Source: a virus. Taken from it: a stretch of 36,078 nt of DNA. Under the pieces are notes generated by a model. The model made no database searches. It was not told where the DNA came from and saw only the letters and a program-made list of their open reading frames with translations. Shown piece by piece: positions 1 to 36,078 of the stretch. The stretch covers positions 1 through 36,078 of IMG/VR virus record IMGVR_UViG_3300042860_002920; one strand, written 5' to 3'. Made by a program: the position numbers and the translations under genes. Every line of letters starts with the position of its first letter. Positions within the stretch are counted from its first letter, which is position 1.

Positions 1-78
1 AAGTCCTACAATCATGCAATGGAGATCATTGCTGAGCAAACCAAACTTGGCAATGAAGCAATCATCGTATTCTGGTAA
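1..78 (+). CDS. 3' end of an unidentified gene (partial)
   Basis: An open frame enters from the left edge and ends at TAA 76-78, giving 25 residues that finish in AIIVFW. Only the C-terminus is visible, so no function can be assigned. The next small gene starts 3 bases after its stop, which suggests one operon. Confidence 0.55.
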   Translation, partial: KSYNHAMEIIAEQTKLGNEAIIVFW

Positions 79-81
79 ATC

Positions 82-219
82 ATGAGCGAACTTGACTATC
101 AACCCGACTTCGATTATAATCAAACAGAATGGGAAGATGACATTCTGAGCGTACTCAACGAACAGACAATCAATGAAACTCTCGACAACGAAACCCATGA
201 ACTTCTCAAAAGTTTCTGA
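82..219 (+). CDS. small acidic hypothetical protein, 45 aa
   Basis: ATG at 82 lies three bases after the preceding stop, and the frame closes with TGA at 217-219. The product is strongly acidic (MSELDYQPDF..., with a WEDD patch) and has no cysteines, membrane segment or motif that I recognise. It overlaps the start of the next gene by 23 or 47 bases, depending on which start that gene uses. Close packing and base composition like the flanking genes support it as a real phage gene, but the function is unknown. Confidence 0.5.
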   Translation: MSELDYQPDFDYNQTEWEDDILSVLNEQTINETLDNETHELLKSF

Positions 220-493
220 TACGTTTCCCAAACGATTTGTCGATGATCTTGATGACATGCTGACAGATAGTACCTCCAATGGATGTACTGATTTACTTGA
301 TGATCTGCTGCAACTTATCAGCGAACGACTGGTAGAATTGAACGACTATTATACAACCAATCTCAATAGCGTGCAACACTACCAACGCCAAATCCTGGAA
401 CGCAAAGTAAAGTCCCCAGTACAACAAGATTGTTATACTGATGTCGTGAAGTTTCTGGATGGTGATACTTATTGCAGTTCTGATAATTGTTAG
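173..493 (+). CDS. hypothetical protein, 106 aa
   Basis: The frame 173-493 gives 106 residues, or 98 if the ATG at 197 is used. The 197 start reduces the overlap with the upstream gene to 23 bases, and neither start has a clear ribosome-binding site. The protein is acidic and Leu-rich in the middle (a DDLLQLISERLVEL stretch that should be helical), with three cysteines near the C-terminus. No known domain is recognised. It is the last gene before the 400-base non-coding region with DnaA-box-like repeats. Confidence 0.5.
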   Translation: MKLSTTKPMNFSKVSDTFPKRFVDDLDDMLTDSTSNGCTDLLDDLLQLISERLVELNDYYTTNLNSVQHYQRQILERKVKSPVQQDCYTDVVKFLDGDTYCSSDNC

Positions 494-512
494 TATGCTG
501 AAAAGCGCATAG

Positions 513-518
513 TATAAT
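513..518 (+). promoter_or_regulatory. possible sigma70-type -10 element
   Basis: TATAAT matches the bacterial -10 consensus exactly and lies just after the 106-residue gene. The best upstream -35 candidate (TTGTTA, 487-492) is about 20 bases away, which is longer than ideal. The downstream region is AT-rich and non-coding. It could drive a transcript through the DnaA-box region toward the 53-residue gene at 894, but the assignment is weak. Confidence 0.25.
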
Positions 519-558
519 AAATGTAAAAATAAATGTATTTTAGTTGTTGAGAAAGTGC

Positions 559-825
559 TGTGGAAATTGTGGAAAACTCTGTGTGTGGTTCTTATACCTG
601 AAACCCTTATAAATGCCCGCTGCCGTTGGTACCTAAGCGGTCGCACTATAAGACACACACAGTCTCACAGATCTCCCCCGTCCAGTTATAAGAACCACAG
701 CACACTTTTCCACAGCAAACTTATAAGTTTTCCACACGTTTTCCACAGTTTCTTATAAGTTTTCCACAGGCAGTTCGTGTTACTTATAGTGACAGACTGC
801 GATCTCGTTATAACCTGTGGAAAAC
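559..825. other. cluster of DnaA-box-like TTTTCCACA sites (candidate origin)
   Basis: Exact TTTTCCACA occurs on the + strand at 706-714, 728-736, 739-747 and 760-768, and on the - strand at 568-576 and 816-824. A one-mismatch - strand site lies at 559-567. TTTTCCACA is the cyanobacterial version of the DnaA box. The four + strand boxes start 22, 11 and 21 bases apart, close to whole helical turns, so they would face the same side of the DNA. A 17-base direct repeat (CTTATAAG plus the box) is found at 720-736 and 752-768. A perfect 12-base inverted repeat pairs 759-770 with 814-825. An origin, a DnaA-titration site or a regulatory array would all fit. Confidence 0.6.
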
Positions 826-893
826 TTTCGTTAATGGGAATGTGTTTGCCCTTATAGTTACACACCATTCCACACAGTTCCTAACAGTAACTC

Positions 894-1055
894 ATGAGCA
901 CTTCGTTGATGATCAATGCACTTCGTCTCGGTAACACTGGACGGGAGATCTTGAACATTCTAGATGCACTCGTGTCTGATGACAAGTCTACCACGTCTGG
1001 CAGTGTTTGTCAAGTCGTTTATAATGCACCCACAGCAGATGTGATCGACTTCTGA
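894..1055 (+). CDS. small hypothetical protein, 53 aa
   Basis: ATG 894 to TGA 1053-1055 encodes MSTSLMINAL... followed by a TGREILNILDALVSD segment. That gives an amphipathic helix ending in ILDAL, a pattern I recall from small proteins of other cyanomyoviruses, but no function is known to me. It sits between the DnaA-box cluster and a strong hairpin terminator, so it appears to be a single-gene unit or the end of a short operon. A ribosome-binding site is not obvious. Confidence 0.6.
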   Translation: MSTSLMINALRLGNTGREILNILDALVSDDKSTTSGSVCQVVYNAPTADVIDF

Positions 1056-1064
1056 TCGTTATTC

Positions 1065-1114
1065 ACCCCGTTCGTTCATTGTCACTTATCGACAGTGTTT
1101 GGGCGGGGTTTCTT
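1065..1114 (+). terminator. intrinsic terminator-like long hairpin
   Basis: ACCCCG (1065-1070) pairs with CGGGGT (1104-1109). Inside it, CATTGTC pairs with GACAGTG around a seven-base loop. A short TTTCTT tract follows. The hairpin begins 10 bases after the stop of the 53-residue gene. The T tract is short, so termination strength is uncertain. Confidence 0.55.
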
Positions 1115-1221
1115 ATATCCCTGGCGGGCGATGCCTAAAGCTAAAAACGCTAACTACCCTAACCTACAACGAACCAAAAGAGCGAACGAGATATAAGGAT
1201 TATAAAAAAATTTTTCAGGTA

Positions 1222-1229
1222 TATAAATC
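1222..1229 (+). promoter_or_regulatory. late-promoter-like TATAAATC
   Basis: This differs at one position (the last base) from the T4 late promoter TATAAATA. It lies 46 bases upstream of the first SGNH-like gene, in an AT-rich leader just after a terminator, where a promoter for the array would be expected. Confidence 0.35.
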
Positions 1230-1274
1230 ACTATAGGGTTTTCATAGAATATCAAAATTTTTTTGGGGTATAAA

Positions 1275-1997
1275 ATGCATTATAACCTTTTATTTCACGG
1301 ATGTAGTTTTACGTATGGTGGAGAATTAGATGGTATTAATAAAGATATCGAACATCAAAGAACTCATCGTTTTTCACATCTAGTAGCAAATCATTTTGAA
1401 ATGAGTTATGATAATATTTCTAGTCCAGCAAATTCTAATGATGCTATTGTAAGGGAAACGATTGAATGGTTTGAAAGTGGTAATACCTGCGATTTTGCTA
1501 TTATACAATTTACATATCTTGAAAGACTAGAATACGTTTGCAATTTTTACAATAAACCATTAAAAATTTATACAGGATTAACACAAGAATATTATTGGAA
1601 AGACAAATATATTAAAAAGATTTATGAGTTTTCAAAGCAAATGATTATGTCTTATTATAAAGAAGTATATAACCATAGTGATGCGATGTGCAGATTTTAC
1701 AAAAATTTATTTTTATTAGAACAATATTTTGAAAAAAATAATATTAAATATTATTTGATGAAAATCAATACTACTAAATTAAATTTTGACAAAGAAGCAA
1801 AATTATGGAAAAATATATGTAAGCATAAGTATAATGAATTAACCCCAATATGTAATGGTATTTTAAATGAACCATTTAATAATGCCGATTATTGTGAAAA
1901 AAAAGAAAATTTATTTTACTCAGGAGAACATCCAAGTGAGATTGGTCATCAAAAAATAGCAAATCATGTTATTGGAGTAATACAAGATGCATTATAA
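1275..1997 (+). CDS. SGNH/GDSL hydrolase-like protein, array copy 1
   Basis: I chose ATG 1275 (240 aa) over the in-frame TTG at 1263 because it gives MHYNLLF, the same start as copies 2 and 3. The N-terminal GCSFT (Ser11) fits SGNH block I, whose serine is the nucleophile. A D-N-I-S...SNDAI segment resembles block II. HPSEIGHQKIA with His219 resembles block V. SGNH enzymes remove acyl groups from sugars, lipids or glycans. Two typical features are missing: the Asp three residues before the block V His is Ser here, and the usual GxND of block III is replaced by an IIQFT..ER.E segment. Activity is therefore uncertain. Copies 1-3 share a nearly identical 33-base segment (1461-1493 here), and this gene overlaps copy 2 by 11 bases. 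Confidence 0.7.
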   Translation: MHYNLLFHGCSFTYGGELDGINKDIEHQRTHRFSHLVANHFEMSYDNISSPANSNDAIVRETIEWFESGNTCDFAIIQFTYLERLEYVCNFYNKPLKIYTGLTQEYYWKDKYIKKIYEFSKQMIMSYYKEVYNHSDAMCRFYKNLFLLEQYFEKNNIKYYLMKINTTKLNFDKEAKLWKNICKHKYNELTPICNGILNEPFNNADYCEKKENLFYSGEHPSEIGHQKIANHVIGVIQDAL

Positions 1998-2724
1998 CCT
2001 TTTATTCAGTGGATGTAGTTTTACTCAGGGGTGTGAATTAGAAGGTAAAGCAAAAGACTTTAAACATAGAGATACACATCGATATAGTCATGTAATTAGT
2101 GAAAGGACCAATAGAGCATATGAAAATATTGCTCTTAGTGGTGCATCAAATAATCGAATTACTAGAACAACAATAGAATGGTTTGAAAGTGGCAATACCT
2201 GCGACTTAGCAATTATACAATTTACTTTAGTTCAAAGAATAGAATTTATTTCTAAACTGACGGGAGAATTATCTTTGTTTTCGCAATACAATTTTATGGA
2301 ACACAAAAAAAATGATTTTTACACTGTGAAAAAACCAATAGATTTTGATGATTTAAAAAAATCCTATACAGAATATTACACTCAAATATATAATTTAAAT
2401 ATTGGATTAAATAATTTTTATAAAGATTTATTTTTGTTAGAGCAATATTTTGAGAAAAAAAATATTCCATATTATTTCATTAAGCTATCACACATTAATC
2501 ATATACTAAATCATAAAGATGTTCCGTGGACTTCCTTATGCAAAACTAATTATTTGGATATACCAACGATTAATGGAGACATTTTAACCATGAAATATGA
2601 GGGAGATGATTATACACCAGATTATTCAGAAGATGATCCAAAATATAAATTCTTAAATGGTATTCATCCCAGTGAATTAGGGCATCAAAAAATAGCAGAT
2701 TATATTATTAAACATGCACTATAA
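1987..2724 (+). CDS. SGNH/GDSL hydrolase-like protein, array copy 2
   Basis: This 245-residue paralogue of its neighbours starts inside the end of copy 1: the 11 bases ATGCATTATAA read as the final residues plus stop of copy 1 and as M-H-Y of copy 2. Block I is GCSFT (Ser11). The block II-like region is NIALSGASNNRI. Block V is NGIHPSELGHQKIA (His227), with Asn where the catalytic Asp normally sits. The central part (residues about 90-130) differs most between copies, as expected if substrate recognition varies. The gene is very AT-rich with A runs. Fold assignment rests on short motifs only, and the substrate is unknown. Confidence 0.7.
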   Translation: MHYNLLFSGCSFTQGCELEGKAKDFKHRDTHRYSHVISERTNRAYENIALSGASNNRITRTTIEWFESGNTCDLAIIQFTLVQRIEFISKLTGELSLFSQYNFMEHKKNDFYTVKKPIDFDDLKKSYTEYYTQIYNLNIGLNNFYKDLFLLEQYFEKKNIPYYFIKLSHINHILNHKDVPWTSLCKTNYLDIPTINGDILTMKYEGDDYTPDYSEDDPKYKFLNGIHPSELGHQKIADYIIKHAL

Positions 2725-3463
2725 TTTACTTTTTAACGGTTGTTCTTATACGAACGGATCTGAACTTCAAGGAAAAGAAAACGATTTTGAATATCTTCGC
2801 TTGCATCGTTTTAGTCATGTCATTAGTGAGAAGATGAATAAAACGTATGAGAATATTGCACTTGGCGGAAACTCTAATGAACGTATCGTAAGAACCACAA
2901 TAGAATGGTTTGAAAGTGGCAACACTTGCGATTTGGCAATCATTCAGTTTACTTTAATGTCAAGATATGAATTTATTTCTAGACATGCAGCACATCCTGT
3001 AAATTTTGCTCCTGGTGCTAATATTCCATTGATGTGGGAAACGGAAGGAAAGATTGATAATAAAAAAGATTATAATGATGCTAAAGATGCTTATGAAAAT
3101 TATTACAAGTATGTCTACAATGATAACTTAGGATTGTATAACTTTTATAAGAACTTATTCATTCTAGAACAGTATCTTGAAAAAAATAATATCCCATACT
3201 ACTTCATTAAACTTGCAGGTGATCGTGCTTGGTTAGATAGTCCACAAAAGAACGTATACTGGCGTAATTGCTGTAAGCATACATACTCTAGTATTCCTGC
3301 AATCAACGGAACCATTCTGGATTTAGAAGATAAGTCAAACTTCACCATAGATTATTCTAAAGACGGTTATCCAGCATTAAATGGCAAACACCCAAGCGAA
3401 TTAGGACATCAGAAAATAGCAGATTACATTATTAAACACTATGCATATCCTGTTCAACGGTGA
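2714..3463 (+). CDS. SGNH/GDSL hydrolase-like protein, array copy 3
   Basis: A 249-residue copy starting MHYNLLFNGCSYT (Ser11), with NIALGGNSNERI as the block II-like segment and NGKHPSELGHQKIA (His226, Asn223) as block V. It begins in an 11-base overlap with copy 2 (ATGCACTATAA) using the same two-frame arrangement as the previous junction. Its own C-terminus runs on by a few residues (HYAYPVQR), so the overlap with copy 4 grows to 23 bases. Codon use is visibly less A/T-biased than in copies 1 and 2. Function is inferred from the SGNH-like blocks and is unproven. Confidence 0.7.
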   Translation: MHYNLLFNGCSYTNGSELQGKENDFEYLRLHRFSHVISEKMNKTYENIALGGNSNERIVRTTIEWFESGNTCDLAIIQFTLMSRYEFISRHAAHPVNFAPGANIPLMWETEGKIDNKKDYNDAKDAYENYYKYVYNDNLGLYNFYKNLFILEQYLEKNNIPYYFIKLAGDRAWLDSPQKNVYWRNCCKHTYSSIPAINGTILDLEDKSNFTIDYSKDGYPALNGKHPSELGHQKIADYIIKHYAYPVQR

Positions 3464-4073
3464 TTCATACACATGGGGAGATGAATTGCTTTATCGTTTA
3501 AGAGATCGGTTCAGTAATCTCGTCTCTAAACATTATAATGCTACCAGCAACAACATCTCTATCTGTGGTAATAGCAACGATGCAATCGCTCGTACCACAA
3601 TGGAATGGTTCTTGCATAATAAAACCTGTGATCTAGCCATCATTCAACTTGCACCCATGTCAAGGTTTGAAGGTTGGAACCCACAAAAGAAAAAGTATTA
3701 TCATGTTACCATTCAAAAGACACCTGGATGGAAAGAATTTTATATTGAACATTATCAAGATAAACTAGCCGCTGATAATCTCTTTAAGAATTATTACCTC
3801 CTAGAACAATTCTTTATCGCTCGTAAAATCAAATATGTCTTTATGCTTCATGACGCATGGGATCAGCATTTGGTTGAATCCAGTAACATTTGGAAATCTA
3901 TGATTGTTCAAAAACCAATTTATTATATCCGTGGACATGACTTCATTGAGAATGTTATCTTGCCTGAGAAAGATAAAAAAGACTTGATTGTATCAAATGG
4001 TAATCATCCTAATGAATTAGGACATCAAAAGATCGCACAGCATATTATAGATACTATTGGAACTCTCCAATAA
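3441..4073 (+). CDS. SGNH/GDSL hydrolase-like protein, array copy 4
   Basis: A shorter copy (210 aa) and the one closest to the classic family: block I reads FNGDSYTWGDEL with Ser9 in a true GDS. The block II-like segment is NISICGNSNDAI, and block V is NGNHPNELGHQKIA (His189, Asn186). It lacks about 35 residues of the variable central region found in copies 2 and 3. The start overlaps copy 3 by 23 bases. The spacing between the starts of copies 2, 3 and 4 is 727 bases in both cases, as expected from tandem duplication. It is followed after 6 bases by an HNH endonuclease gene. Confidence 0.75.
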   Translation: MHILFNGDSYTWGDELLYRLRDRFSNLVSKHYNATSNNISICGNSNDAIARTTMEWFLHNKTCDLAIIQLAPMSRFEGWNPQKKKYYHVTIQKTPGWKEFYIEHYQDKLAADNLFKNYYLLEQFFIARKIKYVFMLHDAWDQHLVESSNIWKSMIVQKPIYYIRGHDFIENVILPEKDKKDLIVSNGNHPNELGHQKIAQHIIDTIGTLQ

Positions 4074-4079
4074 AAATAA

Positions 4080-4469
4080 ATGTTACTCTCTTCTCCAGAT
4101 GAGTATCTTTATCAATTACAAGCGAACAATAAGGCAGACGCAATAAGATTATGGAGAAAAGCGATTAAGGAAGCATGGAATAACTGTTGCGCGTATTGCG
4201 GGCAAAACAAAGATCAAATGACAATTGATCATATCCTTCCGCAAGCATTAGGCGGAACAGATGAACTCATGAACGTTGTTTGTTGCTGTGAAGATTGTAA
4301 CCGCGATAAATCCCATACAGAAGTTGAGATCTGGTATTTTCAGCAATACTTCTTTTCTCAAGAACGCTGGGATAAACTTGAAGACTGGCGAACACCCAAA
4401 AAAGATGGTACGAAGAAAAGATATATAAGGGGTAAAAATGGAACCCCAACAAGATCTATTGTTCAATGA
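4080..4469 (+). CDS. HNH endonuclease
   Basis: The 129-residue product has a complete zinc-type HNH core: C37-x2-C40 (CAYCG), the D50-H51 pair in IDHILPQALGG, N65, and C70-x2-C73-N74. HNH proteins cut DNA using the His and one metal ion, while the four cysteines hold a structural zinc. Free-standing HNH genes in T4-like phages often behave as homing endonucleases, but they can also help in packaging or recombination. It sits between copies 4 and 5 of the SGNH array and overlaps copy 5 by 4 bases (ATGA). ATG 4080 is the only sensible start. Confidence 0.9.
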   Translation: MLLSSPDEYLYQLQANNKADAIRLWRKAIKEAWNNCCAYCGQNKDQMTIDHILPQALGGTDELMNVVCCCEDCNRDKSHTEVEIWYFQQYFFSQERWDKLEDWRTPKKDGTKKRYIRGKNGTPTRSIVQ

Positions 4470-5116
4470 AGATATATTTTAATGGTTGTTCTGTAACAGA
4501 AGGTGCAGAATTAAAAGATCCTCATCAAGATCGTTATAGTAGATTATTATGTGATTATTATGGCGCGGAAGAAACAAATAATGCTGCAGCTGGGGGATCT
4601 AATGATAGAATTGTAAGGCAACTTTTAACGGAAGTTAATATTTCTGATTATGATCTTGGTGTCATACAAATGACACATCCATCAAGAACAGAATTTTATA
4701 CAAAACGGTGTTGGATACCAATGAATATACAGCATGATTATGTGTCTTGGAATTCAGAACAAACTGAAAAAAATGTTTTATCCCGTTTCTCTTGGTGGAA
4801 CTGGGGAGAAAAAACAGAAATGGATATTATGAAAAATGCTTGGAAAGAATATTATATGCATATTGTAACCGACGAGTTTTTAAAAAACAAAGAACTTGTT
4901 CATAATCTAACAATTAGAAATTATTTTAAATCTAAAAATATTCCTTTAATCCTATTAACAATTAACCACAAGACATCTATTCTTGAGCATTTTGATATTA
5001 GTCTTGCTAATAACAAATCATATCCATTAGCTCCTAACAGACATCCTAATGAAGAAGGGCACCACATGATTTTTCAGGACATTGTAAATTATATAAAAGA
5101 TGAAAATTTACTTTGA
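4466..5116 (+). CDS. SGNH/GDSL hydrolase-like protein, array copy 5
   Basis: A 216-residue member of a second subgroup that starts MKIYFNGCSVT (Ser9). It has AAAGGSNDRIVRQ as the block II-like motif and NRHPNEEGHHMI as block V (His193, with Pro three residues before it). A TRTEF-like segment (HPSRTEF) after the central beta strand stands where block III would be. It overlaps the HNH gene by ATGA and copy 6 by 17 bases, so all these genes are probably translated in a coupled way. It resembles copy 6 more than copies 1-4, which points to an older duplication. Hydrolase activity is an inference. Confidence 0.65.
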   Translation: MKIYFNGCSVTEGAELKDPHQDRYSRLLCDYYGAEETNNAAAGGSNDRIVRQLLTEVNISDYDLGVIQMTHPSRTEFYTKRCWIPMNIQHDYVSWNSEQTEKNVLSRFSWWNWGEKTEMDIMKNAWKEYYMHIVTDEFLKNKELVHNLTIRNYFKSKNIPLILLTINHKTSILEHFDISLANNKSYPLAPNRHPNEEGHHMIFQDIVNYIKDENLL

Positions 5117-5696
5117 TGGATGTTCTTGGACTTATGGGACAGAACTTGAGAATAAAGAACAAGAACGTTTTAGTCGATTACTCTGCAATGACCTTAGTGC
5201 AGAAGAAACAAATCTAGCTTGTCCAGGTGGATCAAACCAAAGAATAATCAGAAACTTAATAACAGAGACAGATATCACCCAATATGATCTGGCAGTCATT
5301 CAATTAACGTATTCATCCAGAACAGAGTTTCATGATGGCACAACTTGGAGAACAATTAATGTTAATCCAAGACGGGTGAATATTAAAAATGATTTATTAC
5401 CCAATGTAACCCATCAGGATTTTTGGGAATATTATTACACCAACATTTGTAATGATATCTATTTTAAAGTACAAGAAAAGATCGCAGTTGAAACAATCAC
5501 ACACTATTGTAAATCTAAAAATGTCCCACTTATATTAATGTCTATTGACCACACGACAGAATTGAATTATGATTTAATCTTGACAAAACCATGGAAACGG
5601 TATCCATCCGCACCAAAGAAGCACCCGACAAGAGAAGGGCATAAAATGATTACTAAAGACATTCTAAATATAATAACGTCTCGGCAACTGTTATGA
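5100..5696 (+). CDS. SGNH/GDSL hydrolase-like protein, array copy 6
   Basis: The last and shortest copy, 198 aa. It starts MKIYFDGCSWTYG (Ser9), followed by ACPGGSNQRIIRN, SSRTEF and KKHPTREGHKMI (His175, Pro three residues before it). Its ATG lies in the final codons of copy 5 (17-base overlap), and its stop overlaps the next small gene by ATGA. Loss of the Asp usual in block V makes this copy, like copy 5, a candidate for altered or absent catalysis, perhaps a glycan-binding role. Such a reading depends on the fold assignment, which should be confirmed by structure prediction. Confidence 0.65.
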   Translation: MKIYFDGCSWTYGTELENKEQERFSRLLCNDLSAEETNLACPGGSNQRIIRNLITETDITQYDLAVIQLTYSSRTEFHDGTTWRTINVNPRRVNIKNDLLPNVTHQDFWEYYYTNICNDIYFKVQEKIAVETITHYCKSKNVPLILMSIDHTTELNYDLILTKPWKRYPSAPKKHPTREGHKMITKDILNIITSRQLL

Positions 5697-5851
5697 CGTA
5701 CAATGTTTATATCGATCAAAAGATCGCGTTTGAAAATTTATCAAAAGAAGATGCTGAGAAACGTGCTAGAGAAATACAGCAAATGATTTCCGCTGGCATT
5801 CCAACTGAATATACTGTTGAACAAATTAAAGTTATTAAAATTAAACCATGA
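5693..5851 (+). CDS. small hypothetical protein, 52 aa
   Basis: ATG 5693 overlaps the stop of SGNH copy 6 (ATGA) and the frame ends with TGA 5849-5851, itself overlapping the next ATG. The product (MTYNVYIDQK...) has a charged helical middle (SKEDAEKRAREIQQMI) followed by a beta-like VEQIKVIKIKP tail. No family is recognised. The two-sided ATGA overlaps are good evidence that it is translated. Confidence 0.65.
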   Translation: MTYNVYIDQKIAFENLSKEDAEKRAREIQQMISAGIPTEYTVEQIKVIKIKP

Positions 5852-5943
5852 ACCCTATTGCAAAGCTGATCCGATGGATTAAAGGCGAATATAAGTTGTG
5901 GAAACTTCGTAGACAAGATCCATACATTTATGAAGATGATTGA
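5848..5943 (+). CDS. very small basic protein, 31 aa
   Basis: ATG 5848 lies in the ATGA overlap with the preceding gene, and the TGA is at 5941-5943, just before the ATG of the carbamoyltransferase at 5946. The peptide (MNPIAKLIRW..., ending YIYEDD) is Trp/Arg/Lys-rich in the middle and acidic at the end. It has no recognised motif. Position and overlap support it, but its small size leaves doubt. Confidence 0.5.
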   Translation: MNPIAKLIRWIKGEYKLWKLRRQDPYIYEDD

Positions 5944-5945
5944 TC

Positions 5946-7331
5946 ATGATTGGAATAAGTGAAGGATTTCATGATGCTGCAATAGCAGTTGTTAATGGCG
6001 GTAAGATCAAATTTGCCGCTCATGCAGAACGATATTCTAGAGTAAAGCATGATAAGCATTTAAATCTACCAGTATGTGCAGAAGCACTGCTCCACACTGA
6101 AGATGATATTATTGCATTCTATGAACGTCCTTGGTTGAAGCGTACTCGTCAATTGTTTGCAGGACAGTACAAGAGTGCATTTAAAGAAAGGAGTATCTAC
6201 ATTACTCCTAATCAGTATTACTCACATCACCTCTCCCATGCTGCTGCAGCATTTCAGACATCACCATATTCCGATGCTGCATGTGTTGTCGTAGACAGTA
6301 TTGGTGAATGGGATACTGCTTCAATCTGGTATGCTCAGATGGTGGAGGGTTGTGCTAAGTATAAAAAAGTATGGTCACAGAAGTATCCAAGTTCTATTGG
6401 ATTGTGGTATTCTTCTTATACGAAATGGGCAGGTCTAAGACCCTTAGACGAAGAATACATCTTTATGGGTATGGCAGCGTTCGGTAAGCCCTTATACGTG
6501 GAACAAGCGCGTAAACTGCTCTCTAGAAATAACCACAAGGGCTTTTCCACCTCTCTTGAAGGAAATCCAGAAGACAACTCAAAGAGTGCAGAGGTTGTTC
6601 TTTATGAGGAACTGAGAAAAATTTTCAATAGAGCAAGGCAATATAGTAATAATATTTGTTATGGAGGAGGAGTTGCTTTAAATTGTGTAGTGAATGCTAA
6701 GCTACAAAACGAGCACCCGTTCATGTGGATTATGCCTAATCCTGGAGACGCTGGAGCTTCCTTAGGGGCAGCTTTATTATCTTATGGTGGTAAAGTCATC
6801 TTCACCCCATATTTGGGTGAAAACATTCAAAAAACGGTTAATCCAAAGGAAGTCGTTGACACATTACTGCACAGAGGCATGTGTGGGATTGCAAATGGTC
6901 CCGCTGAGTTTGGACCACGGGCTTTAGGTAATAGAAGTCTTCTAGCGGATCCTAGAACTCTACAGATGAAGGATTTAGTTAACACTGTAAAGAAGAGACA
7001 AAAGTTTCGTCCATTTGCTCCTGCTATTCTGGAAGAATATTGTCAAGACTATTTCCGTATGCCAGCAGAAAGTCGTTATATGTCCTTCGTATACGATTGT
7101 AAGCGTCCTGATGAGATCCCAGCATGTGTTCACGTAGATAATACTGCTAGAGTTCAAACAGTTCCTACATGGTCTTCTAGCATCCTTAGGGAAATACTTG
7201 AATGCTGGTATCAACGTACTGGTTGTCCAGTTCTTCTCAATACATCACTCAATATTCGTGGAATGCCTATTGTAAATACTTGGAATGATGCAAAAGAATT
7301 TTCTGAAAAATATAGTATTGAGGTTTTTTAA
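5946..7331 (+). CDS. NodU/CmcH-type carbamoyltransferase
   Basis: This family transfers a carbamoyl group from carbamoyl phosphate, through a carbamoyl-adenylate, to a hydroxyl group. The N-terminal Kae1-like domain starts MIGISEGFHDAAIAVV and continues with AERYSRVKHD and then HHLSHAAAAF near residues 94-103, whose histidines bind metal. The C-terminal domain carries GPAEFGPRALGNRSLLADPR (about 318-337) and LLNTSLNIRGMPIV near 432-443. In the last motif the usual GEPIV reads GMPIV. At 461 residues it is shorter than the usual 550-600. I prefer ATG 5946 to the TTG at 5940. The stop shares one base with the radical SAM start (TAATG). Substrates in the family include sugars, antibiotics and, in some viruses, hydroxymethylcytosine; which applies here cannot be told from sequence. 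Confidence 0.9.
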   Translation: MIGISEGFHDAAIAVVNGGKIKFAAHAERYSRVKHDKHLNLPVCAEALLHTEDDIIAFYERPWLKRTRQLFAGQYKSAFKERSIYITPNQYYSHHLSHAAAAFQTSPYSDAACVVVDSIGEWDTASIWYAQMVEGCAKYKKVWSQKYPSSIGLWYSSYTKWAGLRPLDEEYIFMGMAAFGKPLYVEQARKLLSRNNHKGFSTSLEGNPEDNSKSAEVVLYEELRKIFNRARQYSNNICYGGGVALNCVVNAKLQNEHPFMWIMPNPGDAGASLGAALLSYGGKVIFTPYLGENIQKTVNPKEVVDTLLHRGMCGIANGPAEFGPRALGNRSLLADPRTLQMKDLVNTVKKRQKFRPFAPAILEEYCQDYFRMPAESRYMSFVYDCKRPDEIPACVHVDNTARVQTVPTWSSSILREILECWYQRTGCPVLLNTSLNIRGMPIVNTWNDAKEFSEKYSIEVF

Positions 7332-8518
7332 TGAATAATGATGTAATCTGCTCACAACCATTCACTAAAATTCATAATCTGCCAGGAAAAAATTACGCTC
7401 CTTGTTGTTGGTCAAATTATTCTCAATTTGGTCCACAAAATACTTTACCATTTGACTATTTTGATGGAGAAGAATTTAGAAGAATTAGAAAAGAAATGCT
7501 TTTAGGTGATAAAACTGAGTTTCTAAAATCTGTTTGTAAAAAATGTTATAAACTTGAAGATGAAAATAACGATTCTCCTAGAAAACAATTTCCTGTAAAT
7601 GAAAGGATGTTAGAAAATTTTAATGCAGATGGATCATTAAAAGAAACAAATAATAGATTTGTTCATGTATCAATTAATGTTTATGGCAATTATTGTAATT
7701 TAGAATGTTATGCATGTAAATCCAGTAATTCAACATCTAGAAATAGTGCTTTAAAAAAATTAGATCCTAAATGGAGCAAAATTAGTGGTTTTTCAATTAC
7801 AGACAATTTAATTGCAGATGTTGATAAAGATCAATTTAATAATATTGTTAATCAATTAGTAAAGTATTCACATATTATTGCTACTGTAGAATTGATTGGT
7901 GGAGAACCAATGCTAATGAAATCGCATTTTAAACTTTTAGATGCCTTGATAACATGTGGTCAATCTAAACAAATCATGTTGTCTTATGTTTCAAACATGA
8001 CATTGATGAATTTAGATATTATGAAAAAATATTTTGATAATTTTAAACGTACTCACATTCAATGGAGTGTTGATGCTTTAGAAGAAAAAAATTATTGGTT
8101 AAGATATCCAACTGATTGGAACTCAACAATAAAAAATGTTTTTGATGTTCAAAGGTATTTGAATATTACAAAAAAAGGAAAAATAAGAGCAACAATTACT
8201 CCCAGTTTACTTGCAATTCCAAGTTTATTACAAACATATAAATGGCTTTATAGTAGAAATTTAATATCTAAGGAAAATTTCATATTCAACGTCATAACTG
8301 AACCAGAAATTTTAAAACCAAGAAATCTTCCAAATAAATTGAAAGAAAAAATTGCATTATCGGTAAAGTCAGTATCTGAGTTTCATTATAATGATCTGAT
8401 GCAAGAAAGAAATGAAAAAGAATTCCAATTAGCTATTCAATATTGTGATGAATTGGACAAATCTAGAGGTACTAATTGGAGATCTATATTTCCAGAAGTT
8501 GCAAAGTATGTAAATTGA
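7331..8518 (+). CDS. twitch-type radical SAM protein
   Basis: The 395-residue product has the radical SAM cluster motif C122-x3-C126-x2-C129 (YCNLECYAC), which binds the 4Fe-4S cluster that cleaves S-adenosylmethionine. GGEP at 190-193 is the SAM-contacting motif. An N-terminal cysteine set (C7, C25-C26 in APCCW, and CKKC near residue 70) looks like the auxiliary cluster region of twitch/SPASM-related proteins. The reaction it catalyses is unknown. The start codon overlaps the carbamoyltransferase stop, so the two are translated together and may act in one pathway. The gene is distinctly AT-rich compared with both neighbours, suggesting a separate origin. Confident for the family, not for the function. 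Confidence 0.9.
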   Translation: MNNDVICSQPFTKIHNLPGKNYAPCCWSNYSQFGPQNTLPFDYFDGEEFRRIRKEMLLGDKTEFLKSVCKKCYKLEDENNDSPRKQFPVNERMLENFNADGSLKETNNRFVHVSINVYGNYCNLECYACKSSNSTSRNSALKKLDPKWSKISGFSITDNLIADVDKDQFNNIVNQLVKYSHIIATVELIGGEPMLMKSHFKLLDALITCGQSKQIMLSYVSNMTLMNLDIMKKYFDNFKRTHIQWSVDALEEKNYWLRYPTDWNSTIKNVFDVQRYLNITKKGKIRATITPSLLAIPSLLQTYKWLYSRNLISKENFIFNVITEPEILKPRNLPNKLKEKIALSVKSVSEFHYNDLMQERNEKEFQLAIQYCDELDKSRGTNWRSIFPEVAKYVN

Positions 8519-8523
8519 CATTA

Positions 8524-8531
8524 TCTAAATA
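8524..8531 (+). promoter_or_regulatory. possible late promoter variant TCTAAATA
   Basis: This is one base away from the NATAAATA late motif and is placed at the start of the only sizeable gap in this part of the map, 62 bases before the glycosyltransferase-like gene. The same octamer occurs at 33897 before the tail fibre. It also occurs inside gp8 at 25685, so chance is possible. Confidence 0.3.
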
Positions 8532-8535
8532 ACGT

Positions 8536-8572
8536 GGTATCATGCCTTTGGGTGATACCCGTTTACGTAAAC
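8536..8572. promoter_or_regulatory. hairpin plus 12-bp palindrome upstream of the GT-like gene
   Basis: GGTATCA (8536-8542) pairs with TGATACC (8553-8559) around a ten-base loop, followed at once by the perfect palindrome GTTTACGTAAAC (8561-8572). No T run follows, so a simple intrinsic terminator is unlikely. An operator or mRNA structure is possible. Confidence 0.4.
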
Positions 8573-8593
8573 AAATCAAATTGAAGTATATTC

Positions 8594-9355
8594 ATGGCAA
8601 AAGGTTTTAAAGTGGTTACAAAACCACCCACATCATCTTCTAATAATACAGATGGTTTTAATTTAGAAGAAGCAAAACAAATGATTAAAGACAAGAGCAT
8701 TGTCTTTTGTCTTCCTGGAAGAGGCGTTTCATATACATATCTAAAGAATTTTGTACAACTCTGTTTCGATCTTGTACAAAATGGTGCTTCAATCCAGATT
8801 TCACAAGACTATTCTTCAATGGTCAACTTTGCCCGTTGCAAGTGTCTTGGTGCTAACGTCCTTCGTGGTCCCGATCAACTTCCTTGGGATGGTAAACTGA
8901 AGTATGATTACCAACTTTGGATTGATAGTGACATCGTATTCAATACAGAATCTTTCTATCGCCTAGTGTGGATGGATAAAGATATCTCTTGTGGATGGTA
9001 TGCAACTGAAGATGGTGTAACTACATCAGTTGCACATTGGCTTGAAGAAGATGACTTCAAGAACAATGGTGGTGTTATGAACCATGAGATGGTTGATGGC
9101 ATTCAAAAGCGTCGTAAACCATTCACTGTTGATTACACTGGGTTTGGTTGGACACTAATCAAACACGGTGTGTTTGAGCATCCAGAGATGAAGTATCCTT
9201 GGTTTGCACCTCAGATGCAAGTTTTTGAATCTGGTGAAGTTCAGGATATGTGTGGTGAAGACGTTTCGTTCTGTCTTGATGCTATTAAGGCAGGATTTGA
9301 AATTTGGTGTGATCCAATCTGTCGAGTAGGACACGAGAAGACACGAGTTATCTAA
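8594..9355 (+). CDS. glycosyltransferase-like protein (GT-A type)
   Basis: The 253-residue protein has a GT-A-like layout. A beta/alpha N-terminal half begins with SIVFCLPGRGVSYTYLKNF. WIDSDIVF near residues 110-117 carries a DSD motif, the DxD type that binds a metal and the nucleotide sugar. The C-terminal part (GEDVSFCLDAIKAGFEIWCDP) resembles the acceptor/catalytic ED region of family 2-like enzymes. I recall similar proteins as common in cyanomyoviruses near the baseplate genes. ATG 8594 is a clear start after an untranslated leader with a hairpin. The acceptor is unknown; a sugar on a virion protein or on host glycans are both possible. Confidence 0.65.
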   Translation: MAKGFKVVTKPPTSSSNNTDGFNLEEAKQMIKDKSIVFCLPGRGVSYTYLKNFVQLCFDLVQNGASIQISQDYSSMVNFARCKCLGANVLRGPDQLPWDGKLKYDYQLWIDSDIVFNTESFYRLVWMDKDISCGWYATEDGVTTSVAHWLEEDDFKNNGGVMNHEMVDGIQKRRKPFTVDYTGFGWTLIKHGVFEHPEMKYPWFAPQMQVFESGEVQDMCGEDVSFCLDAIKAGFEIWCDPICRVGHEKTRVI

Positions 9356-9387
9356 TATATTAAGTAGTATTTTGTGTCGGATTACAC

Positions 9388-9552
9388 ATGGAGAAATACG
9401 ATATATATTGTCAGGGGAGAAAAATTTACTCTTCCGTAACGGAAGAAGAAATGTTGGACATCACGCAAGAACTTGCTGATCAATTTTATACGAATGGTAC
9501 TCCCCATCCTGACGATATTGTGGTAGAATATCTTGGTTACGACATTGAGTAA
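9388..9552 (+). CDS. small cyanophage protein, 54 aa
   Basis: ATG 9388 to TAA 9550-9552 encodes MEKYDIYCQG... with a TEEEMLDITQELADQFY helix and a PHPDDIVVEYLG strand. I recall very similar short proteins in many T4-like cyanophages, all of unknown function. The protein is acidic and probably a compact beta-alpha-beta unit. It follows the glycosyltransferase-like gene after 32 bases and precedes another tiny gene by 3 bases. Confidence 0.75.
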   Translation: MEKYDIYCQGRKIYSSVTEEEMLDITQELADQFYTNGTPHPDDIVVEYLGYDIE

Positions 9553-9555
9553 ATT

Positions 9556-9699
9556 ATGGCAGTGAAAAGATCTTTGAGTGGTTCAAAAATTATTGAATCA
9601 TCTCCAAAAAATACACGTCAGGGACGCTCCAAAAACACAAAGCTTTCTGCGACTAGTAGAAATTGTGCTAAAAAGCGTTATAGAGGTCAAGGAAAATAA
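9556..9699 (+). CDS. small very basic protein, 47 aa
   Basis: ATG 9556 to TAA 9697-9699 gives a strongly basic peptide (MAVKRSLSGSKIIES..., ending KKRYRGQGK) with little hydrophobic content, so it is probably disordered and may bind nucleic acid. I recall closely similar small basic proteins in cyanomyoviruses. The start follows the previous stop by only 3 bases. The role is unknown. Confidence 0.75.
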   Translation: MAVKRSLSGSKIIESSPKNTRQGRSKNTKLSATSRNCAKKRYRGQGK

Positions 9700-9749
9700 T
9701 TCGTAATTAATAAGTTGGTTTGAATTCCACTTCACATCATTTATCGAAG

Positions 9750-9884
9750 ATGGAGTTTATCCATACAGAAAATAGAATATGCTTATCAACAGTATTAATG
9801 TCCTTGATGGTAACATCAGCAGTGATAAAATTGACTGATGCTTCTATCACTATAGATAAATTATTATCAACATATACAAAATAA
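9750..9884 (+). CDS. possible small membrane protein, 44 aa
   Basis: ATG 9750 to TAA 9882-9884 gives 44 residues with one hydrophobic stretch at about 11-26 (CLSTVLMSLMVTSAVI) that could span or sit on a membrane. The strong terminator at 9895 begins just after its stop, as expected for the last gene of a transcript. No family is recognised and no good ribosome-binding site is seen, so this is tentative. Confidence 0.45.
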   Translation: MEFIHTENRICLSTVLMSLMVTSAVIKLTDASITIDKLLSTYTK

Positions 9885-9894
9885 CACATACATA

Positions 9895-9921
9895 AGACAG
9901 GAAATATCTCCTGTCTTTTTT
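9895..9921 (+). terminator. intrinsic terminator
   Basis: AGACAGGA (9895-9902) pairs perfectly with TCCTGTCT (9909-9916) around a six-base loop, and T runs follow directly. This is a textbook Rho-independent terminator. It ends only a few bases before the next start codon at 9928. Confidence 0.9.
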
Positions 9922-9927
9922 GTTTTT

Positions 9928-10551
9928 ATGGCATATCTAAATCACAATTTACCTACTTTCACTTGTTACATTCGTAATGAATTTCTTTTTAATCATACAA
10001 AGGGATTTGGGGAAGTAACTTTATGTGATGTGCATTCAGTTGCTTCGTTGGAAAAGCATGTTCCTCTTTTTGAAGCATACTTAGAAAATGGCGTAAATTG
10101 GACAAGAAGACCAATACATGCTTTCTGCTGGAAACCAGACGCACCCATTCCAAAACTTGAAGAGTGTATGTGGTGGGATTGTTTTTCTCCATATATCGAC
10201 GTACAAGTTCGTTCAAGACTTGCAAACTTACGTGCAGATCTTATTAATTTTCGTGGAGAAAAAAATCAGGGAACATATATGTTTACATTAGATTGGTCAT
10301 GGGAATCAAAATCTACTTTGAATACCAATTTTAGTGAAACACCCGAGCATAAATGTGCCCATTTCTTTAAAATGGATAATGGAAATTTTTATGCTTATCC
10401 AAATAATAAAATTATTTGGTATGATGATGCATGGACAAAGAATAGAATTACTAAAAATCCAGGATATATAATTGATCTAACTGAATATTCAGTTGAGAAT
10501 TTAAGAAAAATTGAAACTTCAGATGATTTCATGTATGAAGTGAAAAATTGA
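9928..10551 (+). CDS. conserved cyanophage protein, 207 aa, unknown function
   Basis: The product starts MAYLNHNLPTFTCYIRNEFL, an N-terminus I recall from a protein present in many T4-like cyanophages beside the gp25 region. It is rich in Trp and other aromatics (ECMWWDCFSPYIDVQV, TLDWSWES) and looks like a soluble beta-rich protein; no catalytic motif is seen. The ATG follows directly on the T run of the terminator, and no ribosome-binding site is visible. The upstream frame does not offer a better start, and the conserved N-terminus supports this one. A structural or assembly role is possible but unproven. Confidence 0.75.
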   Translation: MAYLNHNLPTFTCYIRNEFLFNHTKGFGEVTLCDVHSVASLEKHVPLFEAYLENGVNWTRRPIHAFCWKPDAPIPKLEECMWWDCFSPYIDVQVRSRLANLRADLINFRGEKNQGTYMFTLDWSWESKSTLNTNFSETPEHKCAHFFKMDNGNFYAYPNNKIIWYDDAWTKNRITKNPGYIIDLTEYSVENLRKIETSDDFMYEVKN

Positions 10552-10601
10552 GCGATAGAAACCGCTATAAAAGTTCTGATTAATCACAATCAGATACTAA
10601 A

Positions 10602-10742
10602 ATGGAATTTCAGGAGCAAAAAACTCACAATTTAATCATTCAGAGCAAACTTCATGAAAAAATTCGTAATGATGAGGATTATGATGACTGGGAATATGGA
10701 ACAGAACCCAGTTATGGAATGCCTATAAATACGAATAAATAA
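10602..10742 (+). CDS. small acidic protein, 46 aa
   Basis: ATG 10602 to TAA 10740-10742 gives MEFQEQKTHN... with an acidic, aromatic middle (NDEDYDDWEYGTEPSYG). It is preceded by a hairpin, TCTGATT (10575-10581) with AATCAGA (10588-10594), in its leader. Its last codons contain both late promoter motifs that serve gp25. No family is recognised. Confidence 0.55.
   Translation: MEFQEQKTHNLIIQSKLHEKIRNDEDYDDWEYGTEPSYGMPINTNK
10724..10741 (+). promoter_or_regulatory. tandem T4-type late promoter motifs before gp25
   Basis: TATAAATA at 10724-10731 is an exact T4 late promoter, and AATAAATA at 10734-10741 follows ten bases later. In T4-like phages this motif is read by the phage late sigma factor gp55 with the sliding clamp. 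The motifs lie 20-37 bases before the gp25 start and probably drive the baseplate operon. Confidence 0.75.
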
Positions 10743-10760
10743 ACGAAGATCCTATAAAAA

Positions 10761-11165
10761 GTGCCTCTTCAAAAAATTTCTAGAGGTTTCAAAGACATTT
10801 CATTGTCAATGAAACGTCATCCAGTTACAAATGATATCCTTCCTCTAAAAAATGAGGATGCAATCAAGCGTTCTGTTCAAAATTTAGTAAGAATTCAAGT
10901 TGGAGAGGTCTTTTTTAACAATCTAATTGGCACTAGAATTAGTGGAGCACTATTTGAATTAGCAACAAGCGATTTTACTGCTCCAATAAAAACAGAAATT
11001 GAAACTGTTATTACAAACTTTGAGCCAAGAGTTGTACTAAAAAGCGTTGAAGTTGATCCAGATCCTGATAATAATGCTCTAGAAGTCACAATATCTTATG
11101 ACATAGTTGGTTTATCAACGCCTACACAGACAGTTACCTTTATCTTAGAACCAACTAGACTATAA
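10761..11165 (+). CDS. 25: baseplate wedge protein gp25
   Basis: The 134-residue product matches the GPW/gp25 lysozyme-like fold family, a conserved component of contractile tail baseplates that links the wedge to the sheath. Recognisable parts are DAIKRSVQNLVRIQVGEVFFNNLIGTRI, where incoming residues pack after a charged lead, and ETVITNFEPRVVLKSVEVDPD, the conserved NYEPRI-like block, followed by beta strands to the C-terminus. It is the usual length (T4 gp25 is 132). The start is GTG, just downstream of two late promoter motifs. The stop shares one base with the gp6 ATG (TAATG). Confidence 0.92.
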   Translation: MPLQKISRGFKDISLSMKRHPVTNDILPLKNEDAIKRSVQNLVRIQVGEVFFNNLIGTRISGALFELATSDFTAPIKTEIETVITNFEPRVVLKSVEVDPDPDNNALEVTISYDIVGLSTPTQTVTFILEPTRL

Positions 11166-13045
11166 TGGCACTAACACAATTTACAAATTTAAATTTTGAG
11201 GATATAAAATCCTCAATTAAGGATTATCTAAGAGCAAATACAAACTTTACAGACTATGACTTTGAAGGATCTAATCTTTCAGTCATCATAAATTTGCTTG
11301 CATATAATTCTTATATCACCGCCTACAATACAAACATGGTGGTGAATGAAACTTTTATTGATTCCGCCACTTTGCGTGAGAACGTTGTATCTCTTGCACG
11401 TAATATTGGATATGTACCACGATCAAAACGCGCTGCAAAAGCAACTGTAGACTTTTTTGTTAGTGGAATTTCTACAACAACAGACACAATTTCATTCCAA
11501 CCAGGGGTTGTTGCGAATGGAAGTGTTTCGGATGTCAATTTTATCTTTTCTCTACCAGAAAAAGTTACCGTAGCAGCGCAAAATGGGTCTTCTTTTGGTA
11601 GTTTAGAAATTTATCAAGGTCAATATTTAGAAAATTCTTGGACAGTTAACAATTCTCAACCAAATCAGCGTTATATTATCCCAAATGACAGCGTTGATAC
11701 GTCAACTTTGCGTATAAAGGTAAAAAATACATCCACAGATACAACTTTTACTGAGCATCAACTAGTTGATAATATCCTCGGTATTACTTCTACGTCAAAT
11801 ATTTACTTAATCCAAGAAACTACAGACGAAAAATACGAAATTTTGTTTGGTGATGGTGTTTTTGGTAAGAAATTACAGTCAGGAAACGTAATTACTGCAT
11901 CTTACATTAAGACAAATGGTAAAGATGGTAATGGAGTAACTGATTTTAGGTTTGCTGGAACAATTTTTGATGAAAATAACGCAAATATAACCTCATTTGC
12001 CGCTGATTTAACAGCACAAGTACCATCTGAAAACGGAGATGAGATAGAACCTGTCGAAAGTGTCAAATACTTTGCTCCTAGACTGTATTCATCTCAGCAT
12101 AGAGCAGTAACTGCAAGTGATTATGAGGCAATTTTACCAACATTGTATCCAAATATTGAAAGTGTGAGTGCTTATGGTGGAGAAGATCTAACTCCACCCC
12201 AATATGGACGAGTTTTTATTGCTGCTAAACCAAGAAATGGATCTTTCTTATCAGATTTCACTAAAAAGCAACTTTTACAATCCTTAAAGAACTATTCTGT
12301 TGCTGGAATTGTTCCTCAGTTTGAGGACTTAAAGTATCTTTATGTAGAAATTGACAGTTATGTTTACTATAACGCAAATTTCGTTGGTGATCCAAATAAT
12401 CTGAAAACTGATGTTATTTCTGCAATTACTTCTTATGCTAGAAGTTCAGAAATGAACCAATTTGGGGGAAGATTTAAATATAGTAAAACCTGTTCACTAA
12501 TTGATAACGTCAATACTGCTATTACTTCAAATATTACAACAGTAAGGATTAGAAGAGATCTTGTTGCACGTATAAATCAACCTGCACAATATGAATTGTG
12601 TTTTGATAATGAATTCTATACAGGTAAGAAAAATTATAATGTCAAGAGTACAGGATTTAGCGTATTTGGTATAGATGGTACATGTTATTTTTCTGATGAA
12701 GTCGTAAATGGATCTAATATCGGAAATCTTTTCCTTTTCCAAATTCTTTCCGATGAAGAGACGAATATTTTATCAACCAAATTTGGAACAGTCAATTATA
12801 GCACTGGTGAAATCCTTATAGATACTGTAAATATTACATCAACCAGTTTAGCAGACAATATTATTGAAGTTCAAGCAATTCCGCTATCAAATGATGTTTT
12901 AGCGAGAAAGGAATTGTATTTGCAATTAGATGTTTCTAAGAGCAATTTCTACATGAAGCAAGATAGCATCTCTTCAGGTGCAAATACTTCAGGAACAAGA
13001 TTTGATATTCAATCAAGCTATCAAAACGGTAAGAAAACAAGATAA
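11165..13045 (+). CDS. 6: baseplate wedge protein gp6
   Basis: The 626-residue protein is close in length to T4 gp6 (660), the J-like wedge protein that forms the inner baseplate ring. The N-terminus (FTNLNFEDIKSSIKDYLRAN) and the block DFEGSNLSVIINLLAYNSYITAYNTNMVVNE with SLARNIGYVPRSKRAA are typical of gp6/J-like proteins. A central HRAVTASDYEAILPTLYPNIESVSAYGGED segment is another family signature. Translation is coupled to gp25 by TAATG, and gp7 begins three bases after its stop. Order and spacing follow T4 baseplate organisation. Confidence 0.92.
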   Translation: MALTQFTNLNFEDIKSSIKDYLRANTNFTDYDFEGSNLSVIINLLAYNSYITAYNTNMVVNETFIDSATLRENVVSLARNIGYVPRSKRAAKATVDFFVSGISTTTDTISFQPGVVANGSVSDVNFIFSLPEKVTVAAQNGSSFGSLEIYQGQYLENSWTVNNSQPNQRYIIPNDSVDTSTLRIKVKNTSTDTTFTEHQLVDNILGITSTSNIYLIQETTDEKYEILFGDGVFGKKLQSGNVITASYIKTNGKDGNGVTDFRFAGTIFDENNANITSFAADLTAQVPSENGDEIEPVESVKYFAPRLYSSQHRAVTASDYEAILPTLYPNIESVSAYGGEDLTPPQYGRVFIAAKPRNGSFLSDFTKKQLLQSLKNYSVAGIVPQFEDLKYLYVEIDSYVYYNANFVGDPNNLKTDVISAITSYARSSEMNQFGGRFKYSKTCSLIDNVNTAITSNITTVRIRRDLVARINQPAQYELCFDNEFYTGKKNYNVKSTGFSVFGIDGTCYFSDEVVNGSNIGNLFLFQILSDEETNILSTKFGTVNYSTGEILIDTVNITSTSLADNIIEVQAIPLSNDVLARKELYLQLDVSKSNFYMKQDSISSGANTSGTRFDIQSSYQNGKKTR

Positions 13046-13048
13046 CAG

Positions 13049-16000
13049 ATGATCGAAACCTCCCTATCCAAAGTCAAAATCAATGAAATTATTCAGAGCC
13101 AAATCCCTGAATACATTGATGTCGAAAATCCTTATTTTGGAGAATTTTTAAGGCAATATTATTACTCGCAGGAGTATCAGGGAGGTCCTGTTGATATTGC
13201 AGACAATCTAGTCGAATATAAAGGATTAGATTATCTAAACACAAGAAATTTAATTGGATTTACATCCCTAACATCATACATCAGTGGCGTTGATGAAACC
13301 ATTTATGTAAAATCAACAGATGGTTGGCCAGCACAATGGGGTCTACTAAAAATTGATGATGAAATCATCACTTATACTGGTATTGGGTCTACATCATTTA
13401 CTGGGTGTGTTCGTGGATTTAGTGGTATTGAAAAAAATACCAAAACCAATCAACCAGAGTATCTAACATTCACTTCCAGTGGTATTTCAACCCATGCATC
13501 AAATGCACGAGTTGAAAATCTCAGTAATGTCTTTCTTAATGAATTTTTAAAAAAATTAAAGACATTAGTTCTTCCAGGATTTGAAAATAGAAATCTATAT
13601 GGTGATTTAAACGAAAGCAATTTCATTAGACAAGCAAAAGATTTCTATAAATCTAAAGGAACAGAAGAAGCATTCAAAATTCTCTTCAAAGCATTGTATG
13701 CTGAACAGGTTGAAATGGTTCAACCTCAAAAATTTGTAATTAAACCGTCAGATGCTGATTATATTAAAAATGATGTATTAGTTTGTGAAGTTGTCAGTGG
13801 TAACCCAATTAAAATTGAAGGACAAACACTATTTCAAAATACAACACCACTTCAAACTAGTGGATCAATTTATAATGTTGAAAAGGCAATCATAGATGGT
13901 AAAACATACTATAAAATTGCCATTTCTAAAGGAACTACACTCGGGAAGTTTCTCCAGGTAGGAAAAACATTTGTTACTAAAGCATCTGGTACTGGATCTA
14001 CAATCATCAATGTTGATAGTACAGTCGGATTTGGTACAACAGGAGATCTTACATATGAAGACTTACAGTTAAGTTACACAGATAAAAACTATACCCAATT
14101 CTTAGGTGTTTCTGGTATTACAACATCAGTAGGAATTGGGTCTACTGTTTTTGCGTATGGTCTTCAAGCATATTCTTACGAAGATGGAAATCTAGATAAT
14201 CCAGTTTATCTAAACATTGTAGGAACAATTAATAATTTTAATGGTAGTGCATTAAATCAACAAGAAGGAAGCAGCATTAATGTATCTACTCTAGGTATAG
14301 AGCAAAAAGATACAAGATTTACTTCATGGATATACAACACATCAACAAAGTATATTATTGATAAAATCAATTCTTTGGGTTCTAATGTATATGAGTTTAC
14401 TTTTTTCTCAACTCATGTTCTTTATGTTGGAGATACTCTTGATATCGTAGATGAAGACAATAATATTACTGTAGGCACAATATTACAAATTATTAATAAT
14501 AAAACTATCCAAGTTAATTGTGCATCTTTAGATTTATCCAAAAAATATTTTATAAGAAGGCAATTAAAGACAAACAAAGATTATACAGCAGATATTCAAA
14601 ATACATATTCATCTGGTGACACTGTTTATGTTGCTTCTAATAGCATTCCACATTGGAATATAAATCCTCAAAAGAGAATTAGAAACTTCACTACATCTGG
14701 AGTTACAACATTTACAGAAATTTCAATTACCGATCATCATTTTAATGATGGTGAACTTGTAGTATATAAACCATCAGGTACAAACGGTGCAGTATCTGGA
14801 TTAAGCACTAATCAGTCATATTATATTCGTAAGATCGATGACAATACAATTTCTCTTGCATATTCATTAGAGAATGCTCGTAGGGGTCAATATATTTCTA
14901 TATTTGGATCTGGAGATTTATCTGGAATTACCACACATTCATTAACACCATACAACGTAGGATTTTCTACAATTGGAGCACAAAAGTTATTAAGAAAGTT
15001 TCCTGTTCCTGAATATAGCGAGACTAAATCTGCAACTATTCAAGGAGGAGTTGGATTATTTGTTAACGGTGTTGAAATTTATTCTTATAAGTCAACAGAC
15101 AAAGTTTATTATGGTCCAATTCAATCAGTTAGTGTCCTCAATGAAGGCAGTAACTTTGACGTAATTAACCCACCAAGACTTTCAGTTTATCAAGATGGAC
15201 ACTCTGGTGCAGGTTCTTCAGTAATTACACACGTATCTGGATCAATTCAAGAAATTCTTGTTGATACTGAAGGTTTAGATTATACTACCACACCAACTGT
15301 CTATATCTCTGGAGGAAATGGTTCTGCTAGTGCAGAAGCAAAGATGAAATTAGTCTCCCATCAGGTAGACTTTGATAGCACTAGTACTGGTGGAATTGTA
15401 GATACTGTTACTGACAAAATTACTTTCCCAGAAGCACATGGATTTAAGCATGGTGAGGAAATTGTTTATAATACTCGTGGAACAACTCCAATCGGTCTTG
15501 GAACCGCTCCAGGGACGCTTATCAATGGGTCTTCGTATTATGTTATAAAGAACAATGATTACACCATTTCATTGGCGGAAACAAGGCAAAAAGCCCTTGC
15601 TGGAATTGCAACATTAGATATCACTTCTAATGGTCAAGGTTTTCATGCATTTTCGACAAAGGAAAGAAGACTAAAAGTAGATAAAGTTTATATTATTGAA
15701 AACGGCACATTCTATAACCGAGAAAATACAACAACTCCTGTTGGTATTAATACCTTTACAGATGTAATTACAATCAATAATCACGGATATAGTTCTGGAG
15801 AAGAGTTAAAGTATTCTACAACAGGTCTATCAATTGGCGGATTAAGCACGACAACCAAATACTATGCAATAAAAATTAATGAAGATCAGTTTAGAGTTTC
15901 TATCTCTACCAGTCTAACAAATTATGTTGGACTAAGTAGTGTTGGATCTGGATATCATGTATTCAATTATCCGCCAATTGTAGTAACTTTAAATGGTCCA

Positions 16001-19000
16001 CAAGGTATAACTACAGCAAATGCGACTGTAACACCAATCGTTAGAGGATCTATATCTGCGGTCCATGTAAAGGATGGTGGTAGTGATTTTGGATCGACAA
16101 TCATCAATGATAACTATAAACCAGAAATCAGAATTATTGAAGGTTCTAATGCTTCACTAAAACCATTAATTATAAATGGTAGACTTGATAGTATTATTGT
16201 AAAAAGTGGTGGATCAAACTATTTTAGTGTTCCTGATATTATTATTGAAGGTGATGGTGTTGGTGCAAAGGCAAAAGCAAACGTTGCAAATGGTCAAATT
16301 GTAAGCATTGATATTATTGACCAAGGAGCAGGATATACTACGAATGGAACAACAGTTACTGCATCTACTCCAGGACAAGGTGCAATATTCTCATCCAATT
16401 TAAAAGAGTGGACAGTTAATCAAGTTGAAAGATATGCAAAGATTGGTGATGTCAAATCTGATGATGGTTTTTATGAGACCGTAAGAAATACTAAACTCGG
16501 CAATCCTTACGTCAACTATTATGTTCCAAGAAATTTAAGATCTTTCTTAAATGACAGTGGAATTCAGCATTCTCCAATTTTAGGATATGCATATGATGGA
16601 AGTCCTATCTATGGTCCATATGCTTTTACAAATTATGATGGAACTGGATCATTAAAGTACTTACAGTCAAGTTATGCAAAAATTTCTGGATCAAGAGTTG
16701 ATGGTCCAAACATTTCACAATATCCAGCTGGATTTTTCGTCGAGGACTTTAATTACGTCCAGGGTAGTGGTGATTTAGATGAGTACAATGGTCGCTTTGC
16801 AATAACACCAGAGTATCCAAATGGTGTATATGCATACTATACAACAGTTTCATCATCTGTTGTTAACGATAATGGAAGTCCTTTTAATGGAGTAAGACAA
16901 CCAGTATTCCCATATGTGATTGGCAATTACTATAACTTTACTCCAAGTGTTTTCAATTATGCATACAATTCAACTCAAGATATTGATCCACTTTCATTGA
17001 ATTTGGTCAGAAATACTGATGCATATAAAATTAGCAATGGATATGAATTTATTTCAAATTCTAATAAAAATACTACCACACAATCTAAAATCTTAAATGT
17101 AAAGAGCGGTAGTGTTGAAAAAATTAATATTGTAGAAAGTGGTGTTGATTATAACGTTGGAGATAGAGTTGTATTCAATAATAAAAATACTTCTGGATTT
17201 GGTGCTATTGCTAAGGTATCAAAAATCGTTGGCGTAGCTGTAACAAATATTACTTCTTCTATAACAACTTTAAGTAATATTACTTTAGTATGCAACAATA
17301 ACTCAGTAACTGCGATATCAACAGTTCCACACAATTTGGTTGATGGATCTTATGTAAGTGTTGTTGGTATATCATCTACATCATTCAATAATTTAACTGG
17401 AACATTTAGAATTAATGTAAATCGTCTTACATCAGGTCTAGCAACATCTATGCTAGCGACTGGTCTTACAACTAGTATTCAAATTACAGATCTTGCATCC
17501 AAGTTTTCTGTAAATGATATTTTGAAGATTGATAGTGAGCAATTCCTAATTATGGGAATTGATAAGGCAAATAATAAATTGAACTTATTGAGAAATTATA
17601 ATGGAACAACAGGTGCTGCACATACAAATCGTGCTGAGATTGTTCGTCTTGAAAAAGAATTTACTTATGAACTCGATAAGATAGTTTCATTATCGACGCC
17701 AAAAAATGAAGTTGTATTTTTTGATGCTTCATCTTCTGTTGGTGTGGGATTATCTTATGGTGTTGGTATTGGTACAACTATTTCTTATATTGGTGCAGGA
17801 AATAGTCAAAAGTCAATTTTTATTCCAACGAGAAGTATTTTCTTACCAGATAATCCATTAATTCATGGTGAAGAGGTATTTTATAGTCCTGGAGCTGGTA
17901 CTTCATTAACATATTCATTGGATGGAAGCACGACTTCTCCAATGCCATCTAAAATGTATGTGCAAAAACTTACAAAAGATTTAATTGCACTTACAAACGT
18001 AAAAACTGGAATTAATTCCGATTTGTCAAGGGTTTTCTTTAATGGAAATATTGGTATCGGAAATAGTCATTCATTTACAACAAGAAGAAATACTGTTTCA
18101 TCTAGTGTAAAGACAGTAGATGTTGTTGTATCCACAGCATCTTCTCATAGATTAAGACCCGATGATATAATTGATTTTACAGTTGTTTCTACTGCTACGA
18201 GTTCAATATCTACTTTATATGATCCTGTTACCAGATTTATAAGTATTGGTTCTTCAATAAATCCTAGACTTGATGTAACAACTGGAGATTATTTGGAGTT
18301 TGATGTTTCCCATGCAAGTTTATTGAATTCTAGACTAGAATTTTTCTTAGATCAAGATTACAATAAAAAGTTTGTTGGATCTGGTGTTTCATCTTTAGAA
18401 ATTACAAATCAGTTTGCACCAGGAATTACATCAGCAAAAACAACCATTCATTTTACTGAACAAGTTCCACCAGTTCTATACTATAAGTTTACATCACAGA
18501 CATCAACGAAAATAATTGAAGTCAATAAAGATGTTAATGATTATTCAAAAATAGTCGTTCATGCAAGTAAATTCACTGGCACTCATTCATTAACAACAAC
18601 CACAAATCAATCATTTACATTCAATGTATTTGAAATACCCGAAAGAGTAGGGTATACTAGTGCTTCTTATATCAATTATATTACCAATTCCACACACACC
18701 AAAGGATCAATTGCAAAGATTGATATTTTAGATGGTGGAAAAAATTATAAATCATTGCCATCAGTATCAGTAGCATCGACAACAGGATCTTCTGCTGTGT
18801 TAAGAGCACAGGGATCAAAAGTTGGTGCTATTGATAGTGTTCAAATTCTTGACTTTGGATATGATTATCCATCAGATAAAACACTACAACCACAAGCATC
18901 AGTTCCACAAGTAATACTATTGAAAGATAATTATAGTGTTGATACTGTTGCAATTACATCAACTGGTTCAAAATACTTAACTGCTCCAGATGTAATTGTT

Positions 19001-21247
19001 TACAATAGAGAAACAGACACTATCAATACCCAAGTAAGTATTGTTGCTTCATTATCTGGAAGTAGTGTTGGATCTGTAAGTATTATTAATTCTGGTGGAA
19101 ATCTTAAGAGCACTGACAATGATGCTATTGCAATTAATAATACAAATGGTGTTGGAATTATTAGTGCCACTTATTCATCTCCAAATGTTACATTAAGACT
19201 TCAAACACCTACATCAGGATTTACTACAAGTAATCCTTTGCCATTTGCAGTTGGAGACCAAATATTTGTAGAAAATATTGGAGTTTCTACTGGTAAAGGA
19301 TACAATTCTTCAGAATATGGATATCGCTATTGGACTATTACTGGTGTTAATACTGCATTTGGATTAATTAATCAGGCAACGATTTCATATTCTGTAGATG
19401 AAGACCCAGGTATTCACGATGGACAACAATATGGATCCGTTTCTAATGTAAAAAATCTAGCTACATTCACTATTACTCTTAAAGAAGGTGAATTTTTCAA
19501 TGGTGAAGAAGTATATACAAATAATTCATCTGTGAATGTTATTTCTGGAAATGATCCAGTAACCAATGTTTTAAGAGTTAATAGTCTTGTTGGATTAAAC
19601 ACTGGAGATCTGTTAAGGGGAAGAACTTCTGGATCTTCTGGCATTATCGAAAGTATGCAAGATTATTCTGGATACTTTGATGTAAATTCAACCATATCGA
19701 AAGATTTTGGATGGGAAAAAGATACTGGCAAACTTAATGACTTTTTCCAAAGAATACAAGATAGTGATTACTATCAACAGTTTGCATATTCATTAAAAAG
19801 TAAAGTTGGTATTAGTAGTTGGAGTGAACCTGTTGACAGTTTGGCACATATTGCAGGTTTCAAAAAACATTCTGACTTATTGATACCATCAGATAGTCTT
19901 GCTGGACTTGGTAGCACTAGTATTTCAACTGGAATTGGAACTCAAGCAAGTACAGTTGTATTAGTAAATCCAGATCCTGTAAAAATGTATTGTAAACATG
20001 ATTGGGATCTTGTCTATGAAAAAACAAACGATGATGCAACGATTAGTGATGAAATTGTTTTTAAATCCAATAGATTTGGTGATGCTTTAATTTGCAAATC
20101 AAATAGAGTTCTTGAAATTGACGATATTAGTCCACAGTTCTATTCAGATCCTAACATTAGTAGATCTCTAGAACTTGATAGTTTTGATATTACTTCTGCA
20201 TCTGCTATTAAGTATTATGCTCAAGTAGTTCTTGATACTTCTTTAGGAATTACCTTTAATGAAACCCAATACACAGAATTTGTGGTGTCCCATGATGGAA
20301 CGATTTCGTTCAACAATCAATATTCTGATATATCTGATGCATTTGATTTAGGTGATTTTAGTACTTCAATTTCTGGAACAACTGTTTCAATATTGTTCTC
20401 ACCATATAATACAACTTATACCTACGATCTTACTTTCTATAAAGAAAAAATTGAACCTGGAGTTGGAGTTGGAACTACTTCATTTGGACATGTCCAAAAA
20501 GTTGGTGTAGCATCTTTCATTGCTGCTTCTGGATCCCCATCATCACAAATAATTCAATCTATTGATGCAAATCAATTTAAGAGTGGTAGTGTAATTGTTT
20601 CTGTTATTGGTCCTAATCAAAAAAATATTACTGAAGCATCATTCTTGGGAATAGGATCTACATCACAATATATTGAATTTGGAAAAATGGAAAGTGGTGT
20701 AGGTCTTGGAACATTTAGTGTAGATATGACTGCAACCAATAATTTACAATTAAAATGGTTACCAGCAGCTGGAGTTGGAGTTACTGTTGCAATGCTTTCT
20801 ACTTTAGTTGGAGTTGCTACAACAGTTTCGACAGGAATTCCTGGTACGAGTTATGAAGTTGGAGATGCATCTCTAAATTGTACTAGAACTACGATTAATT
20901 CTTCTGCTACACCATCAGCAGAAATAATTTCTACAATTTCTTCCAATAGTTATGTTTCTATAAAATATTTGGTAGAAATACATAATACAACCGATAATGA
21001 ATATTCTTTCTTCCATGTAGCAGCAAATATTTACGGCGATGTGGTTAACTACATAAAATATAATAACCTTTCAACATCTTTAGATTATAGAAGAGATATT
21101 CAAAATATTGACATGATAGTCTCTGGAGCAAGTGGATTATTAAGATTTACACCAAAAGCAAATAAAGCATATATTGTGAGAACTTCAGAAATAAGAATTG
21201 ATAATCCAGATGATGTGGCAAGTGATGTCGTCATAACCCTTCCATAA
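13049..21247 (+). CDS. 7: gp7-like baseplate wedge initiator with giant C-terminal extension, 2732 aa
   Basis: The N-terminal 260 residues resemble the C-terminal region of T4 gp7: NPYFGEFLRQYYYSQEY matches the gp7 segment before its helical part, and residues 191-223 (DFYKSKGTEEAFKILFKALY followed by VEM) match YDFYSTKGIEASYKFLFKVLY in T4. The remaining about 2400 residues are beta-rich and repetitive. They contain GxGY/GxNY strands near residues 692, 734, 1002, 1047, 1085, 1356, 1887, 1927 and 1964. H-x-F...GE-x-x-Y modules lie at about 560-632, 793-868, 908-970 and 1599-1677, and a YHYH-type motif (AYDGSPIYGPY) lies near 1178. T4 gp7 has 1032 residues, so this is far larger and arranged differently. 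It follows gp6 by three bases. The extension probably lies on the outside of the baseplate. Confidence 0.75.
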   Translation: MIETSLSKVKINEIIQSQIPEYIDVENPYFGEFLRQYYYSQEYQGGPVDIADNLVEYKGLDYLNTRNLIGFTSLTSYISGVDETIYVKSTDGWPAQWGLLKIDDEIITYTGIGSTSFTGCVRGFSGIEKNTKTNQPEYLTFTSSGISTHASNARVENLSNVFLNEFLKKLKTLVLPGFENRNLYGDLNESNFIRQAKDFYKSKGTEEAFKILFKALYAEQVEMVQPQKFVIKPSDADYIKNDVLVCEVVSGNPIKIEGQTLFQNTTPLQTSGSIYNVEKAIIDGKTYYKIAISKGTTLGKFLQVGKTFVTKASGTGSTIINVDSTVGFGTTGDLTYEDLQLSYTDKNYTQFLGVSGITTSVGIGSTVFAYGLQAYSYEDGNLDNPVYLNIVGTINNFNGSALNQQEGSSINVSTLGIEQKDTRFTSWIYNTSTKYIIDKINSLGSNVYEFTFFSTHVLYVGDTLDIVDEDNNITVGTILQIINNKTIQVNCASLDLSKKYFIRRQLKTNKDYTADIQNTYSSGDTVYVASNSIPHWNINPQKRIRNFTTSGVTTFTEISITDHHFNDGELVVYKPSGTNGAVSGLSTNQSYYIRKIDDNTISLAYSLENARRGQYISIFGSGDLSGITTHSLTPYNVGFSTIGAQKLLRKFPVPEYSETKSATIQGGVGLFVNGVEIYSYKSTDKVYYGPIQSVSVLNEGSNFDVINPPRLSVYQDGHSGAGSSVITHVSGSIQEILVDTEGLDYTTTPTVYISGGNGSASAEAKMKLVSHQVDFDSTSTGGIVDTVTDKITFPEAHGFKHGEEIVYNTRGTTPIGLGTAPGTLINGSSYYVIKNNDYTISLAETRQKALAGIATLDITSNGQGFHAFSTKERRLKVDKVYIIENGTFYNRENTTTPVGINTFTDVITINNHGYSSGEELKYSTTGLSIGGLSTTTKYYAIKINEDQFRVSISTSLTNYVGLSSVGSGYHVFNYPPIVVTLNGPQGITTANATVTPIVRGSISAVHVKDGGSDFGSTIINDNYKPEIRIIEGSNASLKPLIINGRLDSIIVKSGGSNYFSVPDIIIEGDGVGAKAKANVANGQIVSIDIIDQGAGYTTNGTTVTASTPGQGAIFSSNLKEWTVNQVERYAKIGDVKSDDGFYETVRNTKLGNPYVNYYVPRNLRSFLNDSGIQHSPILGYAYDGSPIYGPYAFTNYDGTGSLKYLQSSYAKISGSRVDGPNISQYPAGFFVEDFNYVQGSGDLDEYNGRFAITPEYPNGVYAYYTTVSSSVVNDNGSPFNGVRQPVFPYVIGNYYNFTPSVFNYAYNSTQDIDPLSLNLVRNTDAYKISNGYEFISNSNKNTTTQSKILNVKSGSVEKINIVESGVDYNVGDRVVFNNKNTSGFGAIAKVSKIVGVAVTNITSSITTLSNITLVCNNNSVTAISTVPHNLVDGSYVSVVGISSTSFNNLTGTFRINVNRLTSGLATSMLATGLTTSIQITDLASKFSVNDILKIDSEQFLIMGIDKANNKLNLLRNYNGTTGAAHTNRAEIVRLEKEFTYELDKIVSLSTPKNEVVFFDASSSVGVGLSYGVGIGTTISYIGAGNSQKSIFIPTRSIFLPDNPLIHGEEVFYSPGAGTSLTYSLDGSTTSPMPSKMYVQKLTKDLIALTNVKTGINSDLSRVFFNGNIGIGNSHSFTTRRNTVSSSVKTVDVVVSTASSHRLRPDDIIDFTVVSTATSSISTLYDPVTRFISIGSSINPRLDVTTGDYLEFDVSHASLLNSRLEFFLDQDYNKKFVGSGVSSLEITNQFAPGITSAKTTIHFTEQVPPVLYYKFTSQTSTKIIEVNKDVNDYSKIVVHASKFTGTHSLTTTTNQSFTFNVFEIPERVGYTSASYINYITNSTHTKGSIAKIDILDGGKNYKSLPSVSVASTTGSSAVLRAQGSKVGAIDSVQILDFGYDYPSDKTLQPQASVPQVILLKDNYSVDTVAITSTGSKYLTAPDVIVYNRETDTINTQVSIVASLSGSSVGSVSIINSGGNLKSTDNDAIAINNTNGVGIISATYSSPNVTLRLQTPTSGFTTSNPLPFAVGDQIFVENIGVSTGKGYNSSEYGYRYWTITGVNTAFGLINQATISYSVDEDPGIHDGQQYGSVSNVKNLATFTITLKEGEFFNGEEVYTNNSSVNVISGNDPVTNVLRVNSLVGLNTGDLLRGRTSGSSGIIESMQDYSGYFDVNSTISKDFGWEKDTGKLNDFFQRIQDSDYYQQFAYSLKSKVGISSWSEPVDSLAHIAGFKKHSDLLIPSDSLAGLGSTSISTGIGTQASTVVLVNPDPVKMYCKHDWDLVYEKTNDDATISDEIVFKSNRFGDALICKSNRVLEIDDISPQFYSDPNISRSLELDSFDITSASAIKYYAQVVLDTSLGITFNETQYTEFVVSHDGTISFNNQYSDISDAFDLGDFSTSISGTTVSILFSPYNTTYTYDLTFYKEKIEPGVGVGTTSFGHVQKVGVASFIAASGSPSSQIIQSIDANQFKSGSVIVSVIGPNQKNITEASFLGIGSTSQYIEFGKMESGVGLGTFSVDMTATNNLQLKWLPAAGVGVTVAMLSTLVGVATTVSTGIPGTSYEVGDASLNCTRTTINSSATPSAEIISTISSNSYVSIKYLVEIHNTTDNEYSFFHVAANIYGDVVNYIKYNNLSTSLDYRRDIQNIDMIVSGASGLLRFTPKANKAYIVRTSEIRIDNPDDVASDVVITLP

Positions 21248-21250
21248 ATA
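21243..21250 (+). promoter_or_regulatory. late promoter motif CATAAATA
   Basis: NATAAATA overlaps the TAA stop of the gp7-like gene and lies 13 bases before the next ATG. The promoter would give a separate late transcript with a very short leader for the 1045-residue protein. Confidence 0.6.
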
Positions 21251-21263
21251 TTCCAAAAACAAT

Positions 21264-24200
21264 ATGGGATTTCAGTTAGGATCCGTAAATAAACAATATA
21301 ATTCTGCAACGGAAACCTTCAGGTATTCGTTTAATTTGACGCACGAAGGAGATCCTATCTTCCATAAAGTTTTTGATGGATCGAATACATCATCAGTTTT
21401 ACTTGGGGCTGATACATTTGTTATTGATAATCATTTTTTTGTAACTGGCGAACCTTTATATTATAATGCTGGACCAGGAAATACTGCTATTAGCATAAAT
21501 CCATCGAGTACTGGTGTCGGTGGAGCTACAACTTTACCGCAACGAGTGTTTGCAATTAAAATAGCAGAAAATAAATTTAAGGTTGCTGCTGCAACAACTC
21601 TTGCTTTTGCTGGAGATGCGATTGATTTAACTTCTGTTGGAATAGGAACAACGCATTCATTCACAGCAGAAAAGCAAAATAGTAAGTGTATTATTGCTTT
21701 AGATAATATTATTCAGTCTCCAATCTATAAAAGAATTGGTGCAACTACTACACTTTCATCCATTAATAATAGAATATTAGAAGTCAGTGATATTAGTATA
21801 TTTAAAAATTATGATCTAATTCAAATAAATGACGAAATTATGAGAATCCAAGTAATTGGATTTAATGGAGTTTCAAATCAAATGTTAGTTGATAGACGTT
21901 GGATGGGAACTTCATTTGGAGGTCATTCAGCTGGAGACACTGTTCAACTTGTTTTTGGTGACTATAATATCATTAATGATGTAATTACTTTTGCAGATGT
22001 TCCATTTGGTGGATTACGTTATACTGTAGGATTTTCTTCCGAAAATGTAAATTTAACATCAAGCAGTTTTACTGCTTTATCAGATATTTTTACAACAGGA
22101 TCTCAGGTTTTAATAAGAAGTCTTACTCCACCTTCTCCACTTCAATCCAATGAAAACTACTTTTTAATAAAAAATTCTGAAAATAATTATTCATTTTCAT
22201 CATCTCTAGACAATGCCAATGTTGGCATAGCGATTACTTTAACATCTGCTGGTATTGGAACTCATAATTTGGTTTATGTAGACGTTACTAATGGAAGTTC
22301 ATTCCAAGGTAGATCTTTTATCAGATCAAATTATGATGGTAACCTTATTATTGATGATATTTCCCAAAACTTTACTGGTATAGCAAAAACATTCACTATT
22401 AAGAGTTCTGGTGTAAATACAACAGGCATTACCAGTGATTTTGGAGTAATATTAGTTAATAATATTTTCCAGAAACCAGATGTTGATTATAATTTTATTG
22501 GAGGATCATCCACTGGTATAACATCTATAAGATTTACTGGCAATAGCGATGCAACTGTAGAAGCATATAGTACTTCAGATGTAAACGCTAATAAACTTCC
22601 AAGAAAAGGTCTTATTGTTTCTTTAGCAAATTCTGAAGGTTATGGATATCAACCACAATATGTCGGAACAGGAACCGCAGTGGTCTCTGGATTTGGAACG
22701 ATCACAGTCGCATTGGGATACTCTGGCAGCGGATACAGAAACGGTCCAACTACTTATAGAGTTCATGTCAATGGCGGAAATCCTACGACTGGAGCTGCTG
22801 GCACGTTCACTGTCTTAAACGGAAATATTGATAAAATTTTCATAAACACTCCAGGTGTAGGATATACTTGGACAAATGTTCCTGTAGTTTCTTTTGATGC
22901 CCCAATTCCATATGATGATATTAGATTGATTAGTTCTTCAACTGGAATTGGAGCTTCAGCATCTATTGTTGTTGGTTCTGGGTTAAGCATAACATCTTTC
23001 CAACTTAACAATATTGGTTATGGATTTACTGTTGGTGAACAATTAAGAATTGCTGGAATTCCTACAGTTACGAGTATTGGATCAACGTTTGCGAATGCAA
23101 TATTTACAGTAAAAGAAACCAGAGATGATGAATTTGCTGGATGGGTACTTGGAAAACTTCAAGTCCTTGATGATTTCTCATCGGAATTTAATAGTGTTAA
23201 AACCACATTTACAATCACTGAAAATGGGGTTCCATTAAGCATTGAAAAAACTCCAGGATCTCCAATTAATTTGGAAGATGTGTTGCTGATATTCATCAAC
23301 GATGTTCTTCAAAAACCAGGAGATGCTTATACATTTGAAGGAGGAACTCAAATAACATTTGTAGAACCACCAGTAGCAGGATCTTCCTTACAAATATTAT
23401 TTTATCGTGGAACAGATGCTGATATTGACACTACTACAGCACTTGATACTATTAAGATTGGCGATGGAGTAACAATTCTTAAAAATCCAAATCAAATTAT
23501 TCCAATTGAACAAAGTGAAAGAATTGTTAGAGCAATTGTTTCCAGAGACACTATTCAAACAAACAACTATAAAGGTCAAGGAATTAGTCAATCAACATCA
23601 CCTCTTAGACCAGTTGTTTGGTGCCAGCAGCAAGAAGATTTATTTGTGGATGGCATTAAAGTAAGTAAATCTAGAGTTGAATATGCTTCAAAAATTAAAC
23701 CAACAGCAAGAATTATTAAAAATATTACCACAACGGATAATATCTTCTATGCTGATGGTGGAAGTTTAATCTTCAGTAAAACTGAAGATCCAAATACTAC
23801 ATCATTCGACGTTCAGATTATTGATAGTGATAAAGATAATACTGGATTTGGAACAACAACATTTATAAAACCAGTTGAGACAGTTTCATCAGTTTCAGTT
23901 CTTGGTGATGAGGGAATTATTACTGGAGTTGGAAGTACCAGTCAAGGACTTCAATTTAACTTCTTTATTCCATTAAATTCACCACTAAGGGATGCACCTT
24001 TTGGCAATATTACTGTGACTGGAATTTCAACAGGAGATTATTTTGTTATTTCTAGATCAAATATCGGCAATGGAGTAACAGCATTATCACAAGACAGATC
24101 AACAACAGTCGGTCTTGCAACACAATTTTTAGATGGAGTTTATCAGGTAAGTCATATTGATCCTGTTGGAACTGGATTGTCAATGAGAGTTCATGTAAAT

Positions 24201-24401
24201 ATTGCCACAAACCATACATTAAACTTTAGTGGTTTAGGATCTGGTGGTGGTAATTTCTATGGTGAATATAGTTGGGCTAAATTTACATCAGGAAGATCAT
24301 CTGGATTAGCGTTTACTTGCAACCCTTTAAATGGATTAACTGGTATTTCAACTGCACCACAAATTGTTAGAACTACAAAGTTATCTTTAGATTACTCATA
24401 A
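21264..24401 (+). CDS. virion structural protein, 1045 aa, beta-rich
   Basis: Not a protein I can name. It shares modules with the neighbouring gp7-like protein: two H-x-F...G...Y units at about residues 53-134 and 271-335, an INDEIMRIQVIG...DRRWMGT unit near 185-225, and GxGY strands (GYSGSGYRNGP, NTPGVGYTWTNVP) in the middle. Near 475-700 it has a repeated VLINDVLQKPGDAYTF / VILVNNIFQKPDVDY phrase, typical of cyanophage fibre-like proteins. It lies between gp7 and gp8 with its own late promoter motif, so it is very probably a baseplate or short-fibre component. No enzymatic motif is seen. Confidence 0.7.
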   Translation: MGFQLGSVNKQYNSATETFRYSFNLTHEGDPIFHKVFDGSNTSSVLLGADTFVIDNHFFVTGEPLYYNAGPGNTAISINPSSTGVGGATTLPQRVFAIKIAENKFKVAAATTLAFAGDAIDLTSVGIGTTHSFTAEKQNSKCIIALDNIIQSPIYKRIGATTTLSSINNRILEVSDISIFKNYDLIQINDEIMRIQVIGFNGVSNQMLVDRRWMGTSFGGHSAGDTVQLVFGDYNIINDVITFADVPFGGLRYTVGFSSENVNLTSSSFTALSDIFTTGSQVLIRSLTPPSPLQSNENYFLIKNSENNYSFSSSLDNANVGIAITLTSAGIGTHNLVYVDVTNGSSFQGRSFIRSNYDGNLIIDDISQNFTGIAKTFTIKSSGVNTTGITSDFGVILVNNIFQKPDVDYNFIGGSSTGITSIRFTGNSDATVEAYSTSDVNANKLPRKGLIVSLANSEGYGYQPQYVGTGTAVVSGFGTITVALGYSGSGYRNGPTTYRVHVNGGNPTTGAAGTFTVLNGNIDKIFINTPGVGYTWTNVPVVSFDAPIPYDDIRLISSSTGIGASASIVVGSGLSITSFQLNNIGYGFTVGEQLRIAGIPTVTSIGSTFANAIFTVKETRDDEFAGWVLGKLQVLDDFSSEFNSVKTTFTITENGVPLSIEKTPGSPINLEDVLLIFINDVLQKPGDAYTFEGGTQITFVEPPVAGSSLQILFYRGTDADIDTTTALDTIKIGDGVTILKNPNQIIPIEQSERIVRAIVSRDTIQTNNYKGQGISQSTSPLRPVVWCQQQEDLFVDGIKVSKSRVEYASKIKPTARIIKNITTTDNIFYADGGSLIFSKTEDPNTTSFDVQIIDSDKDNTGFGTTTFIKPVETVSSVSVLGDEGIITGVGSTSQGLQFNFFIPLNSPLRDAPFGNITVTGISTGDYFVISRSNIGNGVTALSQDRSTTVGLATQFLDGVYQVSHIDPVGTGLSMRVHVNIATNHTLNFSGLGSGGGNFYGEYSWAKFTSGRSSGLAFTCNPLNGLTGISTAPQIVRTTKLSLDYS

Positions 24402-24404
24402 ATA
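24397..24404 (+). promoter_or_regulatory. late promoter motif CATAAATA before gp8
   Basis: NATAAATA overlaps the stop codon of the 1045-residue gene (TAA at 24399-24401) and lies 21 bases before the gp8 ATG, the same placement as at 21243. Confidence 0.6.
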
Positions 24405-24425
24405 AAACAAAAAGTCTAGAAAATA

Positions 24426-25964
24426 ATGCCCGCGATCATTACTGATCAGATCAGAGTATTGAATGCATCTAACTTTGTCAGTGGTATTTCGACCTCTGAT
24501 AACAGTTATTATGTGTTTATTGGTCTACCAAATGCCACTGAAGTAAGTGCAGATTGGAATACTAATACACCATATCCAATTGATAGTTTCGATCAATATA
24601 GTGACATATATGATACTCTAATTTCTGCAAAGAAAATCACATCAAGTGATGTCCTAAAAGTTATCAGAAAAATTTCTTGGACATCAGGTACAATTTATGA
24701 AATGTACCGACATGATTACAGTATTAATAGAACTTCACCTCAAACTGGTGCAACTAGTTTGTATCGAACAAATTTTTATGTAATGAACTCTGACTATAGA
24801 GTTTATGAGTGCATTTATAATGGTGCTGCTCCGTCAAATAGCGGAAAAGGAATTATTTCCTTGGAAGAACCAACTCATACGGATCTCCAACCAAGATTAG
24901 AAAGTGATGGATATATTTGGAAATATCTGTTCTCGATTAAACCAAGTGACATCATTAAGTTTGATAGCGTAGAGTATATTCCAGTTCCTGCAAATTGGAA
25001 AACAAATTCTGATGTTGCCGATGTTAGAAACGCTGCAGTTGATGGACAAATTGAAGTTATAACAATTGAAGACGTAACTTCAGCTTCATATCAATATAGT
25101 GGATCAAAAAATAATGTTCCCATAAGAGGTGATGGTCAAGATGGATTAGCATCTGTTACCTTTATTGATGGAAAACCAACATCAGTAACTGTAACTAATG
25201 GTGGATCTGGTTATACATTTGCTACACTAGATCTTGATAGTGTTGTAACTGGATCTGGTGCTAGTTTTTCAGTAATTATTCCTTCACCAGGTGGACATGG
25301 TGCAGATATTGATAAAGAACTTGGTGCTAATAGAGTTTTAATTTACTCAAGAATTGAAAATAGTGATGTAACAAATCCAGATTTTCCTACAGGAAACCAA
25401 TTTGCTAGAATTGGTGTTATTAAAAACCCATTAGTTAATGGCACAACCAATTTGTTGACAGCATCTTCAACATCTGGTGTCTATGGTCTTCGTTTAACGG
25501 GTGCTGCTACAACAACAATGAGTGTATCAGTTGATGGGCAAGTTAGACAGACAATTGGCATTGGATCAACTGCGGTTGGAAAAATTATTTCATATGATCC
25601 AATAACAAAGATTTTAAGATACTGGCAAGATAGGGATCTTGCTACTGACAGTTCTACTGGATCAAAACCAACCTATGGATACCGTCTAAATAAATTTACA
25701 AGTTCTCCAGGAACAGGAGGAAGTGTAAATGTAGTTGTAACAACGACTACTGGCACTGAAACTGTAGGAATTGAAACAACATTTACTGGTGTTTCAACAA
25801 CGGTCAACTCAAGAACTTATTATTTCGGTCAATCATTTAATAATGGTATTGCTCAACCAGAAATCCAAAAGTATTCTGGAGAAATCATTTACGTTGACAA
25901 CCGACCAGAAGTAACAAGAGCTACAAACCAAAGAGAAGATATTAAAATTGTTTTAGAATTCTGA
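24426..25964 (+). CDS. 8: baseplate wedge protein gp8
   Basis: The 512-residue protein matches T4 gp8 at several points: TNFYVMNSDYRVYECIYNG resembles the NDIVVCNSAPY...VYRCL region. THTDLQPRLESDGYIWKYLFSIKP and EYIPVPANW match the EGDGYVWEYLFEIPP and EYIVVPWP segments. T4 gp8 is 334 residues, so this one carries about 180 extra. Much of the extra length is a GGSGY-containing beta module near residues 240-290 (TVTNGGSGYTFATLDLDSV) like those in the neighbouring large proteins. gp8 forms a dimer that joins the wedge arms in the T4 baseplate. The gene ends four bases before the next ATG. Confidence 0.9.
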   Translation: MPAIITDQIRVLNASNFVSGISTSDNSYYVFIGLPNATEVSADWNTNTPYPIDSFDQYSDIYDTLISAKKITSSDVLKVIRKISWTSGTIYEMYRHDYSINRTSPQTGATSLYRTNFYVMNSDYRVYECIYNGAAPSNSGKGIISLEEPTHTDLQPRLESDGYIWKYLFSIKPSDIIKFDSVEYIPVPANWKTNSDVADVRNAAVDGQIEVITIEDVTSASYQYSGSKNNVPIRGDGQDGLASVTFIDGKPTSVTVTNGGSGYTFATLDLDSVVTGSGASFSVIIPSPGGHGADIDKELGANRVLIYSRIENSDVTNPDFPTGNQFARIGVIKNPLVNGTTNLLTASSTSGVYGLRLTGAATTTMSVSVDGQVRQTIGIGSTAVGKIISYDPITKILRYWQDRDLATDSSTGSKPTYGYRLNKFTSSPGTGGSVNVVVTTTTGTETVGIETTFTGVSTTVNSRTYYFGQSFNNGIAQPEIQKYSGEIIYVDNRPEVTRATNQREDIKIVLEF

Positions 25965-25968
25965 TCCG

Positions 25969-28900
25969 ATGCCACAAAACACTAACCTCAACACCAATCC
26001 ATATTATGATGATTTTGATCAGGCAAAAAATTATAATAGGGTTCTTTTTAAACCTGGTGTTCCAATTCAGGCAAGAGAACTAACAACTTTACAGTCAATT
26101 CTTCAGGATCAAGTTGAAAAATTTGGTAAACATTTTTTCAAGGAAGGTTCTGTAGTAATTCCAGGTTCTATTGCATATGATGACAAATACTATGCAGTAA
26201 AGTTAGAACCAACGTTTTTTGGGGTTTCAGTTGAGGATTATTATAATCAGTTAATTGGATTAACAATCCAAGGAAAAACTTCTGGTATCACTGCAGTAGT
26301 AAAGAAAGTAATATCCAAAAATCAATCTATTGAAGGCACTACTACATTATACGTAAAATATCAAAAATCATCAGATCAAGATTATAGCACAGATCAGTTT
26401 TTAGATGGTGAAAATCTAGTAACTCTTACAGATTTTACTTATGGATCTACAACGATTGCTTCTGGATCTGACTTTGCAACGTGCGTTCTTACAAATGCCA
26501 CTGCAACTGGATCTTCATTCTCTGTAACTGAAGGTGTATTTTTTGCAAGAGGTGCGTTCATTGCAGTAAATGATGAAACAATTATTCTCGATCAATATTC
26601 AAATACTCCATCGTACAGAGTTGGATTTTTCGTAAACGAAGAAATCATTAACGCTGTTGATGATCCAACACTTTATGATAATGCTCAAGGATATTCAAAC
26701 TATACTGCACCTGGTGCAGATAGATTAAAAATTAGTTTATCTTTGATTAAAAAAGATTTAGAAGATTATCAAGATGAAAACTTTATTGAACTTTTTAGAG
26801 TAAAGAATGGTGAAGTTAGAAAAATTGTCACAAAAACTGTTTATAGTGAAATTGCTAAGGAACTAGCAAGAAGAACTTATGATGAAAGTGGTGATTATTA
26901 TGTTAAGCAATTTGATATTCAAGCAAAGGAAAGTTTAAACGATAGATATTCGACTTTTGGAGTTTTCTTCCCAGAGGAAAATACTGATCAGGGTAATAAA
27001 CCATCTAAAGATTTACTTGAAATTCAAGTTGGTCCAGGAAAAGCATATGTAAAAGGATATGAAGTAGAAACTTTTGGAACAACTTTCTTAGATATAGAAA
27101 AACCAAGAGAAACTACATCTGTTTTAGGCTCAGGAATTCCTTTCCAAGCAGGTAATCTTTTACGAGTAAACAATGTATATGGTGGTGCTAGTGTTGGATT
27201 AGCAACAACTGGATTTGTAGATCTTCGCAGTCAAAGACTTGGATCTAATAAAGCTTCTACTGCAGGACAAAGTGTTGGTAGAGCACGAGTATATGATTAT
27301 AAGTGTACAAATACAGAATATGTAAATAACGCATCGCAGTTTGATTTGTATCTATATGATGTTCAAACCGATACCGAAATTACACTAAATCAATCACTAT
27401 CAATTAGTGTGCCTGCTTTAATTGAAGGTAAAAATTCTGGTGCTAAGGGATATTTGAGATCTGTTTCTGGAAGTATTTTAACCCTTCACCAAACGTCAGG
27501 AAACTTTATTGTAGATGAAGCAATTCTTGTCAATGGAATTGAGAACGGAAGAGTAATTACTAAAGTTTTAGAATTTGATATTACTGATATTCGTTCTGTA
27601 AGATCTGAAGTTGGTGTTACAACTTTTAGTGCAGATTCAGTTCTAGAACCAAAAATTAATTTTGGTGCAAAACCATTTACTATTACATCTGGATCTGGTG
27701 GTGTCTCTACTGTTACAAGTTCTACAAGTGGTTGGACAGTAGGTATTAAAACTGGTGATATTGTTTCATATGCTAGAACTGATGTATCAGGAACAGTTTA
27801 TAATCGTGTAAAGACGATCACTCCAACAGCACAAAGCATGACTGTTGAAGCAGTTACAACTGTTTCAAATGTTGCTACTGGTTCATTACCATCTGCTGCA
27901 GTCAACGTTTCTGGTCTTTTAGTTGTTGCACCAAAGATTAGAAATTCAAACTCTGGTTTCATGTATGCAGAGTTTCCAAATAGAAATATTGAAAGTGTAG
28001 ATTTAACTACTTCAGATATCTTTATCAGAAAAGAATATAGGGATAGAAGTTCTTCATCTTTAGGTTCACTTGATCTTCCATCTTTAGCGGGAACTGATTT
28101 TGTTTATGCCCCATTCGATGAAGAAAGATATTCAATCTTCTATATGGATGGAACGGTTGAACCATTAACTTCAGACCAATTCCAATTAACAAATGGTGGA
28201 AAGGGTGCAACTATTTCTGGGTTATCAAAGATAAACCAGACTGGAGTTATTGTTGTAACAACTCAACAAAAATCAAAAGTTACGTCTAAAAATAAAGTTC
28301 TAAGCAGAGCAGCATCAGTTACAGTTACAGGATCAAAATATAATTACTCTGGAATTTCAACTGGAGTTTCTGATGGTCTGACTTATAATGCTGCATATGG
28401 CAAACGTGTTCAAGATAAAGAAATTTCTCTTGACGTTGCTGATGTTGTGAATGTTCATGCAGTATTTCAATCATCTACAAATAGTGCTCCTGCAATTCCA
28501 AGTTTAGTCTTATCATCATTAAATGGTCCAAATGGAACCAATCAAGATTTGATTGTTGGTGAGATTTTGATTGGCGCTACTTCTGGTGCATCTGCAATGG
28601 TTCTTGGAAAAACAGGAACCAATGAAATTTATTACGTAACGAAAAACAATCAAAGTTTTACCGAGACTGAACAGGTTGTTTTTCAAGAAAGTGGAGTAAC
28701 TGGAAATATTTCCCAAATTAATCTAGGTGATCCAAACATCTTAGATAATTTTAGTTTTGATACAGGTCAAAGACTTGAATACTATGATTTTGGTAGATTG
28801 ATTAGAAAGACTGGATCACAAGAACCATCAAGACAATTAAAGGTTTACTTCGATCACTTTACAATCAATTCCAGTGATAATGGTGAAATTATTACAACAA

Positions 28901-31900
28901 ATAGTTACCCAGATTATAATGAAAATGTTCCAAGTTTTAACAATATTAGAAATACTGACGTTATTGATTTTAGACCACGAGTAGCAAATTATAGTGGAAC
29001 ACTATCACCATTTGAGTTTTCATCGAGAAACTTTGGTGGATCTGGTCAAACTGTTCCTAATGTTATTGTTTCTGATGAAAATATTGTTCTAGATTATAAT
29101 TTCTACACGGGAAGAATTGATAGATTATTCTTAAATCAAGATAGTACATTTACTGTTGCAAAAGGAGTTTCTTCAGAACGTCCTGTTCTACCAGAAGCAG
29201 TTGATGGTTCATTTGAATTAGCTACAATTACTTATCAACCATATGTTTATAATGTAGATACTAATGTAACTATTGAATTCAAATCCAATAAGCGTTATAC
29301 AATGCTTGATATTGGAAAACTTGAAGATAGAATTGCTGGACTAGAATACTACACAAGTCTATCTTTACTTGAAGCAAAAACATCTAGTTTAGTTATCCAA
29401 GATCCTGATACTGGACTTGATAAATTTAAGTCTGGATTTGCTGTTGATAACTTTAGTACATTTGATGTTGCAGATAAGACGCTACCAACATTAAATTATG
29501 ACATTAAAAACAATGAAATGGTATCAAGATCTTACTATGACAGTATTGACCTATTGATTGGATCTGAAGCACTTATTGGAACAAATGGGTCTCCAGATTT
29601 AAGTATTGATATAAGATATGCAGATGATCTTGGATCGGCAAATATCAAAAAATCAAAAAATCTTGTAACTTTAAATTATTCTGAAGTAGAAGATTTTAAA
29701 CAACCATTTGCAAGTAGAGCGGTAAATATCAACCCATTTGATGTTGTTACCTGGCGTGGTAACATGAGCCTAAGTCCATCTAAAGATATCTGGATTGAAA
29801 GAGAATATAAAACAATTGATGGTGGTTTTGGAACAACAGAAGTCATTACGACTTCAACTGCAATTCCAAATCTTAGAGCACAAAATATTGAATTCAAGGC
29901 TTCAAGATTAAAACCATCAACTAAGTTCTTTAGTTTTTTCTCAAGAACAGATATGTCTGATAATAGGACATTGACTGTTCCTAAACTATTAGAAGTAACT
30001 CCAGTTCAAGGATCTTTCCAGGTTGGAGAAACTGTAGTTGGAAGAATTTTATCAAATCAAAATACTACTGCAAATCCAGAAGTTAGATTTAGACTTGCAC
30101 AAGCAAATCATAAAGATGGTCCATATAATGAACCAACAGCAGTTTATACAAGTAATCCATATTCAAATGTTGGATTAAGTTCTTTCTATAGTGATACTAC
30201 AGAAGTGCTTAATATTGATACTTCATCACTAAATCAAAAGTCAGATGAAAGATTTTTTGGATATGTTGCTCAGGGTATGAAACTTGTTGGTGAAACAAGT
30301 AATGCAGAAGCAATTGTAAAAGAAGTTCGTTTAATTAGTGATGCAAATGGCACCCTAATTGGTAGTATTAATATTCCAAACACAGATCCAAAATTTAGTA
30401 ATGGAACAAATACTGTTGAAGTTTCTGCAGAAAAAACACCATCAAATATTCCAGGCATTACTGTAAGTGGAGCTGATGCAAACTTCTTCTCAGAAGGAAC
30501 TTTAGAAACAGAAACAACAATTGTTCGTCGTCCACCACCACCTCCACCACAACCTTCGGATCCACTAGCACAATCATTCTTTGTAGAAGAAGATCCTGGT
30601 GTTTTCTATACTTCAGTTGATTTATATTTTGCTACGAAGAGTTCGACAATTCCTGTAGAACTTAGAATTGTTACCATTGAAAATGGACTTCCTACGGGAA
30701 ATATTGTTGAAGGATCAAACGTTATAAAATTTCCATCAGAAATTGTAACATCATCTACAGCATCATTAGCAACAACATTTGCTTTTGATGCTCCAGTATA
30801 CTTGCCAAAAGGCGAATATGCATTTGTAATTCTTGCAGATACTGATGCATATAATGTTTGGGTTTCTCGTGTAGGTGAAGAAGATATTTCTACGGCAAAT
30901 CTACCTGAAATTCAAAAAATCATTATCAATAAACAACCATCATTAGGTTCTTTATTTAAATCTCAGAATGCTTCTACTTGGGAACCATCACAACTTGAAG
31001 ATCTAAAATATGTTGCAAGAAAAGCAAAGTTTACCAAAGAAAAAGGAACATTTAAGTTCTACAATCCAGAATTAAGAACTTATAATTCTAGAAATAATCT
31101 ACAAACAAATCCAATTGAAGTTTTTGCTAAGAAGGTAACTCTTGGACTATCTTCTGCCATCACATCACCATTTGCTGTTGTTGGTTCTCAAATTAAGCAA
31201 GACAATACAACTTCTAGTGGATTTGTAGAAAGTCTACGTGGTGCTGTTGGTTTAGCAAACACTGGTTTAAGTGTAACTAATGTTGGAGTTGGTTATTCTA
31301 ACGGAACATTCCAATCTGTAAACTTCACAACCTTAACTGGTTCTGGAACTGGTGCAGCTGGTATTGTTACCGTTAGTGGAGGAGCAGTTGCTAATGTATG
31401 CGTAACTTCTAGTGGTCGTGGATATGCAGTTGGCGATACTTTAACTGCCACACTTGGAAGCAATACACTAGGTCAAAATCTAACCTTTACAGTTGGTGTT
31501 GTTACCTCAACAAATACTCTTGTTCTAACTAATGTGACTGGACAAGAATTCAATACTTCAGATCAAATTCAATACGTCCCAACTGCAGGCGCTGGTGTAG
31601 GTGTAGGATCAACTCTATTCTCGATTGTTCCTTCTACAGTAACGATCAATACCGATCAATATGATGGTACTTACTTCAAAGTAAATCATAAGAACCATGG
31701 AATGCACGCTGATAACAATATTGTGACAATCACTGGTATAAGTGGTGATACTGTTCCAACTGCAATTCAAGTTGGATATGCAGTAAGTTCTATTGATAAT
31801 ATTAGTGTAGCAAGTAGTACTAACTTCAATATATTTGAAGGTTCTCAAGTTTCTGCTTCAAATCCTGGCTTTGCATTGATTGGTGATGAAATTATTGCAT

Positions 31901-32961
31901 ATACAGGTGTTGGTAATAATATCTTAACAGGTATTACAACCAGAGGAATTGATGGCACAACTCCAAGAACATATTCGCAAAATACTCCTATTCAAAAATA
32001 TGAATTTGCTGGTGTTTCATTAAGAAAAATTAATAAAACCCATAATTTAATTGATGCATCTAATACTATTCAAGATAAAGTAACTCTTGATCATTATCAC
32101 GTCAAGATTTCAAGTTCTTCTGTATTCAACTCAAGCAAAATTGGTGGTGGATCAAATGCTAAGGCAACTCAAAATATTCAATTTGAAAGCATTGTTCCAC
32201 ATGTAGATTATACTTTACCAAACGGAACCAATATTAATGCTCAGGTAAGAACTGTATCTGGAACAAGTGTAGATGGAACCGAAATTTCATTCCAAGATAA
32301 AGGATATGAACCAGTTTCACTAACAAATGAAACTGCATTTAAAGATCCTAGAATAATTGCTTCTAGAGTAAATGAAGAAGCAAAATTACTTGCTCTTCCT
32401 GGTGCGAAATCATTTACCTTTGAACTTGAACTAAGCACAACAAATGAGAATGTCTCACCGACTATAAATGCATTTGAAAGTTTCGTTACTACACAATCAC
32501 ATAGAGTAAACAGTCCAATTGCAAATTATGCTACGGATAGAAGATCAAATCTTCTTGTAGAAGATCCACATGATCTATCATATCTAACTAAAGTGATTAG
32601 TCTAGAAGCACCTGCAACATCATTGAAGGTAATTCTAGACGCTTACAGACCAGTATCTGCAGACATTAGAGTTCTATACAGACTGTTTAGAGTTGATGGG
32701 GCAGAGCTTGATAAAGTATTTGAACTATTCCCTGGGTATGACAATCTTGATACTAACCAACAAGTAATTAACATTAAAAATAATAGCGGAAGATCTGATA
32801 GAAATATTTCTGCAAGTCTTGATAATCAATTTGTTGAATATACTTGGACTGCAAATAATCTACCACAATTTAGTGCTTATCAAATTAAAGTTGAAAGTTC
32901 ATCAACAAATCAAGCACAATCACCAAAAATTAGAAACTTTAGAGCAATTGCATTGGCATGA
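25969..32961 (+). CDS. DUF4815-like virion structural protein, 2330 aa
   Basis: The N-terminus (residues about 8-60) is the DUF4815-type start seen in large tail/baseplate proteins of marine phages: PYYDDFDQAKNYNRVLFKPG followed by VQARELTTLQSILQDQVEKFG and KEGSVVIPG. Later come a proline run (PPPPPPQP) near residue 1522 followed by DPLAQSFFVEEDPGVFYTSVDLYF. GxGY strands and an IGDEIIAYTGVG...TTRGIDGT unit lie near 1969-1998. A C-terminal RLFRVDGAELDKVFELFPGYD domain closes the protein. This C-terminal segment resembles those of other cyanophage structural proteins. By position it stands where T4 has gp9 and gp10, so a baseplate attachment or fibre-connector role is likely. Whether it is cleaved in the virion is unknown. 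Confidence 0.85.
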   Translation: MPQNTNLNTNPYYDDFDQAKNYNRVLFKPGVPIQARELTTLQSILQDQVEKFGKHFFKEGSVVIPGSIAYDDKYYAVKLEPTFFGVSVEDYYNQLIGLTIQGKTSGITAVVKKVISKNQSIEGTTTLYVKYQKSSDQDYSTDQFLDGENLVTLTDFTYGSTTIASGSDFATCVLTNATATGSSFSVTEGVFFARGAFIAVNDETIILDQYSNTPSYRVGFFVNEEIINAVDDPTLYDNAQGYSNYTAPGADRLKISLSLIKKDLEDYQDENFIELFRVKNGEVRKIVTKTVYSEIAKELARRTYDESGDYYVKQFDIQAKESLNDRYSTFGVFFPEENTDQGNKPSKDLLEIQVGPGKAYVKGYEVETFGTTFLDIEKPRETTSVLGSGIPFQAGNLLRVNNVYGGASVGLATTGFVDLRSQRLGSNKASTAGQSVGRARVYDYKCTNTEYVNNASQFDLYLYDVQTDTEITLNQSLSISVPALIEGKNSGAKGYLRSVSGSILTLHQTSGNFIVDEAILVNGIENGRVITKVLEFDITDIRSVRSEVGVTTFSADSVLEPKINFGAKPFTITSGSGGVSTVTSSTSGWTVGIKTGDIVSYARTDVSGTVYNRVKTITPTAQSMTVEAVTTVSNVATGSLPSAAVNVSGLLVVAPKIRNSNSGFMYAEFPNRNIESVDLTTSDIFIRKEYRDRSSSSLGSLDLPSLAGTDFVYAPFDEERYSIFYMDGTVEPLTSDQFQLTNGGKGATISGLSKINQTGVIVVTTQQKSKVTSKNKVLSRAASVTVTGSKYNYSGISTGVSDGLTYNAAYGKRVQDKEISLDVADVVNVHAVFQSSTNSAPAIPSLVLSSLNGPNGTNQDLIVGEILIGATSGASAMVLGKTGTNEIYYVTKNNQSFTETEQVVFQESGVTGNISQINLGDPNILDNFSFDTGQRLEYYDFGRLIRKTGSQEPSRQLKVYFDHFTINSSDNGEIITTNSYPDYNENVPSFNNIRNTDVIDFRPRVANYSGTLSPFEFSSRNFGGSGQTVPNVIVSDENIVLDYNFYTGRIDRLFLNQDSTFTVAKGVSSERPVLPEAVDGSFELATITYQPYVYNVDTNVTIEFKSNKRYTMLDIGKLEDRIAGLEYYTSLSLLEAKTSSLVIQDPDTGLDKFKSGFAVDNFSTFDVADKTLPTLNYDIKNNEMVSRSYYDSIDLLIGSEALIGTNGSPDLSIDIRYADDLGSANIKKSKNLVTLNYSEVEDFKQPFASRAVNINPFDVVTWRGNMSLSPSKDIWIEREYKTIDGGFGTTEVITTSTAIPNLRAQNIEFKASRLKPSTKFFSFFSRTDMSDNRTLTVPKLLEVTPVQGSFQVGETVVGRILSNQNTTANPEVRFRLAQANHKDGPYNEPTAVYTSNPYSNVGLSSFYSDTTEVLNIDTSSLNQKSDERFFGYVAQGMKLVGETSNAEAIVKEVRLISDANGTLIGSINIPNTDPKFSNGTNTVEVSAEKTPSNIPGITVSGADANFFSEGTLETETTIVRRPPPPPPQPSDPLAQSFFVEEDPGVFYTSVDLYFATKSSTIPVELRIVTIENGLPTGNIVEGSNVIKFPSEIVTSSTASLATTFAFDAPVYLPKGEYAFVILADTDAYNVWVSRVGEEDISTANLPEIQKIIINKQPSLGSLFKSQNASTWEPSQLEDLKYVARKAKFTKEKGTFKFYNPELRTYNSRNNLQTNPIEVFAKKVTLGLSSAITSPFAVVGSQIKQDNTTSSGFVESLRGAVGLANTGLSVTNVGVGYSNGTFQSVNFTTLTGSGTGAAGIVTVSGGAVANVCVTSSGRGYAVGDTLTATLGSNTLGQNLTFTVGVVTSTNTLVLTNVTGQEFNTSDQIQYVPTAGAGVGVGSTLFSIVPSTVTINTDQYDGTYFKVNHKNHGMHADNNIVTITGISGDTVPTAIQVGYAVSSIDNISVASSTNFNIFEGSQVSASNPGFALIGDEIIAYTGVGNNILTGITTRGIDGTTPRTYSQNTPIQKYEFAGVSLRKINKTHNLIDASNTIQDKVTLDHYHVKISSSSVFNSSKIGGGSNAKATQNIQFESIVPHVDYTLPNGTNINAQVRTVSGTSVDGTEISFQDKGYEPVSLTNETAFKDPRIIASRVNEEAKLLALPGAKSFTFELELSTTNENVSPTINAFESFVTTQSHRVNSPIANYATDRRSNLLVEDPHDLSYLTKVISLEAPATSLKVILDAYRPVSADIRVLYRLFRVDGAELDKVFELFPGYDNLDTNQQVINIKNNSGRSDRNISASLDNQFVEYTWTANNLPQFSAYQIKVESSSTNQAQSPKIRNFRAIALA

Positions 32962-33152
32962 TAAAACGAGCAAAAGTAGAAGATCATTCAAATCTTGAAA
33001 GAGACTTACATACACAAGCAATCATAAACACAGATATGGTTGCTTACGAGAAATATATCAATGAAAGAAATACTCGTTTACGTTATGAAACAGAACTTAA
33101 AGAACTGAGATCTGAAATCGAAGTTCTAAAGTCTCTAATTCTCAATAAATAA
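32958..33152 (+). CDS. small coiled-coil protein, 64 aa
   Basis: ATG 32958 overlaps the stop of the 2330-residue gene (ATGA). The product is highly charged and helical, with a likely coiled coil over the last 25 residues (YETELKELRSEIEVLKSLIL). No domain is recognised. Coupled translation with a virion protein suggests a chaperone, assembly factor or small structural part. The late promoter motif AATAAATA overlaps its final codons. Confidence 0.7.
   Translation: MIKRAKVEDHSNLERDLHTQAIINTDMVAYEKYINERNTRLRYETELKELRSEIEVLKSLILNK
33144..33151 (+). promoter_or_regulatory. late promoter motif AATAAATA
   Basis: An exact NATAAATA overlaps the stop of the coiled-coil gene and lies 21 bases before the ATG at 33173, which also has a good ribosome-binding site (AAGGTGGGAG). 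It probably starts a transcript for the small proteins and the tail fibre. Confidence 0.6.
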
Positions 33153-33172
33153 TTATAGTATAAAGGTGGGAG

Positions 33173-33514
33173 ATGGCAGTTCCAGTAGTCAACCTGGTAA
33201 TTGAACAGGGAGCTGATTTTACAAGGACTTTTAATTTGAAAAAGTCCGATGGATCTCCATTGGATTTGACACCTTATAATTTTTCGGTAAAAATGAGGAA
33301 GTGGAGTGGTTCTGCTGGATTTATTAGTTTTGCAACAACATATAATGGAAATCCAACTTTAGGAAATTTGACAATATCACTAACAAATTCTCAAACTGGA
33401 ATTATTACTTCTGGTAGATATAATTATGATGTAATTATTACAAACACATCTGCAAGTAGTACTAAAACTAAAGTAATTACTGGACAGATAACTGTAAATT
33501 CTACCGTTTCCTAA
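33173..33514 (+). CDS. small beta-sandwich virion protein, 113 aa
   Basis: The 113-residue product begins MAVPVVNLVIEQGADFTRTF, followed by SDGSPLDLTPYNFSVKMRKW. That resembles the small beta domains that sit at the base of phage fibres and hubs, where an 'X-x-GxDF' strand opens the fold. It has an unusually clear ribosome-binding site (AAGGTGGGAG). It lies between the coiled-coil gene and another small protein ahead of the tail fibre, so it may be a fibre adaptor. Exact role unknown. Confidence 0.7.
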   Translation: MAVPVVNLVIEQGADFTRTFNLKKSDGSPLDLTPYNFSVKMRKWSGSAGFISFATTYNGNPTLGNLTISLTNSQTGIITSGRYNYDVIITNTSASSTKTKVITGQITVNSTVS

Positions 33515-33515
33515 A

Positions 33516-33893
33516 ATGTCGGACATAGTTGTTTCTACTGAGGGAAATGGTTCTTTAGTTTCTTCAGTTGTATCACTAGATATTGCAGCAGATTCCGATA
33601 TTGGTACAGGACAAATAGAAGTAATTGTTGCATCAGCAGGAGGAGGAGTGGCAAATCTATCAGATATTTTAGACGTAGATACGTCAAATTTAGATGGATC
33701 GACTAACAAGTATGTAATGATATATGATGCGGTTTTACAAAAATATAAGTTTATAAATCCAGATGATATTTTAGATGCTTCTGTTGGAATAACAACAACT
33801 GATCCTACTCCTGTAGGAATGTCAACAGCAACCATAAATTACTTGGATGATGTATTGGATAATAAAATTGATCTAGATGCTGGGGAATGGTAA
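33516..33893 (+). CDS. small virion-type protein, 125 aa
   Basis: The start follows the preceding stop by one base. The protein has an ANLSDILDVDTSNLDGSTNKYVMIYDAVLQKYKF segment, a repeat-like phrase (LSDI-x-DVDTSNL...YD...KYKF) that is common in cyanophage tail-fibre-associated proteins. Ile/Asp-rich strands lead to DVLDNKIDLDAGEW at the end. The N-terminus is Ser/Val-rich and lacks any signal peptide. It probably accompanies the fibre that follows, but no partner can be named from the sequence. Confidence 0.65.
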   Translation: MSDIVVSTEGNGSLVSSVVSLDIAADSDIGTGQIEVIVASAGGGVANLSDILDVDTSNLDGSTNKYVMIYDAVLQKYKFINPDDILDASVGITTTDPTPVGMSTATINYLDDVLDNKIDLDAGEW

Positions 33894-33896
33894 AAT

Positions 33897-33904
33897 TCTA
33901 AATA
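33897..33904 (+). promoter_or_regulatory. possible late promoter variant TCTAAATA
   Basis: One base from NATAAATA, placed 36 bases before the tail-fibre ATG in a 47-base gap. The leader is A/T-rich with a run of A at 33915-33921. The position fits a late promoter, but this variant also occurs by chance inside gp8. Confidence 0.35.
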
Positions 33905-33940
33905 ATTGGGAACGAAAAAAATAATTTACCCATAATTCCT

Positions 33941-36078
33941 ATGACTGCTCCAGTTATTCAGTTTAAAAGAGGTCTGTTTAGCAACTTACCTGGTTTAAGA
34001 GCAGGTGAACCAGGATTTACTACGGACAAGTATGATCTTTATGTTGGTATTGACAGTACCACGAATGGAAATAAATTCTTTGGATCACACCGCTATTGGA
34101 CAAAAGAAACAACATCAGCAGGTTCTGGTCTAAATCTTGTTGAGGGCACAGAAAATGGTGATAATACTATTACTCTGAAGGCACCAGCAAGTATTCCTGC
34201 AAATTATACAATTACTTTTCCAAGTGCTATTGTAACCGATGGTTATTTAAAGGTTGCAAGTGATGGAACTCTTTCTTGGGCACCAAATCTTACATCATCA
34301 ACACTATCAATTAGCGGAATTTCAACGCTAGGTCAAGCACTTGCTACAACAGTAAGTGCTACTGGTATTATTACCGCATCCTCATTCTCTGGTTCTGGTT
34401 CAGGACTAACTGCAGGAACAGTTCCAGTATCTGCTTTAGATATTGATGGTGCTACTGCAGCAACAGGATTGACATCAGATGACTTATTCATCATTGATGA
34501 TGGTGCTGGTGGTACTAATAAGAAGTTAACAGCACAGCAACTTTCAGATTATGTTCTAGGTGGTTCTGGCGGTGCTACCTTCCCTGCAATTACTGTAACA
34601 GGTATTGCTACAATCAATACCTTAAAGGCAACTACATCAACAACCACAGGTATTGCAACAGCATCTTCATTTAGAGGTTCTGATTTCCGCGATACTGATG
34701 GATCATTAGTTCCTCTTGTTGGTGTTTCTTCTGCTTCTGCTCATACTGGACTAGTTACTGCATTCAAATTTACTGGAACAGGTCTTGAAGAGTATACAGT
34801 AGCAAATGAAATTGCAACAATTAAGATTTCTGGTGTTGCTGCTTCAACTTATACAACGAATGAAGTCTTTACTGCAACTCAAGGTCAGACATCATTTAAC
34901 TTTACTGCTGGTTATGAAGATGGATTTGTTGATGTATATTTAAATGGTATTCGTTTAATTAGTGGTACAGACTTTACTGCTAATAATGGTGCTGATGTAG
35001 TCTTAGCATCTGGAGCAACTGCTGGTGATGAACTAGAAGTTGTTTCATTCAAAGAACTTGGCGATGTATTCTCACTAAACAACCTAAGACTTGCTGGTGG
35101 TTTAAGAGTAACTGGAGTTGTAACTGCTACTAGTTTTAATGGTGCATTAAATCAAACTGCAGGTGTTTCTACTGTTGGACAACTTTCAGCAGTTACAGTA
35201 AATGCTTCAGGCATCGTTACAGCATCTTCGTTCAGTGGTTCTGGTTCAGGTCTATCTGCTGGTACAGTTCCTGCTTCAGCAATTGATATTGATGGAGCTA
35301 CTGCTGCTACTGCTCTAACGTCAGATGATCTATTCCTAATCGATGATGGCGCAGGTGGTACTAATAAGAAGTTAACAGCACAACAACTTTCTAACTATGT
35401 TCTAGGTGGTTCTGGCGGTGCTACCTTCCCTGCGATCAATGTAACAGGTTTAGGTACAGTTTCCCAACTTCAAGCAACTACAGCAACAGTAGGTGCTGGT
35501 CTAACGGTTTCTGGAGCAACTGATCTAAACGGTGGTCTAGATGTTTCTGGTAGTGCAACTATTGATCAACTAAGAGTTTCTGGTGTTACAACTTCAACTG
35601 GTGGTTTTGTTGGTGCTTTAACTGGTAATTCTAGCACTGCTACAGCACTTCAAACTGCTCGTAACTTCCAAGTTACTGGTGATGCTGCTTCTGCTTCAGT
35701 ATCGTTTGATGGAACTGCTAACGTTGGTCTTGCAGTAACACTAGCAACTGTTAACAGTAACGTTGGAACATTTGGTTCACAAACACAAATTCCTGTTGTT
35801 ACTGTTAACGCTAAAGGTCTTGTTACTGCCGTATCAACTGCTTCAGTTGGTACTGCTTTAACGGTAACTGGCGATAGTGGTTCAGAAAATATCAATTTAC
35901 TCTCAGAAGCTCTAACAATTTCTGGTGGTACAAACCTAACTTCTTCAGCTGCTTCAAATACTGTTACAATTAACCTTGATCCAAACATTTCATTAACAAG
36001 TGTTGTTGCTTCTGGTGTTGTAACTGCTACTGGTGGTTTCTCTGGAAATGTAACTGGTAATTTAACAGGTAACGTAAC
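33941..36078 (+). CDS. tail fibre protein, 5' part (runs off the window)
   Basis: ATG 33941 opens a frame that stays open to the right edge, giving 712 residues so far. The start, PVIQFKRGLFSNLPGLRAGEPGFTTD, is the fibre N-terminal domain that attaches to the virion, related to the N-terminus of phage major tropism determinants. The rest is Gly/Ser/Thr/Ala/Val-rich with repeating strands such as VVTATSFNGAL and FSGNVTGNLTGNV, as expected for a trimeric beta-structured fibre. A 212-base segment is repeated in frame at 34391 and 35237. The receptor-binding end lies beyond the window. Confidence 0.85.
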   Translation, partial: MTAPVIQFKRGLFSNLPGLRAGEPGFTTDKYDLYVGIDSTTNGNKFFGSHRYWTKETTSAGSGLNLVEGTENGDNTITLKAPASIPANYTITFPSAIVTDGYLKVASDGTLSWAPNLTSSTLSISGISTLGQALATTVSATGIITASSFSGSGSGLTAGTVPVSALDIDGATAATGLTSDDLFIIDDGAGGTNKKLTAQQLSDYVLGGSGGATFPAITVTGIATINTLKATTSTTTGIATASSFRGSDFRDTDGSLVPLVGVSSASAHTGLVTAFKFTGTGLEEYTVANEIATIKISGVAASTYTTNEVFTATQGQTSFNFTAGYEDGFVDVYLNGIRLISGTDFTANNGADVVLASGATAGDELEVVSFKELGDVFSLNNLRLAGGLRVTGVVTATSFNGALNQTAGVSTVGQLSAVTVNASGIVTASSFSGSGSGLSAGTVPASAIDIDGATAATALTSDDLFLIDDGAGGTNKKLTAQQLSNYVLGGSGGATFPAINVTGLGTVSQLQATTATVGAGLTVSGATDLNGGLDVSGSATIDQLRVSGVTTSTGGFVGALTGNSSTATALQTARNFQVTGDAASASVSFDGTANVGLAVTLATVNSNVGTFGSQTQIPVVTVNAKGLVTAVSTASVGTALTVTGDSGSENINLLSEALTISGGTNLTSSAASNTVTINLDPNISLTSVVASGVVTATGGFSGNVTGNLTGNV
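34391..34602 (+). repeat. tail-fibre internal repeat, copy A
   Basis: This segment encodes a GSGSGLTAGTVP...SDDLFIIDDGAGGTNKKL...VLGGSGGATFP phrase. It recurs 846 bases (282 codons) downstream with only scattered differences, mainly synonymous or conservative. The segment from GGCGGTGCTACC to CCCTGC is identical in both copies. Confidence 0.8.
35237..35448 (+). repeat. tail-fibre internal repeat, copy B
   Basis: Second copy of the 212-base segment at 34391. It is in the same reading frame, so it duplicates a protein module of about 70 residues. The upstream flank (TGTTACAGCATCTTCG and similar) is also related to copy A. Confidence 0.8.

Follow-up and report, generated by a model that had tools for sequence, protein, structure and literature searches.

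The locus described here raises the question of why a T4-like phage of cyanobacteria would carry a compact cluster of sites matching the cyanobacterial DnaA box, and what such a cluster might do for the phage. The DNA analyzed (hereafter the window) is a 36,078-base fragment of a phage genome, and box counts for this phage cover those 36 kb only. The preliminary description had taken it for a T4-like phage of cyanobacteria, and gene content and phylogeny agree: the window is best classified as a T4-like cyanophage of the Kyanoviridae type. It encodes gp25, gp6, and gp8 baseplate domains in an order that matches the Synechococcus phages Sf-FS3 and S-SCSM2R, and in a gp6 tree it groups among cyanophages, beside relatives from IMG/VR. 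Two genes served as synteny anchors, namely that of a 253-aa conserved protein (T4-GC 102; 8594-9355, plus strand) and the gp6 baseplate wedge homologue (11165-13045, plus strand, PF21379), which follows the gp25 baseplate wedge homologue (10761-11165, plus strand, PF04965).

Other genes lie upstream of these anchors. Between 1263 and 4073 there are four successive ORFs of 210-249 aa, probably of one kin; several of them are matched by the same proteins of the relative L123, three of the four have weak matches to the tail-fibre family phrog_5240, and the set resembles a tandem gene family. Inside the baseplate region, a NolO-like carbamoyltransferase (5940-7331, PF16861/PF02543) is followed by a possible radical-SAM protein (7331-8518) whose score falls under the Pfam cut-off. 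The two may be sugar-modifying or auxiliary metabolic genes.

The window contains six exact copies of the 9-mer TTTTCCACA, every one inside 568-824, in non-coding DNA flanked by an ORF at 173-493 and a small ORF at approximately 894-1055, upstream of the gp25/gp6 baseplate genes. All six sites listed in the preliminary description (starting at 568, 706, 728, 739, 760, and 816) were found where it placed them. The span it gave, 559-825, holds for the exact boxes at 568-824, whereas its start at 559 belongs to a one-mismatch box, ATTTCCACA (559-567, minus strand), abutting the left box. The left box itself (568-576, minus strand) is an exact TTTTCCACA that is also found in relatives, with its position shifted in L443 and L444. 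The direct array comprises four boxes on the plus strand: box 1 (706-714, an exact TTTTCCACA), box 2 (728-736) 22 bp later, box 3 (739-747) another 11 bp on, and box 4 (760-768) after a further 21 bp. Boxes 2 and 4 are identical in L123, L443, and L444, and box 3 has one substitution each in L443 and L444. Because their starts are 22, 11, and 21 bp apart, the four direct boxes would lie on one face of the helix, and the coordinates confirm the arrangement that had been claimed for them. An inverted box (816-824, minus strand) lies 56 bp from box 4, an offset that recurs in other arrays, where the alternative is 78-79 bp. Alternating with the DnaA boxes across 591-857 are ten CTTATA/TATAAG words, several arranged as the palindrome CTTATAAG, which only some related lineages share.

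This clustering is not a product of chance. Only 0.82 exact copies of TTTTCCACA are expected in the whole window, and no shuffle reached the observed count of six. For the intergenic stretch, first- and second-order Markov models of the same region predict 0.02-0.04 copies, with a maximum of one in 3000 runs, in keeping with the earlier estimate of far less than one chance 9-mer in the array stretch. Shuffles, Markov models, and anagram control words together rule out chance clustering.

The array is also conserved at the same locus in relatives, beside the same anchor genes, as the preliminary description had suggested should be checked. IMG/VR, scanned for a three-box pattern, yielded at least 119 matching stretches; among the matches listed, 72 of 119 are T4-like cyanophages by protein similarity, and in about 45 contigs the array is accompanied by the anchor genes of the window. 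Where contigs are long, the array accounts for most of the boxes in the record. The 24 complete cyanophage genomes contain 96 exact boxes. The 9 kb upstream of gp6, which make up 4.5% of the DNA, hold 34 of these and every one of the 18 close box pairs (≤60 bp), the pairs being spread over 10 genomes. Five of the 24 genomes had been picked for a matching array, all among the 10 with close pairs; among the remaining 19, not picked by array, five carry exact boxes as a close pair at the locus. Even scatter through the genomes, which would have spoken against a functional array, was thus not seen, and the complete genomes and long contigs point to a single locus upstream of gp6.

Among the closest relatives, the array is present in all three whose contigs reach far enough (L123, L443, and L444), and the window and L123 align almost without a break in a 95-column block that covers the direct array. 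Across four close relatives, conserved columns number 42 of 54 in boxes versus 130 of 217 between boxes (p=0.017). The 22-11-21 pattern with its inverted box occurs in both orientations relative to the downstream genes. One IMG/VR record of 284,050 bases (L045 and L085) carries two DnaA arrays 210 kb apart, both accompanied by a separate anchor gene copy (80% and 71% identity to the window's), and is possibly a chimeric assembly of two cyanophages.

The spacing of the boxes follows a simple grammar. In 53 non-redundant phage arrays, same-strand gaps of ≤60 bp (n=118) are 11-12 bp in 36 cases and 20-22 bp in 60, and 99 of the 118 measure 11-12 or 20-23 bp, a phasing that would suit cooperative DnaA assembly. 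Inverted neighbors lie 13, 23-24, 56, or 78-79 bp away, and arrays hold 2-8 boxes. These peaks were not imposed by the search, because the pattern allowed 9-39 bp.

Cyanobacterial oriC usually adjoins dnaN and holds TTTTCCACA boxes, which agrees with the identification of this word as the cyanobacterial DnaA box in the preliminary description (DoriC 10, PMC6323995). Exact boxes were found at 28 of 30 cyanobacterial dnaN loci, chosen by DnaN alone, and the main same-strand spacings at these oriCs are 11-12 and 20-22 bp, matching the phage arrays. The window and its relatives therefore carry clusters of DnaA boxes that match the cyanobacterial consensus in both word and spacing. In small low-GC genomes and in genomes of 2.3-2.8 Mb with ~53% GC, which judging by size and composition look like Prochlorococcus and marine Synechococcus, the boxes at oriC are mostly one-mismatch forms, so the phage boxes are nearer to consensus than the oriC boxes of the probable hosts.

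The array is a patchy trait. It is convincing in about seven of the 24 complete genomes, namely DSL-LC03, S-RIM44, S-CAM1, ACG-2014d, P-TIM68, and DSL-LC02, plus S-SKS1 with variant boxes (TTATCCACA, TTATCCACA, and TTTTCCACA, 21 bp apart). Annotation places the arrays of DSL-LC03, S-RIM44, S-CAM1, ACG-2014d, and S-SKS1 in intergenic DNA. Other candidates are weak: the boxes of S-PM2 overlap tRNA-Asn and tRNA-Leu genes, the Syn9 pair falls within gp86, the S-SM2 pair falls within a predicted 34-codon ORF, and in P-SSM7 the pair looks like a local A+T-rich leader repeat. When contigs were chosen by the anchor protein alone and an array was defined as at least three exact boxes within 300 bp, it was present in 5 of the 53 contigs that reach 1.5 kb or more upstream and in 4 of the 23 that reach 5 kb or more (~10-17%). 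Anagram control words in the same sample did not cluster, with a mean of 0.03 contigs having even two.

Several close isolates have no array; array-less isolates include Sf-FS3, S-SCSM2R, and S-RSM4. A variant box does not explain them, as one-mismatch boxes are unclustered in most array-less isolates; such clustering was seen only in S-SKS1, S-T4 (a weak pair), DSL-LC02, and ACG-2014d. Mapped onto the gp6 tree, the array label requires approximately 11 changes and is present in all deep branches, with absence readable from isolates only because the IMG/VR entries on the tree were selected for arrays. Since the array is a minority trait, it cannot be essential to any cyanophage clade in its entirety, and the many relatives that lack it indicate that cyanophages are able to replicate without it. 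Five phages without a convincing array (P-SSM2, S-T4, S-SRM01, S-CAM7, and S-PM2) carry other clustered short repeats upstream of gp6, and repeats in the same region of box-less phages include ATCTCGAC, CCATAGAG, and AAATCTTA. It is as if different lineages fill this locus with different putative binding sites.

Further elements accompany the boxes. Between the array start and 500 bp past the array, a consensus sigma-70 promoter is present at 25 of 49 loci, compared with two in 225 kb of background. In many relatives it lies 50-100 bp past the last box, most often ~55-60 bp, and ACG-2014d has two boxes directly next to the -35 hexamer. No clear or strong consensus promoter was found beside the array in the window. 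Downstream lies a conserved leader element, ...AAAACGCTAACTACCCTAACCTACAACGAACC... (1142-1193, plus strand), whose core CTAACCTACA (1159-1168) occurs in a single copy in the window, ~0.3 kb downstream of the array; in many relatives a leader with this core follows at ~150 bp. Six of eight complete cyanophage genomes contain exactly one copy, always upstream of gp6 and on the gp6 strand, and other genomes have near-variants. Of the 24 complete genomes, 15 have the leader element in the zone upstream of gp6, and it is more widely conserved than the DnaA boxes. It has no Rfam match, nor did a search of window positions 1-2000 against Rfam return one. A late-promoter-like ATATAAAAA precedes the core in many relatives and an A+T-rich run follows it; the element may act as the leader of a late transcript or belong to an origin.

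In the window, the A+T-rich stretch after the leader (1195-1262, plus strand) ranks in the top 1% for duplex instability and is a candidate unwinding element. It lies ~0.4 kb from the boxes, its equivalents in relatives are modest outliers (median z 1.4), and at the boxes themselves duplex stability is above average. An unwinding element at this locus is therefore only weakly indicated.

Cyanomyoviruses lack motA and asiA, and a single theta origin has been predicted for Syn9 (PMC2984593), whereas T4 oriF and oriG are each built from a MotA promoter and an A+T-rich unwinding element (PMC3016281). The promoters found here are of the plain sigma-70 consensus, and with motA absent from cyanomyoviruses the locus does not correspond to an oriF-type origin. 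Another start mechanism is consequently needed, at least in some of these phages. The DnaA C-terminal domain (domain IV) was absent from all 32 phage records searched, which leaves no phage-encoded DnaA domain IV among them as a reader of the boxes. Cumulative GC skew in eight complete genomes showed no minimum at the array, and the detrended curve peaks near the array in several. Skew as an origin marker is unsupported in these eight genomes; the measure is confounded by nearly all genes lying on one strand, and recombination-dependent replication may erase it. Among the papers searched, two contain both terms but none links DnaA boxes with cyanophage genomes.

Taken together, the locus is a real, non-random, oriC-like array of DnaA boxes at a conserved position in cyanophages. 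The consensus boxes, their concentration at one locus, the oriC spacing, and the lack of a DnaA C-terminal domain in the 32 phage records suggest host DnaA as the reader, and the phage probably recruits or soaks up this protein through the array. We tentatively favor, at somewhat short of an even chance, a host DnaA binding array whose most likely job would be to start phage replication early in infection. Host DnaA would bind the boxes cooperatively on one face of the helix; DnaA, together with the promoter and A+T-rich leader beside such arrays, would open the duplex; and the helicase, primase, and polymerase of the phage, all of T4 type, would then take over. Such a start would take the place of the MotA-dependent R-loop mechanism at T4 oriF/oriG, a substitution we propose because cyanomyoviruses lack motA. 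The broader proposal, held with less confidence still, is that scattered lineages of T4-like cyanophages with a full T4 replisome and no MotA have repeatedly gained and lost, at a fixed position, an origin that mimics oriC and depends on host DnaA. An origin is the best single explanation, yet its rivals taken together are more probable than it is. Counting against it are the absence of a GC-skew minimum, the stable duplex over the boxes, the modest A+T-rich outlier, the array-less relatives, the mostly degenerate oriC boxes of the probable hosts, and the lack of a clear consensus promoter in the window.

Several of these same observations would also fit a sink or decoy, in which the array would titrate host DnaA in the manner of E. 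coli datA and halt new rounds of chromosome replication while nucleotides go to the phage, each phage copy bringing six or more high-affinity sites. A sink requires neither an unwinding element nor a skew signal, its patchy presence would suit an accessory function, and exact consensus boxes are what one would expect of a competitor facing the mostly one-mismatch boxes of the sampled picocyanobacterial oriCs. It would, however, need neither a fixed position nor an adjacent promoter, whereas arrays keep their position across deep branches and often have a promoter next to them, and 2-8 boxes per array are few for the purpose. We consider a sink unlikely, if the foremost of the rivals.

The frequent promoter, usually ~55-60 bp past the last box, raises instead the prospect that the boxes regulate an early sigma-70 promoter toward the baseplate genes, so that transcription would sense host DnaA. 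The abutting boxes in ACG-2014d and the double role of the locus as a conserved leader upstream of structural genes fit this reading. On the other hand, the array-less Sf-FS3 and S-SCSM2R have this promoter and leader too, arrays can face either way and lie as much as several kb from the anchor genes, and the window has no consensus promoter at its array; promoter control accordingly seems the least probable of the explanations weighed here. Slightly ahead of it, though still improbable, is a reading in which the sites are recognized by another phage or host protein of the same sequence preference, or are a functionless repeat. The unrelated repeats at this locus in box-less phages and the CTTATA words alternating with the boxes of the window mean that the region may simply collect repeats. 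Against this, the word is exactly the cyanobacterial DnaA box, its spacing is that of cyanobacterial oriC, the boxes are better conserved than their spacers, and the anagram controls do not cluster.

For T4-like cyanophages without the MotA route of T4, the array offers a concrete candidate site for the start of replication, and it is carried by laboratory isolates (S-RIM44, S-CAM1, S-SKS1, and DSL-LC03). If the host-DnaA reading is true, these abundant aquatic viruses would have their replication, or the shutdown of host replication, tied to a cell-cycle protein of the host. A repeatedly gained and lost origin would further mean that T4-like phages are not uniform in the opening step of replication.

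Several known systems invite comparison with the locus. The datA and DARS loci of E. coli are chromosomal sites of DnaA titration and reactivation with IHF and Fis as co-factors; like them, the phage array groups DnaA boxes in a non-coding stretch apart from the host oriC, but it belongs to a phage and comes with a promoter and leader. P1 oriR and iteron plasmids have DnaA-assisted origins with their own initiator (RepA) and iterons. The phage locus resembles these in placing host DnaA boxes within the candidate origin of a foreign replicon, and differs in that no initiator or iterons of its own were identified; the CTTATA words could be iterons, although nothing supports this. T4 oriF/oriG, which start from an R-loop, share with many of the relatives a promoter and A+T-rich leader in a T4-type phage, but their promoter is MotA-dependent, motA is missing from cyanomyoviruses, and DnaA goes unmentioned in a review of T4 origins (PMC3016281). 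Cyanobacterial oriC differs from the phage locus in its neighbors, since the latter has no dnaN nearby and adjoins structural genes, and in its longer spacings, which are 53-54 bp on the same strand in oriC, while the inverted boxes of the phages lie 56 and 78-79 bp away. In other respects the two are alike: both are non-coding, use the same 9-mer at 11-12 and 20-22 bp spacing, and gather several boxes of mixed orientation within ~300 bp.
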